From the IMG/VR virus record IMGVR_UViG_3300042556_001058, positions 1 to 42,040 of that record: DNA of 42,040 nt; one strand, written 5' to 3'. The notes under the pieces are model-generated. The model worked only from the letters and a program-made list of their open reading frames with translations, searched no databases and was not told where the DNA came from. The position numbers and the translations under genes are program-made. Below, piece by piece: positions 1 through 42,040 of the stretch; the stretch's first letter is position 1, and each line of letters starts with the position of its first letter. The DNA is from a virus.

Positions 1-210
1 ATTCTTCTTGTTTAAGGCAACCGTAGCACCTGTCTTTTGTTCGGCATGAATGGGAAATGGTGCAAAACCAACATTGGGTTGACCAGTCTTTGGATCACGA
101 ACAATGGCAATACCAACAGGATTGACCAATACGAATTCTGTCTCCGATTCAGATTCAATTTCACCCAAAACTTCTTCACCGGTTACTAATTTTAACGTCA
201 AAATCTTCAT
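1..210 (-). CDS. Sm-like (LSM-fold) conserved phage protein, 3' part cut by window edge
   Basis: Seventy codons are visible and the frame is still open at base 1. The ATG at 210 is preceded by GGAGAAATAA, a good ribosome binding site. The N-terminus reads MKILTLKLVTGEEVLGEIES, followed by a conserved VNPVGIAIV strand and a GFAPFPIHA segment. This pattern (short beta strands, GEEVLGEI turn) matches a small protein widespread in T4-like phages of aquatic bacteria, often predicted to have an Sm/Hfq-like fold. A second protein of the same style lies at 21738-22118. Function is unknown; RNA binding is inference only. It is divergent from the secreted-protein operon that starts at 361. Confidence 0.6.
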   Translation of the reverse strand, partial: MKILTLKLVTGEEVLGEIESESETEFVLVNPVGIAIVRDPKTGQPNVGFAPFPIHAEQKTGATVALNKKN

Positions 211-224
211 TTATTTCTCCATGG

Positions 225-232
225 TATAAATA
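225..232 (+). promoter_or_regulatory. T4-type late promoter element for the 361-4778 operon
   Basis: An exact TATAAATA, the T4 late-promoter -10 element read by a gp55-containing polymerase. Transcription would start near 238, leaving an approximately 120-base leader before the ATG at 361. There is no other gene between it and 361. The same element precedes structural genes elsewhere in the window. Confidence 0.6.
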
Positions 233-360
233 AGTATGTAGTTGAAATGAAATTATATCTGTTTTATTCTTCCGTGTCAACCTGACATTCGGTATTCTTT
301 ATTATCCCCATATAACAAAACTAACAGAGGATGGTAGAGGACAACCTTTATCAAAAATAA

Positions 361-837
361 ATGTTAAAAAGTAAGATATTTCCAATTATAACAGTAATGT
401 TATTTGTTGGCAACGTATTTGCTCAACCTATTGTGACGGATTCCACAACCAGAAGTACCTCGGATTCCACCTCCAATAGTACCACAACTATTAAATCTCC
501 ACCTCCAACCGCTGTGGCACCAAATATCACATCATTGAATAATGACTTGTGTGCTGTGGGTGTTTCAGGTGCAGCTCAAACTCAAATTCTTGGTATCGCC
601 ATTGGTGGTACTTTTATCGATAAGAATTGTGAACGTTTAAAGTTATCCAAAACTCTTTATGATATGGGTATGAAAGTAGCTGCTGTTTCTACTCTTTGCC
701 AAGACGAGCGTGTATTTACCGCTATGATGAATGCAGGTACTCCATGTCCAGTTGATGGTAAAATTGGTAACGAAGCTAAAGTGGTTTGGGAAGCAAATCC
801 AGACCGCCAACCACAGAAAATAAAGAGTAAAGACTAA
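361..837 (+). CDS. secreted cysteine-containing protein of unknown function
   Basis: 158 residues. A typical Sec signal peptide is visible: basic start MLKSK, hydrophobic core, and a likely cut after NVFA (residues 18-21). A Ser/Thr-rich linker (about 25-50) follows, then a compact domain (about 55-150) with four cysteines in the mature part (DLCAVG, NCERL, LCQDER, PCPVDG), an even number compatible with disulfides in the periplasm. I recognise the domain as a type recurring in aquatic T4-like phages but know of no assigned function. The stop overlaps the next start (TAATG at 835-839), so translation is probably coupled. No good ribosome binding site precedes the ATG; a nine-codon ORF (331-360) ends directly before it. 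Confidence 0.8.
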   Translation: MLKSKIFPIITVMLFVGNVFAQPIVTDSTTRSTSDSTSNSTTTIKSPPPTAVAPNITSLNNDLCAVGVSGAAQTQILGIAIGGTFIDKNCERLKLSKTLYDMGMKVAAVSTLCQDERVFTAMMNAGTPCPVDGKIGNEAKVVWEANPDRQPQKIKSKD

Positions 838-2849
838 TGAAAAAGATTTTAGCAGCACTACTTTTTGTGGTGTCTGCTTGCTCTTTCGCTCAAATAGTTA
901 CTATTCCAATACCTGGAACTCCAGGTCTTAATATGACAGTTGGAACAGGCGTCAATGCTTTACCACTACAAGATATTAAAAATAATCCAAACGCAGTAAA
1001 CATTACAACTGGTGATGATTGGTATAATGAAGTTCCTTTAGGTTTTACATTTCCAATGTTTGGCCAAAACTTCACAACATCTTGGGCTGCAACAAATGGA
1101 TTTGTAACATTTCAAAATCCACAAACATCTGGTTTAGGTGGTGGATGTTGTTCTGGTGTAGATTTAAGAAACACCACAAATCCATCGTATAATTATACAA
1201 TTTATGGATTACATACTGATTTATATTCATGGAATGATCAAAATCAATATTATCTTCGTGAAGGTAATAGTATGACATATGGTTGGTATAATGTTAGTCA
1301 ATGTTGTGGTTCACAAGGCGGTAATAGTTTTGAAATAAAAATTAATTCATCAGGTCTTATAGACACTCGTATTGCTGGTGCTATGATATCTTGGAATGCC
1401 GTAACATCTGGTGTAGCTGGCGATTTAAGTAAAGGTGAATATTATCAATATTACCATGGCCAAGGATTAAATATTACACCAGGAAGTTCTAGTATTTTTA
1501 GTTGGCAAGCACTTGGTGGAACAGGACCTGGAGTTGATCAATGCACAATCAATCCACTTTATTCACCTTCATGTCCTGGTTACGCAGCTGCTTATACTGC
1601 ACAACAATGCAGTATTAATGCTTTATATGATTCATCATGTCCTGGTTATCAAGAAGCTTATTTTACACAACAATGTAATTCGAATTCTTTATATAACTCA
1701 TCTTGTCCTGGTTACCAACAAGCATATTTTAATCAACAATGTACCGCTGATCCATTATATAACTCATCTTGTCCTGGTTACCAACAAGCATATTTTAATC
1801 AACAATGTTCATTAAGTGCATTGTATAGTCCACAATGTCCTGGTTATCAACAAGCATATTTTAGTTTTCGTTGCACACAAGATCCATTATATAACTCATC
1901 TTGTCCAGGATATCAACAGGCTTATTTTACACAACAATGTACCGCAAATCCTTTATATAATTCTGGATGTCCAGGATATCAACAAGCATATTTTAATCAA
2001 CAATGCACGGCCAATCCTTTATATAATAGTGAGTGTCCTGGTTATCAACAAGCATATTTTAATCAACAATGTTCTTTGAATACTTTGTATAGTCCACAAT
2101 GTCCTGGTTACGAAACTGCTTATCAAGCATATCTACGTAATCAAGCTTGCACAGCCAATCCACAATCCAGTCCCACTTGCTCTGGTTATGTGGCACCAGT
2201 TGCAAATTCAAATAATACAACAAATAATAATACAACCACAGAAGCGATAGTTGTATCTTCTTCTGGTTCTGTGAGTAATACTCCAGCGATTGTGGCTGAT
2301 CCGAATGTTAATAGAGTGGTAACAACAACATCAACATCTACTGCACCGACAGCGCCAGCGGCACCAGTGCAATTAACATCACCATCATCTTCACAACAAA
2401 CAACGACAGCTTTGGTGGTTGAATCGGTACAGAGTTCATCTAGTTCTAGTTCTTCTTCAACTAGCAGTTCTTCTTCAACAAGTTCATCTAGTTCTAGTTC
2501 TTCTACCACAACACAGTCACCTCGACAAACTTTACAACAAGCCAGAGTTGAAGCTGCAAAGAGAGAAGCGGTTGCAAAAGGTTCTGAAGCCGTTAAAGAA
2601 AGTGGTGAAGCAAAATCAATGAATGCTCAAGTTGCAACACAAGGTTTAGTTATTGCAGCAATGGGATTTAGTCCTGCATTTGATGCTTATAATAGTGTTA
2701 TTATTAAAGATGTTTCTTTTTATAAACCGTTTACCATTTACGGTGGCCAAAAGAATGTAGATAATGCAAGAGCTGGTCGTAGATTATTTGGTGCGACCGA
2801 TCAATTACATAATCAAATGGTTCAATCACAATTCGAATTAGGAAAATAA
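837..2849 (+). CDS. large secreted protein with ten Cys-rich 22-residue repeats
   Basis: 670 residues. Signal peptide MKKILAALLFVVSACSFA, cut before QIV. Residues about 20-230 form a beta-rich globular domain (FTFPMFGQNF, WAATNGFVTF) that resembles extracellular adhesion or NIDO-like beta domains; this resemblance is weak. Residues 235-457 are ten tandem repeats with consensus QC-x4-LY-x3-CPGYQQAYF-x-Q, two cysteines each. Residues about 460-565 are low-complexity Asn/Thr then Ser tracts, a flexible linker. The C-terminal 100 residues are an Ala/Lys/Glu-rich helix and a compact end domain. Expected outside the cytoplasmic membrane, or exposed on cells or virions. Function unknown; an adhesin, envelope scaffold or tail-associated role are all possible. 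Starts by overlapping the previous stop. Confidence 0.8.
   Translation: MKKILAALLFVVSACSFAQIVTIPIPGTPGLNMTVGTGVNALPLQDIKNNPNAVNITTGDDWYNEVPLGFTFPMFGQNFTTSWAATNGFVTFQNPQTSGLGGGCCSGVDLRNTTNPSYNYTIYGLHTDLYSWNDQNQYYLREGNSMTYGWYNVSQCCGSQGGNSFEIKINSSGLIDTRIAGAMISWNAVTSGVAGDLSKGEYYQYYHGQGLNITPGSSSIFSWQALGGTGPGVDQCTINPLYSPSCPGYAAAYTAQQCSINALYDSSCPGYQEAYFTQQCNSNSLYNSSCPGYQQAYFNQQCTADPLYNSSCPGYQQAYFNQQCSLSALYSPQCPGYQQAYFSFRCTQDPLYNSSCPGYQQAYFTQQCTANPLYNSGCPGYQQAYFNQQCTANPLYNSECPGYQQAYFNQQCSLNTLYSPQCPGYETAYQAYLRNQACTANPQSSPTCSGYVAPVANSNNTTNNNTTTEAIVVSSSGSVSNTPAIVADPNVNRVVTTTSTSTAPTAPAAPVQLTSPSSSQQTTTALVVESVQSSSSSSSSSTSSSSSTSSSSSSSSTTTQSPRQTLQQARVEAAKREAVAKGSEAVKESGEAKSMNAQVATQGLVIAAMGFSPAFDAYNSVIIKDVSFYKPFTIYGGQKNVDNARAGRRLFGATDQLHNQMVQSQFELGK
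1539..2207 (+). repeat. tandem 66-bp coding repeat (ten units, 22 residues each)
   Basis: In-frame repeats within the secreted protein. Units 1-8 are exactly 66 bases; unit 9 is 75 bases and unit 10 is degenerate. Units 3, 4, 7 and 8 are nearly identical over the CPGYQQAYFNQQC coding part, suggesting recent duplication or gene conversion. The period is divisible by three, so the neighbouring frames are also open without being genes. Confidence 0.9.
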
Positions 2850-2850
2850 A

Positions 2851-3315
2851 ATGACAGACGTTAATAAAAAAATAGACGAAGCAGAAGCAGCGGTTAAGAA
2901 ATATGCCAGTAAAGATACTGTTATCAGTATTGGTGGCTACGAATTTACTCCTGCCAAACTTATGGTGGCATTTACAATCGTATCTTCTACACTTGGTGCT
3001 CTTTATGGTGCATTTGAAGTATACAAATCATACCAAGATATGAAGATGAAGATTGAAAAATATGTTGCACCAGATTTATCTGAGTTTGATAAACGGTTAA
3101 TTGTGGTAGAAGAAACATCTGCCAAGACGAATGATTATACCCGTGATATTAAGAACGATATCAAAAACGATATTCGTAAATTGGAAAAGATTGTTGAGCA
3201 AGTAGAACGGGACAATAAACAATTATCCCGTGAAATTGACCAAGACATTCGTGTTTTGCGTAAAGAAATTGATAGTAAGATTCAGAAAGCAATGGACAAT
3301 CCATTGGCCAAATAA
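2851..3315 (+). CDS. membrane-anchored coiled-coil protein, unknown function
   Basis: 154 residues. Residues about 34-55 (LMVAFTIVSSTLGALYGAF) form a single transmembrane helix. Residues about 85-150 are heptad-like and highly charged (repeated KNDIKNDI, then VEQVERDN), predicting a long coiled coil. No signal peptide is seen, so the N-terminus is probably cytoplasmic and the coil on the other side, but topology is inference. Located one base after the repeat protein and overlapping the next gene (TAATG at 3313-3317), so it is part of the same translated unit. The architecture resembles phage membrane/envelope-spanning accessory proteins, but I do not recognise the family. Confidence 0.75.
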   Translation: MTDVNKKIDEAEAAVKKYASKDTVISIGGYEFTPAKLMVAFTIVSSTLGALYGAFEVYKSYQDMKMKIEKYVAPDLSEFDKRLIVVEETSAKTNDYTRDIKNDIKNDIRKLEKIVEQVERDNKQLSREIDQDIRVLRKEIDSKIQKAMDNPLAK

Positions 3316-3755
3316 TGTCAAATGTTGATTTAGCCGCAGGTAAAGCTGCAGTCAATACTCTTAAAGAAGCACAAAATATTGGCAAACAGTTGGGTGGTGT
3401 TGTTACTGACCAACAAGCCGATATGGAAAGAGCCGTTCAGGAACAGCACCGTAAAAGGATGCAAACTAAAGCTCAACAAGAATTAATGCGAGCATCACAG
3501 GATTTTAAAGCATTTGAAAAATATGAAGCAGAAAAAAGACATCAAAAAGAAATTGATAAACTAAAAATAGAAGCAACTCAAAAATATGGTAAAAATGCTT
3601 GGTCTGAAATCGAATCCGTCAAAGCGAGATTGAAAAAAGAACATGATGAAGAAATGGAATTCATGGATAGTGATAGATATAAAATGACTAGAGTTTTTTG
3701 GTGGTGTCTAACTGTGGCTGCATTAGTAACTTATTTTTTTAAACTATACAAATGA
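3315..3755 (+). CDS. coiled-coil protein with C-terminal membrane anchor, unknown function
   Basis: 146 residues. Residues about 1-120 are soluble and strongly helical with Lys/Glu/Gln heptads (AEKRHQKEIDKLKIEATQKY). Residues about 127-142 (FWWCLTVAALVTYFF) form a C-terminal transmembrane segment. With the preceding gene it makes a pair of single-pass coiled-coil proteins of opposite layout (N-terminal versus C-terminal anchor), which could meet at the inner membrane; that is inference. Its TGA stop overlaps the ATG of the next small ORF (ATGA at 3752-3755). Confidence 0.75.
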   Translation: MSNVDLAAGKAAVNTLKEAQNIGKQLGGVVTDQQADMERAVQEQHRKRMQTKAQQELMRASQDFKAFEKYEAEKRHQKEIDKLKIEATQKYGKNAWSEIESVKARLKKEHDEEMEFMDSDRYKMTRVFWWCLTVAALVTYFFKLYK

Positions 3756-3832
3756 GAGATCAACCATTAATTTTTATCATAACAATTGTTTTGTTAATGT
3801 TTTTAATGTGGGCTGAATATGCCAACAAATAA
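3752..3832 (+). CDS. 26-residue membrane peptide
   Basis: A very short ORF starting in an ATGA overlap with the previous stop. After MRDQP it is one uninterrupted hydrophobic helix (LIFIITIVLLMFLMW) ending in a polar AEYANK tail. Single-helix peptides of this size are common phage membrane effectors or subunits, for example small holins or assembly factors, but nothing here identifies the role. Support is the start/stop coupling that runs through the whole operon and the clean transmembrane profile. Confidence 0.5.
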   Translation: MRDQPLIFIITIVLLMFLMWAEYANK

Positions 3833-3992
3833 CACAGCAAACACTTCTGTTTTAGATATACCTCCACCTTGTCAAGTCAGAGGATGTAATCATTTTGCTC
3901 AAATTTATTCCGCTAAAAATATGAACAGTAAAGGTAAAAATGAGTATTTAAGAACTTGTGGTAGACACAGTTATAAAGACCTAAATAAGTAA
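3819..3992 (+). CDS. 57-residue Cys/His protein, possible zinc-binding
   Basis: Starts 14 bases inside the preceding small ORF in another frame and ends in a TAATG overlap with the next. The segment CQVRGC, a spacer of about 27 residues, then CGRH gives a C-x4-C ... C-x2-H pattern that could bind zinc. The rest is polar. No family recognised. The cysteines might instead form disulfides if the protein were exported, but no signal peptide is present. Confidence 0.5.
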   Translation: MPTNNTANTSVLDIPPPCQVRGCNHFAQIYSAKNMNSKGKNEYLRTCGRHSYKDLNK

Positions 3993-4150
3993 TGTTAATA
4001 ACAAATCCAATAGACTTTTGGGTATATCTTATACTCAGATATTGGTTTCTTCCACACACACTCATAAATTATACAAATGAACGAACTATTCTATGTCCTA
4101 GTAACAACTCATCTAACAATTATCGCCGTAACTCTGTATCTTCATCGTAG
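3992..4150 (+). CDS. possible small membrane protein overlapping the desaturase start
   Basis: A 52-codon ORF whose ATG overlaps the previous stop (TAATG). The first 29 residues are hydrophobic and aromatic (FWVYLILRYWFLPHTLI); the tail is Asn/Ser-rich and is encoded in a second frame over the first 74 bases of the desaturase gene. It may serve mainly to deliver ribosomes to the desaturase start, which lacks its own binding site, or only the first half may matter. Coding status is uncertain. Confidence 0.35.
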   Translation: MLITNPIDFWVYLILRYWFLPHTLINYTNERTILCPSNNSSNNYRRNSVSSS

Positions 4151-4778
4151 TCAAACACATCTATCTGTATCATTTCATCCAGTAGTAAATCACTTCTTTC
4201 GATTCTGGTTATGGTTAACGACAGGTATGGTCACAAAAGAATGGGTAGCAATTCACCGTAAACACCATAGCATGACAGACCAAAAAGGTGATCCACATTC
4301 ACCTCAATTATTTGGTATATGGAAAGTTTTATTTGGTGGTGCACTCCTATACAATACAGCTGCAAAAGATAAATTGATGATTAATTCATTTGGTAGAGGA
4401 ACACCAGAAGATTTTATTGAAAAGAATTTGTATACACCTTTAAATTACTTGGGTGTTTCAATATACTTTTTAGTTTGTTTTGCTTTGTTTGGTTATTGGG
4501 GTATATTAGTTTGGTTAATACAGATGTTATGGATTCCGTTTTGGGCTGCAGGTGTTGTCAACGGAATCGGTCACTATTGGGGGTATAGAAATGTTGAAAC
4601 GAGAGAATCATCTAGAAATATTTTCCCTATTGGTATTATTATTGGTGGCGAAGAGCTTCATAATAATCACCATTCTGATGCTGGTTCTGCCAAGCTTAGT
4701 AGGAAATGGTTCGAGTTAGATATAGGTTGGTTCTATATCAAAGTATTAGAAAAACTTAAACTAGCAAAACTCAAATAA
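4077..4778 (+). CDS. membrane fatty-acid desaturase (acyl-CoA/acyl-lipid delta-9 type)
   Basis: 233 residues. Membrane di-iron desaturase: introduces a double bond into a fatty-acyl chain using oxygen and an electron donor. Three histidine boxes are intact: HRSQTH (23-28), HRKHH (60-64) and HNNHH (195-199), with GHYWGYRN (165-172) between the second and third. Hydrophobic segments around 5-22, 38-52, 125-160 fit the family's membrane core. It is shorter than many bacterial homologues (roughly 300 residues or more), mainly at the N-terminus. No ribosome binding site precedes the ATG; coupling to the upstream ORFs is likely. Phage-borne desaturases would alter host membrane lipids; the benefit to this phage is inference. 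It is the last gene of the rightward operon and converges with the gene ending at 4779. Confidence 0.85.
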   Translation: MNELFYVLVTTHLTIIAVTLYLHRSQTHLSVSFHPVVNHFFRFWLWLTTGMVTKEWVAIHRKHHSMTDQKGDPHSPQLFGIWKVLFGGALLYNTAAKDKLMINSFGRGTPEDFIEKNLYTPLNYLGVSIYFLVCFALFGYWGILVWLIQMLWIPFWAAGVVNGIGHYWGYRNVETRESSRNIFPIGIIIGGEELHNNHHSDAGSAKLSRKWFELDIGWFYIKVLEKLKLAKLK

Positions 4779-4937
4779 TTATTTTTGTTGTTGCTCTATT
4801 CGCTTAAATTCTTCATCTTCAGCAATAGCATCATCAATATCTTTTGGCTCTGGCGGTGTGGCACCAGTGCAACTACCACCATTACTGAACCACAACTCCA
4901 TAGCTTGTTTACGATATTTCTCTAAATCGGATGTCAT
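4779..4937 (-). CDS. 52-residue conserved-style small protein, unknown
   Basis: Short acidic protein with an N-terminal helix (DLEKYRKQAMELW), a Gly/Ser/Cys/Pro middle and an acidic C-terminal helix. Its ATG overlaps the TGA of the upstream small gene (ATGA at 4934-4937), and AGAGG lies just upstream as a ribosome binding site. Its stop touches the end of the convergent desaturase gene. No family recognised. Confidence 0.55.
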   Translation of the reverse strand: MTSDLEKYRKQAMELWFSNGGSCTGATPPEPKDIDDAIAEDEEFKRIEQQQK

Positions 4938-5056
4938 CTGCCTCTGCCTGCCTTTCGCATTACTGTCATCTTAGGAATAAAAGTTTGTTTTGGTTTTGGT
5001 GCTGATGGTGTTTTTGGCTTAGGTAAAATCACTGCTGGCTTTTTTGGTTCAGTCAT
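4934..5056 (-). CDS. 40-residue Pro/Lys-rich basic peptide
   Basis: A near-consensus AAGGAG lies 6 bases upstream of the ATG. The protein is mostly Lys, Pro and Ala (for example LPKPKTPSAPKPKQ) and ends KAGRGR, so it is strongly basic and probably disordered. It sits directly behind the tRNA at 5070-5144 and is coupled to the next gene by an ATGA overlap. Function unknown; nucleic-acid binding would fit the charge. Confidence 0.5.
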   Translation of the reverse strand: MTEPKKPAVILPKPKTPSAPKPKQTFIPKMTVMRKAGRGR

Positions 5057-5069
5057 AATATCTCCTTGT

Positions 5070-5144
5070 TGGTTGCGGGGGAAGGAATCGAACCTACGGC
5101 CCCTGGATTATGAGTCCAATGCTCTACCTCTGAGCTACCCCGCT
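5070..5144 (-). tRNA. tRNA-Met(CAU) with initiator-like unpaired 1:72 position
   Basis: Complete cloverleaf on the minus strand with encoded CCA (5072-5070). D-stem GCTC/GAGC, anticodon loop CTCATAA, T-loop TTCGATT. Acceptor strands are AGCGGGG and CCCCGCA, so bases 1 and 72 are A and A and cannot pair. An unpaired 1:72 is the hallmark used by formyltransferase on bacterial initiator tRNA, and the 3' end CCCCGCAACCA equals the initiator one. The anticodon stem (TTGGA/TCCAG), however, lacks the three G:C pairs of initiators. A CAU anticodon could alternatively be lysidine-modified to read AUA. Confidence 0.85.
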
Positions 5145-5234
5145 ATAACTATATATCTTAAAATCAAAAAACAAAATTTGAAACCTTGAAATCGCCGGAA
5201 AATTTTCGGAGGCTCCGACATCTCCAACCTTTCG

Positions 5235-5948
5235 TCAAAATATTATGGTAAAATCTTCTCTTTCTGGACAGTTTGGCATGTCTAAAGAATTAGGAAAAGT
5301 AATGTGTTTCTTTAACTTTATATTTTCTGATGATGTAAAAGTCAATTCAACAACAGACGGTATGAATTCATTTTGACCTACTTGTGTATATGTGTAGTTG
5401 TTTATATGAACGTGAACCAACTTTTGGTCTAGTTTACTAACAAAGTTGGCCATTTCATTTAACTTGTAATTTTCTTGTATATCATGAAACTCTATTACGA
5501 TGCCAGAAAATTTCTTTGTGTGTATAATTATATTATCTAGTATGTCATATTCAGAACCTTCAATATCACACTTTAGAAAAATATTATCACCTTTATCTTT
5601 CATAACCTGATCGAAAGTTGTTTCTTCGTCAGAATTTCTTTTACCAATATTCTTTGCTATATGTTGCTTTGTACCTGTAAAAAACTGTTTATGTGATTCG
5701 TATATTCCTTTATCCTTTAGCATTTCATCATTAACAGAATTATCATAACCATACAAAGGACAATTATTAATATTGAGAAACTGTTCTTCAAATGACCAAT
5801 CATCATTAATACCAAACGATAACAAACATTCACTTTTCAATATGTCACTTTTATTAACAAGGTAACCACCATCATTGTCTTTACCAACTCGAATCAAATC
5901 AGAACAATAATATGGTTGTAATAATCTAGGCAACTTTATTGTTCTCAT
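5235..5948 (-). CDS. FkbM-family methyltransferase
   Basis: 237 residues from the ATG at 5948, chosen because it overlaps the preceding stop (TAATG) and has GGAG upstream. SAM-dependent methyltransferase of the FkbM/Methyltransf_21 type, which O-methylate sugars or small metabolites. Visible: DNDGGYLV near 25-32, GYDNSV at 67-72, and the family's LK-x-D-x-EG-x-E signature as LKCDIEGSE (125-133), followed by IVIEFHD. It is cotranscribed with a DXD glycosyltransferase, so the acceptor is probably a glycan, on host envelope, virion or modified base; which one is not visible. Confidence 0.75.
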   Translation of the reverse strand: MRTIKLPRLLQPYYCSDLIRVGKDNDGGYLVNKSDILKSECLLSFGINDDWSFEEQFLNINNCPLYGYDNSVNDEMLKDKGIYESHKQFFTGTKQHIAKNIGKRNSDEETTFDQVMKDKGDNIFLKCDIEGSEYDILDNIIIHTKKFSGIVIEFHDIQENYKLNEMANFVSKLDQKLVHVHINNYTYTQVGQNEFIPSVVELTFTSSENIKLKKHITFPNSLDMPNCPEREDFTIIF

Positions 5949-6661
5949 TACCATTCTCCTGACCAATGTTTAATATTCGATTCAGCGTAAAATTGTCTTT
6001 TTATATTTTCCCAATCAATAATTTTTTCACCTCTATAAACTATCGTATCGTTTGGTGGACTTTCTCTGTAAGTTTTAATAAAAGATATTTGCTCTAGGTA
6101 CTTTCGCATTTCATTAAATTTCTCAACACCAGGATTCGTATTAATCATTTCACCAAATATTACCATAGTCAATGCGTGCATGTATGTTTGTGGTCCTAAA
6201 AAGAAAACATTCTTATGGCCTTCATACCGCCTCTTTAAAATCAGTTCAATCGTTTGTGCTTGAATAGGATTTTTTGGTTCAGTTAACATAAAGTCTTGTG
6301 AAAAATCCCAATCTAAACAGGTTGGTAATACACACTTTATACCATCAGTTACAATTTCTGATAACGGCACATTATAAAAACGATCAATGTCCATGTAAAG
6401 ACCACCTTCATTGTATAACTTAAATAATCTCCACAGGTCACTCTTTTCAACTATATGTATATCTTTAATTAGATTGTAATCTCTTTTGTTTAAAGTGTTT
6501 CTAAGATACTCATCAATTTCATTGTCATCATATACGGTGACCGTCCAATCTGGATTCAGATCAATGAGTTTACGTAATCCATTAAGAATGAGTGGTGATT
6601 GACTATTCACCACATCTTTGGTCTTCCAGGCAACGTGTGCAATCTTTGGTATGGAGCTCAT
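5948..6661 (-). CDS. DXD-motif glycosyltransferase (GT32/OCH1-like)
   Basis: 237 residues from the ATG at 6661 (MSSIPKIAHVAWKTKD). The opening IPKIAH-x-W-K and the block KSDLWRLFKLYNEGGLYMDID (73-93) are diagnostic of the Gly_transf_sug family: the DID binds the metal and nucleotide sugar. The catalytic domain fills the protein; no membrane segment is seen. It overlaps the FkbM methyltransferase by one base, so the two are probably made together and act on the same sugar. An open frame extends upstream to 6748, but that would run across the divergent dnaJ start and adds no family residues. Confidence 0.8.
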   Translation of the reverse strand: MSSIPKIAHVAWKTKDVVNSQSPLILNGLRKLIDLNPDWTVTVYDDNEIDEYLRNTLNKRDYNLIKDIHIVEKSDLWRLFKLYNEGGLYMDIDRFYNVPLSEIVTDGIKCVLPTCLDWDFSQDFMLTEPKNPIQAQTIELILKRRYEGHKNVFFLGPQTYMHALTMVIFGEMINTNPGVEKFNEMRKYLEQISFIKTYRESPPNDTIVYRGEKIIDWENIKRQFYAESNIKHWSGEW

Positions 6662-6669
6662 TATAAATA
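6662..6669 (+). promoter_or_regulatory. T4-type late promoter element for dnaJ
   Basis: Exact TATAAATA in the 13-base gap between the divergent glycosyltransferase start (6661) and the dnaJ start (6675). A start site six bases past the element would coincide with the A of the dnaJ ATG, implying a leaderless late mRNA. Confidence 0.5.
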
Positions 6670-6674
6670 CATTT

Positions 6675-7280
6675 ATGAATAAAAACTTATATGATATCTT
6701 AGGCGTTTCTAAAAATGCAACATTTGAAGAAATCAAAGCCAAATACAAATCTCTTGCTCAACAACATCATCCAGATAAAGGCGGCGATCCTGAATTATTC
6801 AAGGAGATAAAAAACGCCTATGAAGTTTTAAGTGATCCTGTCAATAGAAAAAAATATGATACAACGGGTCATTATGAATCTGGTACAAGTCTCCGTGATC
6901 AAGCTCTAGAACAACTCAGCCGTTTATTCTTCAATCTACTTCCAAATATTAATCCTGATCTTGATGATCTAATACTCATCATGAAAAATGAAAGTAGGCG
7001 AGAAAAACTAAACATAAACAATAATATCAATACGTGTAACGGTTATATATTTCGACTAAAAAAGATAATTAAAAAAATCAAAAAGAAAAATGATCAAGGT
7101 GAAAATTTACTAAAGATGTTTGCTGAGAATCAATTAAAGAATCATGAAAATGAATTGCAAAACTTTATACGTCAAATTCAAATAGTTGATATGGTAATTG
7201 AAATGCTTGAAGATTACCAATATGGTGACGTTGCAACATTAATTGAAAACTTTATGAATCCTTCTTCTCAAAATAGTTAA
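6675..7280 (+). CDS. dnaJ: J-domain co-chaperone (DnaJ-like)
   Basis: 201 residues. Residues 1-68 are a J domain: YDILGVSKNAT at the start, helix III with RKKYDTTGH, and the essential HPD at 32-34 that stimulates the ATPase of DnaK/Hsp70. No Gly/Phe region, zinc fingers or client-binding domain follow; instead residues 75-200 are charged helices, partly coiled-coil (LKKIIKKIKKKNDQ). It probably recruits host DnaK to a phage substrate. I chose ATG 6675 over the longer in-frame start at 6618 because the J domain begins there and a late promoter sits at 6662-6669. Converges with the tRNA-Thr gene. Confidence 0.85.
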   Translation: MNKNLYDILGVSKNATFEEIKAKYKSLAQQHHPDKGGDPELFKEIKNAYEVLSDPVNRKKYDTTGHYESGTSLRDQALEQLSRLFFNLLPNINPDLDDLILIMKNESRREKLNINNNINTCNGYIFRLKKIIKKIKKKNDQGENLLKMFAENQLKNHENELQNFIRQIQIVDMVIEMLEDYQYGDVATLIENFMNPSSQNS

Positions 7281-7356
7281 TGGTGCCGGTTGTCGGATTC
7301 GAACTGACCACCTACTGATTACAAATCAGTTGCTCTACCAAATGAGCTAAACCGGC
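7281..7356 (-). tRNA. tRNA-Thr(UGU)
   Basis: Canonical cloverleaf: acceptor GCCGGTT/AACCGGC, D-stem GCTC/GAGC, anticodon stem ACTGA/TCAGT with loop TTTGTAA (anticodon TGT), T-loop TTCGAAT, encoded CCA at 7283-7281. It reads ACA and ACU/ACG-type Thr codons, frequent in this AT-rich genome. One A:C mismatch in the T stem. Confidence 0.95.
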
Positions 7357-7520
7357 TTCGAAGTCAATGCTGTAATCCGTCTTTGTATTTTTGCTTTATC
7401 TTTTGGCTTGCTAGATTTTTCTAGCATATCATTGAGTTGCTTAAGGTTTAAAGGTCCTAATCTTGGCTTTCCATTTTTGGTCAGCATTGGATTTTTCTTT
7501 TTAGTTTTTGAAACTGCCAT
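7347..7520 (-). CDS. 57-residue basic conserved-style protein
   Basis: ATG at 7520 has AAGGA upstream at good spacing. The protein is Lys-rich (MAVSKTKKKNPMLTKNGKPR) with a helical second half (LKQLNDMLEKSSKPKDKAKI) ending QRRITAL. This compact basic design recurs as a small uncharacterised protein of T4-like aquatic phages as far as I recall. Its last three codons and the stop lie inside the 5' end of the tRNA-Thr gene (10-base overlap), so processing of the tRNA would cut the mRNA. Confidence 0.6.
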   Translation of the reverse strand: MAVSKTKKKNPMLTKNGKPRLGPLNLKQLNDMLEKSSKPKDKAKIQRRITALTSKPV

Positions 7521-7538
7521 GATATAGTCCTTAGAAAG

Positions 7539-7608
7539 TGGAGCGGTGGCTTAGATTCGCACTAAGTGAGTAGATTGGACACCTACTCTGGTTCTATACC
7601 CCGACCGC
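7539..7608 (-). tRNA. non-canonical tRNA-Gly(UCC)-like gene
   Basis: Minus-strand, 67 bases plus encoded CCA (7541-7539). Acceptor GCGGTCG/CCACCGC pairs at six of seven positions, discriminator T, giving the CCGCTCCA ending typical of bacterial tRNA-Gly. T-arm CTTAG/CTAAG with loop TGCGAAT. Anticodon arm GTAGG/TCTAC with loop TGTCCAA, consistent with anticodon UCC but with G instead of the near-universal U at position 33. The D-arm is shrunken (GGTATAGAACC) and the variable region short. A strong promoter ends two to three bases before it. Either a degenerate tRNA, an unusual functional one, or a tRNA-like RNA. Confidence 0.6.
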
Positions 7609-7616
7609 ATATAAAG

Positions 7617-7645
7617 ATTGTAACATTATATAGGTTGATTGTCAA
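7617..7645 (-). promoter_or_regulatory. sigma70-type promoter driving the tRNA-Gly-like gene
   Basis: TTGACA at 7645-7640, exact 17-base spacer, TACAAT at 7622-7617. The predicted start is near 7610, two bases before the tRNA-like 5' end. It lies over the 3' end of the SprT-like gene. Downstream in the same direction are the 57-residue ORF and tRNA-Thr. Confidence 0.7.
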
Positions 7646-8162
7646 TAGATATTTGTGGTATATTTCGCCATGCTATTGGCTCTGGTAATAATGGTGCATC
7701 CGGATTCCGTATATCTGCAAACACTTCCCATAACTTTTCTTTAATGGCAAATTTACTAAACAAACCGATTGACACACCATATGCCTCTATTTCCCATGGT
7801 TCATCATAATAATCTATATTTTCGGTAATTCTTTGGCCTCTCCAACGAGTGCCATATTCATTTGTTTCACCATACGCATACTGTTTAACATGAACCATTT
7901 CATGAGCTAATGTTTCCAATATGTCATGTGAACCAGCTATAGGATTTAATTCAATCTGAAATTCTCTAGGTTTATTGCTTTCATTATAATTAATAACGTC
8001 TGCATAACCTAAAGCGTCTATTTTAGAGTCAAACTTAATCCGAACAAAGATATTTTCCAACATCTTTGGTGTCATTAATTGTTCAGCATAAAACATAGCC
8101 GCTCGCCTGACGTAAGGACGAAAGCGTTTCTTATCGGGACATCCGATGATACTGAGTTGCAT
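7626..8162 (-). CDS. SprT-like zinc metalloprotease
   Basis: 178 residues. Zincin-type peptidase: the metal site is HEMVH (87-91, HExxH) and the likely third ligand is in PWEIEAYG (122-129), an arrangement seen in SprT/Spartan-like proteins. Residues 1-80 form the N-terminal helix and beta strands of the fold, and RWRG (107-109 region) precedes the third ligand. Such proteins in phages are uncharacterised; Spartan proteins degrade DNA-bound proteins, so a role in clearing protein from DNA is inference. Its tail carries the promoter for the tRNA-Gly-like gene. A possible late element lies upstream at 8199-8206. Confidence 0.75.
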   Translation of the reverse strand: MQLSIIGCPDKKRFRPYVRRAAMFYAEQLMTPKMLENIFVRIKFDSKIDALGYADVINYNESNKPREFQIELNPIAGSHDILETLAHEMVHVKQYAYGETNEYGTRWRGQRITENIDYYDEPWEIEAYGVSIGLFSKFAIKEKLWEVFADIRNPDAPLLPEPIAWRNIPQISIDNQPI

Positions 8163-8198
8163 CTGAGGTTTCTCCTGTGAAAACCGACACTTCTCAAA

Positions 8199-8206
8199 TA
8201 TTTAGG
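8199..8206 (-). promoter_or_regulatory. candidate variant late promoter (CCTAAATA)
   Basis: CCTAAATA followed by TTTGA lies 37 bases before the SprT-like ATG. It differs from the TATAAATA consensus at its first two bases. A near-identical ACCTAAATATTGA stands at 25297-25304 before another gene. Weak evidence on its own. Confidence 0.25.
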
Positions 8207-8212
8207 TGCTCT

Positions 8213-8659
8213 CTAGATTTCACCAGGTGAAATTTGTTCTACTTCAACACCACATTTGTTTAAGAAGTCTAGGCCGATGGTATCCCGATAAGATTTTCGG
8301 TAATATACTTTTTTAATACCAGCGGTATAGACTTGTTTGGCACAATGAATACAAGGAGCATGGGTCAGGAACATGGTGGAACCATCTCCAGATTCACTGC
8401 CTTTAGCCAGTTTGGCGATGGCATTGGCCTCTGCGTGAATCACTTCGTCCTTGGTTTTGGTGATAACTCCGCCATCTTCATGTATTTCTACCACTTCTTC
8501 ACACTCATTGGTCCATCCGGCAGGCATACCATTGTAACCAATAGATATGATTCTATCATTTTTGACAATGATAGCACCAACTTGTAATCGTTTGGCGGAT
8601 GATAGTTTGGCAAATCTTTCTGCCACATCCATATAAGCGTCAATAAATTTTTGTTTCAT
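8213..8659 (-). CDS. dCMP deaminase
   Basis: 148 residues from the ATG at 8659, which fits the family start (KFIDAYMDVAERFA). Converts dCMP to dUMP, feeding dTMP synthesis. Zinc-binding motifs HAE (75-77) and PCIHC (102-106) are intact; the YNGMPAGW loop (42-49) is typical of deoxycytidylate deaminases. The reading frame is open back to 8698 through the tRNA at 8665-8741, but that region is the tRNA. No clear ribosome binding site lies between tRNA and ATG. Dedicated nucleotide enzymes are standard in T4-like phages. Confidence 0.9.
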   Translation of the reverse strand: MKQKFIDAYMDVAERFAKLSSAKRLQVGAIIVKNDRIISIGYNGMPAGWTNECEEVVEIHEDGGVITKTKDEVIHAEANAIAKLAKGSESGDGSTMFLTHAPCIHCAKQVYTAGIKKVYYRKSYRDTIGLDFLNKCGVEVEQISPGEI

Positions 8660-8664
8660 AGTTT

Positions 8665-8741
8665 TGGTGGGCCGTGTAGGACTCGAACCTACGACCAAAG
8701 GATTATGAGTCCTCTGCTCTAACCAACTGAGCTAACGGCCC
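8665..8741 (-). tRNA. tRNA with CAU anticodon, Ile2-like (or Met)
   Basis: Perfect acceptor GGGCCGT/ACGGCCC, D-stem GCTC/GAGC, anticodon loop CTCATAA, T-stem GTAGG/CCTAC with loop TTCGAGT, encoded CCA at 8667-8665. The core AGCAG-x2-GACTCATAATC and TTGGTCG resembles bacterial tRNA-Ile2, in which C34 is converted to lysidine to read AUA, more than elongator Met. AUA would be common in an AT-rich phage. Lies six bases upstream of the dCMP deaminase ATG. Confidence 0.9.
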
Positions 8742-8748
8742 TAATTGG

Positions 8749-8922
8749 TTACCACGATCCGTCATCGATCCATATTCGAATTGTGATGGGTAGTAATTCA
8801 ACAATATAAGATGTCGATATTTCCCATGCATCATTATCACTACCTTTACTAAAATGTAATCTCCAATGAAACGGATTTAGTTTCAATGTAATATTACAAC
8901 CAGAATATCTTAACCATTTCAT
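8749..8922 (-). CDS. 57-residue small protein, unknown
   Basis: Starts in an ATGA overlap with the preceding gene (ATG 8922, stop of the upstream gene 8921-8919). Trp-rich (MKWLRYSGCNITLKLNPFHW near the start, then DAWEIS and RIWIDDGSW at the end), with alternating hydrophobic residues suggesting a small beta sheet. I believe similar small proteins occur in aquatic T4-like phages but cannot name a function. Ends eight bases before the tRNA at 8741. Confidence 0.6.
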   Translation of the reverse strand: MKWLRYSGCNITLKLNPFHWRLHFSKGSDNDAWEISTSYIVELLPITIRIWIDDGSW

Positions 8923-9149
8923 TTTAACATCTCAACAACTGGTTGTGGAATATTCAACTGACTTCTGATATATCGATCTTTTAGCATATCAGGAATGTTT
9001 AGATAAGGTTCTTCTAAAAAGAATGGACAAGGCCCACCCCATTTATTCTCTGAAAGAAATGTTTTAAACAACTCCACATCTTTCTTATTCTTTGGATCAA
9101 AAATTCGTTTTTGATTAGTAATCAATTGATGTTGATTTAAAAAACTCAT
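8919..9149 (-). CDS. 76-residue small protein, unknown
   Basis: Middle gene of a three-gene early cluster in which each start overlaps the previous stop by ATGA. Contains DPKNKKDVELFKTFLSENKW and a GGPCPFFLEEPY segment with short helices at the end (IPDMLKDRYIRSQL). No motif recognised. Confidence 0.6.
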   Translation of the reverse strand: MSFLNQHQLITNQKRIFDPKNKKDVELFKTFLSENKWGGPCPFFLEEPYLNIPDMLKDRYIRSQLNIPQPVVEMLK

Positions 9150-9328
9150 TTTACAAACTCCACATTATCTTTACGCAGATAGTGAATCTGCTTTGTATTA
9201 ACATCTTTGGTTACTGGAATAAAAGTTACACCTTCGATTTCTTTATTTTCCCATAAAGAAGAAGTGTAGTAGATATCAAAGTTCGTCTTAGAACGAACCT
9301 TACGAATAATTGGTTTCACTTTTTTCAT
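9146..9328 (-). CDS. 60-residue small early protein, unknown
   Basis: The ATG at 9328 (MKKVKPIIRKVRSKTNFD) is chosen because the sigma70-type promoter at 9367-9339 puts the transcript start near 9332; upstream codons to 9367 would not be transcribed from it. That leaves a leader of only about five bases and no ribosome binding site. Basic N-terminus, then beta-type segments (IYYTSSLW, GVTFIPVT). First gene of the cluster 9328-8749. No family recognised. Confidence 0.6.
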   Translation of the reverse strand: MKKVKPIIRKVRSKTNFDIYYTSSLWENKEIEGVTFIPVTKDVNTKQIHYLRKDNVEFVK

Positions 9329-9338
9329 AATATAATAT

Positions 9339-9377
9339 ATTGTATCACAAGAATAGGGGGTTGTCAAGACCCCCTAT
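9339..9377 (-). promoter_or_regulatory. sigma70-type promoter with -35 inside a hairpin loop
   Basis: TTGACA at 9367-9362, 17-base spacer, TACAAT at 9344-9339. An eight-base perfect inverted repeat, ATAGGGGG (9353-9360) and CCCCCTAT (9370-9377), flanks the -35, which lies in the nine-base loop. The hairpin follows the end of hsp20 and its mini-ORF, but has no U-tract on either strand, so it is not a standard intrinsic terminator. Confidence 0.65.
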
Positions 9378-9381
9378 ATGT

Positions 9382-9447
9382 TTACCGACTTTTTGGATAA
9401 TTCAACTGTTCCCATTCCTCATCGGAGACAGGCCACCAGTTAGTCAT
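9382..9447 (-). CDS. possible 21-residue peptide coupled to hsp20
   Basis: The ATG (9447) lies in the last codons of hsp20 and precedes its stop (9440-9442). AAGGA stands about nine bases upstream. The peptide is acidic and Trp-rich (MTNWWPVSDEEWEQ at the start). Too short to judge by coding statistics; listed because the start, binding site and overlap look like those of real small genes here. Confidence 0.3.
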   Translation of the reverse strand: MTNWWPVSDEEWEQLNYPKSR

Positions 9448-9904
9448 CTTTCTTTTCCTTAATGGCAATCTTTTTAATGGTATCTTGAGTTTGCACAAGA
9501 TTTTCCAACCAGACACGTAACATACCATTTACCATTTCAGCTTGACCGATTTCAATCTTGTCAGCGATGGTAAAAGAACGTGTGAAGTCACGGTTAGCAA
9601 TTCCCTTAAAAAGGAAGTTTTCATCCGATTTAAGATCATTTTCTTTTGCAGCACCTTTGATGACCAATTTATTACCTTCAAGTGTGATTTCAATATCAGA
9701 CTTGGCAAAACCAGCAACTGCCATTTCAATGACATACTTGTTTTTGCTTACTTGTTTGATATTGTATGGAGGATACGATGGTACATTCTTGGCTACATTT
9801 TTGGTAACTTCTTCGATATCTTTGAAGAATTTATCGTAACCAACTGTGAATGGATCCAACGTTTTGTGAAAGTCAAATAGACTTGGTAATAGACTTGTAG
9901 TCAT
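9440..9904 (-). CDS. hsp20: small heat-shock protein (Hsp20/IbpA-like)
   Basis: 154 residues. ATP-independent holdase that binds unfolding proteins. The alpha-crystallin domain covers about residues 43-140: YVIEMAVAGF, DIEITLEGNKLVIKG, FTRSFTIADKIE and the GMLRVWL strand are all in place. N-terminal residues 1-40 (LPSLFDFHKTLDPF) are the usual variable arm. AGGAGC precedes the ATG at good spacing, and an exact late element at 9968-9975 lies upstream after the regA terminator, so this gene is probably expressed late, during virion assembly. Hsp20 is common in aquatic T4-like phages. Confidence 0.92.
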   Translation of the reverse strand: MTTSLLPSLFDFHKTLDPFTVGYDKFFKDIEEVTKNVAKNVPSYPPYNIKQVSKNKYVIEMAVAGFAKSDIEITLEGNKLVIKGAAKENDLKSDENFLFKGIANRDFTRSFTIADKIEIGQAEMVNGMLRVWLENLVQTQDTIKKIAIKEKKDD

Positions 9905-9967
9905 GTTTAATGCTCCTTAGTTAAGCGAGTTTATCAAAATTATAGGCCCCTGAGGCACCTACATCCA

Positions 9968-9975
9968 TATTTATA
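9968..9975 (-). promoter_or_regulatory. T4-type late promoter element for hsp20
   Basis: Exact TATAAATA on the minus strand, directly after the regA terminator and 64 bases before the hsp20 ATG. Confidence 0.65.
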
Positions 9976-9978
9976 ACA

Positions 9979-10004
9979 CAAAAAGCCTATTTTGTCAATA
10001 GGCT
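9979..10004 (-). terminator. intrinsic terminator after regA
   Basis: Stem AGCCTATT/AATAGGCT with a five-base loop (10004-9984), followed by a run of five T on the minus strand. The stem begins inside the last codons of regA, so the stop codon (9997-9995) lies within the hairpin. Confidence 0.75.
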
Positions 10005-10402
10005 CCTGGTTTTTTACCAATATTATACTTGGGTACCAAATTCCAATCATCTTTTTCTTTATGAGAGATGATCTTAATTTGTGATAAGAAGATTGGAGGT
10101 GGGTTTTCTACCTTACTTTTATCTAGTATTTTTACCAGTCCCCAGTCTTCCAATAGTTTTGCTATGGCATTCCTACGAGATAAATCATTCTCAGTAATAT
10201 CTGTTGGTTTACCATCTAAAGCAAATAGTTCTTTGAAATGCACTATGTAATACCTGCTCTGTTTATGTAATATATGACAGGACTGGTAGAGAATCTTTTC
10301 TTTTTTGGAAGCTACACCGATACGTGTTAGAGTTTCACGGACCTTCAGGAAATCATCTTTTTCACCTAATGTAACTTCAACTAAATCTATAATTGAAATC
10401 AT
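9995..10402 (-). CDS. regA: RegA translational repressor
   Basis: 135 residues. RNA-binding repressor that binds start regions of early phage mRNAs and blocks translation. Very close to T4 RegA: DFLKVRETLTRIGVASKKEK, ILYQSCHILHKQ, YYIVHFKELFALDGK, AKLLEDWGL and a final WNLVPKYNIG all match the T4 pattern. It has about 10 extra residues near the start and a short extra C-terminus compared with T4's 122. Its ATG overlaps the gp62 stop (TAATG), as expected for the 45-44-62-regA cassette, with GGAG upstream. Ends in its own terminator. Confidence 0.95.
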   Translation of the reverse strand: MISIIDLVEVTLGEKDDFLKVRETLTRIGVASKKEKILYQSCHILHKQSRYYIVHFKELFALDGKPTDITENDLSRRNAIAKLLEDWGLVKILDKSKVENPPPIFLSQIKIISHKEKDDWNLVPKYNIGKKPGAY

Positions 10403-10791
10403 TACTTTGTCACTCCGCCTTTATTTGTTTTTGCTTTTATTTCAGCGATCTGTTCATCATTAAGAATACGCAAAGCTTCTTTGGCCTTCTCATTGGAGTA
10501 ACCAAAATATTGTTTGACACATTCTATATCTTTGTTGACCTCTGATTTCTGCCACGGTTGAAATTTCCGTTTCATCGGTCTTATGGTATTTAGAAGATAT
10601 GAATATTGTAAGTCCTTATCAAGACTAGGATTCTTATTTAATTCATTGACATACAGAATACAATCCATGTGGTACGACAAAGCTCGGTTGATGATATATG
10701 GATTATATTCTTTATAATCATATTCATCTTGAAATACACTTTTTTTCTTCTCTAGTATGGACGGAAGAATCTCTTTGAATAAATCAGGCAT
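10402..10791 (-). CDS. gp62: clamp loader small subunit (gp62)
   Basis: 129 residues, shorter than T4 gp62 (187) and similar to the short aquatic-phage type. Works with gp44 to load the gp45 clamp on DNA. Visible conserved segments: YNPYIINRALSYHMDCILYV, DLQYSYLLNTIRPMKRKFQPW and a YFGYSNEKAKEALRIL helix. It sits between gp44/the nuclease-like gene and regA, exactly the syntenic place. Starts two bases after the upstream stop with no strong binding site, suggesting coupling. Confidence 0.85.
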   Translation of the reverse strand: MPDLFKEILPSILEKKKSVFQDEYDYKEYNPYIINRALSYHMDCILYVNELNKNPSLDKDLQYSYLLNTIRPMKRKFQPWQKSEVNKDIECVKQYFGYSNEKAKEALRILNDEQIAEIKAKTNKGGVTK

Positions 10792-10793
10792 TA

Positions 10794-11273
10794 TTAATAC
10801 TTTCTTTTGCCATCTTTATAGTTTGATTGTGCTTGTTTTTTTAACTCATGAACTGCATCTTTATCAAGTTTTTTAATAAAACGAACAGCTGGTTGATCTA
10901 TCGGAATAGCTAACATATCCACACCTTCTTTTGTTTTATAAGAAAAATAATTAAAATTAGAATCAACCTCAAAAAAACAATTATTCCATCTATAGGTAGG
11001 ACTAAATGAAGATTCTGCTGTGACAAAAACTAATTGTGTTTCTTTATTTCCACATTTTGGTAATTGATTAGGACGAAATGTTAATGATTTCAATTTAACA
11101 TGAGGTTGTTGTGTTTTTACTTCATATCTTTTTCCATCAACCAATAAATCTTTTTGACTATCATAAGGGTTATATGAAGGCACAACTTTATGTCCTAGTG
11201 CGCTGTAGTGAGCAATTGCAATTTTTTCACCGATGTCACCTAAACTTTTCATTTTATCTTTATCAAATATCAT
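10794..11273 (-). CDS. PD-(D/E)XK-like nuclease inside the clamp-loader operon
   Basis: 159 residues. The pattern fits the restriction-endonuclease-like fold: helix with Glu (GDIGEKIAIAHYSALG, E16), then beta strands with D42 (QKDLLVDG) and the E51-V-K53 catalytic pair (KRYEVKTQ). This E...D...ExK spacing is that of small PD-(D/E)XK enzymes such as resolvase- or Vsr-like nucleases. The second half is a less clear beta/helix region. It overlaps the gp44 stop by four bases (ATGA) and lies before gp62, so it is coexpressed with the clamp loader. A role in trimming or repairing replication intermediates is inference. Confidence 0.6.
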   Translation of the reverse strand: MIFDKDKMKSLGDIGEKIAIAHYSALGHKVVPSYNPYDSQKDLLVDGKRYEVKTQQPHVKLKSLTFRPNQLPKCGNKETQLVFVTAESSFSPTYRWNNCFFEVDSNFNYFSYKTKEGVDMLAIPIDQPAVRFIKKLDKDAVHELKKQAQSNYKDGKRKY

Positions 11274-12205
11274 TTTTTGAACTCACAATCTACCATAATT
11301 TCAGTTAAACAAGCCGTCATATTAATTTCGTGGTCAGCCACAAAAGCTGATTGATATTGATATTTGGCGAGGATAAGAACTAGTTGTGGTACAGCACTAG
11401 CATCAAGAACATCATATAAACCATCGTATAGTTTACGATAGATTTTTACAGGATCATTGTCGAGATTATTGGTGACCCACTTACGAGCAGAAGCAAAATC
11501 TTTTTCTTTAAGTGCTTTGATTAGGGCTTCAAGTTGAATATCAGCAACATTAGAAAGAATACCAGAATCAATGGAGCCAGAAACCGAGTATCGCTGAAGC
11601 TCATTAAGAATTCTTCGATTATCAGGAAAGTGTTTGGTGATGACGGCGGCAACAACGTCTTTGGAGTATTTGATTCCCTCTTGTGAAAGGATGTTTTCAA
11701 CCCGTTTAAAAAACTGTGCCGCCAGCTTTGGTTTAGAACCGTTGATCTTAAAGTCGATAACAGAACAACGGGAATGGATCGGATCGATGATCCGATTTTT
11801 GAAATTACAAGTGAAAATGAACGAGCAGTTTGAGGCAAATTCTTCAATGGCTCCTCGTAGAGCAGGTTGAGTTGAATTAGGATTGAGATAATCAGCCTCA
11901 TCAATGATGACAACTTTTCTGCCACCCATGAGCGACATTGAAGAAGCATAGTTCTTAATTTTGTTACGGAGGACATCAATGCCAGACTCATCAGAGCCAT
12001 TGATGATAATAAAATCGCAACCAACCTCGTTGCACAATGCTTTAGCAACAGTTGTTTTTCCGACACCTGCCGTACCAGATAAAAGAAGATTTGGTATCTC
12101 CTTTCTCTTAACGAACTCCTGAAAAGTTTCCTTGATCGCATCTGGAAGAATACAATCTTCAATCGTCTTTGGACGATACTTTTCGACCCACAATAAATGT
12201 TCCAT
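11270..12205 (-). CDS. gp44: clamp loader ATPase large subunit (gp44)
   Basis: 311 residues, close to T4 gp44 (319). AAA+ ATPase that with gp62 opens and loads the gp45 clamp. Walker A GTAGVGKTT (44-52), Walker B IDEAD (101-105), the sensor region FTCNFKNRI and the SRC arginine-finger motif (145-147) are all intact; the opening WVEKYRPKTIEDCILP is typical of RFC-type subunits. GGGAG lies at good spacing before the ATG. Small ORF and gp45 lie upstream, so the T4 order 45-44-62 is kept with two insertions. Confidence 0.95.
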   Translation of the reverse strand: MEHLLWVEKYRPKTIEDCILPDAIKETFQEFVKRKEIPNLLLSGTAGVGKTTVAKALCNEVGCDFIIINGSDESGIDVLRNKIKNYASSMSLMGGRKVVIIDEADYLNPNSTQPALRGAIEEFASNCSFIFTCNFKNRIIDPIHSRCSVIDFKINGSKPKLAAQFFKRVENILSQEGIKYSKDVVAAVITKHFPDNRRILNELQRYSVSGSIDSGILSNVADIQLEALIKALKEKDFASARKWVTNNLDNDPVKIYRKLYDGLYDVLDASAVPQLVLILAKYQYQSAFVADHEINMTACLTEIMVDCEFKK

Positions 12206-12259
12206 TTAACACTCCCATAATATAATTAACTCTCAACACTTCTACTACTTTCAATAAAA

Positions 12260-12448
12260 TCATTTCATTTCGGCATTGATTCTGCCAACAACTTCTAGGT
12301 AATTTTCTTTTACAGCAATATTACCGTTAATCATATTGAGAATGGTTTTCTCAACGCCTTCTTCTTTGACTGTAAACACACAAACAAGATTGGACAGGTT
12401 AACGGCAACAGATTCATTAGTAACACTATCATTAAAATTGACTAACAT
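12260..12448 (-). CDS. 62-residue protein between gp45 and gp44, unknown
   Basis: Start at 12448, two bases after the gp45 stop, with GGAG upstream; a longer reading frame running into gp45 is only overlap. The sequence MLVNFNDSVTNESVAVNLSN with LVCVFTVKEEG suggests a small beta-rich domain followed by a helix. Position inside the clamp cassette hints at replication or late transcription, but nothing in the protein says so. Confidence 0.65.
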   Translation of the reverse strand: MLVNFNDSVTNESVAVNLSNLVCVFTVKEEGVEKTILNMINGNIAVKENYLEVVGRINAEMK

Positions 12449-12449
12449 A

Positions 12450-13121
12450 TTATTCTCCAATCTTTGATTCTTTTGGTTCGATGGCGATCCAATATTCAAT
12501 TTCGTCTTTCGTGTTTTTGAAATGACTAATACCTTTGAATGAAATCTCAACAGCATAACTTCCAGGAATCAATTTGATGTTTTCTGTTTTGAATACGACC
12601 TTGTATTTCTTACCATCACCTTCAGCAACTTGAATATAGTTTGTATGAGCAGAATCATCAAACGCATCAAATGCACTTAGTTGAACAGATTCACCATCAG
12701 ATTCAACAGCAATATGAGGTGAACTCAGAACGCTAGCCGTTTTCATAATGTTGGCATAATCTTCTTCTGTTAGAGTAAAGGCAACATCTTTAGAAGGCAA
12801 AGTTAATTCTTTTTCTGGTGGTACAACAATCATTTCTTTTGCTGTCTTACGATACTTGGTACTAGAACGACCAGATTTGAAAATAACATTTGAATCATCA
12901 AATTGTAATTCAGAATCTTTGTGTAGTGAATGTACCGATAAGAATTGATTCAGGTCATACACACAAAAATCTTGTGGAAACTCATCTTTAAGTGTGGCTT
13001 GGGCCAATACAGTTTTACCAGCCGATACTGTGGTAAGTTTTGTGCCTTTCTTGAATTGAATGCCTTGATTGATTGTAGAAAAATTCTTCAATACTGCCAG
13101 TGTTTCATTTGATAACTTCAT
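12450..13121 (-). CDS. gp45: DNA polymerase sliding clamp (gp45)
   Basis: 223 residues from the ATG at 13121, which has GGAGAAAACA just before it; T4 gp45 is 228. Forms the trimeric ring that tethers the polymerase and, in T4, activates late transcription by gp55-polymerase. Matches T4 in the start MKLSNETLAVLKNFSTINQG, the VYDLNQFLSVHSL strand, SGRSSTKYR, and the C-terminal ENIKLIPGSYAVEI region. Gene order with gp44, gp62 and regA confirms the call. Late promoters and gp55 in this window make the transcription role likely here too. Confidence 0.93.
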   Translation of the reverse strand: MKLSNETLAVLKNFSTINQGIQFKKGTKLTTVSAGKTVLAQATLKDEFPQDFCVYDLNQFLSVHSLHKDSELQFDDSNVIFKSGRSSTKYRKTAKEMIVVPPEKELTLPSKDVAFTLTEEDYANIMKTASVLSSPHIAVESDGESVQLSAFDAFDDSAHTNYIQVAEGDGKKYKVVFKTENIKLIPGSYAVEISFKGISHFKNTKDEIEYWIAIEPKESKIGE

Positions 13122-13141
13122 TGTTTTCTCCATTATAAAAA

Positions 13142-13438
13142 TTACTGCTTCGAATATATTGTATCATGTTCATACAGAAACATCAAGCAGCACATTGCGT
13201 GTGCCAAGTGATGTATACCAGATTCAGGATCAACTTCTTCTCCTTCTTTCCATGCCCATAGATGCCGTTGTAGTGCATCAAAATATCTACGTTTAGAGTC
13301 TGGCACTTTTTGCCAGTTATCTCGTTCATATTTTTGAGCACCAAAAGTTAATACTTTAACTGTTTCTTTTAATGCGTATGGTGGTAATAAACCATATTCT
13401 AATTTACCACCATCAAATTTACGACCTACTTCTGACAT
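13142..13438 (-). CDS. MazZ-like dATP/dGTP diphosphohydrolase (DUF5664)
   Basis: 98 residues. Matches the DUF5664 family: GRKFDGGKLEYGLLPPYALKE, VLTFGAQKYERDNW, and the helical metal site in DALQRHLWAWKEGEEVDPESG and HHLAHAMC. MazZ members hydrolyse dGTP or dATP in phages that use 2-aminoadenine; the family is also common in phages without that pathway. No purZ or datZ is in this window. Overlaps the glycosyltransferase stop by one base. More general role: adjusting the dNTP pool. Confidence 0.75.
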   Translation of the reverse strand: MSEVGRKFDGGKLEYGLLPPYALKETVKVLTFGAQKYERDNWQKVPDSKRRYFDALQRHLWAWKEGEEVDPESGIHHLAHAMCCLMFLYEHDTIYSKQ

Positions 13439-14256
13439 TACATTTCTCCAACAAAATTAGCCACGGCAGGCATATCTCCTTGGAAGTGATACGTGCCAAT
13501 ATGTGATGTTCTCATCCAAGGACACAGGTGAATCTTGCCACCAATCTTACGCCACATCTGGCAGAACATATAATCTTCTGATAGATAACGATCAGAACCA
13601 CCACCTACAATACTATCTTTCGTATCAATAACTGTATCAAAGAAAGCATGAATGTAACGAGTACCGTCAAAGTGTGCCTGTCCTACATGGTCAGGTTTAT
13701 AACGAATCATTGGATATGCTTCTTCCATTCTCTTAAACACATCACGTTTAATCATCATGAAGCCTGTACCAATTTCTAAAACTTCTAGTGGTTCAGTAAC
13801 ATTAAACTGTGCTGTGCCTTTCACTGGATTAAACACGTAATCACCAGTAACTTTTTCTAAAATAGAGGGATCGATTTCAGGATTTTTTGTGATTGCAGTC
13901 TTTACGGATTTCCATTTAATTGCTTTCTTAGGATATGGACCACCAGAAACATCTTTATCCATGGCCAACAAGGCGATCACATCTTGTGGATTGAAATGAA
14001 TGTCGGAATCAATAAACAACATATGTGTGCAATCAGAACGGTGAATGAATTCATCCACCAAATAATTTCGTGCACGTGTGATTAATGATTCGTTGAAAAG
14101 AAATGAAAATTTAATATTGATGCCATACTGAACACACATGCCTTGTAAATCTAAACACGCTTTCATGTATAAGCCATGATTCATGCCACCATACATTGGA
14201 GTGGCCACGAATAGACTTTTCTTTTGTAAGTCCTCTTTTTTTATTGAAATTTCCAT
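13438..14256 (-). CDS. glycosyltransferase, GT-A fold
   Basis: 272 residues. Nucleotide-sugar transferase domain: LFVATPMYGG at the start, HMLFIDSDIHF with the metal-binding DSD (83-85), GGPYPKK, an EIGTGFMMIKRDVF segment and YLSEDYMFC near the end, where ED is a candidate catalytic pair. The pattern is that of a glycosyltransferase frequent in T4-like aquatic phages. Target may be phage DNA base, virion or host glycan; not visible. Good GGAG before the ATG. Begins just after the terminator at 14271-14303, yet no promoter fits into the small gap, so it may depend on read-through. Confidence 0.75.
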   Translation of the reverse strand: MEISIKKEDLQKKSLFVATPMYGGMNHGLYMKACLDLQGMCVQYGINIKFSFLFNESLITRARNYLVDEFIHRSDCTHMLFIDSDIHFNPQDVIALLAMDKDVSGGPYPKKAIKWKSVKTAITKNPEIDPSILEKVTGDYVFNPVKGTAQFNVTEPLEVLEIGTGFMMIKRDVFKRMEEAYPMIRYKPDHVGQAHFDGTRYIHAFFDTVIDTKDSIVGGGSDRYLSEDYMFCQMWRKIGGKIHLCPWMRTSHIGTYHFQGDMPAVANFVGEM

Positions 14257-14270
14257 TTGTTCTCCGAGAA

Positions 14271-14303
14271 TAAAAAAAGGGGATGCCGGTAACGACTTCC
14301 CCT
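14271..14303 (-). terminator. intrinsic terminator after the winged-helix gene
   Basis: AGGGGA (14278-14283) pairs with TCCCCT (14298-14303), with a further inner stem GTCG/CGGC closing a TTAC loop, followed by seven T on the minus strand. Separates the winged-helix gene from the glycosyltransferase-gp45 cluster. Confidence 0.8.
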
Positions 14304-14314
14304 ATAACCTTAAA

Positions 14315-14584
14315 TTAGGCTGTGAAAGAATATCCAGCACGTAAGGCAGCTTGCACCAATGCTTTAGATGGTGTGCCTAAACGATAGTAACGAACTTTAC
14401 GTCCATCGGTACCGGTGCGAGTGTTGGTATAGATACAATGTCCTTCTTGACGTAGCTCGTCAATACGAGCAGAAACATTGCTGATGCCGAAACGGCGTTG
14501 TGCTTGAGCAGTTGTAAAGGTGTTGTAACCGTCTTGCTTCTTCAATACATTGAGCATACGCTCTTTAGCTGATAACTTAGCCAT
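14315..14584 (-). CDS. small winged-helix DNA-binding protein
   Basis: 89 residues from the ATG at 14584, which has GGAG eight bases upstream. Residues 5-75 read as a helix-turn-helix with wing: ERMLNVLKKQ, FTTAQAQRRFGISNVSARIDEL (recognition helix) and a YYRLGT wing strand. The family recurs in T4-like aquatic phages. It is monocistronic: a sigma70-type promoter with a 12-base palindrome lies upstream (14640-14678) and a terminator downstream, which fits a regulator controlling its own gene; that is inference. Confidence 0.75.
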   Translation of the reverse strand: MAKLSAKERMLNVLKKQDGYNTFTTAQAQRRFGISNVSARIDELRQEGHCIYTNTRTGTDGRKVRYYRLGTPSKALVQAALRAGYSFTA

Positions 14585-14639
14585 TATATAAACTCCAATC
14601 ATAGTTAAAAATAAATCCTTGCGTATTGCAAGTTCTCAC

Positions 14640-14678
14640 ATCATAACATTATATATGTGTGTATGTCAAGTATACTTG
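14640..14678 (-). promoter_or_regulatory. sigma70-type promoter with overlapping 12-bp palindrome
   Basis: TTGACA at 14669-14664, 18-base spacer, TATGAT at 14645-14640. The perfect palindrome CAAGTATACTTG (14667-14678) overlaps the first three bases of the -35, and a further CATACTTGG half-site follows. This looks like an operator placed to block polymerase. Confidence 0.55.
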
Positions 14679-14690
14679 TGGCATACTTGG

Positions 14691-15956
14691 TTATCTGCCA
14701 ACTTGTGGCAAATACTTTGCCTTGGTTTCTTCCCAAGTTAAATAAATCAAATCATCATAGAAAAGTGTTTCATATGAAACATTATTTTTCTTTTGTAGTT
14801 GCCGAATACGACCTTTGGCATACTTTGTTTTCCAGATGTTTGTCAATGCTTCTTCACTGGTATCAAAAGCCTTTACCAGTTTATCTTCTGTAATTTCTTT
14901 TCGTAAGAATTCACTAGTGTTATTGTAGAGATAACTAAAATAGATACCACGTTGGTGTTCTGTTCTCGTTTTGTCTTTTGAGATACCAAGTTTTGGATAG
15001 GCAAAATGTAATGAACGATTTTTATGGTCTCGTTTGAGTGGTAATCCTTGTGGATTCTTTGCTTCCCACCATTCAAAATATTTACGAGGATGTTTTTCTT
15101 TTATCCAATCAAAAATTAATTGTTTGGTTTGTTTTGTTGGTTCAAAGGCAACAGAACCTGAGGAGAAACCCATGGCATTCCAATGTTCAAGTCCGTCGTA
15201 TTGAGAAAGGCCTCCTGATTTTGTTTTTCCATACAATGAAGTAGTTGTGACTCCTACCAACACATCGCCATATTTTGCCTTCCAATCATTTTGAACCTTA
15301 TCTGATAGACACAGTAATGCGAGTAGTTTACCACCCATATAATTAAAACCAAGTGGTTGTAATGGCACGATTGTTGAACCAATTGCCGTATGATTAATCA
15401 TGTTCTGAGAAGTTTTTACATCTCGATCCCAACCAATTGCTTTATCTCTAGGAGTGAGATCCAGAAAGTCTGAGGAGATACAGATGACACCAAGATACTT
15501 GTCGGTTTTTCTATCTTTAACAATGTAATATAGATTTCTGCCAATATTAGAATTGTTTTTCATTGTAGAAGAAAATGTTCTTATGGCATTCCATTCATCA
15601 ACACGATTCGTATTTGCCAAATACATTTGTGGTTCTAAATTTTGAAAATCATCTGGATCTTTAGGAATCCAAATATTGTTTTTGACTTTATTGATGATTG
15701 CCGCTTGCTTATCATCTTTCCAAGCAACGTCTGGTTCACCAAACATATTCATTCTTGCGGTACCAGGATACCGTTCTTTTACTTCACACCATTTTTGATA
15801 TAAAGTATATTCACGAACATCCATTTGTGAAGCATATTCTAAATCTTGTGTAACAGTTTTTATTAGTTGTTCTTCGTCAATATGTGGACATCGATCTGGT
15901 GGATTATCTTCTGTCCACCGTTTCCATTGTGTTTCTACAGGTTCTACTCTTGCCAT
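14691..15956 (-). CDS. DruA-like (DUF4338) protein
   Basis: 421 residues. The centre (about 140-260) matches the DUF4338/DruA pattern: LYYIVKDRKTDKYLGVICIS, SSDFLDLTPRDKAIGW, then a run of NHTAIGSTIVPLQPLGF, GGKLLALLCLS, DWKAKYG and TTSLYG. In cellular DruA proteins the same order is seen (S-S-x-L-x-L-x-RD-x2-IGW, N-x-S-x-x-L-P, DW-x2-YG). DruA is a core subunit of Druantia anti-phage systems with no settled biochemical activity. No other Druantia gene is adjacent; the next genes are peptide deformylase (one-base overlap) and heme oxygenase. The similarity is from motif reading only. Confidence 0.5.
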   Translation of the reverse strand: MARVEPVETQWKRWTEDNPPDRCPHIDEEQLIKTVTQDLEYASQMDVREYTLYQKWCEVKERYPGTARMNMFGEPDVAWKDDKQAAIINKVKNNIWIPKDPDDFQNLEPQMYLANTNRVDEWNAIRTFSSTMKNNSNIGRNLYYIVKDRKTDKYLGVICISSDFLDLTPRDKAIGWDRDVKTSQNMINHTAIGSTIVPLQPLGFNYMGGKLLALLCLSDKVQNDWKAKYGDVLVGVTTTSLYGKTKSGGLSQYDGLEHWNAMGFSSGSVAFEPTKQTKQLIFDWIKEKHPRKYFEWWEAKNPQGLPLKRDHKNRSLHFAYPKLGISKDKTRTEHQRGIYFSYLYNNTSEFLRKEITEDKLVKAFDTSEEALTNIWKTKYAKGRIRQLQKKNNVSYETLFYDDLIYLTWEETKAKYLPQVGR

Positions 15957-16528
15957 TATTTGAGTTTCAACTTTCTCATAATTTTATTTCTTTTATTCAT
16001 GCCAGACTGTAAAGCCATTGGCTTTGTCAGACTAGTATACACAATACCGTTCATGTGGTCAAGCTCATGTTGAAAACAACGAGCAGATATGCCATTAAAT
16101 TTTGCGTGTTTTATTTCACCGTGATAGTTTTGGTATTCAACCATAATTTCTTGTGGCCTGGTAATTCTCAATCCTAAAAATGGAAAAGATAAACACCCTT
16201 CTACCATGTGTACCTGCTCTTCGGATTGTCCTGTTATTTTTGGATTAAAATATGCCACATATTGATCATCAGCACCCATTACAAATACACGATAAGGAAA
16301 TCCACATTGATTGGCAGATAGACCAATACCACGATGCAGCCTACAAGTTTCAGCCAATGATTCAGCAAATTCTTCCGGATTTACAGGTGGATTCTTGAAA
16401 TCGAATTCTGGTAATACTTGCCTTAAAATTGGATCAGTTTCATGAACCAATTTAAAATATTTTGATTGTTGTTTCTTTACCTCAACCTTGGCGGCTGTTT
16501 CTGTGTCATATTTAAATATTTCACTCAT
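15956..16528 (-). CDS. def: peptide deformylase
   Basis: 190 residues. Removes the formyl group from new N-terminal methionines. The three family motifs are intact: GIGLSANQ (67-74), EGCLS (110-114, metal-binding Cys) and QHELDH (153-158, metal His and catalytic Glu). About 30 residues precede the usual start and the C-terminal tail is basic. Phage deformylases are common in aquatic T4-like phages, where they are thought to help rapid maturation of proteins. Overlaps heme oxygenase by eight bases, so the two are cotranslated. Confidence 0.93.
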   Translation of the reverse strand: MSEIFKYDTETAAKVEVKKQQSKYFKLVHETDPILRQVLPEFDFKNPPVNPEEFAESLAETCRLHRGIGLSANQCGFPYRVFVMGADDQYVAYFNPKITGQSEEQVHMVEGCLSFPFLGLRITRPQEIMVEYQNYHGEIKHAKFNGISARCFQHELDHMNGIVYTSLTKPMALQSGMNKRNKIMRKLKLK

Positions 16529-17066
16529 TTATTTTCTCCTGTAATTCATCAAATATTCCCATAGATAAATCGAATCCTTTTAATGCTTCATCAACTAAAT
16601 CAAAACTTAATTTGGCATCAATCGCTTTAATCAAACCTGGTCTATCTTCAAATTGATATGCTTTGCCTGAACCTGGAACTCTTTTAGAAATTGCTTTGCC
16701 TCCATATAAATCTCCCATATGCCTAACATAGACATGAGCAAATATATCTTTTTTCCTATCTGAGTAATATAAATCGACAATGTGTTGTCGATACTTTTCC
16801 GTGGCAGGTAATATTGGTTCAATTACTGTATGTCCCAATTCATACAAATCATCATAAATGTAACTTGTCCTTTTTATATCTTTTAGATCCAATAATAGAA
16901 AAGACATTTCAGCAAAATATTCTATTGCACCGTAAACAACCGACATCTGTTTTAAATACAAAGCATAATGTTCTTTTGTGATATTACCATGTAGTAAATA
17001 TTGAACAAATGGTTTTGCTTCAGCTTCACGATGTTTGGCATTCGTGTGTTCTCTTAATATACTCAT
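16521..17066 (-). CDS. ho1: heme oxygenase
   Basis: 181 residues. Opens heme to biliverdin, iron and CO. The likely axial histidine is H12 in NAKHREAEAKPF, and the distal-helix signature is GDLYGGKAISKRVPGSG (118-134), both characteristic of HO1-type enzymes; VYGAIEYFAE also fits. Shorter than typical bacterial or cyanobacterial HO1 (about 220-240). Known in cyanophages, where it feeds bilin synthesis; no bilin reductase gene is visible in this window. It overlaps gp46 by four bases. Iron release or oxygen/redox effects would be alternative uses. Confidence 0.88.
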   Translation of the reverse strand: MSILREHTNAKHREAEAKPFVQYLLHGNITKEHYALYLKQMSVVYGAIEYFAEMSFLLLDLKDIKRTSYIYDDLYELGHTVIEPILPATEKYRQHIVDLYYSDRKKDIFAHVYVRHMGDLYGGKAISKRVPGSGKAYQFEDRPGLIKAIDAKLSFDLVDEALKGFDLSMGIFDELQEKINE

Positions 17067-18778
17067 ATTACCACCTGACTAAAATTGTTTTTCTTTTCGA
17101 ATCTAATTATACTTCTAAACTTATCAAACAACTGATCGCCTTTGTGTGAGATAACGAATACATTGGTGTCTGTTCCCATTTCATGAATCAGTTTTAGAAA
17201 TTCTTCGGTGCCAACCGTATCAAGACTTGAATCGAACACCTCATCAAGTATCAATAGATTGGTGTTGGTACTATTCTTCAATTTGGCAATCTGGCGCCAT
17301 GTAAATAATAATGCCAGGTCAATACGCATCTTCTCACCTTCGGAGAAATTGGCATATGAGAATTCGTCACGATGTCTTGATTTGATTGTTTCTTCAAAGT
17401 TTTCATTGATGTTGAAGTTCACAAAGAAATCCATGGCAGTCAAATACTTATTAATCAACTTGTTCATGATAGGTAAGTATTGTTTGATAATCTTTGTTTT
17501 AATACCGGTATCTTTTAGTAATACGGAAGAATAATCAAAATAATGTTTCTCGACCGAATACCCTTCTTGTTGTTTGAGAAACTCAGCCAACTCAGTTTTT
17601 AGTTCTTTGAGTTTGGCATTTTCATCTTCTAACGAATCTTTCTTGGTTGCCAAATCACCAATTTCTTTCCTGAGTTTATCAATGTAAGAATGTATTGTTG
17701 ATACGGTAGTATTGTGTTTGATAATTTCATTGTTGTGTGCCTGTATGTGTGTAAGTATTTTTTGTATTTCAGACATCCGATTACTAGTATCTTCAATCTG
17801 TTTCTCTATATCAACCAAGGCGGCATCAACCTCACCTTTAGTTTGTTGTAAATTAGAAATTTGTTTTTGCCTAAATTCTTCATCAATATCTTGTTTACAA
17901 GTTGGACAGTCACTATGATCGTGGTAAAAACAAACATCTTTTTCAATTTTCTTTAAACGAGATTCTAGTTTAGATTCGTAATGTACCAATTTGGTGCTTC
18001 GCTTTTGTATTGCCATTTGATCAGAAACTTTACTATTCAACACATCAATATGTTTTTGAATAAGAACAATTTCACCACCAAGTTTTTGGCATTGTGATTC
18101 AGAATCTTCTATTTCTTTTTGTTTCTTTTGAATCTCGTCATCATTGTGTTTTTTATGTTCTTCAATCGATTCTCTCTGCATCTTAATCTTCTCAGCAGTC
18201 AAATCCATTTGATACTTTAATTTTTGGCTACTATCTTTAATGACTGCCAATCGTTCTTTGACAATCGAATTCATTGAAGAAAAGATTTGAATGTCCAATA
18301 AATCTTCAATAATTAACCTACGATCAGATGCCGAAAGTTGCATGAATGGCACAAAAGAAGCAGAGCCAAGGATAACAATCTGTGTAAATGATTTGAAATT
18401 TAATTTAAGAATTTGCTTCTCAAGTATTTCTTGGTAGTCCCGTGAAGCGGCATCTTGATTGAGTAACTGGCCATTACAGTAGATTTCAAAGACATTAGGT
18501 TTAATACCACGGACAATCTTATACATCTTTTTACCAATCGTGAATTCAATCTCAACCACACATTGTTGTTGATTGATTGAGTTCAACAGGTTTGGTTTAT
18601 TGATTTTACGAAATGGTTTACCAAATAAACCAAAACATAAGGCGTCCAGAATGGTCGATTTACCAGCACCATTTTGGCCAATGATAAGTGTGTTGGGTGA
18701 TTTGTTTAGTTGTATTTCTGTAAAAGAATTACCAGTTGATAAGATATTTTTATATCTTATTTTTTCAAATAAAATCAT
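17063..18778 (-). CDS. gp46: recombination endonuclease subunit gp46 (Rad50-like)
   Basis: 571 residues, T4 gp46 is 560. ATPase of the gp46/gp47 complex that processes double-strand breaks and origins of recombination-dependent replication. Walker A GQNGAGKST (34-42), long coiled-coil arms on both sides of a zinc hook CPTC (291-294), the signature region FSEGEKMRIDLAL, and Walker B LLILDEVFDSSLD near residue 510. All expected parts are present. Starts in an overlap with gp47 (ATGA). Confidence 0.95.
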   Translation of the reverse strand: MILFEKIRYKNILSTGNSFTEIQLNKSPNTLIIGQNGAGKSTILDALCFGLFGKPFRKINKPNLLNSINQQQCVVEIEFTIGKKMYKIVRGIKPNVFEIYCNGQLLNQDAASRDYQEILEKQILKLNFKSFTQIVILGSASFVPFMQLSASDRRLIIEDLLDIQIFSSMNSIVKERLAVIKDSSQKLKYQMDLTAEKIKMQRESIEEHKKHNDDEIQKKQKEIEDSESQCQKLGGEIVLIQKHIDVLNSKVSDQMAIQKRSTKLVHYESKLESRLKKIEKDVCFYHDHSDCPTCKQDIDEEFRQKQISNLQQTKGEVDAALVDIEKQIEDTSNRMSEIQKILTHIQAHNNEIIKHNTTVSTIHSYIDKLRKEIGDLATKKDSLEDENAKLKELKTELAEFLKQQEGYSVEKHYFDYSSVLLKDTGIKTKIIKQYLPIMNKLINKYLTAMDFFVNFNINENFEETIKSRHRDEFSYANFSEGEKMRIDLALLFTWRQIAKLKNSTNTNLLILDEVFDSSLDTVGTEEFLKLIHEMGTDTNVFVISHKGDQLFDKFRSIIRFEKKNNFSQVVI

Positions 18779-19845
18779 GCTTGTTCAGTATTCAAGGCTT
18801 CCACATAAAGTTCACGCAGAATGTTTTTCAATCGGTCATTGTCGATACTTTCTTCTTGAATGGTATCAACATACTTGTTCAGAATAGTTAGAGTATCTTC
18901 TGCTTGATCAATCATATCATCTTCAAGGCCTTCTGTCAAGTCAGTAAAGTCCTCAGCAATGGTAATATCGATTGGGTTTACATCATATAATCTGGCCAAA
19001 AACTTATCAAACAGATGTGGATTTGTTTTGTTGATTACCACAACCTTTACATATGTGTTGGTATATTTTGTTAAATCTTTATTGATGATGTCGGTAATTG
19101 TTTCTTCTTTATCATCATAAATGATTTTGTGAAACATTACATTTGGATTTTTTATGAAAGTAAGGTCACGGCTGATAAGATCAAAAAGATGAAAACCTCT
19201 AGGGTCATTATAATCTTGCCAAGTAAGTTCATACGGGTTTCCAAGATAATGTATATTGTCAGCTGAACTCCGATGATGATAGTGACCGCTAAAAGTAAGA
19301 CTAAACTTTCTGAATAATTCACGACTTAATCCTTCTTGACTTGGCATGCCACGATGCATTGCAAAGCCTTGAATTTCAAAGTGGCCCATGCAAATTTCGG
19401 CAGGCGTATTTTTTATTTCTTCCAATGATTGTTGGTAATTTTCTGAACAGATCCATGGCATCATGCAAATATCTGTTTCACCAACTGTGATTGTGGTTGG
19501 TTTAGAAATAACTTTAATGTTTGTGTATTCTTGTAATAACAGGTCTACCGAATTTACATCATTGGTATTCTTAAAGTATGTATCATGATTGCCAGCCAAC
19601 ATATGTACCTGAATGTTTCTAGCATATAGTTTGTCAAAAAACATTTCTCTGGTACGTTTGAGTGAAAAAAAGTTTACATATTTTCTACGATCAAAAGTAT
19701 CACCCAATATAAGGACAGTATTAATGCCGTGTTCTTCAAGAGTTGGAAAAAAAGTATCACGATAGAATCGTTCATAATAATCTAAAAAATGTATTGAATC
19801 ATTACGAGCACCAAAATGCTGATCAGTTATAACTGCTACTTTCAT
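18775..19845 (-). CDS. gp47: recombination endonuclease subunit gp47 (Mre11-like)
   Basis: 356 residues, T4 gp47 is 339. Mn-dependent nuclease partner of gp46. Phosphoesterase motifs are intact: D8-x-H10 (ITDQHFG), GDTFDR (48-53), GNHD (85-88), MGHFEIQG and SGHYHHRSS. The C-terminal 100 residues are the capping and gp46-binding part, less conserved. Overlaps the upstream cysteine-cluster gene and gp46 by four bases each, so all are one translation unit. Confidence 0.95.
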   Translation of the reverse strand: MKVAVITDQHFGARNDSIHFLDYYERFYRDTFFPTLEEHGINTVLILGDTFDRRKYVNFFSLKRTREMFFDKLYARNIQVHMLAGNHDTYFKNTNDVNSVDLLLQEYTNIKVISKPTTITVGETDICMMPWICSENYQQSLEEIKNTPAEICMGHFEIQGFAMHRGMPSQEGLSRELFRKFSLTFSGHYHHRSSADNIHYLGNPYELTWQDYNDPRGFHLFDLISRDLTFIKNPNVMFHKIIYDDKEETITDIINKDLTKYTNTYVKVVVINKTNPHLFDKFLARLYDVNPIDITIAEDFTDLTEGLEDDMIDQAEDTLTILNKYVDTIQEESIDNDRLKNILRELYVEALNTEQA

Positions 19846-20240
19846 TGTTTAACACTTTCTATACCAAATTTTTCTTTAGCCACTTCATTGGTTACTGGAT
19901 GATGATGTCTGCGACAATCAAATTGCCTGCAAGACTTTGGTCGATATTCATAGATTGAACATTTACCATCAATAAACATCGCACATCCTCCTGTTGGTGT
20001 TTTCTTAAACATTGCGACCAATGGTCCAACATTTGGATTTTCCAAAAACATTTTTTTATCTGGCTGTATAAGGCTGAGAGGGTAACGTCCAGATGATACT
20101 TCTTCTGGTGTTAAAAATGGAGTTAATACTTCACAACACTTGGTACAACTTCCACAAGGAACATCGGATATAGGATCACTACTATCAACTGATGTTAAAT
20201 TAATATTGATAATTTTATACTTATTTTCTTTCAATGTCAT
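19842..20240 (-). CDS. YkgJ-type cysteine-cluster protein
   Basis: 132 residues from the ATG at 20240. Contains the CxxCxxCC cluster as CGSCTKCC (41-48 region counted from the longer frame) and later CAMFIDGKCSIYEYRPKSC and FDCRRHHH. This is the signature of the PF03692 family, predicted to bind zinc or an iron-sulfur cluster, with no agreed activity. The start lies inside the end of the upstream gene (20-base overlap). A longer start at 20276 is possible but adds no conserved residues. Neighbours are gp47 and a nucleotidyltransferase-cupin fusion. Confidence 0.75.
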   Translation of the reverse strand: MTLKENKYKIININLTSVDSSDPISDVPCGSCTKCCEVLTPFLTPEEVSSGRYPLSLIQPDKKMFLENPNVGPLVAMFKKTPTGGCAMFIDGKCSIYEYRPKSCRQFDCRRHHHPVTNEVAKEKFGIESVKQ

Positions 20241-21000
20241 CTTCTTCACATTTTGTGCCATATTGAATTTCCACAATCTTTAATGGCTGAGTTTCATTAT
20301 TTTGTAATTGATGCCACACACCAGTTGGTATGTTTACTGCATTGTGTTTGTAGTATGTGTTTTTTGAATTCGAGGATGGTCTTTCTTCAATTACAGTTGC
20401 CACACCTTCTACAATGTGCCAATGTTCATTTCTATATTGATGTCGTTGCATTGTCAACGATTGACCTGGTTCAACTACCAATTCTTTAACTTTGACATTT
20501 GGTGTTTCATATAACACACGATAGAAACCCCACGATCTTTGTGTCTTAGGTGATTTCCATTCTTCAAGTAAAGTAGAAGAAGAATTTAATTTTGTTTCTC
20601 CACCAACACCAAAAGCAAACTCAATACCTTCAACGGACATTTCTGGTATGTTTTCTGCCGTTCGATCACCACCATTTGCAAATATAATATTACTATTTGG
20701 CCAAGTTTTTTTCACTGTATCAATTAATCTAATCGCACTATCATCTGAATCATCAAAGCTTACAACAAAATCAACTGATTTGAGTTCTTTGACTATTCTT
20801 GATCGGTCGTGCCAATTCATAAACGCTCGACCTTTTTTACGAATCAACCACTCGTCACTATTGATACCAACAACAAGTATATCACCTAGTGATTTGGCTT
20901 GATTTAGATAAGAGATGTGTCCTGAATGTAATGGATCAAACCCACCAGAAACAACAACAACTTTAGGTACGGTCTGGTTTTCTTTGTTGATTGTTATCAT
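20221..21000 (-). CDS. cytidylyltransferase-cupin fusion protein
   Basis: 259 residues, two domains. Residues about 10-155 are a nucleotidyltransferase of the cytidylyltransferase/RfaE-C type: VVVSGGFDPLHSGHISYLNQAK with the HxGH motif (25-28) and IIFANGGDR as the second nucleotide strand. Residues about 165-255 are a cupin like the C-terminal part of type II mannose-6-phosphate isomerases: HQYRNEHWHIVEGVATV and IPTGVWHQLQN. Both halves belong to sugar-nucleotide chemistry. Joining them in one chain is unusual. Product could supply activated sugar for the nearby glycosyltransferases. Confidence 0.75.
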   Translation of the reverse strand: MITINKENQTVPKVVVVSGGFDPLHSGHISYLNQAKSLGDILVVGINSDEWLIRKKGRAFMNWHDRSRIVKELKSVDFVVSFDDSDDSAIRLIDTVKKTWPNSNIIFANGGDRTAENIPEMSVEGIEFAFGVGGETKLNSSSTLLEEWKSPKTQRSWGFYRVLYETPNVKVKELVVEPGQSLTMQRHQYRNEHWHIVEGVATVIEERPSSNSKNTYYKHNAVNIPTGVWHQLQNNETQPLKIVEIQYGTKCEEDDIERK

Positions 21001-21121
21001 AATATTTAATTTCCAATATAGAATCTACGGGCTGTTTGATAGAAAATAAAGCCGCAGAATCAAATTTTTCAAACTCTTTTGAAAGAACATAATCTTCCAA
21101 CATATAAGTTACTTTATACAT
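20963..21121 (-). CDS. 52-residue protein following gp55, unknown
   Basis: AGGAGAG stands 7 bases before the ATG, at the end of gp55. Sequence MYKVTYMLEDYVLSKEFEKF suggests a strand then helix, with a second strand PVDSILEIKYYD and a polar tail. The last 38 bases overlap the next gene in another frame. The good binding site and position support it; no family recognised. Confidence 0.6.
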   Translation of the reverse strand: MYKVTYMLEDYVLSKEFEKFDSAALFSIKQPVDSILEIKYYDNNQQRKPDRT

Positions 21122-21125
21122 TATA

Positions 21126-21662
21126 TCACTCTCCTAAAAACTTTTCAATACCCTTTGGCTTCTTTACCGCTTTTTTATTTTCTTTGGCTTCTTCATAGTT
21201 TTCAATAAACTCGGCAATATTATCATACAATTCAAATTGCCGTGAAGTGCCATCTTCAAACTCCATCATTTCAAATTCATCCAAGATACCCATTTGTTCT
21301 GTGGCTTTATACTTTACATATAATTGTTTCTTTTCTTTACCAATTCTTCGTAGAAAAGCATAGTAGATAATCTGTGTAAAGTAAGCAAAAGGATTTTTAG
21401 ATTTACTAGGATCAAAGTTATCGAAATACATGAGGCAGTTCTCAATACCATCTGCCATCATTTCATCACGATAGGTATAGTTAATGAAGTTAGGTTTGTG
21501 TGATAGACCTTCTGCTATCTTCATAAAACACTCACCTATGTAATTTGGAATTGGCGGAGGAGGCAGTTTATTCTTCTTGGCATCTTTCTGTGCCTTCTTG
21601 TAATCAATTAGTGCCTGTAGGAAATCAGCATTGTTTATATAATGTTTTTGTTTAGTCGCCAT
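21126..21662 (-). CDS. gp55: late-transcription sigma factor gp55
   Basis: 178 residues from the ATG at 21662; a GTG three codons earlier is also possible. Highly reduced sigma70-family protein that directs host polymerase to late promoters (TATAAATA). Alignable with T4 gp55: INNADFLQALIDYK, IAEGLSHKPNFINYTYRDEM, MADGIENCLMYFDNFDPSKSKNPFAYFTQI and RRIGKEKKQLYVKYK (region 2 like). The C-terminus (KKPKGIEKFLGE) is the likely clamp-binding tail, as in T4 where it contacts gp45. Explains the late elements listed here. Confidence 0.93.
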   Translation of the reverse strand: MATKQKHYINNADFLQALIDYKKAQKDAKKNKLPPPPIPNYIGECFMKIAEGLSHKPNFINYTYRDEMMADGIENCLMYFDNFDPSKSKNPFAYFTQIIYYAFLRRIGKEKKQLYVKYKATEQMGILDEFEMMEFEDGTSRQFELYDNIAEFIENYEEAKENKKAVKKPKGIEKFLGE

Positions 21663-21737
21663 GTTTACCACATAATGTTATTGACATTCGCTTGACAAGT
21701 GTGTAAAGTCGAGTATGTCCTGGTTTGAAGAAAAGGT

Positions 21738-22118
21738 TTAATGTAATGTATCATTACCTTGGTTTATCATATTATATTCATCAACTATCTGATTAATTTC
21801 TTCGTCAGACATATCTTTTATTGAATTCTTTGCTTCTAACAAACGTTTAATTTTTTCCACAGTATTGACATAATACTCAGAGAATTCTTCGTCTGGTTCT
21901 AAAACACAGAGGACATCGTGCACGTTTAATTGAATATGATTCTTTTTGAGTAGTTGAACTGGCAGCCAATGACGCATTACCAATCCAGAATGATCACCAC
22001 GGTAATCAACTTCAAATGCCATTGGTTCTTCAATGTCATAATATTGAATGCCATTAGCAGTTACATCACCGATAATATCTTCACCATTCTTTAGTCGAAC
22101 TATTTTTATTGTGTTCAT
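21738..22118 (-). CDS. Sm-like (LSM-fold) conserved phage protein
   Basis: 126 residues. The N-terminus MNTIKIVRLKNGEDIIGDV with the following VTANGIQYYDIEEPMAFEV has the strand-turn pattern predicted as Sm-like in many aquatic T4-like phages. RHWLPVQLLKK and VLCVLEPDEEFSEYYVN follow, then a helical acidic tail. Overlaps uvsW by four bases (ATGA). It resembles the protein starting at 210 in layout, though direct identity is low. Function unknown. Confidence 0.65.
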   Translation of the reverse strand: MNTIKIVRLKNGEDIIGDVTANGIQYYDIEEPMAFEVDYRGDHSGLVMRHWLPVQLLKKNHIQLNVHDVLCVLEPDEEFSEYYVNTVEKIKRLLEAKNSIKDMSDEEINQIVDEYNMINQGNDTLH

Positions 22119-23602
22119 TTTTTTAGTCCTATCTTATAGATTTTGAATGGGAACTTCTCCTCATTATATATCTTTGTTCTTTCCACGAAATGTTTTAGTG
22201 TATAATTCATATGTTTCTTATATCTTAAATCATCGGCTACGTCATATAATGTGGCTACTTCTTTGCCTTCATTTTGCCTAAGACCTCTACCAATACTTTG
22301 TAATGTTCTAATTGAAGATTTGGTTGGCATAGCAAATATAATATTGTGTAGATTTCTAATATTAATACCAGTGCTAAATGTACCAAAAGATGCTACTACG
22401 ATTGCATCTTGTTCTATCTCCATAATTTTTCTTATTTCTTCACGGTCTGTTGTATCAGTACCGCCATAAACAAAGAAAACTTTTCTATTGCCAATCTTCT
22501 CTGTTTGTCTTATCATATCATATAATATTTTACCATGCTTGTCAACCATTTGAAACAATACAAGAGTATTTTTACCTAAGCTAACTGCAAGATTTTTAAT
22601 GAATTTGTTTCTAGTTTCGTGTGATATTAAATATTGAATTTCTTCAGGATAAGTGTAGTCTTTTACCATTAAACATTCTTCATCGGTATGTTTTAATACT
22701 AAACACTTAATTTCAAAATTTGAGAGTTGCTGTTTATCAATCAACTCTTTGGTACTGATAACTTTCTTAACGGCACCAAACAAACCTTCTAACACCAGTT
22801 TGTGTGTTTTGGTACCGTCTAATGTACCTGTTAGACCAATTCGATATTTGGCATTGACACAAGAGGTTAAAATGGTTGTTAAAGATTGTGCTTTGAATAG
22901 ATGTGCTTCATCACCAATAATATAATCAAACTGATGAAAGTATTCTTTTGGCATTTTGTATAAAGATTGCCATGTAGAAATTGTAAGAGCTTTATTCGTT
23001 TCTTTTTCTTTACCTTGATAGATACGGTGAACATTCGTCATTTCACCGTCATTATAATCACCAAAATCAGAATATAACTGTTCAACTAGAGAAGTGGTCG
23101 GAACAATAACAAGGCCTTTTAGATTTTGATATTGGTGAAGTTGACGAAAGAGTAGATAGATGATGAGAGATTTACCGGATGCCGTTGGTGAAAGTAACAA
23201 CGCTCGGCGTTTTTGCATGGCATGGATATACGCATTGAGTTGGTGTTCTCTTACTTCAATTGGTTCACCACGAGAATGTATGTCTAGTGATTCAATAAAC
23301 TTTTTGGCATGATAGACTGAATATTCATCTTCAATGTCTGGTCTTGGATCACCATATTCAAAATTGTATTCACGCTCTCTACAAAATTCTTCAATGTATG
23401 GTAACAAACCAAGATAGATTTGATTTGTTTGTAGGTTATACATGCGGATTTTCCCGTCCCACACACGATTACGATAGGCAGGAACAAACTGGTAACCTGG
23501 CACAAAAAATGTAAAGAACTCCGATAACTCTTTTGCGATATGTTTCTCACAAGTTATCTTGGCATATACTTCATCTTTTTTGGCAATAACTAATTCACTC
23601 AT
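22115..23602 (-). CDS. uvsW: UvsW helicase
   Basis: 495 residues, T4 UvsW is about 500. Superfamily 2 helicase that unwinds branched DNA and R-loops and drives the switch from origin to recombination-dependent replication. N-terminal DNA-binding domain (1-110), then Walker A SPTASGKS (138-145), DEAH (231-234), TGTLDGT as motif III, and the motif VI arginines in QSIGRGLRQNEGK. Complete and in synteny with uvsY and gp55. Starts one codon into the overlap with the upstream gene. Confidence 0.95.
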   Translation of the reverse strand: MSELVIAKKDEVYAKITCEKHIAKELSEFFTFFVPGYQFVPAYRNRVWDGKIRMYNLQTNQIYLGLLPYIEEFCREREYNFEYGDPRPDIEDEYSVYHAKKFIESLDIHSRGEPIEVREHQLNAYIHAMQKRRALLLSPTASGKSLIIYLLFRQLHQYQNLKGLVIVPTTSLVEQLYSDFGDYNDGEMTNVHRIYQGKEKETNKALTISTWQSLYKMPKEYFHQFDYIIGDEAHLFKAQSLTTILTSCVNAKYRIGLTGTLDGTKTHKLVLEGLFGAVKKVISTKELIDKQQLSNFEIKCLVLKHTDEECLMVKDYTYPEEIQYLISHETRNKFIKNLAVSLGKNTLVLFQMVDKHGKILYDMIRQTEKIGNRKVFFVYGGTDTTDREEIRKIMEIEQDAIVVASFGTFSTGINIRNLHNIIFAMPTKSSIRTLQSIGRGLRQNEGKEVATLYDVADDLRYKKHMNYTLKHFVERTKIYNEEKFPFKIYKIGLKK

Positions 23603-24237
23603 TCTTTTTCATCAAACTGGTAGAACCATGAATCTGGAGTGCCAACACTCCACTTCGATACATTCTCTACTGAATAAACCTCTGTTGGTATTTTAAAATC
23701 TGGAGTCTTTACTACTGGTGGCACCAGTGATACATCATACCACAGGCACCGATTATTTGGTTGACAGGCAAATTGGCCATTGTCTAGTTGTATAAAGTTA
23801 TATGATTTGTGTTCTTGCACACCTTCTGAAAAACTGGTGTCAATACGATTGAAATCCGGTGCCGCAAAATCGATTGTAAAAAGGTATTTGCCAAAGTGAA
23901 ACTGTTTGTCTTTACCAAAATATTTTACTTTGAGACCACGCAGATTCGATTTCTCAATCACTGCCATGTCATATGATAAACAATCCCATATTTGTAAATT
24001 GTCAAGAGGCAGATATTCTTCTACTGGCTTCCAAACATAGGCCGAGATTGGTAACTTATCGAACAATGCACCATAGTCGGTTAACATACACTCAATACGA
24101 AATGCCTGACCTTTGATGGCTTTGGCAGTCATCCATACACAAGGTTCTAATTCACCATGACCTTTTTCGTTGTTGTATAGAAACTCTTTACGAACAAAAC
24201 ATTTGACTGGTGGTATGTTTGCAACTAAAAATGCCAT
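23599..24237 (-). CDS. conserved protein between uvsY and uvsW, unknown
   Basis: 212 residues. Predominantly beta pattern: FLVANIPPVKCFVRKEFLYN, ECMLTDYGALFDKLPISAYVW, YLPLDNLQIWDCLSYDMAV. Contains the run YNFIQLDNGQFACQPNNRCLWYD. I recall it as a conserved hypothetical of aquatic T4-like phages at this same place, and do not know a function. It is joined to uvsY by a TAATG overlap and to uvsW by four bases, so a recombination or structural role is possible. Confidence 0.65.
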   Translation of the reverse strand: MAFLVANIPPVKCFVRKEFLYNNEKGHGELEPCVWMTAKAIKGQAFRIECMLTDYGALFDKLPISAYVWKPVEEYLPLDNLQIWDCLSYDMAVIEKSNLRGLKVKYFGKDKQFHFGKYLFTIDFAAPDFNRIDTSFSEGVQEHKSYNFIQLDNGQFACQPNNRCLWYDVSLVPPVVKTPDFKIPTEVYSVENVSKWSVGTPDSWFYQFDEKE

Positions 24238-24671
24238 TATTGTCCGCCTATAAATTTTTCCCAGCTGATAAAATCACGCAATTGCCAGGTTCGTTGTTTT
24301 AATTCATTCATGACCGATTCTAGAACCGATACACATTCTTCATGGTATACTTTCTTTTCTAGTAGTTTTATTAAATCGGTGTCTGCTTCGAGATAGGTAC
24401 TGATATCTGATTTGAGAGTGAACTGGAATGGTTCCCAACCGTATTCCTGAAGTTCCTCTTGTGACATCTTGCCTGTATAATATTCCCATTTGACCTTTCT
24501 CATACGGAGATAGTCAAAGTGAGCCTTCTTTGAGGCAATCTTGTGTTTGGTTAGTATTGAGAGATACTTGTTGTGTAGAATTGGTATACGGAGAAGTTCT
24601 TTACCTGGTTCGGTTTGGTCCATCTCAACGTCTTTTTCCCAATGTTTCAATATTTGTTCTAAGTTTTCCAT
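24237..24671 (-). CDS. uvsY: recombination mediator UvsY
   Basis: 144 residues, T4 UvsY is 137. Loads the UvsX recombinase on gp32-coated single-stranded DNA. T4-like features: LHNKYLSILTKHKIASKKAHFDYLRMRKVKWEYYTGKMS and the hydrophobic helix YHEECVSVLESVMNELKQRT, followed by RDFISWEKFIGG. A promoter lies at 24703-24732. uvsX itself is not in the window. Confidence 0.88.
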   Translation of the reverse strand: MENLEQILKHWEKDVEMDQTEPGKELLRIPILHNKYLSILTKHKIASKKAHFDYLRMRKVKWEYYTGKMSQEELQEYGWEPFQFTLKSDISTYLEADTDLIKLLEKKVYHEECVSVLESVMNELKQRTWQLRDFISWEKFIGGQ

Positions 24672-24702
24672 AATGTTTTCAATAGTTTAACACCAATTTC
24701 AC

Positions 24703-24732
24703 ATACTAACACAACTAATGTTAACTTGTCAA
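24703..24732 (-). promoter_or_regulatory. sigma70-type promoter for uvsY
   Basis: TTGACA at 24732-24727, 18-base spacer, TAGTAT at 24708-24703, in the gap before uvsY. It begins right at the end of the tail-tube-like gene and would start early transcription of uvsY, uvsW and downstream genes separately from the late structural genes. Confidence 0.5.
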
Positions 24733-24733
24733 G

Positions 24734-25267
24734 CTATTCCAATGGTAAAAAATTAAAATAATCAAAGACAAAAGTGGCATCACATGAGATTACATCCTCT
24801 GCCGTTTGTCTGGTATCAAACTGTATGTCAGATAATGAGATGGGAAACACATTAATAAACTGGACTTTTACTACAGGATTGTTCAAAGCAGACAATACCG
24901 TTAGTATGGCATCAGAATAATAACTTGGTTTTTTGCTGCCAAACTTGGTTTGCTGTTGTGATAACCTATTCCTCTCAGAAAAACTCTCTGGAGATGCGAT
25001 GGAGCGGAACCAACCATGGATTTCTTTCCATGACAACATCGCTCCGTCAACAGGAAAGTTGATGTTTAATTGGTTATACATCATTTTGTTTCCAGGTGCA
25101 AAGACATCCACAATAGGAAAGGTCATTTGTGCCTGTCCTATACTCATTCCTGGTATGTTTACTGATTGGCAAAAATACTGGCAGTTTGGTATTCGATCAA
25201 AAGTTAAAAGAAACTTTGACGGTTGTAGATAACCAGTATTTTCTGGTGTTCTTGTGATAGCACTCAT
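24734..25267 (-). CDS. tail-tube-fold structural protein (gp19/gp54 style; gene 3 position)
   Basis: 177 residues. Begins MSAITRTPENTGYLQPSKFL with FLLTFDRIPNCQYFCQSVNIPGMSIG, then NQLNINFPVDGAMLSWKEIHGWFRSI and ends VISCDATFVFDYFNFLP, the beta pattern of T4 tail-tube-type proteins (compare WTLQIINDEDF and YAVTFAYQWW of the gp19 here). In aquatic T4-like phages gene 3 (tail completion) is usually placed between gp23 and uvsY, so synteny suggests that role, whereas the fold suggests a tube or baseplate-tube protein. It is flanked by the gp23 terminator and the uvsY promoter. Confidence 0.6.
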   Translation of the reverse strand: MSAITRTPENTGYLQPSKFLLTFDRIPNCQYFCQSVNIPGMSIGQAQMTFPIVDVFAPGNKMMYNQLNINFPVDGAMLSWKEIHGWFRSIASPESFSERNRLSQQQTKFGSKKPSYYSDAILTVLSALNNPVVKVQFINVFPISLSDIQFDTRQTAEDVISCDATFVFDYFNFLPLE

Positions 25268-25296
25268 CTATTAAAATATCCTTTTAGACACATCAA

Positions 25297-25304
25297 TATT
25301 TAGG
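25297..25304 (-). promoter_or_regulatory. candidate variant late promoter (CCTAAATA)
   Basis: CCTAAATATTGA 30 bases before the tail-tube-like ATG, just after the gp23 terminator. A structural gene cut off by a terminator needs its own promoter, which supports it, but two consensus bases are missing. Confidence 0.35.
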
Positions 25305-25308
25305 TCAT

Positions 25309-25339
25309 AAAAAAAGAGACCTCCGTGTAGGAGGTCTCT
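25309..25339 (-). terminator. strong intrinsic terminator after gp23
   Basis: Ten-base stem AGAGACCTCC/GGAGGTCTCT with a five-base loop, followed by seven T on the minus strand. A second, weaker hairpin (GTCAC/GTGAC, 25346-25363) precedes it. A strong stop is expected after the most highly expressed gene. Confidence 0.92.
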
Positions 25340-25388
25340 ATAAATGTCACTCTTGTAGGTGACTTTTTAAAGTGCCTTGCGGCTACTA

Positions 25389-26714
25389 TTACATCAAGTT
25401 CTTGACACCGAACAAACGATAGTAAACGTTTGAACGCTCTGTCAATGCACCATTGCCTACCAAAGAACCTTTGGCGAATGGGTTGGCTACCATGCCGTAA
25501 CGGGTTTTGAAACCAATCTTTGGTTGGAATGTGAACTGGTCTACAGCACGAACCATCTGTAATGGAACGTATGGGCAATAGAACAATCCAGCATCGTATG
25601 GGCTAGAACCTTTGTAACCGATGGTTACGAGTTCTTGGTTGCTTGTGTATCCACCGAAGTATGGGTCGATGTAGACCTTGATACGACCATGGAGTAAACC
25701 AGCAAATGTATTGCCTGTGTCATCTACTTGCAAATCAGCAGACAAAGCAGGAGTATATTGCAATACACCAGCCATTGCCATAGCAGAAGCAACGTCAGAA
25801 GAAACGATCAATACGTTACCTTTTCCACGACGTGTTTGCTTAGCGATTACGTTAGCATCACGCTCGATTTGGAAAATCAGACCTTTGAAACGCTCAACAG
25901 ACCAACGACCGTTGGAATCTGTATCGAGGTCAAAATAACCAGCAGTTGTTGTACCATACTGAGCACCGGCAACGGCAGTCGTATAGATGGTACGGATAAC
26001 TTCACGGTTGATTTCGGCGAGGATTTCTGTAGACAGAATGTTTGACAATTCTGTTTCAGCATCAAGACCATGAATTGCCTTCAAGTCTTGTGCGAGTTCT
26101 AAAGAATACTCAGCTTTCAAAGCACGGCTTTGAGCAGTTACAGTTACCTTCTCGATAGAGAATGCCATCTGTTGGAAAGCATTACCACTATCAGAACCCA
26201 AAATTTCAGCGTTAGCTGTTGGCATTGCGATACCAGAGGTAGTTGTCAATGCTGTTGGATTTTGGAATGTGTTAGCTGTATCTTGTGCTGTTGTACCTTG
26301 GAAACCGTATGGGTTTTGTGCCGATACAGAACCAGAGAACTGTGTATTTGGCTCATTGAAGAAAGCCTCAGTTCCGTCTTGTGTGCTATAACGAGCACGC
26401 ATTGCAAAGATCAAGCCTGTTGGGCCTGTCATTGGCTGAACACCAGCAACGTCATAAGCGATTAGGTTTGGAAGAGCACGGCGAACCAAGCTGATCAAGA
26501 TTGGATCAAAGTTCTGAATGGCGTTACCAGTAGCATTCTCTGGACCAGTTACAGAAACTTCGTTCAAGGCCATACGGTCTTGTGCCATAGCTTGATGTTG
26601 ATTTTCCAAAACAAGAGCTGTAACAGCCTTCTTGTATGGGTCTTTAATGGCTTCGAGTTCTGGATGCTCCAAAACTGGTGTCCATTTCTTTTGTAGTTCT
26701 TCAGTCATATACAT
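25389..26714 (-). CDS. gp23: major capsid protein gp23
   Basis: 441 residues; T4 gp23 is 521. HK97-fold hexamer protein of the T4 head. Matches: LVRRALPNLIAYDVAGVQPMTGPTGLIFAMRA, GTEAFFNEP and EYSLELAQDLKAIHGLDAE. A gp21 cleavage site of the L-x-E type is present at ALNE (49-52), the counterpart of T4's ALTE, so about 52 N-terminal residues would be removed. AAAGGA lies upstream. Reads from the late promoter before gp22 and ends at the strong terminator. Confidence 0.95.
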   Translation of the reverse strand: MYMTEELQKKWTPVLEHPELEAIKDPYKKAVTALVLENQHQAMAQDRMALNEVSVTGPENATGNAIQNFDPILISLVRRALPNLIAYDVAGVQPMTGPTGLIFAMRARYSTQDGTEAFFNEPNTQFSGSVSAQNPYGFQGTTAQDTANTFQNPTALTTTSGIAMPTANAEILGSDSGNAFQQMAFSIEKVTVTAQSRALKAEYSLELAQDLKAIHGLDAETELSNILSTEILAEINREVIRTIYTTAVAGAQYGTTTAGYFDLDTDSNGRWSVERFKGLIFQIERDANVIAKQTRRGKGNVLIVSSDVASAMAMAGVLQYTPALSADLQVDDTGNTFAGLLHGRIKVYIDPYFGGYTSNQELVTIGYKGSSPYDAGLFYCPYVPLQMVRAVDQFTFQPKIGFKTRYGMVANPFAKGSLVGNGALTERSNVYYRLFGVKNLM

Positions 26715-26744
26715 TTTTTGTTTTCCTTTGTTGTATATTATTGG

Positions 26745-27932
26745 TTATTTAACCAAAGTTTGTGAAATTGTTTTTGCATATTGTTCCATTAAAGGATCGA
26801 AAGATTTTGTTTCTTTCTTATCTTCTTCAATTTGAACTTCATCATCTAGAGCGGAATTGTCTGCCACTTTAACTTCAGCTTTGAAATATGATTCTTTCAA
26901 TGTTGATAGTTTTCCAGCAAATTCTTCCTCAGTAGTAAATTCCACACCCTCTGCGAGTGATTTTAATTTTTCTACTTGGGTTTGCGTCAGGCCTTCACAC
27001 GCTGTGTAGATAGCCTCAATTTTTTTCTGTTCGTTTAATTCTTTCTTGAGCTCAATACCTTTATTGATTTGCTCATTTAAAGAAGCTTCGAGTTCTTCAA
27101 CACGTGTTGTGAGTTCGCCTACAACATCAACCTTCTCTTGTGGAATGTCAATGTAATGTTCAACAAATAGATTACGTAGACCGTCAATAAAATCTTCTAC
27201 GATTTCGGCACGGAGACCTTTTTCGATAGCGATTTCATTTTCTTTCATCCATTCTTCAACAACGTAGTTAAGATAATCGTCAACCTTGGTTGCCAAATCT
27301 TCTTTAACTTCTTCGATAGCACTTTCGAATTGCTCTAACAACTCGGCTTCAGCTTCAGCAATAACTTCTTCTGCACGAGCAATAACGGCAGCTTCAAAAA
27401 TTGTGGTAGCTTTAGCAACGAATTCTTCAGAAAGATTCTCACCAGAAAGAAGAGCATTCATATCTTCTTTCATTTTTTCTTTGTTCATCATCTTCTTGAT
27501 CATGGCCTTATCTTCTTTCTCATCTTCGTGACCTTCTTTTTCAGCTTCAGCAATAACTTCTTCTTCAGCTTCAGTTTCTTCACCGTAAGATTGGAATGTG
27601 GCACCAGGATTCTTAGCAAACTTCTGTGAAGCAGCCTTGCCTTCTGGTTGCTCGGTAGAACCTTGCTCTTGGGGTTGCTTGGCCAGTTTCTTCATTGGCT
27701 CAGAACCTACAGGAGGTGTTGCACCAGGAGGAGTTGCTGTTGGAGCGCCTTTGGAAGCATCTGGAGCAGCATCTGTTGTCTTGGTGACTTCTGTACCAAT
27801 GTCGCCAACTTCTTTTGTACCGTAAGCAACATCACCAGTTAATTTTTGTGGTTTATCTTGGCCAGACTTTTTGCTTGCTACAGATGCAGCAAGAATTTCT
27901 TTAGCGGCTTCAGACAGATTAAATTTTGCCAT
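26745..27932 (-). CDS. gp22: prohead core scaffolding protein gp22
   Basis: 395 residues, longer than T4 gp22 (269). Internal scaffold around which the prohead forms, later degraded by gp21. Charged, Glu/Lys/Ala-rich with long helices (EEVIAEAEAELLEQFESAIE, VEELEASLNEQINKG). The N-terminal 130 residues are Pro/Thr/Gly rich and disordered. AAGGAG before the ATG; late promoter at 27961-27968. Ends 30 bases before gp23. Confidence 0.85.
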   Translation of the reverse strand: MAKFNLSEAAKEILAASVASKKSGQDKPQKLTGDVAYGTKEVGDIGTEVTKTTDAAPDASKGAPTATPPGATPPVGSEPMKKLAKQPQEQGSTEQPEGKAASQKFAKNPGATFQSYGEETEAEEEVIAEAEKEGHEDEKEDKAMIKKMMNKEKMKEDMNALLSGENLSEEFVAKATTIFEAAVIARAEEVIAEAEAELLEQFESAIEEVKEDLATKVDDYLNYVVEEWMKENEIAIEKGLRAEIVEDFIDGLRNLFVEHYIDIPQEKVDVVGELTTRVEELEASLNEQINKGIELKKELNEQKKIEAIYTACEGLTQTQVEKLKSLAEGVEFTTEEEFAGKLSTLKESYFKAEVKVADNSALDDEVQIEEDKKETKSFDPLMEQYAKTISQTLVK

Positions 27933-27960
27933 TTTGAAAATCTCCTTGATTTATATTGGA

Positions 27961-27968
27961 TATTTATA
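27961..27968 (-). promoter_or_regulatory. T4-type late promoter element for gp22-gp23
   Basis: Exact TATAAATA on the minus strand, next to the gp21 stop, 28 bases before the gp22 ATG. The start site would fall near 27955, giving a short leader with AAGGAG. Confidence 0.8.
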
Positions 27969-27969
27969 T

Positions 27970-28614
27970 TTAAAGTTTTTTCATGAAGTTCTCAAAAATG
28001 CGTAGACTTACTTCTTCGATTTCTCTGCTTGATGCCTTCTTAATTTCATTGACGGCTTGAGAGTATTCTACTTCAGTCCAAACACCATTGACCAACATCC
28101 ATTCTTTACCTTCCATGATACCTTGAACAAATGCTCCAGGCGCAGAAGGGTCTGCTACTATATCTGCCGCTGTGGCTAGATAAAAATCGGGCTGAACGAC
28201 ATTAACTCCATTGACATTCTTTAGTGAGCCCATGCCTCGGGAAGATACACCTAGTTGAGCACCGCCTTCAATAAGACTTCTGGCGATGTTGCCCATAGGA
28301 GTATCTAAAATCTTTGCTTTACCGATCCATTGTGTACCATCTTCTTTTAGTGAAGTAATCATGTGGGATACACGATCTAAGTTAATAGATGGTGACTCTG
28401 GATGACCTAATTCTCCAAAAGCACGATGCTTGTTAATGTATTCTTCCGTATAACGAGCAACTTCTTTTTTCATGGTATTGTATTCATATAGACGACCATT
28501 GCGGTTCTTTTTCTCGGCCACAAGAAAAGGTCCTTCTATATGTAAGGATTTTTTACCGTCAGCATCTTCTACAAGATAACTAACGGTTTCGGTTATTTCT
28601 TTGATTAATTTCAT
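27970..28614 (-). CDS. gp21: prohead core protease gp21
   Basis: 214 residues, T4 gp21 is 212. Serine protease (S77 type) that matures the head by cutting gp23 and degrading the core. Candidate catalytic His in FGELGHPES (H71) and Ser in LGVSSRGMGS (124/125); the middle segment HMITSLKEDGTQWIGKAKIL also fits. Located between gp68-like and gp22, the T4 order. Overlaps the upstream gene by four bases. Confidence 0.93.
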   Translation of the reverse strand: MKLIKEITETVSYLVEDADGKKSLHIEGPFLVAEKKNRNGRLYEYNTMKKEVARYTEEYINKHRAFGELGHPESPSINLDRVSHMITSLKEDGTQWIGKAKILDTPMGNIARSLIEGGAQLGVSSRGMGSLKNVNGVNVVQPDFYLATAADIVADPSAPGAFVQGIMEGKEWMLVNGVWTEVEYSQAVNEIKKASSREIEEVSLRIFENFMKKL

Positions 28615-29048
28615 AATCCGTATGTTCCTCTTTTTCTGAGTGATATTCTTCTTTTTCTCAGAGCCTGTTTCATCTTGGCTCGTCTTTTAAATCTAGCTCT
28701 TCTGGCAGCCATTTTACGGTGTCTACGTTCCATTGGACTCATTCGAATCATTTTACCACCACGGATGGTAAAACCTGGAACTGCAGACAACTTTTTACGT
28801 CTTTGTACCTTACCAGCACGAATACGGATTCGAACCACCTTGGTTCTACCCATTTTCATTATGTTGCCTTCTGTTATATCTTCTATTTCAAAAGCTACAT
28901 CGGCACCACAATCTTCAAACATCTCTGCCGCCATGCGGAGTTTTATTTGGTTAATCTTGTTTTCGATTAACTCTTTTAATCTTTCGTCTAATATGTTTCT
29001 AGCTTCTAAAACATTATTAGAAAGAAGTTTTGAAACAAACCCACTCAT
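28611..29048 (-). CDS. gp68: prohead core protein gp68-like
   Basis: 145 residues. Very basic C-terminal half: LSAVPGFTIRGGKMIRMSP followed by about 40 residues mostly Arg, Lys and Ala, ending RKRGTYGL. The N-terminal half is helical and acidic. This matches the gp68-type prohead core proteins of aquatic T4-like phages, and the place just before gp21 is right. The basic tail may bind the core or DNA; that is inference. Confidence 0.75.
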   Translation of the reverse strand: MSGFVSKLLSNNVLEARNILDERLKELIENKINQIKLRMAAEMFEDCGADVAFEIEDITEGNIMKMGRTKVVRIRIRAGKVQRRKKLSAVPGFTIRGGKMIRMSPMERRHRKMAARRARFKRRAKMKQALRKRRISLRKRGTYGL

Positions 29049-29578
29049 TATGGAGCAGGTCTTAAAGAATAACTACCAAAATTAAATGCAGCCGGATCAT
29101 TAAATTGACCACGCTGATAGTATTCGTTATGTTTACGTATATCCATTATAATTGTGTACGCACCATTTGCTGTCATACCTTTTGTAGATACACCGATGTT
29201 TCCATTACATCCTGCAGTACCTTCTGCGTTGTTTGGAATAGTAGGCCAGTTTGATGAACCGTCATACTCACCACTACCAATAATATTACAAATAGGTAAA
29301 GATGATGATGCCGTCCATTGTAACTGAACTTGGCCTCCTGTAGTAACGGTATACCACATACGATTTACCGACAAACCATAAAAAGGTTTTGCTGTATTAC
29401 TTTGGCTTAAAATTGAGCGTAAAGGAACATTATTTGCATCTAATGCTCCATATAATGTGTTTGCTTGAATACGAGCAGTGTTATCTTCTTGGCCAGAACC
29501 ATCAAAATTTCCAGTAATTTTAATCACTGCACTTTCTGTAGTATCCTTTATTACTTGATATGTAAATGAATTTGGCAT
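29048..29578 (-). CDS. putative virion protein between gp67 and gp68
   Basis: 176 residues. Beta-rich throughout: FTYQVIKDTTESAVIKITGNF, SVNRMWYTVTTGGQVQLQWTA, then GAYTIIMDIRKHNEYY. This pattern is common to a structural protein found beside the prohead genes of aquatic T4-like phages. Two cysteines (PICNI, AGCNG). A decoration or minor head protein would fit; not shown. Overlaps the gp68-like start by one base (TAATG). Confidence 0.6.
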   Translation of the reverse strand: MPNSFTYQVIKDTTESAVIKITGNFDGSGQEDNTARIQANTLYGALDANNVPLRSILSQSNTAKPFYGLSVNRMWYTVTTGGQVQLQWTASSSLPICNIIGSGEYDGSSNWPTIPNNAEGTAGCNGNIGVSTKGMTANGAYTIIMDIRKHNEYYQRGQFNDPAAFNFGSYSLRPAP

Positions 29579-29581
29579 TTT

Positions 29582-29803
29582 TTATTCCTGTTTAAATTCT
29601 TCTGGTATTGTTAATGACCATTGTGAAGCGTTATATGGTATGGTAATGTATTTATTAATTTTATCCACATAATAAAGAGCCACTCTTTGGCCGTCACCAA
29701 ACTGTCGAATGGATTGTCTTTTCATAATCATTACTGCTGGCGGATCCGCTGGCAGTTTAGCTTCTTCCAATCGATATTGTTGAAACTCTTTAAGTGTTTT
29801 CAC
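29582..29803 (-). CDS. 73-residue protein after gp67-like, GTG start
   Basis: The reading frame starts with GTG at 29803 inside the end of the gp67-like gene, with AGGA upstream. Sequence: a short helix (TLKEFQQYRLEEAKLP) then strands (VALYYVDKINKYITIPY). Similar helix-strand peptides are seen in this place of relatives; no function known. Start uncertain: later ATGs exist at residues 25 and 27. Confidence 0.6.
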   Translation of the reverse strand: MKTLKEFQQYRLEEAKLPADPPAVMIMKRQSIRQFGDGQRVALYYVDKINKYITIPYNASQWSLTIPEEFKQE

Positions 29804-30008
29804 TCTCTGTTTCCTGTGTTACAATTGCTGTATCTTGTGCAGTTGCTTCGGTTGGTTCATCGTTTTGACCAATCAAATTTTGTGCAATCTCTTGTTTCTT
29901 GGCTTCAATATGAGCAGTCACTTTGTCGTGAATTGCCGAATATAGAGCGTCTTTAAAATCAACACCGTTTCCTTGGTATGCATAATCAATAATTTGTTTT
30001 GTATCCAT
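29790..30008 (-). CDS. gp67: prohead core protein gp67-like
   Basis: 72 residues from the ATG at 30008, which has GGAG ahead; T4 gp67 is 80. Helical first half (FKDALYSAIHDKVTAHIEAKKQEIAQNLI) and acidic disordered tail, the same layout as T4 gp67. It sits right after gp20, the T4 position. A late promoter lies 19 bases before the ATG, so the gene has its own strong late transcript. Confidence 0.75.
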   Translation of the reverse strand: MDTKQIIDYAYQGNGVDFKDALYSAIHDKVTAHIEAKKQEIAQNLIGQNDEPTEATAQDTAIVTQETESENT

Positions 30009-30026
30009 TTGTTTTTTCTCCAAAAA

Positions 30027-30034
30027 TATTTATA
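30027..30034 (-). promoter_or_regulatory. T4-type late promoter element for gp67-like to gp21
   Basis: Exact TATAAATA; it lies across the last codons and stop of gp20 (stop at 30030). The predicted start near 30021 puts GGAG at the very 5' end of the mRNA. Confidence 0.7.
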
Positions 30035-31676
30035 ATATTCGCTTCAATTTTGTTATTGTGTTGATATCTTCTTGTTGTTTTTTGGCTTGCGCCTGTGCTT
30101 CTAAATCGTCCGGATGTGTAGGTTGTTGTGGTACATCCGACATCATTTGTGCCTGTGCCACATCATTCGTTACACCAACTGGTAATCCAAGACCAGCTTC
30201 TTTTTCTTCGTCCATCTCAATCTGCATCTCTTTAATCTCATCATCAGTTAAACGTAAGACATTTCGTTGAATCCAAGATTGTGAGAAATAACGACCAGTA
30301 TATGGATCAACAGCACTCAAAAGAGTTAACCGTTCTTTCATTAACTCGGCATCTTTGAGTTCTGTAAAGTTATTATCTTTAATGAAGTCATAGTGAATGT
30401 ATTCTTTAAAGTTATCCCATTCTTCAGCGGTACAAATGCCTTTTAATACACATTGAACACGCATTGCTTGGTCAAACAAATCTGAAAATTTGTTACGTAA
30501 ACGGTCAACAAATTTAGAAAACTTTAACTCATCACGGGTAACTTCTGCCACACGACCAAGAGAAAAACCTTGGTTTGGTTCTAAACGAGAGATAGGAACA
30601 TTAAGTGACTTGTATAGTTTCTTTTCAAAATACTTAACATCTTCCAGCTCACCTAAATTTTGACCACCAGGTAATGTGGTGATCTCTGTGCCTTTACCAC
30701 CTTCACGGCGTGGTAACCAAAAATCCTCCATCATTGATAAGAATTTACGGTCATCACGAATCTCACCTGTGTTGGCATCATAGACCAACTTGTTCTTATA
30801 CTTGACCATAATATCACGCAGATATTGTTCTGCTTTTAATTTTGGCAAATTACCTACGTCAATATAAAATATACGGCGTTCTGGTGCTCGTGAGATACGA
30901 TAGATAACTGTCGCATCTTCAATCATACGCAACTGATTGAGTGGCTTAATTGCTTTGTGTAGATAAGATAACACAACAGCACGGCGAGAATCCATCAGAC
31001 CAGACACAACTGAAATAATAGAGTCTGTTGTAATTCTTATACCAACTGGACCAAAATTAGAAGAAGCACCGGTGGTAACTTTATCATTGAACACATAGTA
31101 TTCATTAATAACTTTCATTACTTCCACACCAGTTCTTGGGTCTTTTTCTTTTTTCATCTCACGAATTTTTCTTAATTTTCGTGGATCAATATAACGTAGT
31201 TCTTTGATACCTTGCATTGGTTGTGATTTATCCACAATAATGTGGTAATTTAAACGACCATCAACATAGTATCTACGGAAAATATCTTGTGCCATATTTT
31301 TATAATTCAATAGACGCATTACCACTTCAAATTCATCTTTAATGGCTTTTTTAATTTTGTCTGGTTGTTTCAAATCATCTAGTATTAACTTGATAATTTG
31401 ACCGTCATCGTCTTGGCAAATGGCTTCACCTACAATATCATCAATTGCAGACTCAATTTCTGGCTGCATCGACATTTCACGATAACGTGAAATAAGTTCT
31501 ACATCATTTTTTGCTGTACCATCTAGATCAACATATGTACCATAATAAGCGGCAGAAGTAATAGTAAGAGCGCCATCCTCATTTGCTGGAGGCGTGAAAG
31601 ATTGTTGCACTTCTTGGGATTCTTCTTCCTTATTTCGTGCTATTGTAAAGCCAAAAAGTGAGAATTTATTTGCCAT
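30030..31676 (-). CDS. gp20: portal vertex protein gp20
   Basis: 548 residues, T4 gp20 is 524. Dodecameric portal for DNA entry. Conserved portal segments: DVELISRYREMSMQPEIESA, IVGEAI, the ELRYIDPRKLRKIREMKKEKD block, the SYLHKAIKPLNQLRMIEDA core and LEPNQGFSLGRVAEVTRDEL. C-terminal 60 residues are Gln/Ala rich and variable. Follows the hairpin at 31694-31729. Confidence 0.95.
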   Translation of the reverse strand: MANKFSLFGFTIARNKEEESQEVQQSFTPPANEDGALTITSAAYYGTYVDLDGTAKNDVELISRYREMSMQPEIESAIDDIVGEAICQDDDGQIIKLILDDLKQPDKIKKAIKDEFEVVMRLLNYKNMAQDIFRRYYVDGRLNYHIIVDKSQPMQGIKELRYIDPRKLRKIREMKKEKDPRTGVEVMKVINEYYVFNDKVTTGASSNFGPVGIRITTDSIISVVSGLMDSRRAVVLSYLHKAIKPLNQLRMIEDATVIYRISRAPERRIFYIDVGNLPKLKAEQYLRDIMVKYKNKLVYDANTGEIRDDRKFLSMMEDFWLPRREGGKGTEITTLPGGQNLGELEDVKYFEKKLYKSLNVPISRLEPNQGFSLGRVAEVTRDELKFSKFVDRLRNKFSDLFDQAMRVQCVLKGICTAEEWDNFKEYIHYDFIKDNNFTELKDAELMKERLTLLSAVDPYTGRYFSQSWIQRNVLRLTDDEIKEMQIEMDEEKEAGLGLPVGVTNDVAQAQMMSDVPQQPTHPDDLEAQAQAKKQQEDINTITKLKRIL

Positions 31677-31693
31677 AGTAATTTATTCCAATT

Positions 31694-31729
31694 CAAAAAA
31701 GCATAATGGAGAGAACCGAAATTCTCTCC
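31694..31729 (-). terminator. hairpin terminator between gp19 and gp20
   Basis: Perfect eight-base stem GGAGAGAA/TTCTCTCC with a TTTCGG loop, then ATTATGC and six T on the minus strand. The U-tract is displaced by seven bases from the stem, so termination may be partial; gp20 has no clear promoter of its own and probably relies on read-through. Confidence 0.6.
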
Positions 31730-31744
31730 GTATAATGATGTATA

Positions 31745-32287
31745 TTAACTAGTCTGTTCAGCTTCCCACCATTGATAGGCAAATGTTACCGCATATTCTT
31801 CGATAACATCATTCGAGCCCCAGTCCAAATCGATTGGAGCAATATCAACAGGAAACATTCCAACAAACTTATACGATTTCAAGGTATCGCCAGTTTTACC
31901 ATACTGAGTAACACTAGCGTCAACAGAATAACCAGACGGTGCTGCAGCTTGGTTATTACGTAGGTTACCAGCGTGACTGTTAATAGAATTCATCCAAGAT
32001 TCCATCGCATTGCGAATTGTGAAATCTTCATCGTTAATGATCTGTAATGTCCAGTCAGTAAAGGTACGATTACCAGCAAACTTTAATTCACGACCAAAAT
32101 AATACAGAGGAACGGTACCAATTGTTGCACCAGGTAATTGAGCCGATTTAGCTTGAAACGTGGCTTTTTGACCTGCTGCTGTACCGCCTGCTGCAATAGT
32201 TGGAAATACGAGAGAGACCTGGAATAGATTGGGACGGGCTCCGTCACCAATCATATTTGATCTAAATTCTGCTACATTAAATGCCAT
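31745..32287 (-). CDS. gp19: tail tube protein gp19
   Basis: 180 residues, T4 gp19 is 163. Forms the inner tail tube by hexamer stacking. Matches: FRSNMIGDGARPNLFQVSLVFP, AQLPGATIGTVPLYYFGRELKFAG, WTLQIINDEDF and the final YAVTFAYQWWE. Good GGAG before ATG and a late element at 32310-32317. Follows gp18. Confidence 0.95.
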   Translation of the reverse strand: MAFNVAEFRSNMIGDGARPNLFQVSLVFPTIAAGGTAAGQKATFQAKSAQLPGATIGTVPLYYFGRELKFAGNRTFTDWTLQIINDEDFTIRNAMESWMNSINSHAGNLRNNQAAAPSGYSVDASVTQYGKTGDTLKSYKFVGMFPVDIAPIDLDWGSNDVIEEYAVTFAYQWWEAEQTS

Positions 32288-32309
32288 TTTTTTCTCCTAT
32301 TCGTTGAAT

Positions 32310-32317
32310 TATTTATT
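32310..32317 (-). promoter_or_regulatory. T4-type late promoter element for gp19
   Basis: AATAAATA on the minus strand, overlapping the gp18 stop codon, 23 bases before the gp19 ATG. Fits the relaxed N-ATAAATA form. Confidence 0.5.
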
Positions 32318-34028
32318 AAGTTCTACCAACGATTTCAGTAAAATCTACACCAGTTCTAACTGCTACGAAACTCAACTGAATGAAGTTGATGGCACGAGCA
32401 GGTTTGATATAGATGTCACCAACGAATTGATTGGAATCAATGACTTGTGGTGTATTATTTGTTGTATCACAAACAACACGGTAGTCATAGATACCACGGC
32501 GACCTTGAATATCACGGAGGAAAGGTGTAACTAATGCAACAAATTGGTTGCGTGTAAATTCGTCATTGAATTCAAACAATGAGAACTTGGCAGCTGTAGA
32601 GATTGCTTTCTCTAATACAATAAACAATCTGCGGACGTTGATACGGTCGAATGCAGATGGTTTGGTTTGTAAGGTTTTGTCACCAAACAATACAGTACCT
32701 TGACCAGGGAATGTTCCAACTGGATTGATACCGATGGCGTATAAAGAATCTCTTTGTGTCTTAGTTGGATTCCAAGACAATTTAGTAACATTCTTTAGAT
32801 TACCACGGTTAAATCCTGCTGGTGAGTACCATGGATCACGAACTGAATCTGTGTATACACAGGTACCGGCTATGTCGCCATTTAATGGAACATAACGATA
32901 TGTGTTGTTATACTTGTCAAACATGTATTTCCAACCAGAATCAGCAACAGCGTAAGATGTTGAACGTGCCAAAGCAGTATGCCATGTTACGATATCGTCA
33001 ACTTCAGAACCAGAGTTATTAACAACGGTAGAAGAAGGAGGCGATATAAATGCCATACAATCTTTACGAGCATTCGAAATATTGTCGATGATGTATTGCT
33101 GAGTTGCACTACCAGCATCACCAGCCAACACCAATGAGATGTCTACTGCATCTGGATTCACAAACAAAGCGTAAGCTGTCTGTAATTCAGAATCAGTTGG
33201 AGTAGATTCAACACCACCACCTAAAGCAAGAGTGGTTACTTGAGCTACTGTGGCATAAGTTGTATTTGCCAAAGCATCACCCCAAGTTTCATTGGTTGTA
33301 GAATAACTTACTGGATCGATAGCATAGACATACTTCGACTTATTAAAAATTACATTCTTGTAATAGTTTGAGTTACCTAAAGAATCGGTAGCATCTACGC
33401 CTTTAGAGAGATATGGATAAACTTCCAAAATTGTATTTTTGATACCAGTGAATAAACCACCAGAGTCAACAACTACAACGTGAATCTCGTCATTAGCGGC
33501 ACCAGCGGCAGCTGCCTGAGCAGATGTTCCAGGAGCACTATTAAAGTAAGAAGATACACCAACAGAGTTTACGTTCCATGTGCTGAAATTTCCGCCAGCA
33601 TCAATTGTAGATACTGTAAGAGAATTTCCAAGAGCACCTGGATAACGTGCCATATATGCACCGTAAGCATTACCGTTGCTGTTGTTTAAATATGAAGCTT
33701 CAAAAGTATCTTCATTGTCAACAGCTATCTGTGTAGCACTAGAGTTTGCGCTAGCATTCTTGGCGCTAGGTCCAATTGCACGAGCAACTTTAAGATTGTT
33801 ACCGTAAGCTAAGAAGCTTGCAGCAGTGAAAAACGAAGCATAGGTGTTCGCATCTGGCTTACCAAATGTTTTTACCAAATTAACTTCATTCTCAACAGAA
33901 ATTATTTTATTTCCTGGACCCCATACGAATTTTCCAGCAAATGCACCGGCCGTAGTCAGAACTGAAGGTACAACTGTCGTTAAATCGACTTCAGATACGC
34001 TTACGCCTGGAGAGATTTGAAATGCCAT
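32316..34028 (-). CDS. gp18: tail sheath protein gp18
   Basis: 570 residues, T4 gp18 is 659. Contractile sheath. Typical start FQISPGVSVSEVDLTTVVPSV and FVWGPGNKIISVENEVNLVKTFG, and the conserved C-terminal core ADSGWKYMFDKYNNTYRYVP, GFNRGNLKNV, FDRINVRRLFIVLEKAI. The middle protruding domain is shorter than in T4. Its own late element lies at 34080-34087. Confidence 0.95.
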   Translation of the reverse strand: MAFQISPGVSVSEVDLTTVVPSVLTTAGAFAGKFVWGPGNKIISVENEVNLVKTFGKPDANTYASFFTAASFLAYGNNLKVARAIGPSAKNASANSSATQIAVDNEDTFEASYLNNSNGNAYGAYMARYPGALGNSLTVSTIDAGGNFSTWNVNSVGVSSYFNSAPGTSAQAAAAGAANDEIHVVVVDSGGLFTGIKNTILEVYPYLSKGVDATDSLGNSNYYKNVIFNKSKYVYAIDPVSYSTTNETWGDALANTTYATVAQVTTLALGGGVESTPTDSELQTAYALFVNPDAVDISLVLAGDAGSATQQYIIDNISNARKDCMAFISPPSSTVVNNSGSEVDDIVTWHTALARSTSYAVADSGWKYMFDKYNNTYRYVPLNGDIAGTCVYTDSVRDPWYSPAGFNRGNLKNVTKLSWNPTKTQRDSLYAIGINPVGTFPGQGTVLFGDKTLQTKPSAFDRINVRRLFIVLEKAISTAAKFSLFEFNDEFTRNQFVALVTPFLRDIQGRRGIYDYRVVCDTTNNTPQVIDSNQFVGDIYIKPARAINFIQLSFVAVRTGVDFTEIVGRT

Positions 34029-34079
34029 TTGTTATCTCCTTGATATTGTTTTGTTTTGGTTACTAAGATACCATGTTAA

Positions 34080-34087
34080 TATTTATG
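34080..34087 (-). promoter_or_regulatory. T4-type late promoter element for gp18
   Basis: CATAAATA on the minus strand, in the gap after gp17, 52 bases before the gp18 ATG. Confidence 0.65.
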
Positions 34088-34098
34088 ATTAGTCACTT

Positions 34099-35778
34099 TT
34101 ATAGATTTTTTAAGGTATCTCTAATGAAACCTGAATAAATCTCATCGCCATTTGCAACTTCCCAAAGGTCACCGTCCATTACTTCAAAATTATGTTGTCT
34201 ACCATCGTCAATAATGGGTGCCGGTAATACTTCTTCATCCAGCTGGTTCATGTTCTCCAACTGAATTTGTTTTCTTATATCATGACTTACAATTTCTTTA
34301 AAGTATTTTTGTGTGGCAGCCCAAGCAAAAACAACTAAAGTCATCACCAAATCATCGTTTTCTCCATCTTCGGCAGCAAAAGACGTTTTATTTGCTGTAA
34401 AGGTGGTTAATTCGGATAAAGTATCGAAATCAGGTATCAGTAATTTGTTGCTTTCGACTAGTGTTTTTAGATTTGAACAACCAACTCGTTTGACAGCAAC
34501 CGACATTTTGAGTCCCATCTGGACTCCACGACCAAAACCTGAAGATAATTGTTGTGGTTTTTTGTTTCCTGTAAATATTTTCCAGAGATTCTCATACTCA
34601 AAATCTTGGTGTATGATATCCGCTACCTGTGGATTATTATTTATCTCTACTAAAATGTAGGCTTCGTTATACATTCTGGCAGCATTAACGATCACCGTTG
34701 GGAATAGTATTGGTGATATTGATGAACTCTTGTATGTTGCCACTTGTTTGTATGGTGTGGTTGATATATCAATTATCGAAAATGCAGAAGCGTCTAAGTT
34801 TCTACCTTCTGAAACATCCACACAAATGCAGTATAAATGGTCTTTGGTAGTTTCATCATCTCCTTTAATTGGATATTCATAGATTTTCATCTTATCATGT
34901 TCGGCCATAGGTTCTTTATATGTCATCGCCTGTAACTTGGTACCAGAGATAAGTGTGTTGGTCGAACCTAAAAACTCCGTTTCAAACTCTTGGCGGAACT
35001 GGTGTTCAGATGTGTTTCGTATCGTTTCTTCTTTCCAGTTTTCATCACGACCTGGCACCATCGACCAATGAACTTCAAACGGAACATAATTATTTTTCTT
35101 ATTGATGGCATCTGTCCATATTTTATAGAACAGATTCATGCCATTTGGTGTGGAAACAATAATAATCTTTGTTCGTGTACCAGCAGTAATAACTGGATAA
35201 ACGGAAGTAAAGAACTCTGTGGCAATATTAGAAGGTACGAATGCAAACTCGTCTAAGAACACAATGTTAAAAGAACCAGAACGGGCCGCTGAGGATGACG
35301 TGGAGGAGGCGATAATAACAGAACCATTCTCTAGTTCTACTCGACCTTTATTCCACTCAACCACGCCTTGCTGTAACCACATAGGTAGATTCTCGTAGGC
35401 CAATTGTAATTTACCAAGAATGCCACGAGCAGTTTCACCACGGTTGGCCAGAACGGCAATCGATTGTGCATCTTGAAATAATATTGTCCAGAGAAGATAT
35501 GCCACAGTTGTGGTAGTTTTACCAACCTGACGTGGACATTTCATAATCGTAAAACGATTTTTGTGAAATGTCTGTATCATATCTTTTTGAAAGTCATACA
35601 TCTTAAAATCAGTTACACCTTCATCTAGTGTAATAATTTTAATGTATTTGGCAAAATAGATAGGATCTCTAGAACATTTGATATATTCATCAACTTGTTC
35701 TTCGGTAAAATTGACTTGAACTCCTACTCGTTTGAGTAGAGGGTTATCACGGTAAGATTCTTTATTCTTTGCCGGCAT
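34099..35778 (-). CDS. gp17: large terminase gp17
   Basis: 559 residues, T4 gp17 is 610. DNA packaging motor and headful nuclease. ATPase: CPRQVGKT (81-88, Walker A), VFLDEFAF (173-180, Walker B and catalytic Glu), IIIVSTPNG as coupling motif. Nuclease: CVDVSEGRNLDASAF (first Asp), VEINNNPQV and ENDDLVMTLVVF (late Asp). Its ATG lies inside the gp16 end (17-base overlap). Confidence 0.96.
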   Translation of the reverse strand: MPAKNKESYRDNPLLKRVGVQVNFTEEQVDEYIKCSRDPIYFAKYIKIITLDEGVTDFKMYDFQKDMIQTFHKNRFTIMKCPRQVGKTTTTVAYLLWTILFQDAQSIAVLANRGETARGILGKLQLAYENLPMWLQQGVVEWNKGRVELENGSVIIASSTSSSAARSGSFNIVFLDEFAFVPSNIATEFFTSVYPVITAGTRTKIIIVSTPNGMNLFYKIWTDAINKKNNYVPFEVHWSMVPGRDENWKEETIRNTSEHQFRQEFETEFLGSTNTLISGTKLQAMTYKEPMAEHDKMKIYEYPIKGDDETTKDHLYCICVDVSEGRNLDASAFSIIDISTTPYKQVATYKSSSISPILFPTVIVNAARMYNEAYILVEINNNPQVADIIHQDFEYENLWKIFTGNKKPQQLSSGFGRGVQMGLKMSVAVKRVGCSNLKTLVESNKLLIPDFDTLSELTTFTANKTSFAAEDGENDDLVMTLVVFAWAATQKYFKEIVSHDIRKQIQLENMNQLDEEVLPAPIIDDGRQHNFEVMDGDLWEVANGDEIYSGFIRDTLKNL

Positions 35779-36187
35779 TATTCTTTAACAGTTTGCTCAG
35801 TTCAGATGTTGAACCGACAAAAATGGCTTTATCAATATTGGTACCAGTGTTCTTTTTCTTTTCTTCGTCCATCTCACGCATCTCTTTTTGTATTTTGAGA
35901 AGTCTGTCATTTGCTTCTGTCATATTTTTTAATAAACCAGAATAAACTTCAAATGCACGTGGATGTTGACCTGCTTTGGCAATATTTAATATTTCTTCCA
36001 TGGCGTCTTTGCCTTGGTCAATAATGCCTTGTAGATTTTCTTTTGATTGTTGATATGCGTCAGTTAAATCCTGTTTCATATCAGGTTCGTTGTATTTCAC
36101 CGACAACATAGGAAGCTTTTCTTTTTTATCTTCTGGTATTGGTGTTACATCAAACACATCTGCTAAGTTTTTATTTAAATCATTCAT
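35762..36187 (-). CDS. gp16: small terminase gp16
   Basis: 141 residues from the ATG at 36187; T4 gp16 is 164. Regulates and recognises DNA for gp17. Central coiled-coil oligomerisation region (DLTDAYQQSKENLQGIIDQG), then HPRAFEVYSGLLKNMTEAND as in T4's HMEVFATLMGQM segment, and TNIDKAIFVGSTSELSKLLK near the end like T4's ATVFMGSPTEL. Starts five bases after the RCC1-like stop. Confidence 0.88.
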   Translation of the reverse strand: MNDLNKNLADVFDVTPIPEDKKEKLPMLSVKYNEPDMKQDLTDAYQQSKENLQGIIDQGKDAMEEILNIAKAGQHPRAFEVYSGLLKNMTEANDRLLKIQKEMREMDEEKKKNTGTNIDKAIFVGSTSELSKLLKNNAGKE

Positions 36188-36191
36188 ATAA

Positions 36192-38450
36192 TTAATCTTT
36201 AATTGCAAAAGAAGTTTGTGAGGCAGCCTGAATTTGATTCCAAGTTGTTCCTGTTCCTACTTGAACCGGACTCAATTGTTCTCCAATAAGATTAATTCCT
36301 AATTGGCCCCAATTATTACGTCCCCATGTCCATAAAGTGCCATCAGTTTTGATGGCTGCAGCATGATAATAACTTCCCATACTAATTAAATTCCAAGTTG
36401 TTCCTGCTACTTGTGTTGGACTGGATTTGTCTGTATTAGTACCAATTCCTAATTGTCCAAAATTATTTCTTCCCCATGTCCATAGTGTACCATCAGTTTT
36501 GGTGGCACCCGCTAATCTTATTCCTGTAGATATCTGTGACCAGTTAGTTCCTGTTCCTATTTGTGTTGGAGAATTAACATTTCCAGTATCCATATTTAAT
36601 CCTGTTGTTCCATATATATTGGAACCCCAAGTCCATAACGTACCATCCGTTTTAATAGCAGAACTAGCATAATCCGAAGAACTTATTAGCCAATTTGTTG
36701 ACGTTCCCACTTGTGTTGGACTGCTTCGATACCCAAGTATTCCACCAAGGTAGTAGTCACCATAATTATATCCCCACATCCATAATGTTCCATCTGTTTT
36801 AATTGCAGATACTACAGAAGTTCTATTAAGATTAATATGTGACCAATTTGTTGACGTTCCCACTTGTGTTGGACTGGAACGATGATTTATATCATTAAGT
36901 CCTAATACGCCAGCTCCATTATACCCCCATGACCATAACGTGCCATCTTGTTTAATTGCAAAATTTCCATAATTTGAAGTTCCAACTTTACTCCAATTTG
37001 TTAATGCACCAATTTGAACTGGACTAGATTTGTAATCATTCCATACGGTGCTTAATCCTAATGCACCAAATTGATTATTTCCCCATGACCATAACGTGCC
37101 ATCGGTTTTAATTGCCAATGCACCAAAATAACCTTTGTTTATTTTACTCCATCCTGCAGTTGATCCTACTTGTGTTGGACTTGATCGATGAATTTGGTCA
37201 TTGAGTGCAAGTGAACCTGTATTATTTCGTCCCCAAGTATATAATGATCCAGGCGGTGGCGGCGGAGGTGGCGGCGGTGATGGAGGACTATAATTATCAT
37301 CTGTGATGGCAGCAATAAATTCTCTGCCGCCATACAATTGGCTCCATGTAGTGCCTGTTCCTATTTGTACCGGACTGGATCTATAAATTGGCCATGAATT
37401 TGATCCTAATTCACCGTAATCACCATAACCCCATGACCATAAAGTGCCATCAATCTTGGTAGCCAAACTGGCCGAATCTGTCATTTCTGAAACAAACACT
37501 TTATTCCAATTTGTTCCTGTTCCTACTTGAGTAGGACTGGATCGATTAACCCTATCATTAAGTCCTAATTGGCCATTATTATTATATCCCCATGTCCATA
37601 ACGTACCATCAGTTTTTGTGGCTAAAACATGCGCTTCTCTTTCTGAAACCGTATTCCAATTGGTTGCTGATCCCACTTGAGTTGGACTGGATCGATAAAC
37701 TCTATCATTTTGTCCTAATTGGCCAGGATAATTTGCTCCCCAAGACCATAAAGTACCATCTGTTTTAATAGCAAAAGTGTGATCATCGTGAGCAGAAACT
37801 TTACTCCAATTTGTATTTGTTCCTATTTGAACTGGACTGGATCTGCGATCATATGATCCACCACTATTTAATCCTAATTGAAATTGTTGATTATTACCCC
37901 AACCCCATAGTGTACCATCAGTTTTAATAGCTAATATAGTTTGCAAATTACCACTAATATTACTCCATGTTTGATTTCCCACTTGTGTTGGACTGGATCG
38001 ATAAACTCTATCATTTTGTGCTGTACCACCGTATCCACCAATGCCCCACGTCCATAAAGTACCATCAGTTTTAATTGCAAACATACACGCTGAATCTGCA
38101 ACTATTTGACTCCAATTTGTATTTGTTCCTATTTGAACTGGACTTGATCTAATTTTAAATGTAGAAGTATTATCTCCTAATGAACCGTAATAGTCCAAAC
38201 CCCATGTCCATAGTGTACCATCAGTTTTGATTGCTGCTGTGCTAAATTGTGTGCCGGCTATCATGCTCCATGTATTTCCTGATCCAACTTGTGTTGGACT
38301 AGAACGAGTAATGGTGTCACTGAGTCCTAATTGGCCATATTGATTTCTTCCCCATGTCCATAATTTTGTTGTTCCTGTGGGAGTTATTACGGCTGCAGCT
38401 GACCGAATTGCTGATGCAATGTTTGTCACCATAACCATAATGGCACTCAT
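36192..38450 (-). CDS. double RCC1-like beta-propeller protein
   Basis: 752 residues. Fourteen RCC1-type repeats of about 48-53 residues, each with TDGTLW-x-WG, a SSP-x-Q-x-G turn and a final AIK. Seven repeats cover about 30-370 and seven about 395-752, split by a Pro stretch (SPP then nine P). Each group of seven makes one seven-bladed propeller. The opening 25 residues are hydrophobic (IMVMVTNIASAI), possibly a virion anchor. It sits between tail-fiber-type genes and gp16 and is probably a virion surface adhesin; this role is inference. Repeats are diverged, not identical. Confidence 0.85.
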   Translation of the reverse strand: MSAIMVMVTNIASAIRSAAAVITPTGTTKLWTWGRNQYGQLGLSDTITRSSPTQVGSGNTWSMIAGTQFSTAAIKTDGTLWTWGLDYYGSLGDNTSTFKIRSSPVQIGTNTNWSQIVADSACMFAIKTDGTLWTWGIGGYGGTAQNDRVYRSSPTQVGNQTWSNISGNLQTILAIKTDGTLWGWGNNQQFQLGLNSGGSYDRRSSPVQIGTNTNWSKVSAHDDHTFAIKTDGTLWSWGANYPGQLGQNDRVYRSSPTQVGSATNWNTVSEREAHVLATKTDGTLWTWGYNNNGQLGLNDRVNRSSPTQVGTGTNWNKVFVSEMTDSASLATKIDGTLWSWGYGDYGELGSNSWPIYRSSPVQIGTGTTWSQLYGGREFIAAITDDNYSPPSPPPPPPPPPGSLYTWGRNNTGSLALNDQIHRSSPTQVGSTAGWSKINKGYFGALAIKTDGTLWSWGNNQFGALGLSTVWNDYKSSPVQIGALTNWSKVGTSNYGNFAIKQDGTLWSWGYNGAGVLGLNDINHRSSPTQVGTSTNWSHINLNRTSVVSAIKTDGTLWMWGYNYGDYYLGGILGYRSSPTQVGTSTNWLISSSDYASSAIKTDGTLWTWGSNIYGTTGLNMDTGNVNSPTQIGTGTNWSQISTGIRLAGATKTDGTLWTWGRNNFGQLGIGTNTDKSSPTQVAGTTWNLISMGSYYHAAAIKTDGTLWTWGRNNWGQLGINLIGEQLSPVQVGTGTTWNQIQAASQTSFAIKD

Positions 38451-39628
38451 TATACTACTCCTGTACCATTAATAAACCAAGTATTTGCTGCAACTTGAAT
38501 TAGTGTTGCCATGCCATATGTGGTGATAATTCGTGAAGCACTTGTTGTATTACCAGCAAGATACAATGATACCCCAGTATTTGGAGATACGGTTACGTTT
38601 GCGCTTGATGTTGTTTGAGAAATAACCATAATGGTTGCACCATTTGGAAACACTCTTTGACCTGCATTTGGAATATATAATGTTGAATTTGTTGCCTGTG
38701 TATAATAAATGTGTTTACCTGCATCAGTTAATTGTAACACATAGTCTGATGTTCTGGCATTTTGTGGAACAGTTTGAGCTGCTGCATCAATATTTGCATT
38801 TGCGGTATTTAATGCAGATTGTAAATACGTTAGTTGTGTATTTTGACCAACATTTACACCTTCAATAATTGTCAAACGAGTATTTTGGCTAACATCTACT
38901 CCTTGAATAATTACTGTATTACTTGTTGCTGCATTTGCAGTTGTTCTAGCATATTCATCTATACTAATTCCAATACCTGTATTTGCTTTATCAAAGGCAG
39001 CTTGTGCTAGAACATTGGCAGAATTTGCTTTATCAAATGCACCTTGTGCTTTGGTATCAGCTGCTGTAATGTTAGTGTTTTGTGTAAGATCAACACCTGC
39101 AATATACACGGTGTTGCCAGATAAATTAGCTGAAGTAATATATCCATTTGGATTAGAAGAATCATATGGAGTAAAACCAAGAGCGGTTACAACATTTGCA
39201 CTTGTTAAAGTTAATGAACCACCCAACACCAAACTACCAGATGTTGTAATTGTTCCTGTTAATGTTAATCCACTAACTGAACCAGAACCTTCTACATTGG
39301 TAACTGTACCAGTATTGTTTGTATAATTGTTTGGATTTGATGCATCATACGGAGTGTATCCTAATGCAGATGTTACTTGGCCAGAAGTGATTGATGTGAG
39401 ATATGTGTTGGTATCTAATGACCAGTTATTGGCTGATGTTTTTTTCAAAAAACCACTAGTGCCACTTAGTGCTGCTATGGCTGATAGGTCTGCATCACTA
39501 GCTTGAAGTGAAGAAACAGAAGTGTATAACTCTGTAAAATTTTCATTTGTTTTAACAAATGATGCTCTTATTGTATCACCGGTACCATCATTCGCTACAG
39601 TACCTACATTAATTGTTTGTTTTGCCAT
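38450..39628 (-). CDS. tail fiber-like protein
   Basis: 392 residues from the ATG at 39628 (MAKQTINVGTVANDGTGDTI), a typical start of T4-like aquatic phage fiber/structural proteins. Repetitive beta-rich middle: LGYTPYDASNP and LGFTPYDSSNP are two copies of a common phage fiber motif, followed by AAF/QGAFDKAN heptads suggesting a trimeric coiled coil. The C-terminal 90 residues form a distinct domain (DAGKHIYYTQ, SANVTVSPNTGVSLYLAG). Likely host-contacting fiber. The frame is open to 39706, but that lies inside the previous gene. Confidence 0.75.
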   Translation of the reverse strand: MAKQTINVGTVANDGTGDTIRASFVKTNENFTELYTSVSSLQASDADLSAIAALSGTSGFLKKTSANNWSLDTNTYLTSITSGQVTSALGYTPYDASNPNNYTNNTGTVTNVEGSGSVSGLTLTGTITTSGSLVLGGSLTLTSANVVTALGFTPYDSSNPNGYITSANLSGNTVYIAGVDLTQNTNITAADTKAQGAFDKANSANVLAQAAFDKANTGIGISIDEYARTTANAATSNTVIIQGVDVSQNTRLTIIEGVNVGQNTQLTYLQSALNTANANIDAAAQTVPQNARTSDYVLQLTDAGKHIYYTQATNSTLYIPNAGQRVFPNGATIMVISQTTSSANVTVSPNTGVSLYLAGNTTSASRIITTYGMATLIQVAANTWFINGTGVV

Positions 39629-39630
39629 TA

Positions 39631-40095
39631 TTAACCCCAAGTGCCGCCAGTAAAGTTTATATATCGCCAAATGTTGTTTGCACCATTTGTATAATCTTCT
39701 ACACAACGATAAAGTTTGTCATTATCAATGGCAATATAACCTGCTTTATCACCAGGATCACCTTTAGATGTTAAAGGTATTGGTGTGTGCCATTGTAATA
39801 TAACACCATCAACAACAAGATTACCAGTAATTGTTAAATTATTTGAAGTGATCGTATTACTTGAAATTAAATTTGATGCTGTGATTGTATTTGTTACAAC
39901 TAAATTGCCTGTTACTGTTCCACCAGTAGTTGATAATCTTGTGTTTGCTGTTGCAAGCGAACGACCACCTGGAGTTACACCGTCATGAATTGTTAATGTT
40001 TGATTGGTGGTGTCAATAATTATTTCACCATTGGCACCGGTTACTCCTGCCAAAGCTGATGCACTATAACGTTTGAATTGTAGTGTTCTAGACAT
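39631..40095 (-). CDS. short fiber/tropism-type structural protein
   Basis: 154 residues. Opens MSRTLQFKRYSASALAGVTG followed by NGEIIIDTTNQTLTIHDGVTPGG, the beta motif seen at the start of many phage fiber and tropism-determinant proteins. Repeats of the type TGNLVVTNTITASNL follow, then a collagen-like scrap KGDPGDKAGY. Ends two bases before the larger fiber gene. Probably forms a small trimeric fiber or the base of one. Confidence 0.65.
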   Translation of the reverse strand: MSRTLQFKRYSASALAGVTGANGEIIIDTTNQTLTIHDGVTPGGRSLATANTRLSTTGGTVTGNLVVTNTITASNLISSNTITSNNLTITGNLVVDGVILQWHTPIPLTSKGDPGDKAGYIAIDNDKLYRCVEDYTNGANNIWRYINFTGGTWG

Positions 40096-40106
40096 TTTAA
40101 TTACCT

Positions 40107-41189
40107 TTATTGTAAATCTGTTCGTTTTTCTTGTATTATATGTAGGTCATCACGACCAACTTGTTCCATAAGATCACCAGCAAAGTCAGTTGGTAACAAA
40201 CCAAAATCAATATCTGGTGTTTCAGAGATTTGTGAAATTGCTATACGTGGTGTTGTAACATTGGCATCGGTTGGCATTGGTGTAACATTTATTCTTGCTA
40301 ATGTTTTTGGTTGTATTTGATATGCAGTAAAGAGATAGTTTGAACCAGATGTTTGGCCAATGATAGGTTCGTTTGAAATAAAGTTTCCATTAATTTCTGT
40401 CAAGTGTAATGTATTATCACTCCAATAAGTAACTTTAGCTGTTGCTGTGGCCATCTGTGCCGAATAACCTTGATAAACAATCTCACCCACTTGATATGTT
40501 CCAAGTCCATTATTATTCATCTCAAACAAAACTAAATCATTTGATGTTACATTATTCAATATATTTGTAATTGAATGTGTAATTAAATTGGTTGTAGATG
40601 TTTTACCAAAAACAAAACCTTTAACAGTAAAATTTAAAGTCCAAATAATTAAACGTGTTTCATTTTCTTTATTACCTTCATACTGAATTTCATTAGTTGT
40701 TGAATTCAATATAACTGGTACTTCTTTAATAATACCCATTTCAGGTATTAAATTTAATTTAATTGTATAATCTGGTGCAAAGAACGGTAATATATGTTCT
40801 ATAATTTGTGTACCATCTTCTATATTACGAACATAGATGTAAAGATTAAAATCAAAATCATAAGGCACAGGATTATATTGTGATATTGTTCCTGTGGTTG
40901 TTCTTGCAAATGATTTAACATTCGTATTTAATTTTCTGGTAACATCATAATTTAAACCAGACATTTCAAAAGACATTCTTGGTAATGTAATCTGAACCTT
41001 TTTATCTAAATTAGGATCACCTTCCAATCTTCGCACATAAAATTCTTTTGTTGCATAGGTAATTGGCACAAGAAAACGTTGTGCTTCGGTCAAATTTGGA
41101 TTGTAACGAACTAAAGTAATATCTTTAAAGAGATTACCAAAACCTACAACCAATTTACGAATTACTCTATTATATGAAATAGCGGCCAT
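40107..41189 (-). CDS. gp15: tail terminator/sheath completion protein gp15
   Basis: 360 residues, longer than T4 gp15 (272). Caps the tail tube and sheath, joining tail to head. Matches T4 in FGNLFKDITLVRYN, VPITYATKEF, LPRMSFEMSGLNYD, SQYNPVPYDFDFNLYIYVRN and ILPFFAPDY. The extra length is mostly one inserted domain at about 229-291 (TYQVGEIVYQG, ATATAKVTYW, IIGQTSGSNYLF). The same kind of domain is in gp14 next door. One-base overlap with gp14. Confidence 0.88.
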   Translation of the reverse strand: MAAISYNRVIRKLVVGFGNLFKDITLVRYNPNLTEAQRFLVPITYATKEFYVRRLEGDPNLDKKVQITLPRMSFEMSGLNYDVTRKLNTNVKSFARTTTGTISQYNPVPYDFDFNLYIYVRNIEDGTQIIEHILPFFAPDYTIKLNLIPEMGIIKEVPVILNSTTNEIQYEGNKENETRLIIWTLNFTVKGFVFGKTSTTNLITHSITNILNNVTSNDLVLFEMNNNGLGTYQVGEIVYQGYSAQMATATAKVTYWSDNTLHLTEINGNFISNEPIIGQTSGSNYLFTAYQIQPKTLARINVTPMPTDANVTTPRIAISQISETPDIDFGLLPTDFAGDLMEQVGRDDLHIIQEKRTDLQ

Positions 41190-42040
41190 TATATGTTACC
41201 AAAAGGATTTGTTTCTGAAAAATCAATAATAGAATTTGCATTTGTTGCAATTAAATTATTATCATATTCTTCACTATAAGAATGATCTTCTAAAGGATTA
41301 AATGTTGCAAGTGTGTACCGAGCATTACTTGAAGCACCAATAATTTGACGGCCAGGTGTAAATTCACCTGCAATATTAGTTACTGTTAATGTATTAGATG
41401 ATGGTATCCAACTCTGAACAACTGCCACTGCAGTCGCTGTATTTTGTGTACCACTAGTAGACTGATATACTGTTTCTTTTATTGTATATTTTCCTGTACC
41501 AGCACCAGTATTTAATGACTGTGTATAAGCATTGTTTGTAACCACCAAATCAATGTCAGCAACACCTGTATCAATAATTTCTTGTGAGTATTTAAATTTC
41601 TCTAGATACAATTCATAAAAATATGGTTGTTTTCTTCCTAGTGTATGAAAGTCTTTTGCTTGTTCTGCAAATTTAATTTCAAACAATTCACCAGTACCAT
41701 TTAAAAACGGCACGTAAACTAAATCACCTTCTCGTGGTCGTGTGAATGTATTTTGTGGAACTCGTTGTGAGAATGATCTACGAGATACTAATACATTTAC
41801 ATCGTCTTTAATTTCTAAACCAAATTTTGAGAATATATCTTTTTGACCAATGTAATCAGTTGGGTCAGAAGAAAGATACATCTCTAATGGAAAAGCAGAA
41901 CTGAATTTTTTAACTGGATCTTCACCATAAAGTAAATCACGAGCCGCATCATTATCATTTGGTAGATAATAAGCATCAAAGCCCATAATTTTTATGGACT
42001 CTACAATTAAATCTTCAATTACATTTTGTTCTTGTTTAGA
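41189..42040 (-). CDS. gp14: neck protein gp14, N-terminus cut by window edge
   Basis: 283 codons visible; the frame continues past 42040, and VIEDLIVESIKIMGFDAYYLP aligns with T4 gp14's [20 protein letters not shown], so the ATG at 41986 is internal. Roughly 40 residues are missing by comparison with T4. GEDPVKKFSSAFPLEMYL and DIFSKFGLEIKDDVNV also match T4. Has an inserted domain at about 163-228 counted from 41986 (KYTIKETVYQS, GEFTPGRQIIGASS), like gp15. Neck ring joining head portal and tail. Confidence 0.85.
   Translation of the reverse strand, partial: SKQEQNVIEDLIVESIKIMGFDAYYLPNDNDAARDLLYGEDPVKKFSSAFPLEMYLSSDPTDYIGQKDIFSKFGLEIKDDVNVLVSRRSFSQRVPQNTFTRPREGDLVYVPFLNGTGELFEIKFAEQAKDFHTLGRKQPYFYELYLEKFKYSQEIIDTGVADIDLVVTNNAYTQSLNTGAGTGKYTIKETVYQSTSGTQNTATAVAVVQSWIPSSNTLTVTNIAGEFTPGRQIIGASSNARYTLATFNPLEDHSYSEEYDNNLIATNANSIIDFSETNPFGNI

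Follow-up and report, generated by a model that had tools for sequence, protein, structure and literature searches.

The gene D1 of a T4-like phage encodes a member of the DUF4338/DruA superfamily, lies in the phage replication and recombination operon and is under purifying selection. Its product has a GNAT-like predicted fold and belongs to a viral clade separate from cellular DruA; related phages carry a second paralogue, D2, directly beside replisome genes, and a marker of the Druantia helicase DruE was not detected in related phage records. We favour, at somewhat short of even confidence, the reading that D1 and D2 would be GNAT enzymes of the replication module that place an acyl-type modification on phage DNA, with no other part of Druantia involved.

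D1, its neighbourhood and its relatives

The window, meaning the whole stretch of DNA analysed, is a viral record of 42,040 bases, a 42 kb fragment, whose gp23 is nearest that of Methylophilales phage Melnitz (65.3%), followed by Pelagibacter phage Mosig (65.1%). Positions 14691-15956 hold one intact gene on the minus strand, D1, with an ATG start, 421 codons, a TAA stop and a product of 421 aa; the plus-strand reading of the same interval is interrupted by stops. When D1 was searched against profile collections, residues 132-352 matched PF14236 (DruA) with an E-value of 3.2e-20 and 72.9 bits, far above chance and above the curated Pfam cut-off of 27, and the original prediction of a DruA homologue at this position was thereby borne out. 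D1 also matched the PADLOC DruA1 model (E=3e-17) and phrog_19197, a family of unknown function (E=1.7e-31), which is the full-length family of cyanophage D2, D1 forming a distinct paralogous clade. An NCBIfam search with D1 gave no match, and a sequence search of solved structures gave nothing significant. The original prediction had named a missing DUF4338 match or a different fold as grounds for abandoning it; the match was strong and the predicted fold GNAT-like. That the PF14236 match arose by chance or from composition has a negligible probability, as nothing was found in favour of this, every profile and fold test was contrary, and the scores lay far above cut-offs and shuffled controls; an independent structural report on cyanophage homologues, in the portion covered here, also speaks against it (PMC12774648).

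The gene order of the locus is gp47-gp46-(other)-deformylase-D1-winged helix-glycosyltransferase-like-gp45-gp44 (Table 1), and the operon that had been proposed around D1 is therefore real, being one of replication and recombination genes. Three predicted tRNA genes (Met, Thr, Met) lie in the left part of the window, at 5070-8741. In relatives, deformylase was the next gene upstream of D1 in 101 of the 122 loci that can be judged, the winged-helix gene was the nearest gene downstream in 87 of 133, and a heme oxygenase, which in the window fills the gap between gp46 and deformylase, was found in only 12 of 144 D1-type loci, all of these counts, like those for D2 below, coming from loci collected by similarity that are not independent samples. 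Both neighbours singled out beforehand, deformylase and heme oxygenase, are real; the first is conserved and the second incidental, and with so few occurrences heme oxygenase was dropped as a part of the D1 unit.

Table 1. Features of the D1 locus and of the D1 protein (window positions)
Feature	Position	Strand	Basis or remark
gp44 clamp loader	11270..12205	-	PF21328 Gp44_lid
gp45 sliding clamp	12450..13133	-	phrog_223, PF09116
Winged-helix protein directly downstream of D1	14315..14602	-	PF14090
PF14236-matching region	14901..15563	-	residues 132-352 of D1
Predicted GNAT-fold core	15147..15542	-	about residues 139-270; AlphaFold, Foldseek; boundaries inferred from DSSP
SQY motif	15198..15206	-	residues 251-253; invariant in D1 and D2
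TTTSLYG strand motif	15228..15248	-	residues 237-243; T238, T239, L241 and Y242 invariant in the A1 alignment
QPxGxNxxGGKL loop and helix start	15324..15359	-	residues 200-211; invariant residues in the A1 alignment
RDxxIGW motif	15429..15449	-	residues 170-176; R170 and G175 invariant in the A1 alignment
Peptide deformylase	15956..16528	-	PF01327 E=5.8e-35; TAA stop overlaps the D1 start (TAATG)
Heme oxygenase	16521..17066	-	PF01126 E=1.5e-16; incidental neighbour
gp46-like (SbcC-like) recombination nuclease subunit	17063..18778	-	phrog_77 E=7.6e-178
gp47-like (SbcD-like) nuclease subunit	18775..19845	-	phrog_100 E=4.2e-117

Homologues of D1 were present in the Pelagibacter phages Mosig (58%) and HTVC008M (53.5%) and in 25 Synechococcus phage records (about 30%), and scans of IMG/VR found at least 597 relatives for the window protein, besides hundreds of the D2 type. 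By contrast in scale, 84,980 genomes of bacteria and archaea yielded only 11 loci when scanned. Six of them (L250, L251, L256, L257, L259 and L260) are probably binned phage contigs and not cellular genes, because T4-like phage replication genes lie on the same contigs. The first of these (L250:484-7011), binned as Thermoplasmata, has its viral-type homologue flanked by genes remotely like gp41 and gp43 and is probably a divergent T4-like phage. The non-T4-like loci L253 (Polynucleobacter), L252 (a Rhizobiales MAG) and L254 are all near integrase and resolvase genes; L252 and L254 are viral-type DruA genes in bacterial bins without T4-like genes. The Polynucleobacter homologue lies in an integrative island of Polynucleobacter sp. 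Tro8-14-1 (L503:170-10691), which adjoins guaA and carries a tyrosine integrase, a viral-type DruA homologue, a C5 DNA methylase, an EcoO109I-type restriction enzyme and a resolvase.

A second paralogue, phylogeny and constraint

A whole-record search revealed two DruA-like copies, D1 and D2, in many whole phage records, and among the 15 records with D1 that reach 100 kb or more, 11 held both; the genome part expected to hold D2 falls outside the 42 kb window. D2 was directly after gp41 in all 68 freshwater-type loci and directly after gp43 in all 23 HTVC008M-type loci, while cyanophage-type D2 followed gp44 in 39 of 40 loci and preceded gp62 in 35 of 44. Overlapping stop and start codons join deformylase to D1 (TAATG), gp43 to D2 (TTGA) and gp41 to D2 (ATGATG). 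In HTVC008M (L344:4536-5660) and in L345-L349, D2 lies directly after gp43 or gp41 and D1 is also present. In one 176 kb record, a short frame of 203 codons (G587:C1:142371-142775) gave a third match to PF14236. Only some cyanophages carry D2 (about 30 of more than 400 T4-like cyanophage records), a patchy distribution which argues that it is dispensable in many hosts.

In a tree with transposon-type DUF4338 as the outgroup, D1 (99/99) and D2 (100/100) formed distinct clades within a viral-type group (95/95) to which cellular Druantia DruA does not belong. The phylogeny with cellular DruA that the original prediction had called for thus sets the viral clade apart, with D1 outside the cellular Druantia DruA subfamily, a group whose own unity is weakly supported. 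Recent capture of D1 from a Druantia locus is ruled out by this tree. D1 and D2 are old paralogues that go back to an ancient duplication. Several long branches meet in the tree and its root does not settle which side was donor and which recipient of the gene; the earlier suggestion that the defence protein derived from a phage gene therefore gains no support.

Distances between D1 proteins tracked those between gp46 proteins (Mantel r 0.93, a value that none of 200 permutations reached) and also those of gp45, gp44 and deformylase (Mantel r 0.71-0.86). The mean distance of D1 was 0.29 vs 0.41 for gp46, 0.22 vs 0.42 for gp45 and 0.24 vs 0.43 for deformylase; D1 was about as conserved as gp44, and its dN/dS against relatives was 0.04-0.17. 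Co-inheritance with gp46, slow evolution and low dN/dS argue for a standing phage function and not for a recently captured weapon or decoy, since such constraint is not expected of a mobile element or of a gene that has lately been caught up in an arms race. Among the roles that had been suggested, a normal phage function is hence the one favoured: the gene is passed on vertically with gp46 and evolves slowly, its positions are tied to the replisome, and there are two paralogues.

The occurrence of D2 in three different replisome junctions across lineages would also suit a selfish gene of the homing type, moving about among replication genes, as would the other viral-type copies in integrase/resolvase islands and the fusion of some DUF4338 proteins to transposases. 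However, the position is fixed within each lineage, D1 distances follow gp46, and no nuclease or recombinase domain, including a homing-endonuclease nuclease motif, was detected in D1 with Pfam or PHROG, and we consider such an origin highly improbable.

From established knowledge of the YprA family, we take DruE to be a YprA-type helicase that carries an MZB domain. This domain (PF09369) was found in 0 of 19 phage records, including eight of 141-244 kb, in a search whose control was positive in 8 of 14 genomes. The DruE YprA-type helicase that Druantia type I requires together with DruA was thus not detected in the 19 records, in line with the prediction that D1 stands without other Druantia genes, and D1 appears to work outside a Druantia system. 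In addition, DruB, DruC and DruD are not named in the annotation of the stretches of Mosig and HTVC008M that we looked at. These results bear on the idea that D1 is a weapon, that is, a DruA-derived effector that excludes superinfecting or co-infecting phages. DruA does belong to a defence system, and in the Polynucleobacter island a viral-type homologue is paired with restriction-modification, beside the EcoO109I-type enzyme and the C5 methylase; this one bacterial island is what stands of the idea. In phages it found no positive support. D1 evolves slowly, is inherited together with gp46 and sits in the replication module, and the DruE-type helicase marker was missing from the 19 records despite its positive control; these points make a weapon improbable.

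Predicted fold, conserved motifs and known relatives

An AlphaFold model of D1, built from an alignment of 49 viral relatives, reached a pLDDT of 89 and a pTM of 0.85. Foldseek matches of this model in the PDB, from E=0.006 downward, were almost wholly GNAT acyl-CoA transferases, with weak E-values (0.006-0.2 to solved GNATs) of which none passes E=0.001. A separate model of D2 again matched GNATs, and a GNAT fold is thus predicted for both proteins, at weak E-values. The predicted fold of D1 agrees with the published description of DUF4338 as a GNAT domain (PMC10853773). No Mom structure was among the Foldseek matches of D1, and given this and the weak GNAT E-values the substrate of D1 is not readable from the fold. 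Giant-virus proteins were among the best structural matches of D1, namely A0A3G4ZXG3 of Faunusvirus (E 1.9e-21) and A0A5K0UAJ3 of Yasminevirus (E 5.8e-17).

Conserved motifs cluster in the predicted core (Table 1). RDxxIGW aligns with RDrwIGW of transposon-type DUF4338. Within QPxGxNxxGGKL, residues Q200, P201, G203, N205, G208, G209, K210 and L211 are invariant in the A1 alignment and kept in D2, and GGKL is also kept in cellular DruA. Following strand 190-198 and leading into helix 208-215, this motif occupies the place of the acyl-CoA loop (motif A) of GNATs, which suggests that it may hold the acyl-CoA pyrophosphate as in GNATs; the conserved loop also suggests that D1 may bind acyl-CoA and transfer an acyl group. 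By eye, SQY matches the Y of cellular DruA (SSVY), of the transposon type (GTCY) and of Mom (VVY159). The dense invariant residues in the GNAT core argue for a working active site. In D1 of HTVC008M (L083:7974-9116), roughly 38 residues close to the C-terminal helix region are missing, whereas relatives 90% identical to it retain them.

DruA of Druantia type I is homologous to D1 over 255 aligned columns, covering the GNAT core and the C-terminal part, and shares the GGKL, TTTxxYG-like and S-x-Y motifs; D1 differs in belonging to a separate viral clade and in its setting, which is the replication module of a phage instead of a defence island, without a detectable DruE-type helicase. Homology of this extent, C-terminal part included, counts in favour of a decoy that would resemble DruA and poison the Druantia complexes of the host, and an inhibitor of this kind had been suggested. 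Against it, a deep split divides the viral clade from cellular DruA, the core, which looks catalytic, is invariant and not degraded, purifying selection is strong and there are two paralogues; with no positive support for it in phages, we regard such a mimic as very unlikely.

Profile comparisons, judged by shuffled controls, placed the viral type close to cellular DruA (score 214, shuffles at most 9) and linked it to transposon-type DUF4338 (44, shuffles 10), which in turn matched Mom (64, shuffles 9). The viral type compared directly with Mom scored within the shuffles, with an hhalign E of about 0.3-0.5 that, like all these pairwise E-values, refers to a database of one and is not literal. 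A direct D1-Mom link was therefore rejected, and D1 is not a member of the Mom family by profile similarity; the indirect route through transposon-type DUF4338 alone stands, and this chain argues for a common GNAT-type origin and for DNA as a plausible substrate, but goes no further. The likeness of phage Mu Mom (PF25680) to D1 is reached by that route; by eye, both proteins have an Asn where the core helix begins and a Tyr that follows strand 5. With 241 aa, Mom is without the N- and C-terminal domains of D1, and the region that holds its invariant Asp149 (SFAD) reads TTTSLYG in D1, without an acidic counterpart. The transposon-type proteins (LASH / ETFVD / CYRAANW) have RDxxIGW and core homology in common with D1; they differ in keeping the Mom-like Asp, which is absent from viral and most cellular DruA proteins, and in that they can be fused to a transposase. 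In L269:1-2322 (minus strand), a single reading frame joins a transposon-type DUF4338 domain to a C-terminal part that resembles a transposase.

Proposed function and significance

We propose that D1 would be a GNAT-fold enzyme and a standing member of the replication-recombination module in one large group of aquatic T4-like phages. D1 and D2 would be produced together with the replication and recombination proteins, and D1 would act without any other Druantia component. We infer that D1 would be catalytic, would use an acyl-CoA-type cofactor and would modify phage DNA during or just after synthesis, like its distant relative Mom; a DNA-bound protein is the main alternative substrate. DNA is favoured because the superfamily occurs in DNA-linked contexts, namely Druantia, a transposase fusion, a fusion to DndF (PMC10853773) and a restriction-modification island. 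Several findings count against DNA modification: a direct viral-Mom profile link and Mom D149 are absent, the Foldseek E-values to GNATs are weak, deformylase, the most constant neighbour of D1, is translation-linked, and many cyanophages do without D2. For these phages, the literature covered records no hypermodified base.

The same GNAT enzyme may instead acylate a protein of the replisome, of phage late transcription or of the host. The GNAT fold of D1 and D2, whose PDB matches act mostly on proteins or small molecules, the coupling to replisome genes and the deformylase neighbour would all fit a protein acyltransferase, but the known contexts of the superfamily are DNA-linked and no protein target is indicated, and we consider this somewhat unlikely. 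Returning to DNA modification, a bolder form of that proposal is that, in aquatic T4-like phages, a replisome-coupled pair of DruA/Mom-superfamily GNATs installs an undescribed acyl-type DNA modification, with Druantia DruA as a defence-side relative of the phage enzyme; we offer this as a speculation that is rather unlikely to hold in full.

Phage-encoded DruA-like proteins are already known: the portion of PMC12774648 covered here describes them in six Synechococcus phages, including S-PRM1, by structural annotation with Phold. The S-PRM1 protein is a D2 member of the family of D1, and that portion gives structural similarity only, with the D1 lineage, the paralogue pair and the replisome coupling absent from it. 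One Mosig gene is already annotated as DUF4338 and one cyanophage copy as Mom. In the literature searched, we found no report of the D1 lineage, the D1/D2 pair or the replisome coupling, no mention of a D1-type gene in work on pelagimyophages and Melnitz, and nothing further that links DruA to GNAT or Mom.

No biochemical activity is given for DruA in the literature covered. The viral lineage, with an intact, slowly evolving core, a fixed place beside DNA polymerase, helicase or clamp-loader genes and no detectable Druantia helicase, offers a simpler setting for the function of the family. Phage PF14236 proteins should, as a caution, not be labelled defence genes. If D1 is a DNA modifier, then phages that are very abundant in fresh water and in the sea carry a modification that has gone unnoticed.
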